A DNA stretch of 64,000 bases from Auricularia sp. M13 (lineage: Eukaryota > Basidiomycota > Agaricomycetes > Auriculariales > Auriculariaceae), in assembly GCA_037042915.1 (NCBI GenBank), contig CM073197.1:3844001-3908000 (forward strand). The letters are read 5' to 3'. Positions 1-64,000 of the stretch are shown here, in pieces. A program made the position numbers and the translations under genes. Under the pieces are notes generated by a model that did no database searches, was not told the origin of the DNA, and worked only from the letters and a program-made list of their open reading frames with translations. Position 1 is the first letter of the stretch. Each line of letters begins with the position of its first letter.

Positions 1-100
1 TCGCTGTTCCACATTCAACTCTGCAATGTCGCTGTGATTCCAACAACGGCCCGGGCATCGATTGATTGCATGCACGCTTGCTTGCTGCTGCGCCATGCAG

Positions 101-1334
101 AGTCGGGCTGCCGCTGTCGCTTGCGGAGGTGCGGCGGAATGGGTTGGGCGAGACCATCGTGAGCGTCAAGGAGAGCGTGCGCGAGTGCGACGTGTACATC
201 ATCAACACGGGCGCCCACCCGACCGACAGTGTCAACGCGAGCCTGATGGAGACGTGCATCCTCATCCACGCGTGCCGCATGGCGTCTGCCAAACGCATCA
301 CCGCCGTCATCCCGCTCTTCCCGTACGCCCGCCAGGACAAGAAGGACAAAAGCCGCGCGCCCATCACGGCCAAGCTCGTCGCGAACATGATCCAGAAGAG
401 CGGTTGTGACCATGTCATTGTGCGTGCTCGCTCGCTGTCTCGTTTAACATGCTTGGATTGACTCCCTGCAGACGATGGACCTCCACGCCAGTCAGATACA
501 GGGCTTCTTTGACGTGCCCGTCGACAAGTGTGTCCTGCTCCACACCCTGTCAGCTTTGTGACTGACATCCTGCCTGCAGTGTAAGCACATTCCTTTTCCC
601 GCATGTGTTAGGGAATATCACAGCGGGTAAAACAAGCTGGATAATGTCCAACGGACTGTCCGCAGTCTCCGGCTGGTCGTGACTGCCTTTTTCGGCTCAC
701 ATGATTCGCTTGTGCTAGTCCCCATCCTGTTCGGAGCGCTAACAGGCATGCACAGCTCTTTGCAGAGCCGAGTGCAATTCGGTACATCCGAACTCACTTC
801 AACGTGCCCGACGTGGTCATCGTTTCGCCTGACGCTGGTGGCGCAAAGCGGTGAGTGCCATTCGCGCAGAAGCGCCGTCGCATTTGCAGGCGCTGACAGT
901 GATGCAGCGCCACGTCGATCGCGGACCGGCTCGGAGTGGATTTTGCGATCTTCCACAAGGAGCGCAAGAAGGCGAACGAGGTATCGCGCATGGTGCTCGT
1001 CGGCGGCGTGCGCGGGAAGACGGCCATCCTGGTGGACGACATGGCCGACACGTGCGGCACCATCGTCCTCGCGGCGTCGCATCTGGCCGAAGCGGGCGCG
1101 TCGCAGGTGTTTGCAATCGTCACGCACGGCATCCTCAGCGGGCGGGCGCTGCAGACGGTGCAGGAGAGCGCGCTGGAAAAGCTGGTCGTGACGAACACGA
1201 TCCCGCAAGCGGACAACGTGGCGGCGTGCGGGAAGATCGAGGTGCTGGACATTGGCCCCGTGCTGGGGGAGGTGATTCGGAGGAGCCATTATGGCGAGAG
1301 CGTGTCGCAGCTGTTCCACGAGGTGCCGTACTGA
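101..1334 (+). CDS. PRS: Ribose-phosphate pyrophosphokinase (PRPP synthetase), 5' end missing
   Basis: Makes PRPP from ribose-5-phosphate and ATP for purine, pyrimidine, histidine and tryptophan synthesis in the cytosol. Seen in order: [17 protein letters not shown], the flexible catalytic loop [27 protein letters not shown], the NLFAEPS segment, [10 protein letters not shown], and the PRPP-binding loop [12 protein letters not shown]. Exons 101-419, 472-527, 580 (one nucleotide), 756-850 and 908-1334; from the first full codon at 102 these give 299 codons including the stop. The first exon in view begins after an AG at 99-100, so the N-terminus (about 20 residues in relatives) lies on an exon outside the window. 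An alternative acceptor at 744-745 would avoid the one-base exon but puts KHAQ in place of the conserved N before LFAEP. Confidence 0.93.
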
Positions 1335-1808
1335 GTTTCTCTAGAATTATAGACTGCTGTTATCGTGGCAAAGAATCTCGCGCGGTTCGCACATCATGAA
1401 CTGTTATGATGTGGGGGTTCGGAAGGCCGAGACGCGCGAGGCCATCGAGCAATCCTAATAGACTCCCGGCTTTGCAAAGTGGGGCTGGCGTGGGAGAGCG
1501 GGTTTTGGGCGCAGGAGTGCTGAGTACGATGAGGACTGAGAGGATAGATGGGGAGGCTGCGAGCCATAGATGACAGAAAACTTGAGATGTCTCGAGAAGA
1601 GAAGCCATTTCGTGATCCGATGGATGTGCTTCTGGGCTCTCTGCGAGAAATTGGGTCCGCGGGCGAGGGTCGGTTTGCTCCCGGGCGGGCGGACGCGGGC
1701 GGGGAGTTTCGTTTTCTCTCGCCTCGTCGACGCCGCGCTCGCTGGGGGCTGTTATGTCCGTCTGAGCTCGTCTGAGCTGCTGCCCATGCGCCCCGGACGC
1801 CGACTGCC

Positions 1809-4800
1809 ATGTACTCGAACGGCGTGCAAGTCCAGCACCCAGCCCACCATCACCACCACCACCCGCATCCCCTACAGCACTCTAATTACCCGCCGCCAGA
1901 ATACGCTGCTCAACGCCAGCTGCCAGTTGCTGCGCAGGCCCACGCCCACGCCCACGCCCAGCCGCCTCAGGCTGCGAGCCAGACGATGCAGCAGCACCCG
2001 CAGCATCCCACAAGCCAGCAGCAGCAGCCCAGGCTCACCACCGAGGTCGTCCTGGGCATCCCCTCAATGACCCTGGCCGGCGACCGCATGCTCGTGGGCG
2101 ACGCCAACTCGAGTGCGTCGCGCGCCGTAACCCGCTTATCGCCCGCCCACTGACCGCATTGCCAGCCTCGACGCGGTCGTGGACCCAGCTCAAGCTGGTC
2201 GGCAACGGCTCGTTCGGCACCGTCTGGCTCTGCGACTGGCACTCGCCGCTCCCGCCCGGCACGCCGCTCTCGCCCATGCAGTGCGGCGCCGGCGCCCGCC
2301 CAGAGTGGAACGGCAAGGTGCTCGTCGCCCTCAAGCGCATGAAGAAACGCTGGGAGCGCGGCTGGGACGAGTGCAAAACCCTCAAGGAGCTCGAGGTGAG
2401 CCCTAATTGCATTGGAATATACAATACTGACCTTTGCCAGTCGCTCCGCTCGATCCCCCCGCACGAAAACATCATCCCGCTCTACGACTATTTCCTCCTG
2501 CCCAGCACGCGCGAGCTCTATTTCGTCTTCGAGTCCATGGAGGGCAACCTCTACCAGCTCATCAAGACCCGCAAGGGCCGCCCGCTCGCCGGCGGCCTCA
2601 TTTTTTCCATCTTCCGCCAGGTCGTCAACGGCCTGCACCACATCCACGCCTCCGGCTACTTTCACCGCGACATGAAGCCCGAGAACCTGCTCGTCACCAC
2701 CACTGGCCTGGCCGAGTACGTCCCCACCTCGCCGCTCGTCCCGCGCGACGGCACCGCGCCGTCGGAGAAGGACGTTATGGTCATCGTCAAGATCGCCGAC
2801 TTTGGCCTCGCCCGCGAGACCCGCTCGCGCCCGCCGTACACCGAGTACGTCGCCACGCGCTGGTACCGCGCGCCCGAGATCCTGCTCCGCTCGCGCGACT
2901 ATTCCAATCCAGTCGACCTCTGGGCGCTTGGAACGATCCTCGCAGAGCTCATCAATCTCAAGGCGCTGTTTCCCGGCCAGGGAGAGATCGACCAGGTCTT
3001 GCGCATCACCGACATCCTCGGCAACCCGTCCGACGAGTATGGCCACGATGAGCGAGGACGCGTCATTGGTGGCGGCCCGTGGCCACGCGGCGTCGCAATG
3101 GCGGAATCGGTCGGATACATGTTTCGCAAGGTCTGTATTTGCGTTTATGTCATTCGGCAGCCACATCTGACTGACTGACACTTTACAGACCCAACCTGTC
3201 GTTTTCTCCACGCTCTTCGAGCCGTCAGTGCCGCGTTCGCTCATTGACTGCATCGAGGACCTCCTTCGCTATGACCCCGCGAAGCGCCTTACGGCGGCCG
3301 AGTTGCTGCATCACCCGTACATGCTCGAGATGCAGCAGTTGCCGCCCCTCAACCCCATTACGCCGCAGCCGCCGCCACCTCCCGCGGCGAAGCGGAGACA
3401 GCCGGCACCGGCGCCGCAGAGTCTGCCGTCCGTGTCGCCGCGGTCTGTCCCGCCGTCGCATTCGCACTCGCCTGCACAAGGCAAGGCGCCGTTTCCGCCC
3501 CCGCCCCACCTCCACCACCCTCTTCTGCCCGAACAGGCCGCGTCGCATCGACAACCGTACTTCCCGCAAACGCACATGGACGCGGACATGTCCGACGGGA
3601 GAGCGCCTCCCTCGCCCACACCGTCCTCGGTGTACTCGTATGGCGGCGATCGCGTCAACGCGAATGGCTCCATCGGACGTGGCGCGGGGCACGACTGGAA
3701 CGCGATGGCGGTGGACGGCGAGGACGAGGACCTGGAGAACACGGCCGTTGGGGACCATTTGCCGCCGCACGAAGCGCATACCGCTCAGCCGCAACAGCAC
3801 AAAACGGGGCTCATGGGCTCGCTCAGCTTCAAGAAGCCGCGCGGGTGGGGCATTTTCGGCGGGGGGGACAAGAACGCGCAAGGCGCGAATCCGCTGTCGC
3901 CCGTCGACGAGCACAGTCACGTGGGCGCTGGCTCGTCGTCGACGCCGAGCTTGAAGCGGCCCAAGTCCGGCGAAGGCTCGATGTCGGACGGGCACTCGCT
4001 GCCGGAGCTGCCGCCGCACCCGGTACAGCCGCCGGTGGACAAGAAGATGCGCAAGGAGATGAAGCGGGCGCAGGAACGCGCGGCCCGGGACGAGGAGCGG
4101 GCGCGGCGCGCTCTCGCCGAGAGCTGGAACCGCGAGCAGGCGCGCGCGGTCATCCTCAAGCGGCAGCAGATGATCCGGCAGAACACGCAGGGCACAGACT
4201 TCGACTGGCACGGCTCCGTCGCGTCGCATCTGGACGCGACGCGACGCCAGCAAGAAGACGCTCGTCGTGCCCACCGTCAAGGAGCCCCAGCCGCAGCCGC
4301 CGGCGCCGCCCGCGGTCCCGGTCGAGATGCAGCACCCGCTACCGCACACGTTGCACCCGAGCAAGAGCTTCCTGAGCAACGCCGGCACGGTGGGCTCGTT
4401 CGGGACAATGCGCTCCGACCTGCCAGCCGTACATCGCTATTCGGACGACAGCGTGCAGCATCGGACAAAGGCGCGCCGACGCGACGCGGACGACGACCAT
4501 TCGAACAGCGACGTGCAGTCTATAAGCCACATGTCCATGATCTCGTTCGCCACGGTCGACAGCGACCCCGGCCCTGCGCGCCGTCCGCATGCGCACCACA
4601 CCGGCCCACCGCCGTCCGCATACAGCGTCGCGAGCTTCCGGACGACGACAGATCATTCGCAGCACTCGTCATTCGAGGGCGCGCTCGCGAGTGATTTCAG
4701 TCGACATAGACTGAGTAGTGCTGCGAGCTCGTACGGTGCAGGCTCTCCCTCGCCCGTGCTCCATCCTGCGGGCAGCCCGCCGCCGCTCAGCCCGCCGCCC

Positions 4801-5154
4801 ATGCATGCCTTGTCGTTATCCACCGGCCATTGGCATGCCTCGAGTGAGGGTTCATCGCCGTCGCCCAATTCTCCCGCGCCGATGCGCAATGCCGCATTCG
4901 TCGGCTTACCGGGCATTGCGCCTATGCAGCAACGCCCATTCGACCCGGGACCGCCGTCCGCCATCAACCCTATGTTCCAGGTTGTGAGTACAGCAGTGAA
5001 TCTGGGCTTTTGTCTGGCTGGTGCTGATTCGTCGTTGCAGCCTGAACCTCAAGGACAAGGGCTGCCGCCATTCTCGCAACTCGTGTCTGTCGCAGAGCGG
5101 CAACACCAGCCTGCTTCTCCATTACATCGCCCCCATCCCCAGCCGCCGGACTGA
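1809..5154 (+). CDS. Ser/Thr protein kinase of the Ime2/Crk1/MAK (RCK) family, with a frameshift in the tail
   Basis: MAPK-like kinase probably acting in morphogenesis or meiosis, by analogy with yeast Ime2 and Ustilago Crk1. Introns 2113-2165, 2396-2440, 3131-3188 and probably 4984-5040. After a His/Gln/Ala-rich leader (six-His run) come the P-loop GNGSFGTVW, lysine in VALKRMKK, the catalytic loop HRDMKPEN, IADFGLA, a TEY activation motif followed by ATRWYRAPE, and the C-lobe ending YDPAKRLTAAELLHHPYM. A long low-complexity tail follows with a basic coiled stretch near 4030-4170. The tail reading frame changes between about 4220 and 4255: the upstream frame would stop at 4694, while the frame open to 5154 has the Ser/His/Pro-rich composition expected of such tails. 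No credible intron bridges this, so a one-base deletion (or two-base insertion) in this sequence is inferred. Confidence 0.88.
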
Positions 5155-6713
5155 ACCCTACTTCACGCCACTCGTTTTGAATGAATGCTCGATCCTCATC
5201 CGCCCTCTCACTCTCACTCTGCAAGCTTGTCCTTTGTTCCGCTGAATCTCGGGGCTATCTTGTCGTCGTTCGTTCTCGATCTCTCTCCTCCTGTCGTCGT
5301 CTCTTGTTCCGGATCTCTCCCGTCGTTTTCCTCGCTGCTCTTCATCCAAACCTTTCGCGCCCCCGCTGCATATCCCTGCACCGTTAATACCGCCCGTCCC
5401 CGCAAGTAAATGCATTGTCCATCGTCCGCCCGACAACTCCGTACACTAGCATTTTCACCATTCCACCCTTTCGCTTCTTCCCTATTACCTTTACCCTTTG
5501 GTATCGTAGTTACCCGCTCATCCCGTACAATAGCCCGCACCCATCTCTGCAAGCCCCGGCTCGGCATCGTAGACTTGTCCTATTCTTCTTATCTCTTTTC
5601 TTCATATCCCTCGCACTCTCCGTCCCTCTATTACCCCATCGCGCACGGCGTCCCCCACCGTCGCCTCTTCTGCCCGTACTCCTCGTTCTCTGTCACCATT
5701 GGGTTCTGCTTTTTTATCATTGTCCGTTTGCCCCGTTTGGTCCTCTTTTTGCGCCTTTCCTTTTCTTTCCTTTTGGTTGTTGTGTGTATTTCTACGTCGC
5801 GCTTTTACCGGGCCTCTTGCGGGGCGAGTAGACTTGCTCTCTGGCAACACGATGAAATCAAATTCACTGCCCATATTGCATCAGTGTATGCGTTCTCGCC
5901 ACCGTCTAGTACTCGTGCCACTCGCCGCGCGCTCCTCGACTTTGGGGACACTTCCTTAGAAGGCAAGGATCTGTGTTAGCCCACTATTTTTGCGGTTGCG
6001 ATGATGCTGCGATCGAGGGATGACGAAATGCGTCAGATAGACTTCTGGACTTCGGTGACAACGCTTGACTGTTTGACATATGCACCCAGGGATCATGATT
6101 GCATGTTATATCCCGATGATCACTCGCTTAGCATTTCGTACGTACACGACAATAAGTCGCGACCCCGGAGCTGGAAGTCTGGCTTGGGCAGCAGATTGCA
6201 GGAGAGTCCGTGCGCCGTGAATGTAGTAGAGCAGACACTTGGCTACGCCACTGTCCGTCACGGTCGCCATGCCGTGTATTAATTAGCGAGGAAGCGCGAG
6301 GGAAGCCCCAGAAGTCGAACGTGTCAGCTCGAAGTAATCGATGAGCACGAGGCTAAGTGTTAGAAGCTGAAGAGGCTGTTCCACCGCCGAGATACAGTGA
6401 CAACTAGCACGTCTGATCGCCTTGCTAGCCAGAGGCCATGGCGTCCCCAGAAGCGGTCTGACGAGTCCGCAGCCGCGATTTTCTGCTGCTGCTCGTCCCA
6501 GCTGCTAATACTGTATCCCACTGGACCGTTATCATATGCAGCATCAATTCTTGTGATACAGCATCCTGTATAGAAGGAGAAAAAAATGAGCGGGTAGTAG
6601 AGCGTGCAGTGTCCTATTGTCCAACTAGAGTACGATCGTGCGCAAAGTTCTTGTGATTCTGCGCTCGCGGACCCAGCGCAGATTGCAGATGAATTTCTGT
6701 GACTGTCAAGTTC
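5155..6713. other. Pyrimidine-rich 3' flank and intergenic DNA
   Basis: From 5160 to about 5830 the + strand is strongly C/T-rich and probably includes the 3' UTR of the kinase. From 5830 to 6713 I see only short open frames without recognisable domains, splice structure or codon bias. Confidence 0.5.
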
Positions 6714-7194
6714 TCATGCCGGCAGAGACGTGCTCGATTGCGACCTCCGTGCGATGGTCTCGCGCTCGTTGGAGTCGTCACCGAGGGTGGAAGTGGGCCA
6801 CGTTGCCGGCATCGAGTGTCGACGCGGTCTGATTCGCTCATTTTGTACCACATGTCGAGGCTCGCGAGGACTCATGCAGTGAGTATGCGAGTGTATTGTC
6901 GCCAGCGTAGTCGCGGAATTACCGGGCATGTAGATGGACAGCGGCATGTGCAGCGAGGGTCTCGAGAGGAAGTCGAAATGCGTACTCCCGCAATGTGCCA
7001 TTGTCTCCACGCTGATTTATCGTGGCGCTCGTAAGCAGCTGCCACAATCGAGCTCGCTACGGACTGATTACGCACGTGTGGATGTCGTTGAATTGCACTA
7101 GGCCACGATACATCCGCGTGGCGCATATAACGCTGCAGTTCATCGTGAATGAGCGTCGATCCGTCGAACCATCTCAGCGCGGGGACTGACTTGT

Positions 7195-8589
7195 TCAGCA
7201 CTGTGATGAGTTAGCATGAGGGAAACCTATGATGATTGAGAAGCTTGGCGCACTGGAGAACATTAAACACATTTCCGTGATTGGTTGATTGAGGTTCACG
7301 AGCAGGAATGTCTGACAGCGTCAGGGACTCGACAATCATGGGGCGAGTATGATACTCACGATTGAAATTGCGTGTCCGAAGACGACGACGATAAACCACA
7401 GCACACCCTGTAGTAAAGACATGTGGTCAGCACTGTGAAGGGCATCAGGACAACGATAGGAGGCGGTTTACCTGTTGGTAGAGTAGCCTCCATAAACTCC
7501 TCCCGGGAACGCCTCGCCGAAGCGTCACCACGATCGACACAAGGCTGGGTGCAATCTCAACAATTCGCTGAGCAGCCTCACGTGCGAATATCGTACCACA
7601 ATGTGTCGAACGCCGCCGCAAGCGAGATGTTGATAAGATTAGTGGAGAGGCCCGTATTTGTGGCGCAGACGTTGAGGGAGGGCACCCAGTAGAACGACAT
7701 CTTCACGTGCATGTGATGAGCTCAATAGGTCTTCCGACGGTTTCGGATAATGCATACCTTAGAGACCTCTGGCAGTGGGAATCCACGAATAAGTTAGTTC
7801 GTTCAGACACTTTCGGAAATGGACGAGACGACGAGCCATAAAACCAGATCGCGATGTTCATGGTGTACAGTGATGCAGTCAGGCAGAGAAACCAGCGCCC
7901 CTGGCCGCATATCGCGATCCTAGAAGCAGAGCGCGGTCAGTCTCAGCCCGAATGAAGCATCATGCTGAGAGACGGACGTTCGCTGCAGAAGTAATGCTGC
8001 AGCCAGTCCCAACGCCATATATCCTAGGACCTGTCTGAATCGTGAGCATATGCCAGTCCTCGACGCCCTGTGCGTAGACGTACAAATGCGCCATAACCCC
8101 ATGCCTACGTGCATTGGCTTAACCTTTGCAGGACATCGGTCCACGGGCAGCGCACCGTGCAATCCACCTTAGACATCCATGCGACCTTCTTGATGCCGCA
8201 TGCGAGACTCCCTACAGCCGCGATGCGTGTAGCGTGATATATCTGCAGCAGCACAGTGCTCAGCTATAGGACAGTGTGGCAGGAATCCTGATCAACAGCA
8301 AAGTCTCACCAGGTACGACCAAGTGAACGGCCGTGTGCGCGTAAGAAAAGACAGGTCAAAAGGAACGGTAGCGATGAACTCCCATCTAGACGTCGAATCA
8401 CATATGCAGCGCGGACGGGCGACGAGGGCACGTACAGGAGAAATCCAAGCTGGATGAAGAGCAGATCGTTGGCAGCGCCTGCGTCCGTCAGAGAGGTTGT
8501 AAATCCTCTGCACAAGCGAAGTCTGAAGAACAAAGGGCCAACTCACGCAGCGAGACGAAAGTGACCCATTCGTCCGTCCAGTCGACCAT
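7195..8589 (-). CDS. Seven-transmembrane protein of a basidiomycete receptor-like family, many small exons
   Basis: Exons assemble from an ATG at 8589 (MVDWTDEWVTFVSL). Recognisable pieces in order: ANDLLFIQLGFLL, then WEFIATVPFDLSFL, IYHATRIAAVGSLACGI, VDCTVRCPWTDVLQR, GYMALGLAAALLLQRT joined to IAICGQGRWFLCLT, FYWVPSLNVCATNTGL, APSLVSIVVTLRRGV, GRSLWRLLYQQ, GVLWFIVVVFGHAISI, and LLVNLNQPITEMCLMF. The order of hydrophobic stretches and the W-E-F, R-T and G-x-x-x-F signatures match a large uncharacterised agaricomycete 7TM family. I could not settle one junction near 7740-7830, nor the 3' end: the last exon may stop at 7195 or the gene may run on to about 6714, where an S/T/R-rich tail is open. 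Ligand and coupling are unknown. Confidence 0.55.
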
Positions 8590-9498
8590 CCCAGCAGTGG
8601 CTCGGGGGAGGGATAAGTAGACGGCGCCCGGCTTGCCCGAGGGTGGCGTCCGCCGCCCCCAGCTTTAAGGCAGCCGCTCATCAGGGTCAGCGGCCACGAG
8701 AGAAACGCACCCGCGACTAAAACACAAAGACGACAGCTTCTGAAGTGACGTGAAAGAAGCACGCGGCAGCTCGAAGCACTGTAAAATACGACGAATCATG
8801 TTATTAGCCTTTCATTCGCGCGTGACACACTGGCAATACCGGTACACTGGTCAGGCTTAGCTAGGAGAGAGAAAATAACGAACGGCGGTGAGGGGAGGGA
8901 CAATGCGACAGCAGGAAAAGAGGAAATTCCAACAGATAACATATAGAAAGTCGAGAGAGAAAGAGAGAAGAGAGAGGGGAGGCGGCTTCAAATCAGTACT
9001 GAGTAGAGGAAAAAGAAATAGAATATAGGGTGGAACGGGAAAGAAAAATGACACAGATCAACGGAACGCAAACGCAAACGCAACAGTGGGACCGGGAGAG
9101 CGAGCGACAGGGCCGGGGCGCGTGAAGACTTGTACTACACAATATGCGTGGATGGTACCAGCACAGGGAGATGCAGAGCTGACGGGAGCGGGCGATAGAC
9201 AAGAGACCAAAAACACAAGAGCGAGCAAAGTGACGGAATGAGCGAGCGAGCGAGTGGGGGCGCAGACAAGAGCGAGTCGGAGGTATGTAATGATGTACTC
9301 GGAACATAAAGGAGGGCGAGGGTTTGTGGATGAAGATATGTACCACGTACGCATACCCACAGACGTGACGAGGGTCGTGCTTGGGGACGTCCAAAGGGCC
9401 TGCGCACGCAGCCGGGAGCAGGGCCGGTCACTTGGAACAGAGCTCGTCAGATATAAAACGCTAGAGAAGTCAATACAACGCACTGCTCGATCCTAATC
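8590..9498. other. Intergenic, minus strand pyrimidine-rich
   Basis: Between the 7TM start and the Dcp2 stop. From about 8860 to 9480 the minus strand is C/T-rich with AG-rich tracts on the plus strand. It could serve as Dcp2 3' UTR and as promoter of the 7TM gene. No gene recognised. Confidence 0.5.
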
Positions 9499-12309
9499 TC
9501 ATAACCGCGGACCAGGGCCATTGAGGATATCAAGTAAGGCCTGAGCATGGGGGTTAGCAGCAGCCGTGCTAGGTCTGGCTGGCTGCTGGAGCTGCGGCTG
9601 CTGTTGCTGCTGTTGCATCGAAGGACCAGCCGGCGGGCGCTGAGTCAACAGCGCCAGGAGATGCTGCTGCTGCTGCGTCTGCTGCATGGGCTGCTGATGC
9701 GTCGCAAACGTCGGCCCCGCACTGAGCGGCACGTTCCCATACTGCCCCTGCGACAGAGCCTGGGTGCGGTTGAGCGAGAGCGGCTGGAGCGGTGGCAGCT
9801 GCGGGCGCCCGCTGGGGTTGAGGCTCGCGCCGGGGAACCCGTGGACGATGGGCTGAAATCCGTTCGCGCTGTTGGCTGAAACGGGCGACAGGGGGAAGGG
9901 GTTCATGCCATTCATCGCGGGCGGGATGTTGACGTTGACGTTGGCCGGGAATGGGGGCAACGAACCGCTCTGGGTGTTGGGCAACGAACCGCCGAAGTTG
10001 GCTGGCAAGGGCGGTAACGGGCCACCATTGATGCCGTTGAGCCCGAACGGAGGAACACCGCCAGACATGCTCGGAAAGGCGCCTCGAATAGGCTGACGGT
10101 ATGCACCACCGAGAAGCTGAGGTCCAAGCTGTGCGCCGTTCAGCTGAGGTCCAGGTTGCGCGCCATTGAGTTGATGGCCGAGTTGCGCGCCATTGAGCTG
10201 AGGGCCGAGTTGCGCGCCGTTCAGCTGAGGACCCAGCTGTACACCATTCAACTGCGGCAAGCTACCGCCCTGCAGGCCGTTCAGATGCGGACCGCCTTGC
10301 AGACCATTCAGCGCCGGCATCCCGTTGGGCATGACAGGTCCTGCGCCGTTCAGCACTGGCGGCGGCGGCGGGCCATTGAGGCCGTTCAGCACCGACCGCG
10401 TCGGCCCATTTGCCAGTACGGGACCCATCTGCTGGAACTGCGGCTGGACCTGAAACGGCAGCTGGACCTGGTGCGCGGGCAGCGGGTGTATCTGCGGTTG
10501 GTGCAACGAGTACGGCGGCGGCGCTTGCATGAACGCGTGAGGGTGCAGCGGGCGCACGGGCGACGTCGTCGCCGGGCGCGCGTGCGGGTGCGGCTGGGGC
10601 AGGATCGCGGGTTGCGGCGGCTGCGGTGTCGCTTGCGCCTGCGCTTGGGCGATTTCCTCCGACACGGCTTCCAGCAGGGCAAGCTGGCGCCGCTTACGGT
10701 TGAACTCCTGCGCGTCCTGGCCGGGCGAGCTCGACGCGGACGTCGAAGTGGACTGGGACGTGAGGCTGGGCGTGCGCGCTGGCGACGGTCCTGACGAGAG
10801 ATGCAGTCGGCCGTTCGGAGCTTGCGGCGTCTGACTGGGTGACGCGCCAGGAGCGGAAGAGGTGGGCGTGCTCGCACGTTCGGACGAGGTTGCGGACGAG
10901 CCGGCCACGTCGGAAAGGCTGGAGCTAACGAGCGAGTTGATGAGCCTGTCGAAATGGGGGTCCGCCGGCGTCCTCCTTGTAACCGTTGATGCTGTGGGAC
11001 TAGAGTTGTTGCTCGAGCTCGCGGTGTCCGAGTCGTCTGGGGGCGCGGGTGTAGATGCAATGCGGGCAAATAAGTTATCGATTACCGACGCCGACTCGCC
11101 GGCGGGCTGCTCTATGTCGTGATCATTGGCCAGTTGCTGGCGCTGCTTGCGTTTGGCCTTGGCCGCTTGCTTGCGCAGATGCAGAAATTCCTTCAAGGGG
11201 CCGATGAAGGGCGATATAAGGTAGAATTTGGACGTCGAGGTTCGGTTGCGTTTCCACGTGGGCAGATCAGTGAGCTTGAACCACTCGATTTTCTGCAAGC
11301 GAAAGTGTTGTTGAGATGCCGAGCAAGCGAGTGCAACAATAAGGAAGTCACGCACGCTGATCTCCTTGCGTGTCCGGGTGACGAAGACGGCATCCTCGGG
11401 GACCCCGGTTACAATGAAGAGTGTGACGACTTGCTCACGGATGGTCAGCTGGATTTGATCGGATTCCACGATTTTGTCTGTCAAGTCGTAGCCCGTCTCT
11501 TCTAGGACCTGCAGTTCGTCAGTATGTCTCGAGAGCAGCAGGGCTGGGCCGGCTGTGCCGGCGGGTGTCTGACAGGCGGTACGCGTTCAGTCCATGACAC
11601 GACGCGCCCGTCATGCACCCAAAAAGTGCGGCTGCAGCCTCCACCTTGCACGTACCTCTCGTGCGGCACATGTGGAGTGCGCTTCGTTCTCGTTAATCTT
11701 GCCCTTGGGGAAGCCCCAGCCAGAACTCGACTTCCAGCCTTTGACGAGGATACACTGGAAACAGCAGTCAGTTAAAAACGGGATAACGTGGCCTAGGGGC
11801 CAGCGCCGACCTTGTCCAGGGACTCGTTGAGCATGATGGCGCCGCAGACGGGAACGCGGGTCTTGTATTGCATGAAATTGTCGAAAGCGACTTCGTGGTC
11901 GTGGGACCACTGCTTGAGGATGGGACACGACCGGAACAGCATTGCGGAGAACTTCTTTAACGGGAGACTGGGCAGCGCGCGGTTCTCTTCGCGCACGAAG
12001 TCTTCATAGTACCAGTGTCTGCGCGGCCGGGCGGTGGTTTCAGTCTGTGGTCACAGCGGGCGTCACGCTCGGGATGTCACGACGTACGCTTGCTCGACCT
12101 GAAAGCATATGCGTTCTATGGACTGCAGCTCGGACTCGGGCAGGTTCAGAATGAAACGGCTGGCGCGGGGTCGTCAGCGCATCCGGATGCGCGGTCCGGG
12201 CCATCCCAGACACGGACCTGGACAGGTCCTCGAGGACCTCTTGGTGGTTCATGTGCTTGAAGCTGGTAGGCTGGTCTTCGAGCATTAGGGAGAGCTCGGC
12301 GGGCGGCAT
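9499..12309 (-). CDS. DCP2: mRNA-decapping enzyme subunit 2 (NUDIX hydrolase)
   Basis: Removes the 5' cap of mRNA in P-bodies, committing it to 5'-3' decay. Exons 12309-12218, 12159-12088, 12018-11811, 11754-11656, 11508-11356 and 11292-9499 total 2418 nt, giving 805 residues. Exons 1-3 encode the Dcp2 N-terminal regulatory dom (HQEVLEDLSSRFI, HWYYEDFVREEN, LKKFSAML). The Nudix domain includes CILVKGWKSSSGWGFPKGK, with the Nudix box running through the exon 4/5 junction as AAREV-LEETGYD; box B (KIEWFKLTDLPTW, KFYLISPFIGPL) follows. The C-terminal 500 residues are disordered, Gln/Pro/Asn-rich and include a nine-residue tandem repeat, as is common for Dcp2 tails that bind Edc and activator proteins. 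The 147-nt fourth intron (11509-11655) is long for this genome. Confidence 0.95.
10117..10255 (-). repeat. 27-bp coding tandem repeat in the Dcp2 tail
   Basis: About five consecutive copies of a nine-residue unit, QLNGAQLGP, with single substitutions (V for A, H for P, P for L), encoded on the minus strand. Weaker LNGLQGG copies continue to about 10320. Confidence 0.85.
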
Positions 12310-12743
12310 CGTGCAACTGGGCGGGCGGCGGGTGGGAGGCGGGAAAGGGATCGAACATGCCCGCTCCGACTCCGACGCTTCCGCTTTTCTCTGTCGGACA
12401 CGCTGTCCGCTTGATATTTCTCATTGTCGCTCACACGTGACAATGCACTGAGCCAGCAACACGACCGTGCTCTTTGGAGCATGGATCCAGACAATGTGAA
12501 TCAGCATTCAGTGTCCTTCGACGGGCATGCAGATTGATTGGAGCAGACAACATGGGTTTCACATCGTTCTACCACTGAAACCGTCCAGCTTGAAGCTTGA
12601 AGGCTTTGCTCATTCATCGCCAATATAATCCGACATGAAATCCCGTCAGTCTGCATCGTGGTTGGCGGACATCATCAGACAGTATGCCGGGATAGCAGCA
12701 TAAAATGCAATGCAAAGACAATCTATATTGCAGCCAATACACG

Positions 12744-13445
12744 CTAGTGCTCGTGACCTTCATGAGGAGCCTGCTGGAATCGGATGCCGCTGCGCAGACC
12801 TTCAGCTGTGATGCCTTCGGGGGAGCTGAAGGAGCGCACCAATATCTGCAAGAACAGTCAACGACAATATCATGCATCCAACCAAAATGACTCACCCACA
12901 TGCTGACGGCTGCGGCTTGTCCTATACAACGCAAACGGGATCAGCATGGGCCATGGCGGCCGGGATAGGTACCATGCATAAGATTGTGTGTTTCATTCTC
13001 TTGCATGGTGTCCACCCCCAAGGTAGACAGACTGGACGTACGAGATTAATGTAGACCTTAGGATGTCCCAACGGCCCAATGCCTACAACGCAAGATACCA
13101 ATCAGCATTCACGCTCATCGCCATGAACTCCTAGCAGAACTCAAGCGCACCTCCATCGCAAACAGCCTTGCGTCCGTGCACGAGCCGTATAGGGTCTTCG
13201 CTGACGAGCTGCATCGCGCTAAGCGGGTTGGGCTGCAACTCGAGCACGGTCTGCTCGAAGCGCGGGCCGGCCAGGGCGTCGGCGCGTGCGCGCTGCGACG
13301 TCGACCACGGCTTCGGGTAGTTTGGTGCCTGCGCAGCGGCGGGCGCCACAGTCGCCGGGCGCAGCGCTGGCGTCACTGCATTCGACGTTGACGAGGATAG
13401 GCGGGCTGACTTGGGCGCCAGGCGCGCGATATGCTGGCGGAACAT
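12744..13445 (-). CDS. NDUFS6: NADH:ubiquinone oxidoreductase (complex I) Fe-S protein 6, zinc-finger subunit
   Basis: Accessory matrix-arm subunit of mitochondrial complex I that binds zinc and is needed for late assembly. Exons 13445-13151, 13082-13042, 12921-12896, 12845-12840 (six nucleotides) and 12789-12744 total 414 nt, giving 137 residues. The N-terminus (MFRQHIARLAPKSARLSSS) is basic and Ser-rich, a typical presequence. The conserved core reads RLVHGRKAVCDGG, then GPLGHPKVYINL, DKPQPSACG, and CGIRFQQAPHEGHEH at the end. The Zn ligands Cys, His and the CGYC pair are all present, but only if the 6-nt exon (A TAT TG) is included. Other frames through this stretch destroy the CGYC motif. 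Confidence 0.92.
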
Positions 13446-14550
13446 GATGTGGGTCGGAGAACGAAAGACCTTGTTCTCGTCCTCGAGAAACGAAAACTCA
13501 AGTCTGCATGGAGTCGAAGATGGCCTGTGTATCACATGAATTTCAGGATAAATTTTATTCTGACCGGGAAATGTCGTCAGTGGTAGGACTCGTAGGAGCG
13601 TGTGCCGTGTCACCAGGAACCGGTGGGCCGAATAGCTTCCTGATAGAAGTCTTTCCCCAAGGATACAACAACTCTAGTATGTAATTCATAAAGTAGAGCT
13701 TATTAGCCAGATTCCTACAGGATTTGAGAGGAGAATAGCACATTAGTCTAAACCACATCGCTCACATGGGCGCATACATGGATCCTCCGCGGTCCTTCGT
13801 TTGGGCTGCAGAAGTCCTGCTTGTCATGCGCATATTCACTTGAGGAGCAACTAAAGTGCGTGTGAAGGCCAAGGCTAGTATATCATCGAGGCGGAGGGAC
13901 TGTCAAGACGCTGTATCGCAGTATGCGGCATGTACTAGGAAGCCACCGCGAGATATAATATGAGCTGGGTAGTAACTTCGAGGAATTCTGAGGGATCGAA
14001 GGGAGTGATTCATCACTCATTCATGTGCGTTGCATACTGACTAGTGTCGTCATCGACGATCAACGGTATGTCGCAAAATGCCACCGCGCCCGTCGACGTC
14101 GCCGATGTCCAGCCCCAAGCATTTTCCGGCGGTTATCGCACTGCCACAGCCCCAGAAATCCAGCATTATGACTGTCCTTTGGAGGCGCCATTATCAGCGT
14201 GCGATATGGTGCTTCGATAGAGGGTAGAGGGGCAGACAAGCGCCAGTGCCGGTCGGTATTTTGTCTGCTCCGCTGGAGAGTTACTTGAGACCGTGCCCCA
14301 ATTTCATATGGCATCAATGTCAGTAGCATTAGACGCCGGAGAATAGATAGCCATGAGAGCCGAGCAATATTGCCAACATGCTAGGACGTGGACGGTAGCA
14401 AGGAGAGGTGCGCGTCTTTCGCACTCCGATCGACCGCGTCACATCTGTTTGTTTCACGATGACAGGCACCGTTCGCGACTTTTCGAACGCAAGTATGAAG
14501 TGCTGTGGCCGTTACGTGCGCACCCATTTCTATCATCTTTATCCCAGCCT
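13446..14550. other. Intergenic, no gene recognised
   Basis: Only short frames without domain signal. A minus-strand frame at 14060-14329 and a plus-strand frame at 14353-14703 have no recognisable content. Confidence 0.4.
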
Positions 14551-15225
14551 CTAATTGGCTTCATTTTTCAGCCCTCCCGCACTCGGAGTCTCGGAGAGGC
14601 TATCCAACGTTACCGCTGCTGGCTCCTCGTCCGCGTACACGTTCAACTCCAAACTTCCCACATGCTTTATGCAAGCCTGCTGCTTGGCCTGAGCCCGATG
14701 TAAACCCGCTGGTATGGAGGCCTGTTTCTGACTCGACGTCGTCTCCGTTATGACGGTAAGTTGGCACACGCCCGGACTTCTCTTGCTAAATGCCATGCAC
14801 TTCCTGCAGGGCGTGCATCACTCCATACACACCACACTGCCCAAAGTTTCATGAATATAACACAAGGAATGCTCGTCGTCCGACGAGCTCGAGAAGACGA
14901 GGCGGACGATGGAGGCAGGGCATCTCCCTCGTCGCCGCCGCCGCCGCCGACTTGCATATTTGTCGCATACAAATTAAGTGAGTTTATTACCTCTGCTTGA
15001 GCTCTCCTGATGGTATTCAATCTTTAGGCGAAACTTAAAGGATACAACATTGAGGACGGTGCCACAACGCGGCCCGCAATCGCCGGGCTTCAGGCGGTGA
15101 GCTGCTGCAGCAAAGGCAGTGCATATATCCATCACAATGCTTCTCCCCGCTGTTCGATCATTGGCACCGTGCAAAGCAATAACAAGCTCTTGCGCGATAG
15201 CCGCTGCTATCTTGCCTTCTTCCAC
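14551..15225 (-). CDS. Hypothetical small protein, spliced
   Basis: Not a family I recognise. An ATG at 15225 opens MEEGKIAAAIAQELVIALHG and runs to CGPRCGTVLNV. A probable intron then joins it in frame to VINSLNLYATNMQVGGG, and a last frame ends with LDSLSETPSAGGLKNEAN at 14551. The first junction works in frame; the second is unclear. The gene would be divergent from the DUF6535 gene starting at 15286, with only 60 bp between start codons. It could equally be promoter DNA with chance open frames. Confidence 0.3.
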
Positions 15226-15285
15226 GACCCGGTGCTCGTTGGACCCTTCTCTGCCCGCCGACTAAGTACCGTTCAAGCCCTCGTC

Positions 15286-17959
15286 ATGCCACAGCGCGAA
15301 TGGTGCACGTATGGGGACCGGCAGTCCGGACCGGACCAGCAGGCGAGGGACCAGCTGGGCGAGGAGATGGCAGAGAACGCGCGCATTTGGAAGATATACG
15401 TGGACGAGGCCCGTCGACACGACAATACGATGCTCAAAGATTGGAACAGCAGCATCGACACGCTGCTCATCTTCGTGCGTGTCGCTTGGTCCGCTTTGCC
15501 CCAGATTTCCTGATTAGAACGTGAATTGCAGGCCGGTCTGTTTTCGGCTGTGTCAACAGCATTCATCGTCGAGGCTTATCGGCTCATGCAGCCAGACTAC
15601 ACCGAGCTCACTTTCCGCGCACTCATGGCCAACTCGTCCCATCCCTTCGTTCCCGAGCCGTTTGTGGTCCCAGGCGCTGCACGTACAGTCAACTGTCTGT
15701 GGATAGCAAGCCTAATAGCGAGCCTGTTCACCGCCCTCGTCGGTATCCTCGCCAAACAATGGCTCTCAGCCTACACCTCCGACCGCATGGGTGGTAGTCT
15801 GCGGCAGTGGGCGCAGTTGCGCCAGTTCAGATTCGACAGTGTGCGGCAATGGCGCGTGCCCGAGATGATTGCGCTCCTGCCCGTGCTGCTGCACGCATCG
15901 CTTCTACTCTTCCTCGCCGGTCTCGTCCTCTTCCTCGCGCCTATCGACCTGCTCACTGCGATGCTCGCGTTCATGCTGTCCTTCGTCGTATACCTCACAT
16001 ATGCCGCGACGACATTCAGCCCGCTGCTGTGGCCCAGCAGCCCCTTTCGGTCGCAGCTTACGCCGATCATGCAGCAGTGCTGGAACCTGTTCATTGGTAT
16101 TGTGCGGCGGCAGTCGGGCCCTGATGACGCAGCCGGAGCCGACGACCTGTGGAGGAGCATCCCCGCGCATGACGAGCCCCACACCCTTGCGTCCGCGCTG
16201 TCCTGGCTCAACCAGTCGATCCGTTCGCCCGACATGTTTACCGCGCTGCTGAACGCGCTGGGTGATGTCAACCTCGGCCGACCCACCGCGCAGAGCCTAC
16301 CATCGACTATGCGCCAGAGCATCCTGGACAGCATACAATCGGAAACCCACTACGACCGCCTCCACAAGACGCGTATACCCACAGAGCGCCTGTCGCGGTA
16401 CTTCCGCGCCGTGTCCAATATTGTGACCAGCGACGACGATGCCCATCGCATCGGTTCGCAGTTCGCGCATGCCCTTGTCAAGCGCGCCATGGCGGAAAGC
16501 GACGCGCGGACGCCAGAGCTAGGCGACATCGCTATCCACAGTTTGCTCTACCTCAAGCGTTTTGCTCCATACATCTACATCGACTGGCAGCTGTTGGTCT
16601 CTCTTTCCGCTGCTGTCAAGGTCGGCAAGGTCACCGCAATGGCTGTCGTGTCCACCCTCCGCGAAATGCGGCACGACCCGTGGGAGAAGCAGCTCGAGAC
16701 ACTGCTCTGGATTGTGCACAACTTTCTCCCCCATTTCGAGTCCAAGCCCGACGTGATCGTCGACTGTGTGCGCCAGCTTCTCCCAGTCGAAACAATCCCC
16801 GAGCTCGAGCGCCATGGACGCGGGCTTATCGCCGTGCTGTGCTTCCTCCTTACATGCGAGCACGCCGCCATCACGCAGCTGATTCGCCAGTCGGAGGGTT
16901 TGGAGGCAGCCGTTGTGTCCTCGCTTGTCGCGCTCTGCGCTGGCAACGACACGCATAACCACCGCTTTGCTTCGCTCGCGAACGCCTTTTCCTGTGAAAG
17001 GCGCGTGCGCCTGCATTGTTGGACTTGCGAGGATGTTGCGGGCGTGGTGAACTCCATCGACCTCCACGCTGCCGACGCAGCCTGCGCGGCGCAAGCAGTC
17101 GCCAACCTCTTGCATCCTGGACTCGCATGGCACCGGACCGATCCAGACGCCGCTTCAGCAGCCCAGAGCGCTGCCCTTGGCCAGTGTGCAGAAGCCATAC
17201 AACTCATCCTCATGATGCACAAGACGAAGCCGAGCATCGGTGTCGTGCTGGACCGGCTACTCTCGAATGCGGCGCTCGTGTCGCTGTCCCGCGCTGCCGG
17301 GCACAGCGTGCCTGCTCTTCCTCGAGTGTTGCTGCAGGTTGCGAGCACGTTCCAAGCCCTGCAGGGCCATGGCATGGGCGGGCAAGCGGACGTTCTCTTG
17401 CGCAAGTTCATCTTCACGGACGTTTCGGCAGGCGACGACGACAAGGACTTCGTGGCGCGGTGGGATCTGATTACATCCGCGACGTATGCGTGTGTGCAAG
17501 TCATGGATGGTGCGCCGAAGCCAAATCCGCACTTGTTCAAGGCTCTTGTAGCATCGCTCGCGTCGCTACAGGCGATGGCGCCGGCGCAAGGTTGCTGGCG
17601 GGCTATTGCACAGGCTATCCATGCCGAACTCACTCCAGAGCGAAAGCTCAATCTCGAAAAAGCAAAGGTACGTGCATTGACGTCTCATCGTGGCAAGTTC
17701 AAGCCGCTCACTCCATCGTGCCGGGCAGGGGGGCTATAAATCCTGGGGGCCTGCTGCGCTGGACTATGCCGCGGTTCTCGAAAGCTTCAACAAGGCTGTT
17801 GGGTTCTCTCCTGAAAACCGGCAACAGGACAGCGTTATCGAAGGCTTGCCGTCGCCGCCATCTACTCCATCCAGGCGAGGTCGCGCCCCAAGCGTCATGC
17901 CCGCATGTGTTGGCGATGAGCATCATTCTCGGGGCGGTGAAGCGCATGCTGTACAATAA
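15286..17959 (+). CDS. DUF6535-type membrane protein
   Basis: Exons 15286-15474, 15532-17667 and 17729-17959 total 2556 nt (851 residues). The N-terminal third carries the DUF6535 pattern: a cytosolic helix (IWKIYVDEARRHD, MLKDWNSSIDTLLIF), then AGLFSAVSTAFIVEAY, a TM pair around CLWIASLIASLFTALVGILAKQWL and the downstream hydrophobic pair ALLPVLLHASLLLFLAGLVLF / MLAFMLSFVVYLTYAATTF. The rest is a long soluble helical region without a named domain. The family is expanded in agaricomycetes and has no known function. The 3' end is less certain than the start: another frame overlapping the end encodes a strong membrane helix (17917-18107). Confidence 0.85.
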
Positions 17960-18821
17960 CCTGAGCCGCTTCACCTTTATCATTTATTTTCCCTTTGTCT
18001 TTATTCAGGGCTATGTACTGTACTCATTCGTGGTGGTCATGTGGCAGACCCTCCCGGGGATGTTGGGCAATGGTGAGTGTCCTATAAATCCAGCTGCTGA
18101 GCGCTGAGTGCTGAGCTTCTGTGCCTTCCAGTGTTTTGGTGCAATCAGAATGAATATTGACAAGCGCTGCCTCAGTACTTCGCAACAATTTCGCAACCTC
18201 ACGAGATCGAGTGCTGGATGACAGGCTCCAGCCATTCAATGATTGCCATCGCAGCCACGTCGAGGGACATCGACCTTACGCATGGCACGGATAGATGGTG
18301 ATCAAACGCCACTCATGTTCAGTATGAAGGAAATTAGCGGACCCAATGGGTTGCTACCCTTATACCACTATTAGCAGCTCACCTGCAAAATCAAGGAGAA
18401 TCTAAAATACTCGACGTTGCATCCTATGGTTCGCTTGTCGTCTGTAAAATCCTATTCCTGAGAGCTAACGCTGTGATCGTGCTCCAGACGATCTGGATCC
18501 GCTGCATCCGACTCGACCGAGTCGAGGCTGAGTCCGTGGCACAGCTTCCGCAGCTCCGTCCGACTCCCTGTCGGGTCTGGAAACCGCGTTTTTCACCGCA
18601 AGCGCCGTCACTGACATGTCTCCAGTCTTCACAGTCACAATGAAGTTGCTAGAGGCGTTAGCAGGACCCAGGCCGACCGTTGCACAGTCATCTCGGAGGT
18701 TGCTGCGGGCGAAGAGGCGCATCCGTGTCGGGGTCGGTCTGGCCAGCCTCGGCTCTCGCCGCCCACGCCAACCCACTTTGGGCAGTGGCGCGCCCTGTCC
18801 ATGATGCCGCCTCCGAGGGCT
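17960..18821. other. Intergenic between DUF6535 and GMC genes
   Basis: A short hydrophobic frame reaches 18107; beyond that no coding signal. The GMC core promoter occupies the last 80 bases. Confidence 0.4.
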
Positions 18822-18829
18822 CATATAAG
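18822..18829 (+). promoter_or_regulatory. TATA-like box of the GMC oxidoreductase gene
   Basis: CATATAAG lies 66 bp upstream of the ATG at 18895, the expected spacing for a short 5' UTR. Confidence 0.6.
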
Positions 18830-18894
18830 GCCGCAGCTGGCCAGCCGGCACCCCTCATTCCACCAACCCAACCCACTAATCCTACTTTCAACTC

Positions 18895-21160
18895 ATGATC
18901 GGCATGCGACGCGACGTGGCCCTTGCCCTCTGTGCAGGCCTCGCGCTCGCTGCTCCGTTCGAGCACGAGAGCCGCGTGCTCCGTGCCCGCAACATTGTCG
19001 ACGAGATCAAGGACTCTTACGATTTCGTCGTTGTGGGCGGCGGCCTCGCCGGCCTCGTCCTCGGTGCTCGTCTTTCCGAAGACGCAAATCACACCGTCCT
19101 TGTCCTCGAGTCCGGTTCCACCGGCGACCAATACAAGGAACGGATAGGTTCGTGGTCATGCTTCCTGGCTTGTCCTTTGCATGCTTATTAGTATCCCAGA
19201 TACTCCGGGATTCACATATTACCAGTCGTTGTGGCCCACGGAGGTTAATTGGAACTTCAAGACTGTACCTCAGGCTGGTGCGGGAGACCGCGAGCTTGTA
19301 TGGCCGCGCGGCAAGGTCCTCGGAGGTACGCGCATCCTGCCCATGTTCTCATTGAACCCAGGCTAACAATGTATATAGGCAGCTCCGCCATAAACGGGCT
19401 GTACATGAACCGGCCAGGCGAAATCGAGATTGAGGCTTGGAAGAGCCTCATCGCCGACCAGGATGGCGCGAGCAACTGGTCTTGGGATTCATTCTACGCC
19501 GCGCTTAAGAAGAGCGAGACCTTTAATGCGCCGACGGAGGCCGTCCGTGAAGAGGCGGACATCCAGTGGGAACCTTCGCATCACGGTACCAGCGGTCCCA
19601 TTCATCACTCGTACCCTGGATAGTACGTCGTCAATGCCCTGCCATGCAGGTAAATCTTTTGGCTGACGCTGCATCCTCAGCACTTTCCCACAAGTAGGCC
19701 AATGGTCTGCGAGCATGGAGGCCCTCGGCCTGCAGGTGTCGAAGGACACCTATGGCGGCAAGAACTGGGGCGCATACGTTGCCACCTCTGCCATCAACCC
19801 GACGAACTGGACCCGTAGCTACTCGCGCTCGGGTTATCTTGACCCGCTCCCGCCTCGTGAAAACTATGACGTCCTCGCCAATGCCCATGTCACGCGTATT
19901 CTCTTCGATTCCAACTCCAAGTCTGGCAACCTCTCGGCGAACGCGGTCGAGTACTCGCGCGACGGCAAGACGCTGCTGACCGTCAAAGTCAACAAGGAGG
20001 TCGTCCTCGCTGCTGGCTCAGTCGGTAGCCCTGCTGTTCTCCTATACAGCGGTGTTGGCCCCAAGGACGTCCTCTCGTCTGCAGGTGTTGAGCTTAAATC
20101 CGAGCTTCCTGGCGTCGGTCAACATCTTCAGGACCATCTTGTGAGTGCCAGTGATAATCGGAAGAGTTCTTGTCTGACGATGCATAGGCTGCTGCGGTAC
20201 AATGGAGCACTGATGCGGCCACTGCTGGCTCTGTCTACGCCGGTGACGGACCGGAGAAGGTGCGGTTTTTTTGTCTTCACCAGTTCGTGGTGCTAATTTT
20301 CATTTTTGTAGAGCGACCCCGTCTTCCTTTCGTATGTCAACTCTGCGACCGCATACGTCAATGCGACGGCCATCTTCGGTGAGCAAGGCGCGAAGGACTT
20401 CGTGAACGGCATCACAGCCGAAGTGAACGACTGGATCTCGAGCGTACCGAGCACGGACCCCACTGTCATAGCAGGCTACAAGGCGCTGTACAAGACCACG
20501 ACGGACATTATCGCGTCTCCTGTCGGGCAGATCGAGCTGCTGCTCGCGATCAACTCCGCCGGCGCTGTGCGCATCACCGCCGCTCCACAGCACCCGCTCT
20601 CGCATGGGCGCATTTACATCAACTCGGCCAACCCGTTCGACGCGCCGCTCATCGATCCGGGCTACATGAAGCACGGGGCTGATGTAGCTGTCATGCGCGA
20701 GGGTCTGAAGCTTGCGCGTAAACTGGGCGAGACGGATCCGCTCAAGAGCACGTTGACCGGCGAGACCGCGCCAGGACCAGATGTGCAGAGCGACGCGGAC
20801 TGGGAGAACTGGATGCGCGGTCAGATCGGCACCGAGTTCCACCCCAGCTCGAGTTGCGCGATGCTTCCCCTGTCGCTTGGTGGCGTCGTTGATGCCAACC
20901 TGCGCGTTTACGGCCTTGCCAACGTCCGTGTCGCCGACGCCAGCGTACCGCCCATCGTGTTCTCTGCCCACTTGATGGCGAGCACCTACGGTCTTGCCGA
21001 GCAGGCGTCTACTCTCATCCGCGACTTCCATAACGGCGGTTCCTCCAGTAGCGGCGGTAATGGCGACAATGGCGATAGCAGCGACCCAGACAACGCTGCC
21101 GTTGCTCTGCGGCCGCACTGGGCTCTCGTCTTGGCGCTCGTCGGCGCCTTGTTGCTGTAG
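18895..21160 (+). CDS. Secreted GMC (glucose-methanol-choline) oxidoreductase with GPI-anchor-like tail
   Basis: FAD enzyme of the AA3_2 type (glucose/aryl-alcohol oxidase or dehydrogenase clan), probably supplying peroxide or recycling quinones at the cell surface. Exons 18895-19147, 19200-19325, 19379-19622, 19681-20140, 20188-20259 and 20312-21160 total 2004 nt (667 residues). A signal peptide ([12 protein letters not shown]) precedes the Rossmann motif [23 protein letters not shown] signature 1 spans [20 protein letters not shown], and signature 2 is [16 protein letters not shown]. Near the C-terminus FHPSSSCAM and [16 protein letters not shown] supply the catalytic His-His pair. The end is Ser/Gly/Asn-rich, followed by the hydrophobic stretch [13 protein letters not shown], as in GPI-anchored proteins and unusual for this family. 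The substrate cannot be read from the sequence. Confidence 0.92.
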
Positions 21161-21442
21161 GACTTCTGCTGCTTTCCTCCCCTCTCCCATATATCCTCAC
21201 GAACTCTGACGACGACACGGACATCCACTGCATTGGACACTCGCGCATTATCTTATGGTCAATAATCTACGCTTTCGGTAAAATTAGTACTACTGCCTGT
21301 ATTGCACCACTGCCGTGTCTGTCGCTCGTTATCCCCAGACCATTGTCGCTCGCTCACTTGCTTCCTGCAATCGAATGGAACTGAATACTGCACGCACTTC
21401 ACTTCTTGGGAAGAGCGCAAAAGTGTGGCGGACTTCAAGCTT

Positions 21443-21523
21443 GTTAACTTGTCTTCAGTCCATGTTTGATAGATCCGTCCAATGTTAACTTGTCCTCAGT
21501 CCATGTTTGATAGATCCGTCCAA
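21443..21523. repeat. 40-bp tandem duplication
   Basis: Two copies of a 40-bp sequence (21443-21482 and 21484-21523) starting GTTAACTTGTC and ending GATCCGTCCAA, differing by one base. Confidence 0.9.
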
Positions 21524-21887
21524 CTTAACCTACGCGCTCTGTATTACCGCCGTTGGTTTGCCTGCCTCCAATCCGACTTGTGCGCATGATTCTATCTCGG
21601 CGGCCGCGCCTGTCGGCGAGCGGCAGCTTGTTCGCCGGCTCCAGAGGGCGCGCGTGCTCGTCGTGCTCCCAGGCTCGCACCTCCTACTAGCGCAGCGTCT
21701 CTGCTAGTTCTACCAGCGCAGCACTTCGACGACCAGTACATCCTGAGCGGCTTGTTTACCCTGAAAGGACTCGCATCGCAATGAACGCCCGGGCTCAGCT
21801 TTGCCGGCCACCGCTCCCGAGAAGTAGGGATCGTTGCAAGGCCTATGCGTGACCCTGCGCGACTAGTCACCGTCACACAGAAATCAC

Positions 21888-21894
21888 TATAAAT
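21888..21894 (+). promoter_or_regulatory. TATA box of lipase gene 1
   Basis: TATAAAT about 50 bp before the ATG at 21943. Confidence 0.65.
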
Positions 21895-21942
21895 GGCCCC
21901 GATCCCCATGTGTACCCAGGAGCAGGACACGGCAGGGAAGAG

Positions 21943-23276
21943 ATGGTCATGGCCTCCGCACTCCGCGGCATCGTCGTCGCCACACTCTCAACTCTCACGC
22001 TGGCCATGCCGGCACTCGAACGCCGGCAAACGCTCCCCGCTTTGTCGGCCGCTGAGATAACTGCGTTCCGCCCTTACACGCTCTTTTCGAAGGCGGTGTG
22101 GTGTTCGCCACTTGCGACGGCGACCTGGACGTGCGGATGTATGGCTTTCCCTTGGGGGGATCTCTGTGCTCATCCTCTATCCTTGCTAGCCACATGCGAC
22201 GCCCTGTCCGGATTCATTCCCACTGCCTCTGGTGGAGATGGAGACGTCGAACAGTTCTGTAAGTAGCTGGCTTGGTAAAGGGCCCGCTCGATGTGCTGAC
22301 TGTGTCCTGAGGGTTCGTTGGCTTCTTCCCGCCATTGAACAGCGTCATAGTGGTGCACCAAGGAACAAATACGACCGAGCTGCAAGTTTTCTCAATCACA
22401 GTGGCTTACACAGTAACTTACAGGAACTTACCATGCACGTGCAGCGCCCCAGACTTGACCGACCTCAATTTCATCCTCGGGCCGTTGAATACGACTCTTT
22501 TTCCCGGCGTCCCAGGGAATGTCAGAGTTCACGACGGCTTTAGGAACGAGCATGCAAGGCACGTGCGTATCCCCACTGAGCGTCGTCGTTTCTAAAGCCT
22601 CGTACAGGACAGCAACCACCATCTTCAGCGCAGTCTCTAGCACACTGGCTCTACATCCCGGCGCTTCTGTTACCTGCACGGGGCACTCTCTCGGTGGGTC
22701 CCAGTGTCTCAATACGGAATTCAGTAATCCAAGATCGTTTATTACAAGGTGCTGCTCTATCGGTTCTTGACGCCGTATTTCTTCGGTCTCAACTCCCGGT
22801 CACGACTCCTGTAAAATTTGTCGGATTCGGTACTCCACGAGTGAGCAATTCTTACTCTGCCGTGGAAATAGATTCTCACTTTAATTAGGTGGGAAATCCA
22901 GCCTTCGCTGACCATGTGGATGCCGTCCTGCCTGATTTTACTCGCATTAACAACAAACAGGACCCTGTACCGGAACTTGCTCGTGCGTCCCGAGCTCTGT
23001 CGGCTGAACGTTCTTTAAGAAACATATACAGCCAAACTCTTCGGTTTCAGGCATCCATCTGGCGAGGTTCACATCAGTGCAGATGATCAGTGGCTTGTGT
23101 GCCCAGGTAAGGACCGCGGCACATTCATGGTTTGCGGTCGTCTAACGTGAGCAGGGCAAGATTCGGGTGCTGTCGGTTGCATCGACCAGACTGAACGTAC
23201 GATCCTTGATTCAGTAGCGAGTGACCACGACGGCCCGTATGATGGGATCCTGCTTAATGGGTCGTGTCAACTATGA
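21943..23276 (+). CDS. Secreted class 3 lipase / feruloyl-esterase-like alpha/beta hydrolase (copy 1)
   Basis: Nine exons: 21943-22138, 22190-22258, 22312-22381, 22445-22558, 22608-22693, 22749-22840, 22889-22982, 23032-23106, 23155-23276; total 918 nt, 305 residues. Signal peptide around IVVATLSTLTLAMPALERR, then the cutinase-clan start LPALSAAEITAFRPYTLF. Catalytic Ser in GHSLG (split by intron 5), Asp in NNKQDPVPEL, His in SDHDGPYDG; HQGTNT is the oxyanion-side motif. Introns 3 and 4 have GC donors (gcaagt at 22382, gcacgt at 22559). Their positions and phases are identical to GT introns in the neighbouring paralogue, and exons 2-8 have the same lengths in both genes. A second ATG at 21949 would shorten the leader by two residues. 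Likely extracellular; substrate not determinable. Confidence 0.93.
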
Positions 23277-23651
23277 GCTTCGGTTTCATGGGTTCGTCTG
23301 ACATACTCGCGAGCACTGTCGCTCTAATTGTCGAACTACATCCTTCATTCTACTGTTCGCACAATTATTAACTGCTGTTGGGATGCTGTCAAACCTTCAG
23401 ACCTCCCCCGCGATATCCGGAGAGCTGCAAGTTGTCGTCTCAACTGAATTTCCGCGTGGCTTCACAAGCAATACGGTTGTTTCACGAACAGGAGATCTTG
23501 ACAGTGATATTCGAGGGTGAGCCGTGGTATATTGGTCCTAAAAGATACATAAAACGAAGGCATGGGATACAACGAATGATGGGACTCGGAGGAAAGAGCG
23601 TGAGCGGCCCAAATGAAGCTTGAAAATGAAAAATCATGACTACAACCCATT

Positions 23652-24983
23652 TCAGCATCCAATGTGGATGCCGTCGTAAAGACCGTCGTGGTCGCTGATA
23701 TCGCTGTCGAAGATCGTAGGCTCCGTCTGGTCGATGCAGCCAGTCGCCTCAGAGTCCTGCCCTATATACGCCGCATGAAATTCGTGAATCTTCCGAGGGA
23801 GGATATTATGCTATGCTCACCTGGGCAAAGAAGCCACTGCTCTTGTTCGTTGATGTGAACCTCGCCCGAGGGGTGCAGGTATCCGAGGAACTTGCCTGCA
23901 AATACAATCAGCCGATCTTCAAGATCCAGGAGGTTCAACGACGCGACTAACCAGGGATGATGGGCACAGGGTCTTGCTGGTTGTTGACCCGGGTGAGGTC
24001 GGGCAGGTTAGCGTCGACGAAGTCTGCGAACGCTGGGTTTCCGATCTACGCACAGTTCCATCAGCACCGGTCGCCGAAGCGGTGGTATAGGTTCCCAGGA
24101 AAACTCACACGCGGTGTGCCATAACCGACAAACTTAAACGGCGTCGACGCCGGGATGCGGGACCGGAGGAAGAGCGCATCAAGCAAGCTGAGAGCAGCGC
24201 CTTCGTCCTAACATCAGCAACAGGATTGGCGTTGTGAGATAGCTTACCCAGAGAATGGGACGCAAATGTGACCGCTGCACCAGGATGCGCGGCAAGCGTA
24301 CGTTGTACGGCACTCAGGACGTCTGCTGCCGACCTGGATTGGGGCTCCATCAGGAATTGACGTAGGCTAACAATATCACAAAAAAGACCTAGCATGCGAA
24401 TCGCGGAATCCTTCGTGGACTTTCACACTCGAGGGAACGCCCGGAAAGAGCGTCGCGTTGAGCGCCTCTAGAGCGAACGCGCCGTCGGTCAAGAGCGGGA
24501 TGCTGCATGGGGAACGGTGAGATCGAGAACTCGAGGAAAAATCTTGAGCGTACATCTTGTCTGGGTCTGTTCCCTGGTGCGCCACGACTACAGTGTCCAA
24601 GGGAGGATAGAACCCGACAAACCCTGCGCGTCATAATAAGTAACCCGCGACAGCGAGAATGCAGCTGGAGCGTACAGAATTGAGTGGCCACCCCGTCTCC
24701 ACCGGATGCCATTGGGAGGAAGCCAGCAAGCGCGTCGCAGTTGGCTGCGGAGAAGTGGAAGGTCAGCTCAAGTTCTAAGCCGTAGGCTTTTCTCTCTACC
24801 TCCACAAGTCCACGTCGCCGTGGTCGCCGCCGAGCAGTACCCAGCCGAAGCAAACAGGGTGAAGGGACGGAGGGCTGCGATCTGTGCGGCGGATAAAGCC
24901 TGGAGGGTCTGCCTTCTTCCGATTGCAGTCGGACCGGCGAGCGCGAGCGCGGCGAGGGCTGCGACAACAACGATGCTCTGCAT
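23652..24983 (-). CDS. Secreted class 3 lipase / feruloyl-esterase-like alpha/beta hydrolase (copy 2)
   Basis: Paralogue of the gene at 21943-23276, facing it tail to tail with 375 bp between the stops. Exons 24983-24800, 24744-24676, 24623-24554, 24502-24389, 24333-24248, 24200-24109, 24045-23952, 23895-23821, 23761-23652 total 894 nt, 297 residues. Signal peptide MQSIVVVAALAALALAGP, then LQALSAAQIAALRPFTLF. Ser in SHSLG, Asp in NNQQDPVPII, His in SDHDGLYDG. Exons 2-8 (69, 70, 114, 86, 92, 94, 75 nt) match copy 1 exactly. All its introns have GT donors. Protein divergence is substantial, so the duplication is not recent. Confidence 0.93.
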
Positions 24984-26281
24984 GGCCGCACGAGGTCGAC
25001 GAGCTCCAGAGAGAGAGGGGTGGGTGAGGTCCCGCGAACGCGCTCAAATCCGGCTCCTCGATCTTAAATGGCCGGAAATGGAAGAGCGCGGGCATACGCC
25101 TTGCGTCACTGCATCTGCAATAGCACCCGCGCCACACTAGGGTCGCGTCCACACATTGCCGGGGAAGAAAGCGCGACATTGGGCCCGTAGACTGTACTGT
25201 AGCAACCAAGCAAGCCGGTGTGCTGATGGTCGCAGAGCGCGGATGAGCCCCGGTCGGCGACCGAGTGCCCCACACTGGCCGCAGGCCGTTTCCGTCGAAG
25301 AAAGTGCACGTTGCTCATTCCAAACATCTGTAAGGCGCTGCTGACAGCTGCACTATTTATGCAGCTTGTTATAAACGCATGCTGCGCCACTTGAAGCCGC
25401 GTGACCGAGTTCGTCTTCCAGCTAGGGCTGCGCGCGCGATGCTCAAGACGTCTCTGCCGAACCAGTCACGACAGGTCCACACTAGAAGGACACGCAGATG
25501 CACACCCAGCATGGGCTGGGCATTCTGAGCAGGTGGAGAAGCTGAGCGGGGCAAGAGCCCGGCGGTTGCCTGCGTCTTCAATAGAATGTCGTCCATGCGT
25601 AATCATGATAGAGCCCGGGCGGCGGAAGCAAGCACGGACCGTTCCGCGGAGAACAGCATATTTCAGCTCCGCTGCGAGTTTCTGCCCCTGATCGGATGAA
25701 TGCTTGCGATATCAATGTCAATAGTGGAGATTATGTCATACTAAAATTTCATCATTTCAGTTTTCGTGACTATTGACTGAGGTTCAAGTTTTCAACTCTG
25801 TTAGGTCATGTCAAAGCGGATACTGCTGTCCTGTGCAAGTAGGAATGATACAATGAGGCGCGTCAAGGCTGAAATTTTACTCTTAACTGCTGTAAATAAA
25901 CTTTGCTCTCTTCGCCTTTTGGATTTTGGCTCTACCAGAGGAGTGCGCAACAGGGCCCGTGCGCAGGCAGCGCCACACAGGCGTCGTCGCTTGCGCCAAT
26001 ACGATGCTTCAGCAACTACCTGTAAGTACTAGAATTTAAGAGGAAAATACGAAATGTCAGGTTGGTGAATTGCGTGCGTCCGCGCACGGAGAATGTCTAT
26101 GTACCTCGCGGATGCCAGGGACCAGGGTAAATTCTAGCGTGTAATCTACACTCCAATATAGATAAAGCTACGCGCTGACTACATGTCGTCAGCCTACTTA
26201 TTGCGATGCTTTCCGCAGCAATATCTTCAACTTCAGGATGCCGGGCCGGCTTCGCTTCACGTCTCTTTCTTCCCGACCATT
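24984..26281. other. Intergenic, no gene recognised
   Basis: Promoter of lipase copy 2 on the right of its start, then about 1.2 kb with only short unrelated frames. The stretch 25700-26150 is notably AT-richer than its surroundings. Confidence 0.4.
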
Positions 26282-29200
26282 ATGAGCACGAACGCAAGCG
26301 ATGCCCAGAGCACGTCCTTGCGCATGACTGCCCCGCCACAAGTTCCCGTAATGGTCGTGGACGAAAAGAATCAACGCCCCGGGCAATCCTGGAAACAGCA
26401 TGAAGGTGCGTCTTGGGATGGTTTAGCGTTGAAGCGCTGAATGCGGTCTATGTCAGTTCACGAGATTCCACACAAGTACGCAGTCGGTTTCCATGAATCA
26501 TGTGTGCGACCTGTCACTGGAATTTAACATTTGGCCCGCGATCAGCGACCTTCGTCTTGTCTTTCCTGGGTACGCCGCTACGCGCTCCGGAGTCGCATAT
26601 GTTGTTGCTCAGATTGCGCGCGCGCAGCCTCATGGTCACAGGTATGCAGTTTTGCCTTTCTTATACCTGAGCTGACGCATCCATGAATAGTTTTCCTAGG
26701 TACGTGCATGTCAGAGGACAGCAGGAAAATATCACGGCTGACAAAGCGCTCCGATCTGCACCCGAATGCTTCAGGTGCCCTCGATCAAGTATGCACAACT
26801 ACTCGTGTCGCTTTGCTCGTCTTCCAATCACTCCTAATTCTAATGACAGACCATAGTTGCAACAGCTTTGCCTACGATTATCCGGGACCTAGGCGGCTCC
26901 GACGGATACAGCTGGGTCGGGACGGCATACCTTTTGATGGCCAGCTGTGCGTTACGCATATACTGCGACCAACAGCTCCGTCTAAGCACAAAATACAGGC
27001 CTCGGACCGCTCTATGGTAAACTCTCTGACATCGTGGGTCGGAAGCCCGTCTTGTATACGTCGATCGCCATCTTCCTCGGAGGCAGCGCCCTCTGCGGAG
27101 CGGCCCAGAGCTTCATCTGGCTGGTCTTAGGCAAGTGCTTAGATACCTCAACATATTTGTCTCAATTACTATCCCGTAGCACGTGGGATGCAGGGAATTG
27201 GTGGCGGTGGCATTAGCCAGCTTGTGCAGATCACCATTTCAGACATCAGTGCGCATATGTATCGTGCTGCTGCGGGACTGCGTTCTCACGCTTTGACCCA
27301 GCCCCGTTGGAAAAGCGAGGCATATACACCGGTTTTATCGGGGCAGTGTGCGTCTGGTTGATCGCCGACAGCTCAGACTGAATGACTGACCATGCTTCCA
27401 TAGATGGGGTACGGTAGTGCGTCACTGGGAAGACCGCGTTCCTGACCTCCGCAGGCTTCGCAAGCGTATTCGGCCCACTCGTACGTCGCCATCCTTCTGG
27501 CGGTACAATGCTGACGCTTGACGCCAGGTGGGAGGCGTCTTGACGGACCATGCTAGTTGGCGGTGGATCTTCTGGATTGTCAGTCCCGTCAGACCACTTT
27601 GTTCGTCACCGGCTCAATTTGTGACGGTAGAACCTTCCAACTGGCGGTATCGCAGCTTTGCTTCTCATATGCTTCCTCAAGGTACGCCCATAGCCATAAT
27701 CACCCGCCAAGATGTAGTTCTAAGCCGCATGCACTTTCGTTAGCTCAACCCAGTGAAGCAAAAGACATTTCACCAGCATGTCACTGAGTTCGACTTCATC
27801 GGACTAGGCCTCCTCATGAGTGGAATAGTGCTTTTGCTCCTCGGTTTCAACGCGGGAGAGAAGGACTGGTCGTCGCGCAACACCATCATATTCCTCACGA
27901 TCGGCTGTGTGCTCCTCGTCGCAGGAGGAATCAATGAAGCCCGAACGAATCGATCGCCTATCATACCACCCCGACTTTTCAAGACGCGCACAACGTTAGG
28001 AGTCTTGCTGTCGACCTTCCTCCATTCGTTCGTGTTCTTCGGTGAATACTCACCCTCTCGAGCTCTCTCACGCGTAACTGATGAGTCTCAGGCGTCAGCT
28101 ACTACGGTCCGGGTAATGCATTCCTGGACAATGATATCGCTGATTACTGAGCGCGGAGCGACGCAGTCTACTTTCAGGTGCTAGGAGCCTCTGCGACGAA
28201 GAGCGGTGTCCAGATGATCCCGTTTTCGTTTGGCATGTCACTCGTAGCCGTGGTAGCTGGTTTCATCCTCGTCAGAATCGGTGCATACCGTCCTGTTATC
28301 TGGTTCGGATGGGTGCGTCTGACCTCTATCTCTTTACCCTCGCCGAGCTCACTCCGCTAGGTGGTCATGCTGCTCGGCCAAGGACTCATGATTATGTTCG
28401 ACGAGAAGACTTCGCTGTTCGTTGGTTCTTGCACTTTAGTCGAAGTCCGTAACATCCTGACTTTCGTCTCAGAGCCTCGCAAGAGATAATTTTGCTTGTA
28501 TCGGCAGTTGGTGTCGGCTGCCTATTCCACCCGCCTCTAATCGGTGAGTTTCTGCGGCTGAAGCGAGGACGGCTCGACGCCTGACTCGTTCTTATAATTT
28601 CAGCCCTTCAATCTGCAATGCCGCTCGACGATATGGCCACTGCTACTGCAACCTTCGCCCTCATAAGGTGAAGCGTGGCCTCAAATTTGCCATGCACAGA
28701 CTAACTTCGTATCAGACAGATTGTACGTTGACCACTGAAATGGTATTGGATCGCCTGAGACTGTGTAGGGAGGGACGATTGGCATCTCGGTCGGTGGCGC
28801 AATCTACGCGTCGGAGACCCACCGCCGGCTGCAGGCAATTGGGTTCACCCTCACGGACGAGCTGCGTGGTCTGAGCCATATTCAGGTGCGTTCAACAACC
28901 AGGTCGACTCCAGTCGCTCATCTAGCACCTGTAACCTAGCCGCTTGATGTCAGGAACAAGGTGCTGCACGCGTATACAGCCAGCGTTTCCACCATCTGGT
29001 GCGAACCTCCGGAACGTGCATTCGATCAACTGACGCGGTTTCAAGGATCGTGTGGACCCCACTAGTTTTCGTCGGGCTTCTCTTCGGTAAGACGCTCGTT
29101 CCCCTCGATTCAGGAGGTTCATAGGACTACAGTTATTCCGATGCGCGAATACACGCTCAAGAGGCGGATAGTCAGGAATCGCAAGGCCGGGGCGGACACA

Positions 29201-29350
29201 AATGCTGCTACTACCGGCGTCGAGGAGTTTCCCTCGAGCGCATCGGTTTCCGACGTGGAGAAGGGTCCGATAGAGATTTCGGTTAGATCCTATCCCAAAG
29301 ATGGGTCAGACACCCCCAATGTCACAGGCCTGGGCGACGAGACGAAGTAA
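26282..29350 (+). CDS. MFS drug/proton antiporter, DHA2 (14-TM) type, 25 exons including micro-exons
   Basis: Probable plasma-membrane exporter. Exons: 26282-26405, 26457-26475, 26546-26569, 26628-26641, 26691-26699, 26775-26788, 26850-26946, 26999-27130, 27180-27248, 27302-27347, 27404-27408, 27455-27480, 27528-27578, 27631-27681, 27744-28041, 28092-28112, 28167-28312, 28361-28416, 28473-28543, 28604-28667, 28716-28722, 28769-28885, 28940-28998, 29046-29086, 29133-29350; total 1779 nt, 592 residues, in frame. Landmarks: FLGALDQTIVATALPTIIRD (assembled from three micro-exons), YGKLSDIVGRKPVLY (motif A), ARGMQGIGGGGI (motif C region), GPLVGGVLTDHASWRW, FWINLPTGGI, and the C-terminal IPMREYTLKRRIV. 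One intron (27131-27179) has a GC donor. An upstream in-frame ATG-free extension exists, so 26282 is the chosen start. Confidence 0.9.
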
Positions 29351-29438
29351 TATCAATGGTTAGGGTCCATCAGCGCGACAGGACTGCTATTCAGATTGAT
29401 TAGTGCCCGGCAACTCCAGAAGTACGGCTGATTCGAGG

Positions 29439-30439
29439 TTAGAGTTCTCGAACACTTCGTCGCGTTGAGATATCAGGAGCGATTTCGTCGTCGGGAGCCT
29501 TTGAAAACAAGAGAGCAGTCTGCAGACGGGTGGCGCTGTCGTCGTCCAGACCGCATGAGTGACACCAACGTATCACGGTGTCATTCTCTACCATGATAGT
29601 CCCAGAGCTGGAGTCCAGAGCCTGCCGCCGTGGTGTCAAGAACGGGAACTCTCGTCGCTGCTTTCCCATTTTGGCACGGAGATGCTCCGCAAGGTGATGT
29701 GCTGCCCCTGCTTCAGAGCCCAGATCCAGAAGAGCCTGCAGAAGCACGTTCAGACATGGATTTAGAGAAGCGTTGCCCTCCAGGGCTGCCAAGACGGCAG
29801 AGATGGCCTCTAGAGACCACGGCATCAGTTATGCTGTGGTTGACGTGAAAATGAACCAACTACCACGTGCCATGCCAGCAGCCAACAGCAGCTCCGAGGA
29901 GGTGAGGGCAAGAGATGGAGAGCCTAACCACTGGGAGCGCGTGTCAGAAACAGGGAGATTTAGTCTGGTGACACCAGGCTTGCATACCTGGTCTTTGCCC
30001 GAATCCAGTAGTAGCAAGCCAGCGCCGAAATCTCCTAGCTTCGTGCAGCACCGCAGGCCCGTGTCGAGCAGCGACCTGTGGTACTCCTTGGAGTCTACCG
30101 TTTCAGGCTTACGAAGTTCGCTCTGGACGATCTCGAGCGCACGCGCATAGTCGCGCTGCGCGTATAGTCTGCTGATATCATAATCGATGGTTTTGAGGGC
30201 AGCTTTAGCAGCCATGATTCCGGGAAGGGCTCCGGGAGACGAGTACCACTCCAAAGACGTTCAGACAAGGGTCCGCAATGATGATACGCACTCACTCCTT
30301 CGCTGACAACGATAAGCTCGTTGGAAGGGTTATATGACTGTCTGCTCTCCTCAAAGGCAGCTCGCATTCTATCATCCCGAGATCTGACATGTCCGTCGTC
30401 AAACGCAGAATCGTCCAGAGCTCCGAAAGGATCTTCCAT
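29439..30439 (-). CDS. Conserved helical (TPR-like) protein of unknown function
   Basis: Exons 30439-30296, 30248-29988, 29930-29864 and 29809-29439 total 843 nt, 280 residues in frame. I cannot name a family. The N-terminus is acidic (MEDPFGALDDSAFDDG), then ELIVVSEG joins WYSSPGALPGIMAAKAALK. Paired amphipathic helices follow, including YAQRDYARALEIVQSEL, GLRCCTKLGDFGAGLLLLD, SSELLLAAGMAREAISAVL and LNVLLQALLDLGSEAGAAHH, with TPR-like small/large residue spacing. No signal peptide or membrane span. Its 3' end is 89 bp from the stop of the MFS gene (convergent); its start is 116 bp downstream of the end of the 5-oxoprolinase-like gene on the same strand. Confidence 0.7.
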
Positions 30440-30554
30440 GGGAGAGTGTGGAAAGAACAAGTTGTGACGCGGTCAACATCTCCGCCTAAAATCCTTCCTA
30501 CTGTATCTGGTTCCAGCAGTCATCCTTTATATTCGAGTACAAGGTCAGTACAAA

Positions 30555-33252
30555 TCAGTCGAGAGTAATGTACAGCTGCATGCTCGTGACAAGCGCACGC
30601 GCGTCGGGAGTAATGACAATGGTCTGCGTCTCGTCGATGACTACAGCAGGGCCGCGGACCTCCTCGCCAACCTCCAAGTCGCCCAGTTCATACACCGGCG
30701 CGTCAACCCTGCCAGCCCCGTCGAAATATACACTATGCGTCGCGCGCGGCTTCGCCTTGACAGCGTGCACACCACCGTCCTTGCGCAGCCGTTCAGCCTC
30801 GGCGTGCACGCTCTCGGGCCGCTTGTCGAACGTGCGCCCGACGCCGCGAACGATGAGGTCATCGACGAGCACGCGCGTATTATGCAGCACGAAGCCGAAC
30901 TGCTCCTTGTGCGCGCGCTGGAAGGCTGCGCCGTAATCGTCGTTCTCGTCGCGCGGCACGATCTGCAGCGCCGTGTCCGTCCCATCGAAGCGCATGTTGA
31001 GCGTGCGCTCGACCTTGATGCGCCGCTCCTCGAAGCCCTGCTTCTTGAGCTCATCTCGGACCTGCTTTGACAGGGCGTCAAGACGCTGCAGAAGTTGGGG
31101 CCGCGTATTATCGTTGTATGGTGTCGATGACGGCTCCTGGACTTCATGCACTCTGGTCAAAGGAGGTCAATTCTATACGTATTGAAGAAACCGCGCCTCG
31201 ATTCACCTGTCTGCAAGGTTCAGCCCGTATGCCGAGAGGATGGAGGAGTAGCGATGGATTAAAACGGTCTTGATACCCAGCAGCTTTGCGATATCGCAAG
31301 CGTGCTGGCCTCCCGCACCGCCGAAAGACGCAAGTCTGAAATCAAATAAGCCCATGCCCTTCGAGGACTTTATGCGACTCACACATGCGCGCCCGTTGCG
31401 TAGCCTCGCGACTCCGTAAGCGCGCGAATAGGCCTGCACATCGTTTCGTTCGCAACCTTGATAAAGCCGTACACGATCTCGTCGATATCAAGCTTCTTAC
31501 TTGACCCAGCGTTAACCTCGTCCGCCAGCTTCTCGAACGCTGAGCGCGACGCATCAGCGTCCAAGGGCTCGTTCTCTGATTTGCCAAAAATCTTCGGGAA
31601 GAAGTCTGGTATCAAGCGGCCGAGTAGCAGGTTTGCGTCCGTCACGGCAAGTGGCCCTCCTTTACTACATGAGCGTTAGCGATGCAGACACGCATGAAGA
31701 TCAGACCGACATACCGATAACACGCTGGACCTGGCTCTGCCCCAGCGCTTTCCGGTCCTGCAAGGCAGAGACCGTTCTTGAAGGTCAAGCAAGACCCACC
31801 ACCCGCGGCGACCGTGTTGATGTCCAACTGCGGCGACTGAATTGTCACGCCAGCGGTGGTCGTCTCGTATACGGTCTCATACCGCCCGGCGAAGCGCGAC
31901 ACATCTGTTGACGTGCCGCCGATGTCAATCCTAAGTTAGGCAGCATGTCAGCTGCGAGACACAGCGCTCGAGATAGCAGGCGCACCCAATGACAGGCTGT
32001 TTGCGCTCTTCGTCCCAACTTGTCAGCGCAAAGCCGACTACACCGCCAGCCGGGCCGCTCAGGATGCTCTTCAGCCCGCTGAAGTTCTCCAGATCTAGCA
32101 GGCCGCCGTCCGAGCCCATAAACTCCACACGGGGGTTTTCTGGCCCGCCCTTCCGCAGCTTCGCATCGAAGCCGGCGAAGAAGCCGTCCAGATACGCCAT
32201 GAGCACTGGCGTGAGGTACGCGTCGGCCGTCGCGGAGACGCCCCGCGGGACGAGCTTGATCATGGGCAGGAGCTGCGCGGACATGCTGACGTGCTCAAAG
32301 CCGACTTCGGAGGCCAGTTTCCCGACGAGGAGTTCATGTTCCGGGAAGGTGTAAGAGTGGACGAAGCAGACGGCGATGGAGCGGTACCCGTCGTCGTATA
32401 GCTTCTGCAGGTCCTTCTTCACGGCCGCCGTATCTGCAGTTCATGAGTAGCTGCTGCAGTAGCAGTTAAAGAGTGAAAGGATGCGTACCTGGCTCACGCA
32501 GAATGCGCACTGCTTCCCCCGATATGCCGCGAACGATGCGCCCCGAGCCTTCATAGCTGGCACCGCGGTAGTCTTGCACAATATTGCCCTTTTCGTCGAA
32601 CTTGACGGCATTGTCGTCGGCTTGCGGGTCGGACGTGAAGCCCACCAGCGTCACGCGTTCGTCCACTTCGAGCACGGTCGAGTACAACTGGCTGGGACGC
32701 TTAATGTTCAAATCGAAAATGCGGGGCCGGGACTGGTTGCCAATGAGAAGGAGGTCCTTGAAGCCTTTGGTGATGACGAGAGCGTGCTTGCGGCCTTTCC
32801 GCTCGAGGAGCGCATTTGTGGCGACGGTTGTTGACAGGCGAATGTAATCTAAATCTCTATGAGTATGTATACGTTGAAAGCATAGGGTATAAGATGCGCA
32901 CCAATCTTATCGGTCTTGAGTGTCTGTCCACGAGGAATCTTCTGGTCGGTGACCGCTTCCAGTATCCGCCGAATGCCCTCCGTCGGGGCGTCCTTATAGT
33001 TGTTCGTGTCCTGAGATACTGCGCAGGAGGATATGATGAGCTATAGTAACATGAACATAGGTCACGTACAGAGTTTGACGATCATCTCCTTGCGTTCGCC
33101 TTCGCGATCCGGGTCCGGGTACGACCTTCGTTCGAGCGTATAGCGACTTGATTTTCGCACGAGTGTTCTTGTGCTTACGCATAGACGTCGCAGAATGTCC
33201 CGCCGCGGTCGGCGCATATCCGTATGGACCTGTCTGGCACGCTCTTGACCAT
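30555..33252 (-). pseudogene. 5-oxoprolinase-like gene, hydantoinase A half only, with N-terminal frameshift
   Basis: 5-oxoprolinase (about 1250-1300 residues in fungi) hydrolyses 5-oxoproline with ATP in glutathione turnover and consists of HyuA and HyuB halves. Nine exons cover HyuA: 33252-33179, 33125-33070, 33019-32902, 32848-32489, 32433-31986, 31930-31715, 31664-31383, 31335-31207, 31152-30555. Landmarks: [87 protein letters not shown], and VIDETQTIVITPDA before a stop at 30555. No HyuB sequence follows; the next gene begins 116 bp downstream. Exons sum to 2281 nt, one base too many: the extra base lies in a TTT run at 33000-33002 (minus AAC AAA C for AAC AAC), which breaks the conserved SQDxxNYKDAPTEG segment. 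A stand-alone HyuA-like protein is the alternative if the extra base is an error. Confidence 0.85.
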
Positions 33253-34350
33253 GCTGAACGAGAGGGGATGAGGGAAGGTCGGCAAGCCCGGAACGACAGC
33301 CGAATTGATTCCGGGCCGTCAAACAGACTGGGAGCAATTAGTGGGAGAATAAAGCGTTCCAGGGTGGAAGGGATCGTATAATTAAGTGAATATTCGAGCT
33401 AGAAAACTCGGGTCGAAGTGACGAGACATACGAAAAAAAATATGGTCAGTCGTGTAGCCAGCCAAGCCACCACTGGTCCACCTCCATGGGAAGGGTTGGG
33501 GAAGAGTGAGATTTATCGAGCAGCTGTCTCGTTTGCTACGTTAAGTTGTGTATCGTTCAACCTCGCAGTTGACTTCAGACTGGACCCTGCTTGATGGCAG
33601 ATCCGAAGAGCTGGCAAAGCGAACAAGCGGAATCCTCCTGGCCAAACATAAAGGCAAGCTCAGAAAGCAGGATACCGGCGGTTACAGATCATATTTGTCT
33701 GGCGAAACTAGCCTAGCACCCGAAAACGCGTCGATAAGTACCAGCTCCAGCTACGCATTAAGACTGCACAGTTCTGACAGAAGGCGCACACGCCACACGT
33801 GGTTCGGAGCATCAGACGCGTCATTTCTACGCGTAGAGGTAGCCAAAGAACGTGAGTCGACGCTGCCAGAAAGTCCATGTGTAGACGGAAGGGCCTGGTG
33901 TAAGGAAGAGGAGAGTGCGCGGACCCTGAATTTGGTGACATGGGCGTTATAAGTATGTCATTGTAGTCTCCAGTACTCACTTTAGCTGGTTAATTCAGTA
34001 TCGCTCGTTTGATCTTTTTGTGCATATGCATGGGCCCTAAAGGGCGAACTGCTGCTCGAGAAAGTGAACGTCTTCTTGTGGAGGACAATATTAATGCAGG
34101 CTTGCTTCTGATTCACCGTTGCCTCCCTCCGCTTTGTTTCAACAGAAGTGCCAGCAAGAGGCCTGCTTTTCCAGTAACGGTTTCTTGGTGTAGAATGATA
34201 GGTAAGTACGTTGCTCTTTCCACATCACGAGGAAGGATGTCCGCGCAGCACGGGTCATCGACAAATTAGAATGTGATAAATAATTATAGTAGAAGCAAAG
34301 AAGCGCGAATCTCTGGCGAATCTCCACTCCATCGCGCCAAGGCGATGCAA
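33253..34350. other. Intergenic, no gene recognised
   Basis: Short frames on both strands (for example 33708-33980 minus) without domain signal, conserved start context or splice structure. Confidence 0.4.
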
Positions 34351-34971
34351 TCAGATGTTGAATGCATCCTTTGCACGCTCCCAGTACGCAGCTCTGCCCT
34401 CGTCAATGGTGACGCCCACGCATGCCATGTAGGACGCAAAGCCAGCATCCGGGTCGTCCTTGAGCTCGTCGCGCACGCTGTCGTCGCACTGCGTCGCCAG
34501 GAACCATGGGCCCGCGCCGAAGTTGTACTTGTCGGGCGTGACGAGCGCCAGAATCGCGTCCAAATCCGTCGTCTGTGCCAGCTCGTCCTGCAGCTCGGGA
34601 ATGGACTCGGCATAGAGCTTGACGTAGTTGGGCATGAACATGGCGCTCGTGCCCTGCCCCGGGCGTCCGGGCCACATGTTGTGCTTGTACTTGAGGTCTC
34701 CGCTCTCGAGTCCAACAAGAGCCAGCACGGCAGCGATCTGCGCGGGATGGTGCAGATTGAACTGGCGCATGGCGGCCACGAAGTAGGGAGCAGCCTGCTC
34801 TGCAGTGCGGCAGTCGTCGACTGCAATTGCGCCCTCGCACGTGTTCGAGGTCGGCATAATCTTTTCGATGATATTTGCGACCGCCTTGTTGATGACATTG
34901 GGAGGGGCATGCCTGCTGGCCGAGACCATGGTGGCCAGTGCAAGCGCTGAGACGGCGAACTGAGGACGCAT
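34351..34971 (-). CDS. Small secreted protein, possible lysozyme-like fold
   Basis: Single-exon gene of 206 residues. The N-terminus MRPQFAVSALALATMVSASR is a clear signal peptide. Mature part contains SNTCEGAIAVDDCRT, AAVLALVGLESGDLKYKHN, WPGRPGQGTSAMFMPNYVKL, and Cys residues at CEG, DDC, QCDD and ACVG that could form two disulfides. The ESGD..YK...PGRPGQGT pattern occurs in a family of fungal secreted proteins; the Glu in an LESGD context resembles lysozyme-like muramidase folds, but this is an inference. Clear coding composition over the full length and no intron. Confidence 0.75.
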   Translation of the reverse strand: MRPQFAVSALALATMVSASRHAPPNVINKAVANIIEKIMPTSNTCEGAIAVDDCRTAEQAAPYFVAAMRQFNLHHPAQIAAVLALVGLESGDLKYKHNMWPGRPGQGTSAMFMPNYVKLYAESIPELQDELAQTTDLDAILALVTPDKYNFGAGPWFLATQCDDSVRDELKDDPDAGFASYMACVGVTIDEGRAAYWERAKDAFNI

Positions 34972-35352
34972 TGCTATTAGAGCGATTATTCAGAGCAGCG
35001 AAGTCGCGGGAATCCGGCAATGAGCGTCGTGGATGGTGACAGGAAGAAAAGGAAGATGACGGAGTTCGAACACGTGAAGCCTCCTTGTCCGTTACTACTG
35101 GCTGACCGTCCTGAAGGCCGCACACGCATGAAAAGAGATTTCTGAATACTCAAGAACAAGTCCAATAGTCTATGGCTACCTTAATCACCTGTCTGCATGT
35201 CGGTCGGGACTTGCAGACTGCTATCAGCAAGCTTTCGAAGGATTTGGCGTTGCCCGGTCAGATTTTCCCGCTACCTACAGGGCAGGCGTCTAGAACTGAT
35301 AGTTTTATAAGACACGACCACGAAGTCCGGTCTTCGCAAGGTGGCTTGGGGT

Positions 35353-37624
35353 ATGGATGAATTCGGTCCAAACCTCGAAGCGTACTATAGGCGCGCCCTG
35401 AAAATGGACGATGATCACGCACTGGCGGCCGTAGCGACCGTATGGAGCCGTATTTGCGTCGATATGCGCCTACGCGTCGAGACTTTGGAGGACTGTACGC
35501 CTTTTCCCCTGCTTTTCTGCGGATTATTTGATGCTAACCGACGCCGTCCAAAGTCGCCCCACCCAAGGTACTCTGCTCGTTAATTCAACCTCACAGATGC
35601 ACGATGTGCATTGTAGCAGGCCTGAGGCTCATTGACGTCGTCGTTTCTTCCCCCGTCAAAGAGCAGTTCGATAGGAATCTGCGCGAGGTTCTTCCGGCCG
35701 TTCTGAAGACCCTGTCCTGCGTCGGCTCTCATAATCTCGTCTCGGAACTCGCGATGCGTATCTTCGAGCACTTTTCTGCCTATGTCACCATCGTCTTAAA
35801 GGACCCCGCGATTCAGCAGCGCTTCGTTCTCGACATCGTGTCGCGGATGCCTACTCTACCCCTTACATTGCTCAAGCGGGCCATGCGTGCAGTTTGCTTC
35901 TCTGTCACTGCTGCTCAGAAACACCCTGGGTACGAGCAACTTGACCCCGCGATAATCAACTTTTTCGTCGGGCTGTTACGGGCAGGCTACCCACGAGCAC
36001 GCCGCTTTGCCGTTCGCTGGCTTGGGCAGATTGCGGATAACATCGCTGGGCCTCAGAAGGCCGTTTGGGAGCCTGCTCGAATCTGCACGACCACTCCCGA
36101 CACCTATAAATCGCTGCCTCGTCTCGTCTTTAAGGCGATGGGAGACCTTGGTGTCAAGCTTACCGATACCTACCGTCTTCGAGAGTCCATGATTGGCTTC
36201 AACACGGCACTTTATGAATTCACCGTCGACAAAGATCTCGTGACTCTGGGCTTCCGCATCTTTGGGCTCCTGCAGGTCGATCCCGACTGCGTCTGGTTCG
36301 ACAAGTCTGCGACTGATCTGTGCCCTGGTATTGGAAACTGCTCTCCACGTCGGTACGGCGTACCATGTGACGTATGGGCCGATATACTTGTACATTGCGC
36401 GTCCGCCATACGCCATAGCCGTCGTCGTCGCACCGATCTCCTCGCATCTGTGTCAACAGCGCGCACCCCGGGGCTACCGCCTTTGACGCACGAAAATGTT
36501 GCCGACGTCCTTCTCATCCGCCACACCTTCTCCACTGGGGACCTTGATAGGCGCTTCCAGCTCTGCGACATCATGGTCCAAAGAGACTCCTGCTTTGAGA
36601 TATATCTCGCATACGCCATGACCTCGTTCGGCCAGCCGAAGGCAGCCCATATGGGCATGGAAATGCTTGGCCTGACTTCGTCCAAGAAGCAGCCGATTTT
36701 CCAGCGCGCACTCGCCAACTACTGCAACAGACTCTTCATGCGCATCTTTTCCCACATCTGCCGTGAGGAGGGATCTGACCAGGAGATCTACGGCGACGAG
36801 GGCGACTGGGTCGAAGTCTGCGAAACCGTTCGAGACGCACGCATGCTCTGCGACGCGTATCTGAAGGCCGCACCACCTGACGCCCGAGATCGCGCCGACA
36901 TAACCGAGATTGCTATTATTTTGGAGCTTTTTATGGCTGGACCAAGCATGACTAGCCTTGACGAGATCGAAGTATGTTTGTCGCCGTGCTCTGAGATTCG
37001 CTGCTGACGGTAAATAGGAATCGCTGCACGCCTGGCGTCTCGCGGTCGAGACGAACCAGATTCTCTGGGGCGGTGCGTTCAGGGAAAACACCACAGGTAC
37101 AGTGCTGGTGTTGAAGCCACACCCTTCTCAAACTGAACGTCGAATCAGGCATGATAGACCTAATCTTGAAGCACTCCTTCGAGTCCGGCAGTGAATGGCG
37201 CCAGGCCTTGAGGCGTATCGTGACTACCGGGTACAAAGCACGAGACGACTTCGAAGACTCATACGATCCACCTCTCCGAACTGAACCGTCTGAGCTTGAG
37301 GCTCTGGAATGGCGCAATCGCATATTCGCTCCAACTGGGGAGGAGGCGCGCTTCGACTGGAGGGACGTACCGGCCAAAGTATTCGAGGCGTTCGTTCACC
37401 CCACCCTTCGTTATAAGACGTTACACCATTGCGGCGCCTGCAAGACGCCCACAGTGCTTCTTCTGCGATGTGGTCGGTGCCGGACTACGAGATACTGCGA
37501 CAAAGATTGGTACGCAGTCATTCCTTCTCAATCCCTCACGTGTCCAATAGGCTGACATCGGGGTAGCCAAAGGCGACACTGGCCAGAGCATAAACTCACA
37601 TGCGGACTACCGCTACATTCGTAG
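35353..37624 (+). CDS. MYND-type zinc finger protein
   Basis: Exons 35353-35494, 35554-36971, 37018-37096, 37149-37509 and 37567-37624 total 2058 nt (685 residues) in frame. The bulk is helical and armadillo/HEAT-like in look (NLREVLPAVLKTLSCV, RFVLDIVSRMPTLPLTLLKR, GLLRAGYPRARRFAVRWLG). The C-terminus is a complete MYND finger: CGACKTPTVLLLRCGRCRTT, then YCDKDW-CQRRHWPEH and KLTCG. Such large MYND proteins are numerous in agaricomycetes; MYND fingers usually bind proline-rich peptides. A possible extra upstream exon with ATG at 35172 could not be joined in frame, so the first ATG of the open exon was chosen. An intron inside 36310-36420 is possible but not required. Confidence 0.82.
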
Positions 37625-37674
37625 ATCTAATTTCATACAATGCGGGTATTTCAAACGCCGAATCTAAATGCTCA

Positions 37675-38974
37675 CTACGCCTTCGCCTTGAACAACCCTT
37701 TGTCCGACATGCCCTCCAGGGTGTCGACGATGGTCGTCGACAGGTTCCGGAACTTCCAGCCAAAGGTGTCCTCGTCTGTGGCATGCGTCGCGAAGTTCTT
37801 TCGCGCTTCATCGGTCACAATTCCAGGGATGCCGCGCGGCACTTCGAACGGTAAGCGTGGTCGCCGAGTTGCTAGGGCCGACCAATATGCATCATCTGGG
37901 ATACCCTCGTCAGGCTAAATACTTTTGGCGCGGGAGGACAGCCTCACAAATGTCCTGCCAGGTCGGGTTGGTAGGCCGCGAGACGACCAGCCGCTTGCTG
38001 CCGAGATCCTCGCGCTCATGGGCGTCCACATGGGCTCGAGCGACGTCCCTGACGTCGACAAACCAGCCCGAGACTTCCTTCAGTTGTGCTTCCGGGACCT
38101 CTTTGACGAAGCAGTCGTAGATACGCCGGAGAGAGATGTTGAGTTGCTCCGGGGACTTGACCTGAGATAGCAAATGAGATGCATGAAACTAAAGCCGCAG
38201 GGAAGTGTGTAACGCAACGCACGTCTTGTATCGGAGGTCCGTATACCCAGGACGGCAGAATGTGCGTGATGTCGAACCGGACGACGTCTTTGTTCTCGTC
38301 CATCCATTTCAGCGCTCCGCGCTCGGCGAGCACCTTCGACGCCATGTACTTGTCAATTCCGCTTGCGGCGCGTCCTTTCGAGTTGACTTGCTCGACGGCG
38401 TGTGTGCACCAATCTTTGCTGGAATATTCATACGGTCCGTTGTGCGGTTGCAACATGGTAGCGTTGGAGCTAGTAATGACAATGCGCATGATGTTCGATC
38501 TGTGAGACTGGGAGTTAAATGCCAGCGATGAAACAGGGAAATAAGTACTTGCCCGAAGTGAGAGGCACTCTTCAAAAGGTTAGTTGTGCCGGTGACAGCA
38601 GGCCCGATGAGGTCGTCGGGGTTGACGTTCCCCGTTGGGTGGCAGCATGGAGAGGCCACATGCGCAATGCCGTCGACGTTTTTGACGGCGGCGTCGAATG
38701 CGCCGAAGGCTTCGATGTCCTGGATGACGACGTATGTGAACTTGCCAGGAAAGTCCTCCTCAAACATTTTGACGAGGTAGTCGCCCTTGGAGGCGCTGCG
38801 CACGCTCCCGAGCACACTGTAGCCACGTCGAAGATATTCTTTGGCGACATGCGCGCCGATGAAGCCCGAGGCACCTAATACGGAAGACGTTTAGGTCAGC
38901 GTGCAATACTTTCTGACATAGCTGGAGTGCTTGCCAGTTACGAGGATTCTTGCAGGGGGAGAGATACTAGGCAT
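37675..38974 (-). CDS. NAD(P)-dependent SDR/dihydroflavonol-reductase-like enzyme, one-base frameshift
   Basis: Extended short-chain reductase resembling cinnamyl/dihydroflavonol or Gre2-type carbonyl reductases. Exons 38974-38935, 38874-38553, 38499-38223 and 38161-37675. The Rossmann motif VTGASGFIGAHVAKEYL is assembled across the first intron; VASPCC, ITSSNATM, catalytic YMASK (YxxxK), WVYGPP and WFVDVRDVARAHV follow. Introns 1 and 3' side of exon 2 both have GC donors (gcaagc at 38934, gcaagt at 38552, minus strand). The last exon is one base too long: at about 37912 the frame breaks between PRQKYLA and DEGIPDDAYW, so the reading frame as given stops early. Removing one base gives a continuous C-terminus to KGLFKAKA. 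Either a recent pseudogene or a sequencing error. Confidence 0.87.
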
Positions 38975-40682
38975 TGCGCCGCGGAGGTAGTGGATGAGGA
39001 TGAGCAAGGATGGGGAGATCACGGATAGCGAACTTGGGTAATTTGCATGGCTATATGGTTCGACACGGTCATCGGCCCGTGGGCGCGCCACGAGGGCGGC
39101 TGGAAGATACTCGAGCCCGTAGGCATGCAATGCTACGACGCAGTACCCGGAATCTAAGGGGTTAAGCACTCCAGAGATTGGGTTGGCGTTCCCAAAATGG
39201 CATGCCCAGCGCACGCGAGCACATGCGTCAGAGGCCTGGCAGTGCACGGGACTCTCGGTGAACAGGGGAAGATGCACACCTCCGCCAATGGGGACCACGA
39301 CGGACATCAAGCTGGAGAAGCGTACGTACGATGCACGACGCGAGGTACACCTGATTATGCACGCAGGCTTCTGCCGGCATCCGAGCGCCAGTTGGCAGTA
39401 CGTCTTTCGACTTGATTCTTGAAGTGTGCGAGCATTCCAACGACACTGCAAAGGAGATGCCGTCTGGTCCTATGATTCGAAAGCGGTCTTCTATTGCGAT
39501 ATGGCAGTCGTGCGTAAATGCCGGGCGTCGAACGATGCACTCTTGATCCCATTGCGCTGCCTGCCTGCACGTCATGCATCCGGAATTTACATCGTTTGGA
39601 TCGGCAAAGAAGCCAGAACCCCTGGCGAGGAGGGACCTCTCGACGGTCGAGAGCCAGTCGTCGAATGTTCTTGTTGCGAAGAATCCTAAATACCACACAG
39701 GAGCGTGGGGGTCAAGGTATGATAGTGATAGTCCGGGGATACAGATAAAGGTGATGACGGGAAGGGAACGAATCGTCCGGACGTGAGGAGGCATTATCGG
39801 AGTGCGGGGCTGCAGGAAGCATGTGTAAGACTATAGTATCCGGGCGCGAAGAAAAAGCTGCAGGAGGCACACTTGAGCTGCAGGGCTAGGGGGTGGAAAG
39901 GACATACGTTCTGCCGCGGCCTATGTGAGGAATTTGTCTGATACGGAGCAAGACGAGGAGCCGCAATCGGTTTGCTTGACCCAGCGTATCGACCCGTCGG
40001 TATTTTGTTGGGCAATATACTCGCACTCGGAGCGTGGGACTTCAACCAAATCGTCGCACGCGCCCGCGTAATGGCGCGCTGCCGACTGTGAAGCGCGCAC
40101 GGACATGGTGTCTGTCAAATTTTGCTCAGCAGAGTGACGCAAGCGACAGCCACAGAACCACATACCAACGGATGAGTGGGAGCAAGCAAAGAACTAGGCG
40201 CAAAGGCGGGTATTGAAGAGTTAATATAGGGGAATAAAGGGCGTTGACTGCGACTGGAACGAGCAAAGTGACGGGACCTCGGAGACATCCGGGATAATAC
40301 TGTGCCCATACGGCACTGCTTTTTGACGGATCATGGCAGTTGCATGGCAGTGATCTGCAGGCCATACCTCCACGGTTCCCCAAAGAACAATGCTGACTCA
40401 GAGGAAGGATGAAGAGCACAACGCGACAATCGGACACACTGGGAAACCAGCTTCAAGGATATAAATTAGGTAAAAAATAATAGCAGTTTCTCACGCTTTG
40501 GCGTAAATGCTCAGCTTCTGCACACACAGCCGTTTCGTAAGGGCACTCGTTACCGAGTTGAAACCTATGCGTGACAAAGGCGGCAGGGTGATGACTCATC
40601 GTTTATCAGCAACCGCAAGCGCAGGCCCTGACTAGTTGGCGATTACACAAACCGACCATATCGCACATGTCAGACTGCAAGA
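38975..40682. other. Intergenic with weak candidate frames
   Basis: A minus-strand frame at 39228-39794 starts MPPHVRTIRSLPVITFICIP and has a hydrophobic leader, and another at 39921-40163 contains a Cys-rich end (CGSSSCSVSD). Neither has recognisable homology or a resolvable gene structure, so I do not call them as genes. Confidence 0.3.
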
Positions 40683-41307
40683 CTAAGCAGGCCAAATGAA
40701 CCCAATGACCGCCTCCCAGGTGTACCCAAAGCCGTCTGGGCCAATGGCGCGAATCAACTCGGTTACGTCTCCAGTGTAGAAATGGTCGATGCCGTCGGGC
40801 GGCGGCGCCGCAGCCTTGTAGGTCCGCGAGAAAGGCAGCGTGCCGCACTGCGGCTGCAGGAGAAGGTATCCCGCGATGCCCTCGTCGACCCAGGTGCCGG
40901 CATCGGGCCCATCGAGATAATTTGCGCGCTCGATGGCGCTGATGGTGTAGAGGTGGTCCACGGCGACAGTGTTGAAGAGGCGGTAGAGCGGCGCGGTGCC
41001 GCTGATGTTCGTGCTAAGGATGCGCCCCGCGATGCCCTCGAGCTTGTACGACGGCGCGGTGACGATCTCAGTGATGTCCGTCGTGTAGAAGTGGTCTTCT
41101 TTGATTGGGTCGAAGGCGCGGTAGAGCGCCACGGGGGAGAACGCTGCGCACGGGTCGGGCAGGCAGGCTGCGCTCGTTGGCTGTGGGTTCTGCAGGTGGG
41201 AATCTCTCCGGAGTGCGCGACATATGACGATGGAAGCGCACCTTCTTGCCGACAGTGCCAGCCAAAGCTTGGAGGGCGAATAGCGCGAGGACGAAGGCGC
41301 GAGACAT
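40683..41307 (-). CDS. Secreted three-module DUF5648-type repeat protein, copy A
   Basis: Exons 41307-41242 and 41189-40683 total 573 nt, 190 residues. Exon 1 encodes just a signal peptide (MSRAFVLALFALQALAGTVG). Exon 2 has three modules: ALYRAF...DHFYTTDITE, PLYRLFN...VDHLYTISAIE, and a last one with DHFYTGDVTE, ending GYTWEAVIGFIWPA. Repeats of this type (Pfam DUF5648) have no established function. This copy is the most diverged of the group, lies outside the inverted duplication, and faces the same way as the left-arm copies. Confidence 0.85.
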
Positions 41308-42155
41308 TGAAAGGCAAGTGAGAGGCAGGATGGACGACGCTGCGGTCTGCCTTTTCCTGGCTGGTCTCAGCTGCGTTTTATGGCTCATCGAGCTCAGCAT
41401 CCGAGTGCGGGGAAAGCATCCCACTGGTGCGGGGGAGACCAGCCGGTGCCAAGGCTTGGACTGACATCCGATGCATTGGCAAGGCCGCTGAGTTCCTCGT
41501 CGCCAGATCTCAGGACGAGTTCTGCCATGCAACGTGCGTGGTGCCGGGAATGCATAGCAGGTAATCTGCGCTGAATTCATGGCGAAATGGGACAGTGGGA
41601 TCCGCCCAGCAAAAGCTTCCATAAGGGGCTGGAGCAGACATTCCGACGATCATTGCGACGTAATGCGAAGTGCGCCCACTTGTGCCCCCAGAGAGCAGCT
41701 GATGCCCTCTGAATATGCGGCGGTAGTTCCAGACACTGGTAGACGATCGTAAGACCCAATTTTCTACATCAATCGTGAACTTCATGCCGGCAGAGACACA
41801 GTCAGGGAGATGGACTCGGAATGCAGGCTTCGTCGATGGTGGCCAACGTGTTACAACGGCGCTGCATCTATTCGATGCCAGAATAGCGAGGCAAGTATGG
41901 TACTGTGTGAGCAGCACGTGCTTCGCTCTTTCAGCCTTGCCTCAAGCTCGATGCATCAGTTCGTCTGGTCCTCCAGGACAGAAACTCGCGAGTGAGGAAT
42001 CGAGGTATCCGAGGACATAGATAACAGTAACATCGCATGCAATACAGCAAAGACAGGACAACTAGCACCGTGCATGAGGGCATCGCACGCAAGAGAGAGC
42101 GCGGGAGATAAGCGAGAGAGCTGCAGGCGGGTCGAGCAGCGGCTCGGCAGAGGTA
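41308..42155. other. Intergenic left of the inverted duplication
   Basis: Promoter of copy A, then no recognisable gene; short frames only. Confidence 0.4.
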
Positions 42156-43790
42156 GATGGCAGCAGGATTCAATCGCCACGTGACGTGTCGCGCGTCGGG
42201 CACGGCAGACAGGTACAACGAGCGTCACGGTCGAGGTCAAGTCCGACCGAGCGGAGCTCGAACTAACTGGTCGTAGAACAACAGCACCTTGAACCGGCGC
42301 TTTCTTGAAGGATCTTGCCGTCAAGACGTAGAAATTGCGCAGTATCAAGCTCGCATATCACATTCACGGAACAGGAGGTACAAGAGGAGACTGACAGAAC
42401 ACGTGCAGTTTGACGAAAGGAACTGTAAGTAACGCTGCCCGTGGACCCGTGACAAACGCGTAGTTCGAGTTTCACCATCCCTATGCATGCATCCTACAGC
42501 CTCGCAGCCTGTGCTTAAGCATTCGGCCAGATGTATCCGAGGACGGACTCGAACGAATAGCCGAACTGGGTGACAGCATTGGCCATCTCACCGGCGTCCG
42601 TCGTATAGAAGTGGTCGAAATGGGCGGCCTGGAAGGTCCTATAGAACGGGATGGTGCCGCACGCGGGCTGCGCGAGGATGTACGCCGCGACGCCCTCGTC
42701 GCTCCACCCACCGCCCTGGAGGACCGAGGCGCGCTCGGCGGCCGAGACGGTGTAGAAATGATCTTCGACGGTAGGGTTCCAGAGACGGTAAAGCGGGACG
42801 GCGCCCGTCGAGTTGGTCGCGAGCACGCGCCCGGCGTCGCCCTCGCGCGCCCAGCCGATCGTCCCGGCGTTGTTGACCTCGCTCAGGCTCCTGGTATAGA
42901 AATGGTCCACGGCCTGCGCGTTGTACGCGCGGTAGAGCGGGACGGGGGCGTAGGCGTCGCAGGCGCACTGATCGGTGGCCTGCGGGTCGCACAGTCAGGA
43001 CTCAGCGGCATCATCCGGTTCCTGCACTTCTGCGGACGTACCTTGGTGACAACTGCGGGCCCAGCAAGCGCAGCGGGCACAACTGCGAGGACAGCGAATG
43101 CGATGAGAGCGCGGAACATTGCTTGAGCTGAGGACTGGATAGACTGGACGATTGGGTTCGGTCTGAGGACAAGTCGGTTGCCCTTTCCTGCTATTTATCC
43201 TCCCCAGACTCGCTCTCTGGGACGGAATCTCTCTTACGCGCTAGCATACATCCTGTGTCCCTGAACCTTGGGTGGCCGCAAGCTCCGAACCTGAAGTCTT
43301 TGCGGTGGCCGTGGGCCCCGAAGGTCCTCTGACTGCTGAGAATAAACCCTGAGCGCCAGTAGGAACGCACATCGCAGATCGATGTGATCCTCGTTATCCA
43401 TTCCAGTCGACCAGTCGACATTCTGCTAACGCCCCGGATTCTCGCAGTTTAACCGCTACTAGTATTAGACGCGCGGCTGTAGCCTGGTCATGCAGCTTCA
43501 GGTAGCGTCAGGTCCATGCAGCATTGACAGTCCATTGATCAACCAGACGAATGCGCCACCTGCTACACGTGGCTGGTGAAAGTTGTAAATAAACAGGGCG
43601 TTGCATCGGCGAGTATAAAATCGATTGTGAAAGCACTTGATCGCAGAGCGCGTTCCCGGAGCAGGGTGGAGCTGCAGACGTCGAAAGAACGACCGAACCA
43701 CGTGCAGACGCGCACGCATTTGACTGGCAGTGCCAAATACAGCAAGGAGAGTCAATTGAGCCCTCATTGGCAGAAGGTGGAAAGGACGGG
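42156..43790 (+). repeat. Left arm of a large inverted duplication, near-identical part
   Basis: Matches 51550-53187 in reverse complement with few differences; matched positions sum to about 95,342 throughout. Contains secreted repeat protein copy B and its promoter. Similarity stops abruptly at 42156 on the outside. Inward from 43790 it continues to about 44,850 at visibly lower identity. Confidence 0.92.
42515..43119 (-). CDS. Secreted three-module DUF5648-type repeat protein, copy B (left arm)
   Basis: Start MFRALIAFAVLAVVPAALAG (signal peptide); the intron falls right after the leader (VVTK|ATDQCACD), then three modules: PLYRAYNAQAVDHFYTRSL, PLYRLWNPTVEDHFYTVSA and PFYRTFQAAHFDHFYTTDA, ending SFESVLGYIWPNA. 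Nearly identical to copy E at 52224-52825: only about three differences in the 131-residue repeat part, and a 3-bp indel in the intron. A TATA-like GATAAATAG lies about 75 bp upstream. Confidence 0.9.
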
Positions 43791-44243
43791 CAAACGGGGG
43801 ATGAGGACTCCGCAAGCACGAGAAACCACGGCGAAGAAGGCGAGCGCCAAGTAGCAGACATCTTTCGCTGTGGGACTGTAAGAAAATCGGGGTCTGACAC
43901 CGCCCACGGTGCTCCAAAGCCAGAGCGTGGAATACGCAAGTCACTGGAGGGCGAGATGGAGCGTTAGAGTTCAACGGGACGAATCGAGCGGAGCTCAGAT
44001 TTATTGCACGCAGAACAACAGCATCCTGAACACGCGCTTCCTTGCGCAGAAAGCAGAGAATGTGAAGGGACAAAGTCAGGTATGGCATTTAAGGAGTTTT
44101 GAGGGAAGGAGAAGGTCACAAAATGGTACAGGACGGCATGGGCACCGCAGATCGCGTTGCTCAGAGTTGGACGCCTCGCAGACTTGGAGGTCACCACCCC
44201 TATACATACAGTATGCGACTTCATCACTGCTTGCAATCCACGC

Positions 44244-44839
44244 TCAAGCATCCGGCCAGATGTACCCAATGACGACTTCGAACGAATATCCAAGCTGCGT
44301 GATCGCATTGACCATCTCGCCCGCATCCGTCGTATAAAAGTGGTCGAAGCCGGCGGCCTGGAAGAGCCTGTAGAGCGGGACGGTGCCGCACGCGGGCTGC
44401 GCGAGGATGTACGCCGCGACGCCCTCGTCGGCCCACCCGCCGGCCTGGAGCACCGACGCGCGCTCGGCGGGCAGCACGGTGTACAGGTGGTCCACGATGC
44501 TCGGGTTGAAGAGGCGGTAGAGCGGGACGGCGCCCGTCGCGTTGGCCGCGAGCACGCGCCCGGCGTTCCCCTCGCGCGCCCAGCCGATCGAGCCGGCGGC
44601 GGTGATGTCGCTCAGGCTCGTGCTGTAGAAGTGGTCGACGGATTGCGCGTTGAAGGCGCGGTAGAGCGGGATGGGGGAGTAGTAGTCGCACTCGCATTGA
44701 GAGTGGGTCTGCGAGTGCGTCAGTATGGCCTCCGAGTGAGTCTGTACCATCCCCGTACCCTGGAAGCAACTGAGTTCCCGGCCAGTGCAGCTGGCAGGAA
44801 GGCGAGGACGGCCAGGGCAGAGACGAGAGTGCGGAGCAT
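44244..44839 (-). CDS. Secreted three-module DUF5648-type repeat protein, copy C (left arm, inner)
   Basis: Start MLRTLVSALAVLAFLPAALA (signal peptide), an intron after GNS, then THSQCECDYYSP and modules PLYRAFNAQSVDHFYSTSL, PLYRLFNPSIVDHLYTVLP and PLYRLFQAAGFDHFYTTDA, ending SFEVVIGYIWPDA. Its inverted partner is copy D at 50517-51122. The C/D pair is clearly more diverged than the B/E pair although both lie in the same inverted duplication. Confidence 0.88.
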
Positions 44840-44849
44840 TGCTGGTGCA

Positions 44850-46770
44850 CTTGAAGCTTGGGCACACACTGGTAGGACGGACTCTTGACTTGGTGTCAAT
44901 TTCGTCTGACTTTCATGCCAGTGGCTACCAACGTCCAGTATTTATACCTCGCAGAATCTCAGCTAGCTCTTCAACACACGAGAAGCGACCATTCCAAAAA
45001 GAGCGGAGCATCTGATGCGCCCGACCAGAAGACCTTCTGAATGCCTGAATGCATCGCCGCGCACTCCGGAGGCCTCGAGACCGCTCTGATACTCATCATC
45101 CCGTGGCTTCTAACGCCCCAGCCCCGACGCACCGCTGCGGTCCCATCTCACCTGCAGGACTACACAACCCGGAAGCGGGCCCACTAGGCTCGCAAAACTC
45201 TAGTGGCGGAGGAGTCTATTCAATGATGGAGCCGGGAGTCCGACGTCGTCGGGCTCCGAGTCGTTTGCAGTGAAATGAAGTCTTTTCTCTTTCGCGTCAA
45301 TCGCGGCGGGGAGAGTTTATCACCGTAACTTCGAGCTCTAGAAGGCCGCACGATCCTAATGGGAGTGGGGCAGAAATACTGTACCGGCGGCGCCGCCCAG
45401 GCCGTTTCTTCGACAATAAGAAAACGCAAACAAGAACGGAAAAGTGAGAGCTCGAGACGTGTATTGCTGCTGCTGCTGTCGGACATGCATCAAACTAGTA
45501 GGGAGACTGCAATTAAGCGGAGCGTCTCGGTCCGAGCTGGAGAGCAGGGCACCAGAAGAATAGCCTGAGCCGGGATCTTCGAAATCGCAGTCAGCATACT
45601 GTAGTCCTGCCAGTACAAGTGGGAGAATCGTCGTAGCCATGGCGTAACTCTCCCGGCGCCGAGACCGTCAAATACTGTACTGTAGCGTGAATCTCGAGAC
45701 CGTCAAATACTGTACTCATGTAGTAGCGTGAATCTCGAGACCGTCAAAGAGTGTACTGTAGCGTGAATCTCTACTGAGAGACCGTCAAAGAGTGTAGCGT
45801 GAGTCATGATCAAAGGCGGGAACGACGCGGAGGTCCCACCGTGGCCGTTAATCCAGAGTGCAGCATACTGTACATGTACTGCAGCTGGCGGCCCGGGGAC
45901 TCTGCCAGTGGAATGGCGAGAAGCGTAGGTAGGTATTTGCTGCATCAGGATCCGAATCTCAGAAGACTGAAGGACTGGGACGGTACGCGAAGTCGCCTCC
46001 TGTATTAGGTATGGATCCACGACTCGGACTCCAGTGTCGGAGATATATACTTGGATGCGGGAGATTTCTTTCGCATAAATGGGGCGTCTCGGTTGGAGAG
46101 AGCACAAGCAGGCAGGGCACCAGAAGCCCTGACCGTCGAACAGCCAATCACAGTCGACAGTGCGGGGAAGCTCAGAGCGGCATGACATCAGCGTCAGACC
46201 CTGACAGTATGCAGGAGCAGGTCAGCTGGGGGACGCATCGCACAGCTCTAGAATGTTCCACTGCAGGTGCGCGGTTCATGATTGAGTGTTGGTGTGGTGA
46301 CTGTGGTGTAAGTTCGGGAAGCATTTGAGTTCGCGGGGTCAAATGTAGGTACGATCGAGACCGTGTGTCATGCATATGCAGCTGCCGGGCCCGGGGGAGA
46401 AACGGGAGAGGATTGCCCCGACGGACGGGCGGAACATGCCAGACATGCGTGCGGCAGCGAGAATTCGAAGACATGACGAGGGCGAGGGCGAGGGGGGCCG
46501 AGGAAACAACGCGGGGGCAATTGGATTATGTACCCATTGTGCCTGGAAGGGAAGGGAGGGGGGTGCCGGAGGAGCATCGGGGCGGTCGGAGTCGCGGTGT
46601 CACTCAGGGCAGGCTCCACATCGACAACTAAGGCGAAGGCTGGCTGTATGCGTACCAGAGAGGGTGCATGTATGCGGGCGTGGTGGGGGAACGCTCGGAC
46701 CCGGACCGATTCAACAAACGCACGGAAGCCGCCGAGACCGCGCCCCTCCTCCTTCCCTCTCCTCCTCTCG
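44850..46770. other. Loop of the inverted duplication, left part: repeats, no gene recognised
   Basis: Contains the tandem repeat at 45661-45802. Several open frames are GC-driven or short. A C/T-rich stretch just before 46771 probably belongs to the promoter of the next gene. Confidence 0.4.
45661..45802. repeat. Tandem repeat of about 35-41 bp, four copies
   Basis: Units begin GAGACCGTCAAA and end GTAGCGTGAATCTC: 45661-45695, 45696-45736 (6-bp insertion), 45737-45771, and a partial unit to 45802. Confidence 0.93.
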
Positions 46771-47598
46771 ATGTCGAAGATCGGGTTCAAGCGCAGCCCG
46801 ACGACGAGCACCCGCCCGGGCACCACCAAGCGCGCCCGCCCCACCGTCCCCCTGCCGCCGCCGCCGTTCGCCTACGCCGACAGCCTAGCACCGCGCCCAC
46901 CGCAGCCGACGACGCCGACGCCCGAAAAGCTGGCCGAGCTGCACGCCGCGGCGTTCTCCGCGCTGCGCTCCGCGGTCGAGGCGAACGACGACGGGCTCGT
47001 GCGCCGCATGCGCGAGTGGGAGGACCGCTACGCCCGCCGCCGCTGCTCCGCGCCGGCCGCCCCGACGCCCTCGAGCAGGCGCCGCCGCAGACGCCTGGCG
47101 TCCGACCCCGAGGGCGCCGACATGCAGCTCGCGCGCGCCCTGCCGCTGCCCGCCGCCGGCGAGGACGACGACGACGACGACGACGACCAGCTCATCATCC
47201 ACACCTCGCCCGGCGCCGGGCTCGCCAGCTGCCCGCCGCGGCCCGCGCCGGCGCCCATGGCCGTCGACGCCCACGCCCCCGCGGCAAACTGGCCGTCGGC
47301 GCCGCTGCCCGCGTTCACGAACCCGTTCACCGCGCGGCGCATAGCGGACGCACCCCGCCACGCGCACAATTACGTTGCATACCGCAACAGCTCGTCGTGC
47401 ACGTCCTCGGACGACGACGAGGACATGGTCTGGGAGTCGTCCTCCTCGCCCTACCTCTCCGCCACCACCGCCGCCTCGTCCGACGCCGACGCCGACGTCG
47501 ACGAGCTCGGCTTCCAGCTCGCCGCGGGCTGCGGCGCCATCGAGGACTACAGCGTCGACGCCATCCTCGCGCTGCAGATGCAGGCTGGGCGGGCATAG
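46771..47598 (+). CDS. Hypothetical disordered protein, single exon
   Basis: ATG at 46771 (MSKIGFKRSPTTSTRPGT) opens 275 residues to a stop at 47598. A short helical segment (EKLAELHAAAFSALRSAVEA, then LVRRMREWEDRYARRRC) is followed by disordered acidic and Ser/Ala/Pro-rich sequence with an eight-Asp run, and ends in a hydrophobic helix (IEDYSVDAILALQMQ). The C-terminal DAILALQMQ end and the NPFTARRI motif suggest a real conserved protein, but I cannot name it. Very GC-rich third positions leave the opposite strand open too (46885-47709), which I treat as a shadow. An in-frame upstream extension exists but lacks coding composition. Confidence 0.6.
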   Translation: MSKIGFKRSPTTSTRPGTTKRARPTVPLPPPPFAYADSLAPRPPQPTTPTPEKLAELHAAAFSALRSAVEANDDGLVRRMREWEDRYARRRCSAPAAPTPSSRRRRRRLASDPEGADMQLARALPLPAAGEDDDDDDDDQLIIHTSPGAGLASCPPRPAPAPMAVDAHAPAANWPSAPLPAFTNPFTARRIADAPRHAHNYVAYRNSSSCTSSDDDEDMVWESSSSPYLSATTAASSDADADVDELGFQLAAGCGAIEDYSVDAILALQMQAGRA

Positions 47599-48655
47599 CA
47601 CCCGGCTGTTTACGCAATGTGTGTGTGAGTGTGAGCACGGGATCTGCACTGTCGCGCGCTGCACTGCTGACACTAGACGCCCCAGCCAGCCAGCCAGCCA
47701 CCGCGGCATGATTCACCCGCCCACGCGATCGTCGAACCCCGCTTCCCCGCCTCACGCACGTGCTGGTGCTGGCGCCCCGGGCACGTTCGCCACGCTCTGC
47801 CCCCGCTCCCGGAATGTCCATTTTCTCTGAAGTCTCGTCTCGTCTCTCCAACTCCATCGCAAAAGTCTGTATCATACATCCAATCGCCACACCGGCCTCT
47901 CGCTCGCATGGACGCCGCTCCCCGACCGTCAACCGTCAAAATGAAACATAACGATAACACCGTCTCGGTTCCATTCCTTCCTTTTTCTCGTTCATTTTCA
48001 TTCCTATCCTCAATTTCTGACTCCGCCGCACAACAACAAACTAAACAGTCACATGGCCCGATCCCATACCCCCCCTTTCCCTTAGAAACTCTTCCTTCCT
48101 CCATCCTCCATCCTCCATCCCACCCCGCCGCATACATTGCATCGCCCCCCGCAGTTCGGCACGCCTCCGCCCTCTGCTCGCAAGCACCACTGCTTTCTTG
48201 CCCGCCGTCTCGCACGCGCAGGCCCGTCTCCGCCGTCCCGCCCTCAGCTCGCAACCACCCACCGTCCCGCCATTCCACCACCACCCACCGTCCCGCCATT
48301 CCACCACCTTCTGGACGTCCCACCGTCCCACCACCACCCACCGTCCCGCCATCCCGCCCCATCCCATTCCCGTCCGCAGTCCCGTCCCATATTATTGTAT
48401 CAGCAAAACCTCGTTCCTCGTCCCGTTCCCCGGCCCGTTCATGCCATGGTCTCGCAGCTGTAACAGTTTTTCACATACATACATACATACATACATACTC
48501 GTCCGGGGTGCTTTTCTTTTCTTCGTAATGGATGAATGGCTTGACTCGTGTGGCCCTTTGATTTGTACAGTTACAGTGTGATTCTGAGTATGGTTTTCTT
48601 GCACTTGGACTTGGACTTGGACTTGGACTGGTTTACCTACTGTAAGTGAGAGAGT
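47599..48655. other. Intergenic: CT-rich DNA with minisatellite and microsatellite
   Basis: Between about 48247 and 48365 a C-rich unit (CCACCGTCCCGCCATTCCAC) recurs four to five times imperfectly. An (ACAT)n microsatellite lies at 48473-48498 and a CTTGGA hexamer run at 48603-48630. Confidence 0.7.
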
Positions 48656-48696
48656 TTGATTTCGATTTTGATTTTGGTTTTGGTTTTGGTTTTGGG
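48656..48696. repeat. Simple TTTTGG-type repeat
   Basis: GATTTT/GGTTTT hexamers repeated about six times. Confidence 0.8.
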
Positions 48697-49359
48697 GATC
48701 CGGTTCTCACTCTGGTTTGATTCGGAACGCAGTGCTCGCGGTGCAATGAGTTCTAGGGGTCCTGGGTGTGCGCCGGTGAGACTCGGACTCGGAGTGGATA
48801 CGTCACGACTCACTACTACTTGCAATTGCCAGCCTTCGACGACACTTGTAGCTGTACGAGTCGTTGTCGCAGACATCTCCGAGTCCCCACCCACGAGCAA
48901 TTCCACGGCTGTGTAATTGCTGCAGTCCCGGGCCTGCCAGTCGGGACTCAGACTTGGCAGACTGGATTTAATTCCTTCATGATCAATGCGCTACTGTAGT
49001 CGGAATATTCTACAGTATATTCTGATTATACTTGAGTCGCCCCGGCACTGTGCAATTGCAGGGGGAGCGCAGTGGTATACTAGCGTAGACTTCACGAGAT
49101 CTGGTGTCAATCACGCTTCACCGTGCGGCCGTTGACCACTTCCTCATACAGTAGTTCATAGAGTCGGCCCGGGGGACAGCACAAATTCAATGAATTATGG
49201 GATTTATGAGGTAGTGGAGGGGCTGATGGGGACGGGAAGGGGTTCCTGGTTCAACTGCCAAATATGAATTGGGAATTATGACTCGGAGGAGGACTTGTAC
49301 TGTAGACCTTCGAGTCGCACTGATTTTTGTACTGAATTCTTGCAGTATACTTAGGCTTA

Positions 49360-50082
49360 CACAGCGGGGGATCTCGGTTTTTCCGTACGGTCCGCGAAAG
49401 GACAACTTTTGCGTACTGGTAAAACCTTGTTGGAATATTCAGTCACTTGCCAGGTGCCATGAAATATTAACTGTTACTTCTCTGAACATTCTGGTTATCC
49501 CTAAAGCATCAGATTGAGGACTTTTTCCTGATGCAAAAGTGTGCCTTCTTTGGATTCCGTACCAATGAAACTTTTGCGGTTCGGAAAAGTCGATCTGTTG
49601 CCGGTGACGGTGATATCGGACATTCTCCGGGCCGCAAAATCCGGCGGGGAAATCGGCATTCCCATTAGTCCATAAAACTCAGTCTGGGATGGGAAAATGC
49701 AAAATAAATAGTTGAATTCTAAAATTTCCTGCCTGCATTTTGAATTTTCCCAACACAGGCGGAGTTTTACGGATTGAGGGGAATCTCAATTTCTCCACCG
49801 GATTTTGCGGCCCGGAGAATGTCCGATATCACCGTCACCGGCAACAGATCGACTTTTCCGAACCGCAAAAGTTTCATTGGTACGGAATCCAAAGAAGGCA
49901 CACTTTTGCATCAGGAAAAAGTCCTCAATCTGATGCTTTAGGGATAACCAGAATGTTCAGAGAAGTAACAGTTAATATTTCATGGCACCTGGCAAGTGAC
50001 TGAATATTCCAACAAGGTTTTACCAGTACGCAAAAGTTGTCCTTTCGCGGACCGTTCGGAAAAACCGAGATCCCCCGCTGTG
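49360..50082. mobile_element. Non-autonomous fold-back (MITE-like) element with TTA target duplication
   Basis: A 723-bp palindrome. The outer ~280 bp of each arm are near-perfect inverted repeats, starting CACAGCGGGGGATCTCGG on the left and ending with its complement at 50082. The inner parts still pair at lower identity up to a centre near 49721. Direct TTA copies flank it (49357-49359 and 50083-50085). A 3-bp TTA duplication is the hallmark of PIF/Harbinger-type insertions, so a Tourist-like MITE is the best guess; the CAC start also recalls CACTA elements. No transposase reading frame inside. Confidence 0.87.
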
Positions 50083-50444
50083 TTACCGGTGCTCTGGCTG
50101 TGGTGCCGATTGACACGAAAGCGAAAGAAAAGATTTTCCTCGTGAGCCCGACAGCGTCTTTGATTGAATTTAGAGTTTTTGCGAGTCGAGTGAGCCGTTT
50201 TCGGGCTGTGTGCTCCGTCAGGCGGATGAGATGAGACGGCAGCGCCCACGTCGGGACTGCTGGGGCTGCGTAGGGGATGGGGCACTAGAAGCTTGTTGGT
50301 CGACGGGGAGAGGAAGAGGGGCGCGGCGGTGCATGCAGAAGGTCGTTTGGGTCGGGCGAAGCACTGATGGCCAGCTCTTTTTCGGAATGGTGCACTGGCT
50401 CCAGTTGCGTTTCGAAGAACCCGCTTCCAGTGAGACTCTGAGAG

Positions 50445-50452
50445 TATAAATA
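50445..50452 (+). promoter_or_regulatory. TATA box of secreted repeat protein copy D
   Basis: TATAAATA 65 bp before the ATG at 50517. The other copies have similar boxes at comparable distance. Confidence 0.65.
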
Positions 50453-50516
50453 CTGAGAGTCAGACTACATCATTCGAGACCAAAACATTCCTTGCAGTCT
50501 TCCGAGTCCAGCAGCA

Positions 50517-51122
50517 ATGCTCCGCACCCTCATATTCGCCCTGACTGTCCTCTCCGCTCTTCCAGCTGGGCTCTCAGTCGTATCTAGGGCGCGTCTCCCT
50601 TCCAGAGAAAGCACAGCGACAAATGAGAGCTGACGCAGCTGCTGGCAGGCCAACCCCGAATTCGACTGCGACTGCTACACGACCGTCCCGTTCTACCGCG
50701 GCTGGAACGCAGACGTGGTGGACCACTTCTACACCACGAACCTGCGCGAGATCACCAACGCCGGCATGACGCGCCAGCGCGACGCCGGCCGCGTGCTCGC
50801 GGGCAACGCGCCGCGGACGGGCGCCGTCCCGCTCTACCGCCTCTTCAACCCCGGCCTTGCGGACCATTTCTACACCGTCTCGGATGACGAGCGCGCGACG
50901 GTCCTCAAGAGCGGCGGGTGGAACTACGAGGGCATCGCGGCGTACATCCTCGCGCAGCCCGCGTGCGGCACCATCCCGCTCTACAGGCTCCTCAAGGCCT
51001 CTGGTTCCGACCATTTCTACACGGCGGATGCGGCTGAAATGGTTAATGTGATCCATAAGGATGGCTATGAGTTCGAGAGCACCATTGGATACATTTGGCC
51101 GAATGCGACGAGTCGGGACTGA
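50517..51122 (+). CDS. Secreted three-module DUF5648-type repeat protein, copy D (right arm, inner)
   Basis: Exon 1 50517-50576 is the signal peptide (MLRTLIFALTVLSALPAGLS); intron 50577-50648; exon 2 50649-51122 starts ANPEFDCDCYTTVPFYRGWN. Modules: PFYRGWNADVVDHFYTTNL, PLYRLFNPGLADHFYTVSD, PLYRLLKASGSDHFYTADA, ending FESTIGYIWPNATSRD. It is the inverted counterpart of copy C. Between the first and second modules, T-G-x-I replaces the longer linker of copies B and C. Confidence 0.88.
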
Positions 51123-51549
51123 TACGGCGGAGAATACATTCATGTACAGATACATATCGACTCGGAGCCGGACGGCAAGTGCAACGTGATTTGCCTATTC
51201 CGTCCTGTTGTGCCTTACGACCCTCTCCTTTCCTTGAAAGTCCTGGAATGTCATAGCTGACTTTATTCCTTTTCATCGCCTACTTTTGACACAGCAGTCA
51301 GTCTTCAAGGAAACGCGTGTTCAAGGTGCTGTTGTTCTGCGCGCAATAAATTTGGGCTCCGCTCGGCTCGGATGTTACCCTCGTGATGCTGCACCTCGCG
51401 ATACCACGACCTGTCTTTGCCACGCTCGACCTGGGATGTTATGCGTCGACTTTTTCCAGCCCCAAAGACGTCTGCTGGACTAGCGCTCGCCTCCTTCGCC
51501 GTCTCTCGTGCTCGCGGAGTCCTCATAGGTCCTCATCCGCCGTTTTTCC

Positions 51550-53187
51550 GTCCTTTCCAGCTTCTCGCCAATTAGGGCTCAATTGACTCTCCTCGCTGTG
51601 TTTGGCACTGCCAGTCAAAGGCGTGCGCGTCTGCACGTGGTTCTGTCGTTCTGTTGATGTCTGCAGCTCCACCCTGCTCCGAGAACGCGCTCTGCGATCA
51701 AGTGCTTTCACAATCGATTTTATACTCGCTGATGCAACGCACTGTTCATTTATAACGTTCACCAGCCAGGTGTGGCAGGTGGTTCGTTCGTCTGGTTGAT
51801 CAATTGAATGGACTGTCAATGCTGCATGGACCTGACGCCACTTGAAGCTGCATGACCAGGCTACAGCCGCGCGTCTAATACTAGTAGCGGTTTAACTGCA
51901 AGAATCTGGGGCGTTAGCAGAATTTCGACTGGTCGACTGGAATGGATAACGAGGATCACATCGATCTGCGATGTGCGTTTCTACTGGCGCTCAGGGTTTA
52001 TTCTCAGCAGTCAGAGGACCTTCGGGGCCCACGGCCACCGTAAAGACTTCAGGTTCGGAGCTTGCGGGCACCCAAGGTTCAGGGACACAGGATGTATGCT
52101 AGCGCGTAAGAGAGATTCCGTCCCAGAGAGCGAGTCTGGGGAGGATAAATAGCAGGAAAGGGCAACCGACTTGTCCTCAGACCGAACCCAATCGTCCAGT
52201 CTATTCAGTCCTCAGCTCAAGCAATGTTCCGCGCTCTCATCGCATTCGCTGTCCTCGCAGCTGTGCCCGCTGCTCTTGCTGGGCCCGCAGTTGTCACCAA
52301 GGTACGTCCGCAGAAGTGCAGGAACCGGATGATGCTGAGTCCTGACTGTGCGACCCGCAGGCCACCGATCAGTGCGCCTGCGACGCCTACGCCCCCGTCC
52401 CGCTCTACCGCGCGTACAACGCGCAGGCCGTGGACCATTTCTATACCAGGAGCCTGAGCGAGGTCAACAACGCCGGGACGATCGGCTGGGCGCGCGAGGG
52501 CGACGCCGGGCGCGTGCTCGCGACCAACGCGACGGGCGCCGTCCCGCTGTACCGTCTCTGGAACCCTACCGTCGCAGACCATTTCTACACCGTCTCGGCC
52601 GCCGAGCGCGCCTCGGTCCTCCAGGGCGGTGGGTGGAGCGACGAGGGCGTCGCGGCGTACATCCTCGCGCAGCCCGCGTGCGGCACCATCCCGTTCTATA
52701 GGACCTTCCAGGCCGCCCATTTCGACCACTTCTATACGACGGACGCCGGTGAGATGGCCAATGCTGTCACGCAGCTCGGCTATTCGTTCGAGTCCGTCCT
52801 CGGATACATCTGGCCGAATGCTTAAGCACAGGCTGCGAGGCTGTAGTAGGATGCATGCATAGGGACTGTTAAACTCGAACTACGCGTCTGTCACGGGTCC
52901 ACGGGCAGCGTTACTAACAGTTCCAATCGTCAAACTGCACGTGTTCTGTCAGTCTCCTCCTGTACCTCCTGTTCCGTGAATGTGATATTCGAGCTTGATA
53001 CTGCGCAATTTCTACGTCTTGACGCTAAGATCGTTCAAGAAAATGCCGGTTCAAGGTGCTGTTGTCCTACGACCAGTTAATTCGAGCTCCGCTCGGTTGG
53101 ACTTGACCTCGATCGTGACGCTCGTTGTACCTGTCTGCCGTGCCCGACGCGCGACACGTCACGTGGCGATTGAATTCCGCTGCCATC
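51550..53187 (-). repeat. Right arm of the inverted duplication, near-identical part
   Basis: Reverse-complement match of 42156-43790, including a matching TATA region, both exons of the repeat protein gene and about 350 bp of 3' flank. Outer boundary near 53187 where similarity ends abruptly. Confidence 0.92.
52224..52825 (+). CDS. Secreted three-module DUF5648-type repeat protein, copy E (right arm)
   Basis: Exon 1 52224-52301 encodes the leader MFRALIAFAVLAAVPAALAG plus PAVVTK; intron 52302-52360; exon 2 52361-52825. Almost identical to copy B on the other arm. Modules PLYRAYNAQAVDHFYTRSL, PLYRLWNPTVADHFYTVSA and PFYRTFQAAHFDHFYTTDA. GATAAATAG near 52143 is the likely TATA element. As with all members, the single intron cleanly separates the secretion signal from the repeat domain. 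Confidence 0.9.
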
Positions 53188-53417
53188 GACGTCTGCTGGA
53201 TCTCTGCTGCACCCTCGCCCGCCCAGCTCTTTCCCGTCTCTCATGGGATCTTGTGCTTTCGATGTTCTCATGCACTTTCTCCAAATATCATGTTTTTCTG
53301 AGAAAGTTGCGGTGCTATCTTGTATCCGCAGTACATATTACTGAATGCCAGACCATAGCTCTCTATATACTCGGCTAGCTGAAGTTTCTGCGCCACCAGC
53401 CGATGCGATTACCTCGC

Positions 53418-53760
53418 TGCAGCTTCGCACATGTCCCGTTCTACCGCGATTATAACGGCACTTGCTACCAGCACTTCCTCAGCAGAAGCCTGGACGACAT
53501 AATCGTCGACGCTCGCGCGGGTTACGCTCGCGAGATCGTCAACGCGGGCACGCGGGCAACGGGCCCACGACCTGAATCGTCCGGAGCCGAGTCTGGAACG
53601 CCGTTCTCAACGACCATTTCCACACGCTCTATGTGCAGGAGCGCGATTATATTCTCGTCAACTGCGGCAACCGGGGCTACGAAGGCCCCGCGGCGTACAA
53701 TGTACATCCTCCCCCCATCCATGCTCCACACCCAGTCTTCTTCAGGTTCGGAAGGCCATG
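53418..53760 (+). pseudogene. Relic of a DUF5648-type repeat protein gene
   Basis: Recognisable but frameshifted: VPFYRDYNGTCYQHFLSRSL in one frame, then LWNAVLNDHFHTLYVQERDY and NRGYEGPAAYN in another. HFLSR and HFHTL replace the usual HFYT. No intact leader or third module. It lies just outside the right arm and does not have an obvious partner on the left. Confidence 0.75.
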
Positions 53761-54141
53761 GCCGTTCCATACTATGGCTGGTATGATGATCTCGTCTTAA
53801 ATAGCTGTGTGGGCTGCCATGCACAGGAAGAGTCCATGTGTCGAGCCATTCCAGTACAGCAAGCGGGTTAAGGCCTTAGCAGAATCATGTTCTAATGGAT
53901 GAGTTTGATGCTTAAACAGCAGTGTGACCGGAGCGCGATTGTCAAAAATTTTAATTCTGATCATTCCTCGTGTCATCGTGAAATTCAGCCATTATTTCTT
54001 GTGTCCATTGAGCAAATGATAAGAAGCATGTTTGTGATCGACTGTCTATTGGACCCAGGGTGGCGGTGCGCAGAGCAGCGCAAGGCAAAATCCGAAGCTT
54101 GTTCCGTTCTGCTATCCTCAAGCCGTTTTCCGTATTCTCGC

Positions 54142-56020
54142 ATGTCTGCAGACCCGCCATCATATTCATTCGAGGATGCACCATTACCAGATACTGCGCC
54201 ACAGTTTAACGGGACTTCATCGCCTGCTCTAGAGACCCAAATCGTGATATCTCCGATTCACAACGACTTCACGTTCCAGAAGGGTTACCTAGGCGCTGAC
54301 GGCGAGCATGCTGCGCTTGAAGGCGAGGTACAGATCAAATCTGCAGCTGGAGATGATGACTGGGATCGAGTGTGCGTTGGTTGCTAGATTGCAGGCTGTG
54401 CGCTGACTAGACGCCGCTCGCAGCTCAGTAGCCCTTGTCACGCTCGAGATCACTCCCGGTGGCAGCATCGAGCTTTCCAGGACACAGAGAGATCTCTGGA
54501 AACGCCCGATAGCCTCAGCATCGACTGGCAGCACAAGCACACCGCCTAGTGTTCTCCCATTCTCGCTGCCGCTGATGCAGGACGCGCCTCAATGCATCCA
54601 TACTCCATATTCATCGTTGGAGCACAGTCTCACGGCCACATTACACGCCGCTGATGGCGAACGTACGCTCAGCAAGACCGTCCTTGCTCACACCAAACGT
54701 TATGCATCGCCTGCGGAGCTACCCGTCATGCCCGAAATGCGCAGCGTAGACGCGCCCGCTCGGGTGGAGGCTCAAATTCCGCGGCTGGCATGGCGGGCGG
54801 GCCAAGCTATACCGGTTTATGTCACTGTGCCTCCGCCGTCTCCAGCGCTGGTACTTTCGGAGGGCATCCGATTACGCAACATTCGCGCCGAACTCGTCCA
54901 AATTGTGCGCATTCCAAGAGGCTCAGCGCCCGAGGAGGAGGACATTCGTCCGCCCCCACCGCAGTGGGATGAAATTGAAGACGACAACCAGAGCGAGGAG
55001 ACGGAGGACGACACGCGCAGCTCGTCATCCGACGACACCGAGGACTCGTATCCGGTCGAGAAAGGCGGCAGCGGCGACGACGGTGACCCTGAGCTTGACG
55101 GTGACGGCGACCCCGCGACGGCCGAGTACACGACCATCATCGCGCATTCGGGCGCGCCGTGCCGCTTCCACCGCTCGCGGCCCATCCGCATCCGTCTTGT
55201 GCTCCATCCGTCGACGACACCTTTCACGCGCTTGCACTCGAACGCGCACGACGACGGCGCGCCGCCGGACTGCGCGCTGGGCATTAGCCAGAGCGCGGTG
55301 CTGCACAGCGTGCGCTTCCGGCTGCGCGTGCGCGCGACGTTCGTGCTGAGCGGCACGGCGCGCTCGGAGCGCGTCGCGCGGCTCGACTTCCCGCTCGTCG
55401 TGCTGCCGCCCGTCGTGCCGCGCCCCGAGGAGGCCGAGGCGGACCCCACGGGCCTTGAGGGCGCGTACCGCAAGAAGCATGACCGCCCGCCGACGCGTAC
55501 TGTGCGCCGCGAGGACGCCGAGATTGAGGACGGCCCCGAGCCGGGTCCGTCGGACCCGCCACCGCCGTTTGATCCTTCGCACAGTGGCGTGCGCCTGCCC
55601 ACGTTCCTCGAGTCGCTCGGCTCCGAGCCGCAGCCGTCGTACGAGGGCGAGCTCGACCGCGGCGACGGCGAGGACGACGTGCTGGACGGCGAGGGCACGC
55701 TGTTTGGCTTCGGCGCCGCAGACCAGTACGACGGCCTCAGCCTCCCCGGGCGCGAGAGCGGCATCTTGCCTCCGGACTTTGCGGAACTCATGAGCCTGCG
55801 TGCGGGCGAGGCCGACGGCGATGTCGACGGCGACGCGCCTCCGCCGCCTCCGCCGCCCATGGACGACCCAAGCGATCCGCCGCCTGCAATTGACGTGCCG
55901 TTCGCCAGCGCCACGTCGGGCCCGCCGCCATACCTAAATCGCCAGCAGCAGGAGCAGCAGGACTCCATCGAAGTCACGACCGGCCCGCCGCCCTATGTCG
56001 ACCTTGTGCCGCGACGCTAA
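54142..56020 (+). CDS. Alpha-arrestin-like protein with C-terminal PPxY motifs
   Basis: Exons 54142-54371 and 54424-56020 total 1827 nt (608 residues). The N-terminal half has an arrestin beta-sandwich pattern (FTFQKGYLGADGEHAALEGE, VSVALVTLEITPGGSIEL, IPRLAWRAGQAIPVYVTVP, RIRLVLHP). An acidic insertion (EETEDDTRSSSSDDTEDS) interrupts it. The tail contains SGPPPYLN and TGPPPYVD, classic PPxY sites by which fungal arrestins recruit Rsp5/NEDD4 ubiquitin ligases to membrane transporters for endocytosis. The assignment to arrestins rests on pattern plus the PPxY ends, without a database search. Confidence 0.75.
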
Positions 56021-56559
56021 CGCTACCCACGAACAGGACTCCCAATGTATCAATATAGGATCTCGCATGCCCGTGCATAGAACGCCTGTCTCCCCTTGTG
56101 TGCTGTACTACTCCAAGTGTGCTGCTAAATATGAATGTATGTACGAAGCTAAACACTATACAACTTTGGAAATCGCATGTGCTCAAGGGTTGTAAAGTCG
56201 CCGCACTTGTGTATCCATCCCTCTACCAATACATTCACTAACGTCAACGCATCTCTTATTGCCTCGCCGAGACGGTCTGCACTTCGGAGCGCACTTCAAT
56301 CGGTGCCAATGTCCCCTTCTCAGGCAGTGAGCTAGTGAACCTTCAGATTGCTGTTAGTCCATGGCTGACCGCCGCCCGCGTTCAGAGTCTCACAAGGGGG
56401 GCGGGGTGATGAGTGGCCATGAGACTTAAGCCTTGTCCAGCCGTCTGTTGAAGAGATTTACAGCTGAGGAACATGAGCAAGCGTGTTTTTATCATTTGAC
56501 ATGTACAATCCGAAGAATGGGAACACGTCTCGCCGAGGCAAACAATCCAGGACAACATG

Positions 56560-57145
56560 TCAGGTAGTAACGGGGAAGATAAAGCCCACGGTCTCCTCAA
56601 ATACATAGCCATGCTTAGTTATGGCGTTAGCGAACTCAGCGGTGTCGGTTGTGTAGAAATGGTCGAAGCCGGCGGCATTGAACGTCCTGTAGAACGGGAT
56701 CGCGCCGCACTGGGGGTTCGACAAAATGAACGCGGCGACACCCTGATCGATCCAGCCCGAGCCGTCTGCAAGGATGGAGGCGCGCTCATCCGGGTCGACG
56801 GTGTAGAAATGGTCGACATTGTTCGGGTTGAAAAGCTGGAAGAGCGGGACGGCACCCATCTGGTTCGCCGCGAGCACGCGCCCGGCGTCCGGCTGGCGTG
56901 CGTATGCAGGCGCGGCAGTGGCAATTGCGGGGAGGCTGCGGCTGTAGAAGTGGTCGATGCCGGCTGCGTTGAATGCGCGGAAAAACGGCGCTGTGGCGAA
57001 TGTGCACGCGTCTGGACAGTCCGCACTCTGCAGAAAGTGTGATTAAAATTCAAGATAACAAAACCGTTTCTTCGAAGCGTACCGTTACCAGGGCGTGAGA
57101 GACAGTTGCAAGCGCAAAGAGCGCGGTGAGAGCAACGTGAAGCAT
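56560..57145 (-). CDS. Secreted three-module DUF5648-type repeat protein, copy F
   Basis: ATG at 57145 opens a signal peptide (MLHVALTALFALATVSHALV), an intron, then SADCPDACTFATAPFFRAFN and modules ending in DHFYSRSL, LFNPNNVDHFYTVDP and FYRTFNAAGFDHFYTTDT, finishing FEETVGFIFPVTT at 56560. A TATA-like motif lies near 57195. A diverged member outside the duplication, separated from it by the arrestin gene. Confidence 0.87.
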
Positions 57146-57199
57146 TGTTGATTTTTGGGCGTAGCGTCGTCTCTATTCAGTCATTGTCCCACATTTATA

Positions 57200-59489
57200 C
57201 TGAGCCGGCTGGAGCATCCCCGATGTACGTGAAAATGGGTGTCATGCTGGTGTGACGGAGACTTCTGATTAATTCCAGACACAACAGATGTTTGAAAGAA
57301 AGCAAGGCAATTTTCCGATGATGGAAGCAAAGGTCTCACCGAGAACGGTGTTGCGGGGCCGAGACGTGGAGATAGAAGGACAGACTCGTGTACGTTGAAC
57401 CAAGACGTGGAGCCGCATGGCACCGTACAGAGCGGGTCCTCATTGAGCACGCAGCCGTCAGTCCAGGGCTGAACACATTGGAGCCATGGCGGTAGCGAGC
57501 GAAGTCAAAAGCGAAGTTGTTGCAAGCGCCCGGGACAGCACGAGACAGCAGGGTGCTATGATTGAAGCAGCTACTCCAGTCCATCTCGCATCTCCGAGTA
57601 GTTCACTGGCAATAGAGGCCTGGATCCACATGCAGGATAGAGCTACGACGGCAAGAGTCAGAGGAGTCACGGATTTTCCCGAAACCTAAAGTTGTTCCCG
57701 GTCTTTTCCACTCTTTTCCACTGTGTTGAGCTCGAGCTTCTATGGCTCCAAGATGGCTTACGCATAGGAGCGGCATCCATACTCTACCGTGCAGTCGATT
57801 ATTTCCGTGCTTGATTGCTACGGCTTGCGCGCGCTCAGTTCTAGGCCATTTATGCAAATCCGTATGATGACCGGGCGAGTCTACAGCTAACCACGACCCA
57901 TTACTGCGCGCTGCGATAGGCACATCTGCGTAGTCCTTCACTGCAGACCTGGTCTCTGGCGGCCCCGTTGCCCACGCTGTCCAAGCTTCGTTCCCAATCC
58001 TGCAGGTGGGCGCAGGCCGTGCCACATTCTTCTTCCTGTCGGGGAACATCAAACTTACAATAGCGACCAATGGTGCTCGTCTGTGGGGATCGTCCGTCTT
58101 CAGCTTTCTGATGCCGCTCTCGTGTGCCCACTGCCATGGTGTGCTCCCGACATATTGGCATGGAGTCGTGGGGATACTCGCTGTATACCCAGGCTGCTTA
58201 GGCACTTTCGGCTCCTGCGCACTCCCTTGAACGCATTCCACTAGGGAGACCAATCTACTTTCAGGCCACGTGGTGCGCGATGCTGACGGAGTTCCTCACA
58301 CACGCTGTGAGGAGTCCCCAATCCTCGCCCGAGACGCGTTACTCCAAATCTGACTCAACCGGCGGCAGGCTCTAGATCTCGACCTCACGGAGTCCCATTT
58401 CAGACTTTCGGTCGTTGTCTCCGCTCAATCCCGAAGCTCAGCTTGATGCGGGAGAGAATGGCGCAGTTCTCCCGTTTCGGTACATCTTATGTATTGCCCG
58501 GGTTCGCGTGTTGCCCTCGTCGTCGTTTGGGACCGAATGGCGATTTGACCTAGATTTGCCTGCCACGCAGATGACCCCGAACTGGAATCCTGATGCTTCG
58601 CAGCCTTGTACTACCCGTTGCGCGCCTGCTATTAGCCCTGGCCCAGATTCCATTCCAGTAGGACGTAAAGTCAACTTGAAGCTACTATCCTCGGTCTTCT
58701 CACGACTCAGGTAGGCAGCTCAGACAGCTCCTGCGCCTCGATTGTCTGCATACGGCTATGGAGGCCGCTCATGACAAACTATGCGCCCTCATCGCACGTG
58801 TTTTGAACTTGTTCATTCAGAGCCATATTCTCCCGCTTATTCCCGGCTTAAGCAGTGGTGTCTTGTGCGGGTGGCGGGACGCCGTTGATCGTTCAACATC
58901 GCAACTTCTCGAAAACACAGCCTACCGCCTGGCCTCCATCTGCCGTTGTTGGCCCCCGCTCAATGCCAATTACCTTGCATACCTCAAAACTGGATGGACA
59001 TTTTGCCTATCCATTCAGACATTGTCTCGGGAAATGAAAAAGCGGCCAAGACCCAATGATGACCTAGCAGAGCTGAGGAGCAGGAGTGGTGGTATGTTTG
59101 TGCAACCGCTAACGATATCAGGCGAGCTCACCGTGTCCAGCGCTGATCGTGCAGGCAGAAACATTTCATTCACAATACGCGACGATGGCAGTCAGGACGT
59201 GTCCGTCTGAAATGTCTGTGGAGCGGACGAATGGCCCGATTATTTGAGGGATACACCGCTCCTCGAAGTCGCGGGACCTTTGTCCAGTACTTCGTCCGCT
59301 CCGGCTGCGCAGTTCCGTTCACTCGAGGTTATTATAGCGACGGAATACACGCATGAGAAGTACGGCAATCATTGGAAGAATGATAGCTCAGCGCATCGAG
59401 CTGAGCTGAGCGTGTCAAAAACACGTCTCCTATAAGTGTGTTGAGGAGGACTACTCCGCAAAAATCCCCATAACTCTTCAGGTGGAAAC
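57200..59489. other. Intergenic with unassigned frames
   Basis: A minus-strand frame at 57603-58253 (216 codons) and plus-strand frames at 58415-58714 and 58758-59210 are open but show no recognisable domain or convincing codon use. I could not assemble a gene. Confidence 0.35.
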
Positions 59490-60212
59490 ATGAGGTCGTC
59501 CTTCATCGTATCAACGCTCTTCGCGGCCGGATCACTCGTTGCAGGCCTTGCGCTTGCAAAACAAGATGCCCTTGACATCCTCACTACTTTGCGCTCGAGG
59601 ACAGACGAAATAGTGCCTCAAATCAGTACGCATTTTCGCCTGTGATATTATCTCACCCCGTTGATTGTTTTACTAGTTTCTCTGGCTCAGAGTGGCCGTG
59701 CGACGGAGGAAGCCATCACTCCGTACGTCGGCCAGCCTGAGCGCATCAGGAATTAGCTCATCAATCTCAGGTTCATCGAGCAGCTTACCTCCGCCGCAAA
59801 TACCGCGGCTACGGAGCTGGAAGGCAGTAGTGCGAACGGGATCTCGCCAATACAGCTCGCAACTGTTACCGCCGGCATCTTCACGGTGAGCCGACTGTCT
59901 CATCATCATCTTCGAAAGGGACCTAATTTGCGCAGGACATTTCGAACGCTCTCAATGTAGCATCCAACGCGCTTCCCAGCCATCCGGGCGTCGTCTCCCT
60001 TGCTCAAGGCGATCTCGCTGCGGCGCTCGGAATGGTTCTGACCGGCGTGGAGACGGTGGTAGCTGGAGTGGTAGACGCGGTCGGAGCTTTGTGAGTCTCA
60101 ATGGCGTCTTGCGTGCAGTTACACTGACACGCTGTCTAGGCTCAGCGCCGTCGCAGAGGTATTGCTGGATCTTGCTCTTGACCTGCTGCCCGCGCCAACA
60201 GCTGCCGCATGA
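59490..60212 (+). CDS. Small secreted alpha-helical protein (HsbA-like in character)
   Basis: Five exons: 59490-59625, 59677-59722, 59771-59885, 59936-60090, 60140-60212; total 525 nt, 174 residues. Signal peptide MRSSFIVSTLFAAGSLVAG. The mature part is all-helical, Ala/Leu/Val-rich with regular amphipathic spacing: KQDALDILTTLRSRTDEIV, ESLAQSGRATEEAI-type helix 2, FIEQLTSAANTAATELEG, DISNALNVASNALPSHPG, and a very hydrophobic end VVAGVVDAVGALLSAVAEVL. No cysteines. The pattern resembles fungal hydrophobic-surface-binding/galactomannoprotein-like proteins, but the family assignment is tentative. Confidence 0.7.
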
Positions 60213-60636
60213 TCACGAGAAGTTACAAGTTAGACGATGTCTCCAAATTGTGTACGTAGCGCCGGGACTGTGAGGCGTCTCTATGGGAGGTGTGTTTATG
60301 AAGGATTGAATCAGCACGGTGTAAAAAGAAACCAGTGCCATTCGGGTGTGGAAGTTAGAATGAGTAAAAAGGAAAATGGGAAGGGTCCTTGGAGCAACGT
60401 TCGAATCGAAGGGATTGAGAAAGCCGTGTTGCGTACTTGGGCGAAGACGGGCTACCAACGGACGCTTAGCCGATCTGTTTCGATTTCTTCGCAAGATCTT
60501 TATATTGCAAAGAGAGTTAGATCCCAACACAATTAAGAAAGCATTGCACTAGCGCGACAGCACAGCACGACAACCTACTAGACAACGAAATTAATGCAGT
60601 GCGAAAATCAGACCACGGGAGAGCACGGTGTCAGAG

Positions 60637-62072
60637 TCAGAGCTGAGAATAAGAGCGAGAATGCGATGGAGGATGATATGACTCGGGAGAAATGTTCAAA
60701 TCGAATGGACTTGGCGGGAGCCGCGTTCCAGATACTGTCGAGCGGCGCCTTAAGGGTGGGGCACGGTCCAGAATCTCGCCCATGAAATACCATCGCCAGT
60801 CGTAATCAGCGATGATTCCAGGGGACTGATCCAACTCCGTGCGGAATAGTGATCGACGGATGTTCTCAAAACGAGACGAAACCTCTTGAGCCGTCGGTCG
60901 CTTGGCTGGGTCCGGGTTAATCATGTCGATAACGATTGGGCGCACGAATTCCACGTTCTCGTAGGCCTGCACCCGCATCAGTGGTGCTCATGGGCAATGC
61001 AGAAGGACTGACGTTCAGGATATGTACGAGGATCATCTTGCCAATGCAAAAGACGTCGAGCCGGAACGCATCGTAGGGCGGCGAGGAAAGCTCGGGTGCA
61101 GAGTCTTCCTGACCACCGCGCCGTTCCACCGGGCGAATGGCACTGATATCTGGGAAGCGCAGAGACATGTCGAAGTCGATGAAGTAATATTTCACCGGTT
61201 CCGCGCTTTCGTAGCGTTCCCTATGCTGAGCAGCCCCTTGTCCACAGGCTTTGAGCAACGGCTGGACAGGATGGCACGGTTCCTTTAAGAGGTGCAAGCC
61301 GTCCATCATGATGTTTTTGAAACAGGCATCGCTGTCGGTAGACCTGTTAGAATAGCGTATAGCATATGGAATCAACATACAGATGGACGGCGCAATGCTC
61401 ATGCATGAATGCCAAGCCCTATAAATTTTTGCGTTTGAAACTTTTGACCGACATCGGGCACATGTGTTGAGGAACGGCATGCTTACCTCGAATATTTGGG
61501 ACAGGAAGTTCACAATCTCGCTCACCCTCACAAACGGCCAGATATCCCAGGGTATGAAACGAGGATGAACCAAGATGGGCTTCTTTGGGAACTCTGGGAA
61601 CCGTAAGACTTCAAGGAGGGGTGCACAGTGATTGCGGCGGTCCGACTTTCGAGGTTCTTGCGAGAAGTAAGTCGCAAATGGAACTGAGTTCACGTCGACG
61701 GAAACCAGAATTTTCAGCATGACCGGTAAGCCGTCCGCCTCGCGAATAGCATCTACGACGTTCCAGGCCTGTCATGGTTGTCAGCCAGTGACAAAGGATA
61801 CGCGCTGCCTTACTTGAAATGCAAGACCGTCTTCGAAATCCTCCCAAAAAAAGGGATCCGCCTGGATACTGTCCAATGAGGGAAGCCAGGATGGTACCCA
61901 ATCTAGGACGAGGTCGGCGGTGGCCTTCAAATGCACGAGCAGGCCTACCTGGTTGATAACGGGCACGGAGGCGGTAACCATGAGCTCGTAGTTGCGCGTT
62001 GAGGTCAACCCAGGTCATTTCTGCCTCCGAACGATCTCCGCGAAACCGGCGAACGTCCGAGCGCATTGCCAT
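60637..62072 (-). CDS. Divergent protein kinase-like protein, copy 1
   Basis: Start MAMRSDVRRFRGDRSEAE at 62072. Exons give MTWVDLNAQLRAHGYRLRAR, DWVPSWLPSLDSIQADP, FFWEDFEDGLAFQ, AWNVVDAIREADGLPVMLKI (the LKI lysine is the likely ATP-site Lys), PRFIPWDIWPFVRVSEIVNF, GLAFMHEHCAVHL joined to DACFKNIMMDG (catalytic loop HLD...N) and YYFIDFDMSLRF (DFD in place of DFG). The C-lobe has YDAFRLDVFCIGKMI and the conserved NPDPAKRPTAQEVS. HRD is HLD and DFG is DFD, so activity is uncertain. Tandem with a paralogue starting at 63999. Confidence 0.78.
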
Positions 62073-62516
62073 ACTTATCTCTTGGATGACGACGCGAGCA
62101 AAGCGGACCGTTCGGCTGTCTCCGAAAGGCGGCCTACCTGCCTACCTCGTCAACAGAGGGGCGTTGACGAATCGTAGCGTATGGTATACCCTGCGGAGTG
62201 CGCACATCTAAAGGTATTTTATTTTTTGGACTCATTTGAACTGCACGATCTCATTTGTTGCTGCGTCCAAGCATGCCATCTGTGGACAATCGACATGCGC
62301 GAAACATTTGAATCAAAGGGATTGAGAAAGACGAGTCACGTAGACACCTAAACGAAGAGGGACTGGCAATGGACGCTTCGACGACCTGTTTTGATTTCTT
62401 GACGAGAGATATTTGCATTGCCATGGGAGTCAGATCCAGACACAATCAAAGAGAGCATTGCACTAGCGCGATAGCATAGCACGAAAACAGAATGGGCAGC
62501 GAGAAAAGTTGGACCA

Positions 62517-63999
62517 TTAAGATAGCGATTGCGAGGGGCGAAGCGGCGCTGCATCCGGATATGCCTGAGGATCGCCGTCAGTGTTGCCTGCATGAGTTCC
62601 CGAGCCGTTCTTCGGGGTCGAGCGTGTGCGCACTCGCCGCGCTCGCCATAGACCGGACACAATGTCGGTAAGTTTTCGCGGCGGTCGACGCGCGGGGACG
62701 TTCCCTAAAATATACTCAATGAAATCATAACTGCGAATATGCTGCGGGGACGCCTTCAGCAGGCGCGGGGAAAGGGAGCGGCGTATCACATCGAACGCTT
62801 CGACGACTTGCTGTGCGGTCGGTCGCTCGTTCGGATTTTCGCGCATCATGTGCTCTGCGAGTGGGCGGATGAACTCGACGTTGCGGTATGCCTGACGAAT
62901 GTTTGGCGTCAATACGAAGCGAAGCAAGGAGAGTGCGCGTACGTTGAGGAGGTGGATCAGGATCATGTTGCCGATACAGTAAATATCAAGCTTAAAAGGG
63001 TCGTACGGCTCGGGCGATCGCTCTTCTGGTACCGAGTCGTCCTGCCCATATTGACGTCGCACGAGACGCCGCGCTGTCGCGTCGCTGAAGCGGATAGACT
63101 GATCGAAGTCGATGAAACAATATTTGATAGGCCGCGTAGCCTCGTGTCTGTGGATATGTCGAGCCTTGCCCTCTCCGGATGCCTTGCATTCTGGTCTGCA
63201 TGGGTGGTTGGGTTCGAGAAATAAATGGAGGCCGTCCATCATAACATTGCTCCAGGAGGCATCACTTCAAAGCTCGTATTAGCTTGAGCAAGAGCGAAAA
63301 CAGTAGCGATGTGACATACAGGTGAGCGACATTGTTTTCGTGCATGAATGCGATGCCCTGGCCCAATATGAGCACAGACGGAAAACCATGTAATGACGGT
63401 GCAAGTACTGTACCTCGAATAACTGGCCCAAGAAGTCGACGATTTCATCCACGCGTCGGAAAGGCCAGATATCCCAAGGAACCAGCCGAGGTTGCACCAT
63501 TATCACGTATGTGGGATAATCGTCTGGTCTGAGCAGCTCCAGAAGGGGGATGCAGTGATTTCGCGCATCCATTCGGCGGCTCTCTTCCGAGAAGTATTGC
63601 ATCATGGGAAGGGAGGACTTGTCGTTGTCAAGGTCGATAAGTTTCATGATGACGGGAGCGCCGTCTTTGACCCGTATTGCGTCCAATACATTATCTCTCT
63701 TCGGCCATGTCAATACTTTGATATACTCCAAAGCCGTAAATTGCGTACGATGGGCCAGATTCCGTCTTCGCACATGAGGGGAATGAGAATTTTTGGATCA
63801 TTGACCCAAGATCCAACCCAATCTTAGAGCATACAGCTTCAGCAAACCTGGCATGCACGTATATAACTGTATCCATACCGGGATGGTAACGCGGTCGCAT
63901 CCTGTAACCGTGTCGCTCGAAAAAATTGTGCAGATGCACCCAAATCATCTCGCCCTTGAGCCGTTCATTGAGAGGGTCTGGCTTGTCCGAGCTCGCCAT
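62517..63999 (-). CDS. Divergent protein kinase-like protein, copy 2
   Basis: ATG at 63999, one base from the window edge, opens MASSDKPDPLNERLKGEM then IWVHLHNFFERHGYRMRPRY. Later exons: NVLDAIRVKDGAPVIMKLID, the segment PRLVPWDIWPFRRVDEIVDF, GIAFMHENNVAHL, SNVMMDGLHLF, YCFIDFDQSIRF, YDPFKLDIYCIGNMILIHLL and NPNERPTAQQVVEAFDVIRR. It parallels copy 1 exon by exon with the same HLD and DFD substitutions. The tail (VRTRSTPKNGSGTHAG) is basic and disordered. One short internal intron near 63690-63720 is not fully resolved. Confidence 0.78.
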
Positions 64000-64000
64000 G

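Follow-up and report, generated by a model that had tools for sequence, protein, structure and literature searches.

A predicted single-nucleotide exon in a PRPP synthetase gene of Auricularia sp. M13

Results

Organization of the PRPP synthetase gene

The window (the whole stretch of 64,000 nucleotides of Auricularia sp. M13 analysed here, which is part of contig C5) carries a PRPP synthetase gene at its left edge. The ATG of this gene lies 271 nt before window base 1, and exons 1 and 2 are upstream of the window. The initial annotation had counted the exon set from position 102; the set is in frame when T580 is included, but position 102 lies inside exon 3 and is preceded by the two upstream exons. 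With T580, the joined exons give an in-frame coding sequence of 972 nt, corresponding to 323 amino acids plus the stop, with the following organization:

L004 2763-2808 (upstream of the window): intron 1, 46 nt
L004 2849-3100 (last base at window position 100): intron 2, 252 nt
101..419, + strand: exon 3, joined coding sequence in frame
420..471, + strand: intron 3, 52 nt
472..527, + strand: exon 4, with the 3' end GAC AA providing two bases of the N codon
528..579, + strand: intron 4a, 52 nt, GTGTGT...CTGCAG, branch GACTGAC with A at 565
580, + strand: single-base exon T (predicted), completing the codon for N150 at its third position
581..755, + strand: intron 4b, 175 nt, GTAAGC...GCACAG, branch CGCTAAC with A at 742
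744..745, + strand: AG three bases past the branch A; serves as acceptor in the 218-nt alternative, otherwise predicted to be skipped
756..850, + strand: next exon, starting CTC TTT GCA GAG (LFAEPS)
851..907, + strand: intron 5, 57 nt
908..1334, + strand: last exon, with the stop TGA at 1332-1334

The adjoining gene (window 1808-4694) looks like a protein kinase, which we take to be of the MAK/Ime2 type.

One base is required to keep the reading frame

Exon 4 ends with GTC GAC AA at position 527 and homology picks up at position 756 with CTC TTT (L F). When 527 is joined directly to 756, the product is exactly one base short and the frame is broken, and an in-frame stop is met if either 528-579 or 581-755 is retained. 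The remainder of the reading frame of the gene is intact. Inclusion of T580 completes an Asn codon, AAT, which would be a minority choice in this gene (elsewhere AAC is used eight times and AAT once), and restores D-N-L as in the paralogue. T580 is needed strictly for the frame and only moderately for the residue N itself.

In the 52.1-Mb genome, assembled in 14 contigs, only two genes of the PRPP synthetase family were found. The paralogue (L005, C4:686501-691500) reads GTC GAC AAC CTA TAC at the corresponding site, uninterrupted by any intron and without extra residues at D-N-L. Introns 1 and 2 and the intron following GGAK are common to both genes, and the paralogue has no introns at the sites of intron 3 and introns 4a/4b. 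These introns were therefore either gained in the window copy or lost from the paralogue. The two genes also differ in that intron 2 is 252 nt long in the window gene versus 48 nt at the same place in the paralogue, and in that the paralogue carries an additional 89-nt intron after ISHG.

Splice signals flanking T580

Splice matrices were built from 264 kb of this genome, using 122 confident introns from which the gene's own introns were excluded. Three gene-finder settings were used; the first yielded far too many introns, the second too few, and the third, a permissive one, supplied the matrices. The two best acceptors in the gap between 527 and 756 are 579 (9.69) and 755 (8.61), which keep the top two places in 197 of 200 bootstraps, and the two best donors are 528 (5.05) and 581 (3.47). 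The choice of the inner donor is not robust, as 581 scores barely above 658 and leads in 104 of the 200 bootstraps, against 86 led by 658. Donor 581 is also only average, at the 34th percentile of training donors. The signal sum of intron 4a falls at the 70th percentile of the 122 training introns and that of intron 4b at the 33rd. T580 is flanked directly by the AG of one complete predicted intron and the GT of the next; for both, the coordinates, the lengths of 52 and 175 nt, and the donor and acceptor agree with the initial annotation. The branch sites that it had named, CTGAC and CTAAC, are contained in the best branch matches, GACTGAC and CGCTAAC.

The gene finder, run with the third setting, picked the parse with the one-base exon unprompted. 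This choice carries little weight because the program was over-free with introns (12 of its 333 internal exons were 3 nt or shorter, four of them zero) and also placed a spurious start and a spurious intron in the PRPP synthetase gene. Another one-base exon that it proposed, near L006 4360, is probably spurious.

One possibility is that longer exons lie beside T580, or start at it, within 580-755. The protein would then gain 1 to 38 residues between D149 and L151, as it would if 528-579, 607-665 and 712-755 were removed. Nineteen such parses, all of which leave the flanking protein unchanged, have higher raw splice sums than the one-base exon (21.92 for the best, against 15.83), but this is because introns carried no charge in the comparison: a third intron is required in 17 of the 19, and the lead of the best parse would vanish at about 5.5 nats per intron. 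Intron 528-579 is itself used in 16 of these parses. All 19 add residues at a site whose spacing is fixed in the paralogue and in 15/15 bacterial relatives, and we regard this class of parses as highly improbable.

The alternative already named in the initial annotation, a single 218-nt intron (528-745) yielding a product three residues longer, is indeed in frame, with canonical GT-AG borders and a signal sum of 11.24 (24th percentile of training introns). Its weakness on the branch side was correctly seen: the AG at 745 sits three bases past a good branch A, and its use would otherwise require a branch 47 nt upstream. Acceptor 745 is moreover weaker than acceptor 755 by 2.6 nats (5-95% range 1.1 to 3.8), the longer product loses 9.6 bits in NF002320 and 9.7 bits in TIGR01251, and extra residues at this site occur in 0/15 bacterial relatives and not in the paralogue. 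This alternative thus appears very unlikely. The skipping of an AG so close to the branch, which the one-base exon implies for intron 4b, has a counterpart in the same gene. In intron 1, an AG three bases past the branch A is passed over for a later one, so that the intron ends with GCAAG; the frame demands this because the first AG, if used, would give an in-frame TAG. An AG lies between the modelled branch A and the AG used in 37 of the 122 training introns, although this count is partly circular because the branch search started 9 nt from the acceptor.

Chance expectation and the possibility of a missing base

The AG at 578-579 (CAG-T-GTAAGC) is the sole AG in 540-755 with N-GT next to it. 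AG-Y-GT with equal or better combined signals appeared in 10 of 5,000 and in 31 of 20,000 dinucleotide shuffles of the gap. The count was 10 in 20,000 when the left intron also had to measure 45-70 nt, and 70 in 20,000 when the exon base could be any nucleotide. Five equally good sites, the T580 site among them, are present in 526,400 genome positions (264 kb, both strands), which corresponds to a rate of about 0.0013 per 138-base stretch in this genome sample.

The strongest rival to the one-base exon, which the initial annotation had overlooked, is a one-base deletion. A single 228-nt intron (528-755) would be removed, the third base of the Asn codon would be missing, either through loss in the assembly or through a true deletion in the strain, and AG-T-GT would be there by chance. 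The assembled sequence at stake is GACAAGTGTGT. The outer signals of such an intron would be good (13.66, 57th percentile of training introns), and long introns do exist in this genome, where 10.7% of the 122 training introns exceed 90 nt and intron 2 of the same gene reaches 252 nt. A scan of the assembly for frameshifts also leaves room for a lost base: it made no call in 109,806 coding bases, yet it was insensitive, recovering 10 of 81 planted deletions; looser settings recovered 26/81 and 48/81, with 2 and 10 calls, respectively, without a planted deletion. However, the missing base must be precisely the one at the junction, which is not part of any notable homopolymer, in a gene whose frame is otherwise intact, and a one-base exon of such quality must have arisen there by chance, as it did in only those 31 of 20,000 shuffles. 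We therefore consider a missing base unlikely, although its probability is not negligible.

Taken together, the frame, the splice signals and the comparison with relatives make T580, between introns 528-579 and 581-755 as originally proposed, the best-supported reading, and we believe with good confidence that this base forms an exon of its own in a class I PRPP synthetase gene. This confidence was not computed as a posterior. It is a judgement in which a chance of roughly 1 in 600 is balanced against approximate priors, both for one-base exons and for an error striking precisely this base.

The conserved site in the protein family

The predicted product, a class I PRPP synthetase, exceeds the gathering scores of both PF13793 and PF14572. 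With N at the site completed by T580, it scores 380.9 bits in NF002320 (cut-off 297) and 358.7 bits in TIGR01251 (cut-off 113). The scores are 379.2 and 357.1 bits with K, and 371.3 and 349 bits with KHAQ. Two of eight NCBIfam models, PRK03092 and PRK02812, slightly prefer K over N (0.3 bits; differences are small), and the Pfam models did not tell the readings of the site apart.

A K at this position, giving D-K-L, would result from a single intron with a non-canonical border, either 528-754 ending with CA or 529-755 beginning with TG. This product would be in frame. Replacing N with K lowers the score by 1.6 bits in both NF002320 and TIGR01251, and some other models do not penalise it at all. 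Nevertheless, both borders are outside GT/GC-AG, and K is absent at this site from the 15 bacterial relatives, the paralogue and the four PDB alignments inspected, which leaves such an intron with an almost negligible probability.

In each of the 15 bacterial relatives that were fetched, a single residue separates D from L; it is N in five, D in four and Y in six of them. The spacing at the D-x-L site is better kept than the residue itself. The initial claim that T580 is needed for a conserved DNLFAEPS accordingly holds for the frame, for the restoration of D-N-L and for the spacing, but not for the N as an invariant residue, given its presence in 5/15 bacterial enzymes. VDNLYAEP is found in the four PDB chains inspected of the 32 matched, all labelled ribose-phosphate pyrophosphokinase 1. 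Counted along the PDB-chain alignment, the residue at the site aligns with N144 of PRPS1. The base T580 completes the codon for a position at which a change, N144S, is listed in relapsed leukaemia (PMC7403961). Relatives retrieved from viral_contigs (two loci, then 80 kept of 111) are phage-type enzymes that mostly read PVTHIEGK or similar at the site, where the alignment of some rows shows gaps of 1 to 5 residues. These enzymes were judged uninformative.

Discussion

A possible splicing route

How T580 would be retained in the mRNA can be inferred from the sequence. Introns 4a and 4b may each be recognised alone, by intron definition, in which case no complex would have to form across the one-base exon. 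The acceptor of 4a and the donor of 4b, being one base apart, are presumably not bound simultaneously, so that consecutive removal of the two introns would be expected. Removal of 528-579 first seems the likelier order, because this intron is of typical length, its sites are good, and it would leave a better donor behind: the resulting AAT|GTAAGC would be slightly stronger than the original donor (3.92 versus 3.47 nats). Subsequent removal of 581-755 would then connect AAT with CTC. The expected misproduct would have 527 joined straight onto 756 and would be frameshifted.

Origin of introns 4a and 4b

We looked for a source of the two introns within the gene and the genome. The idea that intron 4a is a duplicate of the 52-nt intron 3 found no support, since 22 of 52 positions are identical without gaps and the global score was reached in 167 of 2,000 shuffles. 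Local scores between other pairs were reached in shuffles (n = 500) as follows: 19 times for introns 2/4b, 26 for 3/4b, 54 for 4a/4b and 205 for 2/4a. An introner element was also rejected, as 581-755 and 520-585 match only themselves in the genome, in a search that omits simple repeats and very common words. No processed mRNA copies were present among the seven protein matches in the genome.

PRPP synthetase genes of ascomycetes have an exceptional record of intron gain: Nielsen et al. (2004, PMC532390) reported 22 raw gains, distributed over three of four lineages. The enzyme is the same as here; the organisms are ascomycetes, and a one-base exon is not described in the available part of that work. 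Two gains close to each other are less surprising in the light of this reported record. It is tempting to suggest, as something possible rather than probable, that introns 4a and 4b are two separate gains one base apart. They would form a 'near-miss stwintron', that is, a coding one-base exon dependent on obligatory consecutive splicing, located in a basic metabolic gene and outside the genes reported so far.

Comparison with known single-nucleotide exons and stwintrons

Documented nuclear single-nucleotide exons are few in the literature searched: two plant genes and one Fusarium P450 subfamily. Mitochondrial cases have reportedly been found in placozoan cox1 and in Ophiostoma mitogenomes. 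By title or abstract, the literature searched showed no example from a PRPP synthetase gene and none from a basidiomycete. The description of such exons as extremely rare is therefore sound, but the single precedent first cited, Arabidopsis APC11 (PMC4674806), has to be joined by plant VPS55, reported together with APC11 (PMC8831610), and by Fusarium CYP621A (Nelson and Syed, 2026, PMC12940212). T580 is probably a new case of this known, very rare kind.

As in plant APC11 and VPS55, one base is required for the frame of a cellular housekeeping gene. The plant exons differ in being documented by RT-PCR, RNA-seq and, for APC11, mutated constructs, and in their conservation across many land plants (PMC4674806, PMC8831610). 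The single-nucleotide exon of CYP621A shares other features with T580: it too occurs in a fungus, with one base between AG and GT in a conserved motif, a phase mismatch as the clue and the frame rescued by that base. It differs in the gene, in the base, which is G (AGGGT), and in its documentation, having been found in 24 of the 24 genes examined and covered by 18 RNA reads (PMC12940212); here the base is T, in one genome.

If the one-base exon of the PRPP synthetase gene is real, the spliceosome would cope with such exons in ordinary fungal genes, including that of a basic metabolic enzyme in another fungus, and intron definition combined with consecutive splicing could be put to the test at this locus. 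It also matters for annotation, which will either frameshift this gene or add spurious residues to its product.

The stwintrons of ascomycetes offer a second comparison. They also consist of two U2-type introns so close that their removal must be consecutive, under intron definition, but in their case a splice element of the external intron is split by the internal intron, with no base retained (PMC12403724, PMC5639578). A stwintron in the strict sense was rejected for the gene studied here: removal of the whole of 528-755 breaks the frame, and the left intron ends one base ahead of the next donor and not inside it, that base being coding. The predicted splicing would therefore resemble that of stwintrons in its working and not in its anatomy. 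Should introns 4a and 4b indeed be a near-miss stwintron, stwintrons and one-base exons would lie on one continuum of closely spaced intron gain.
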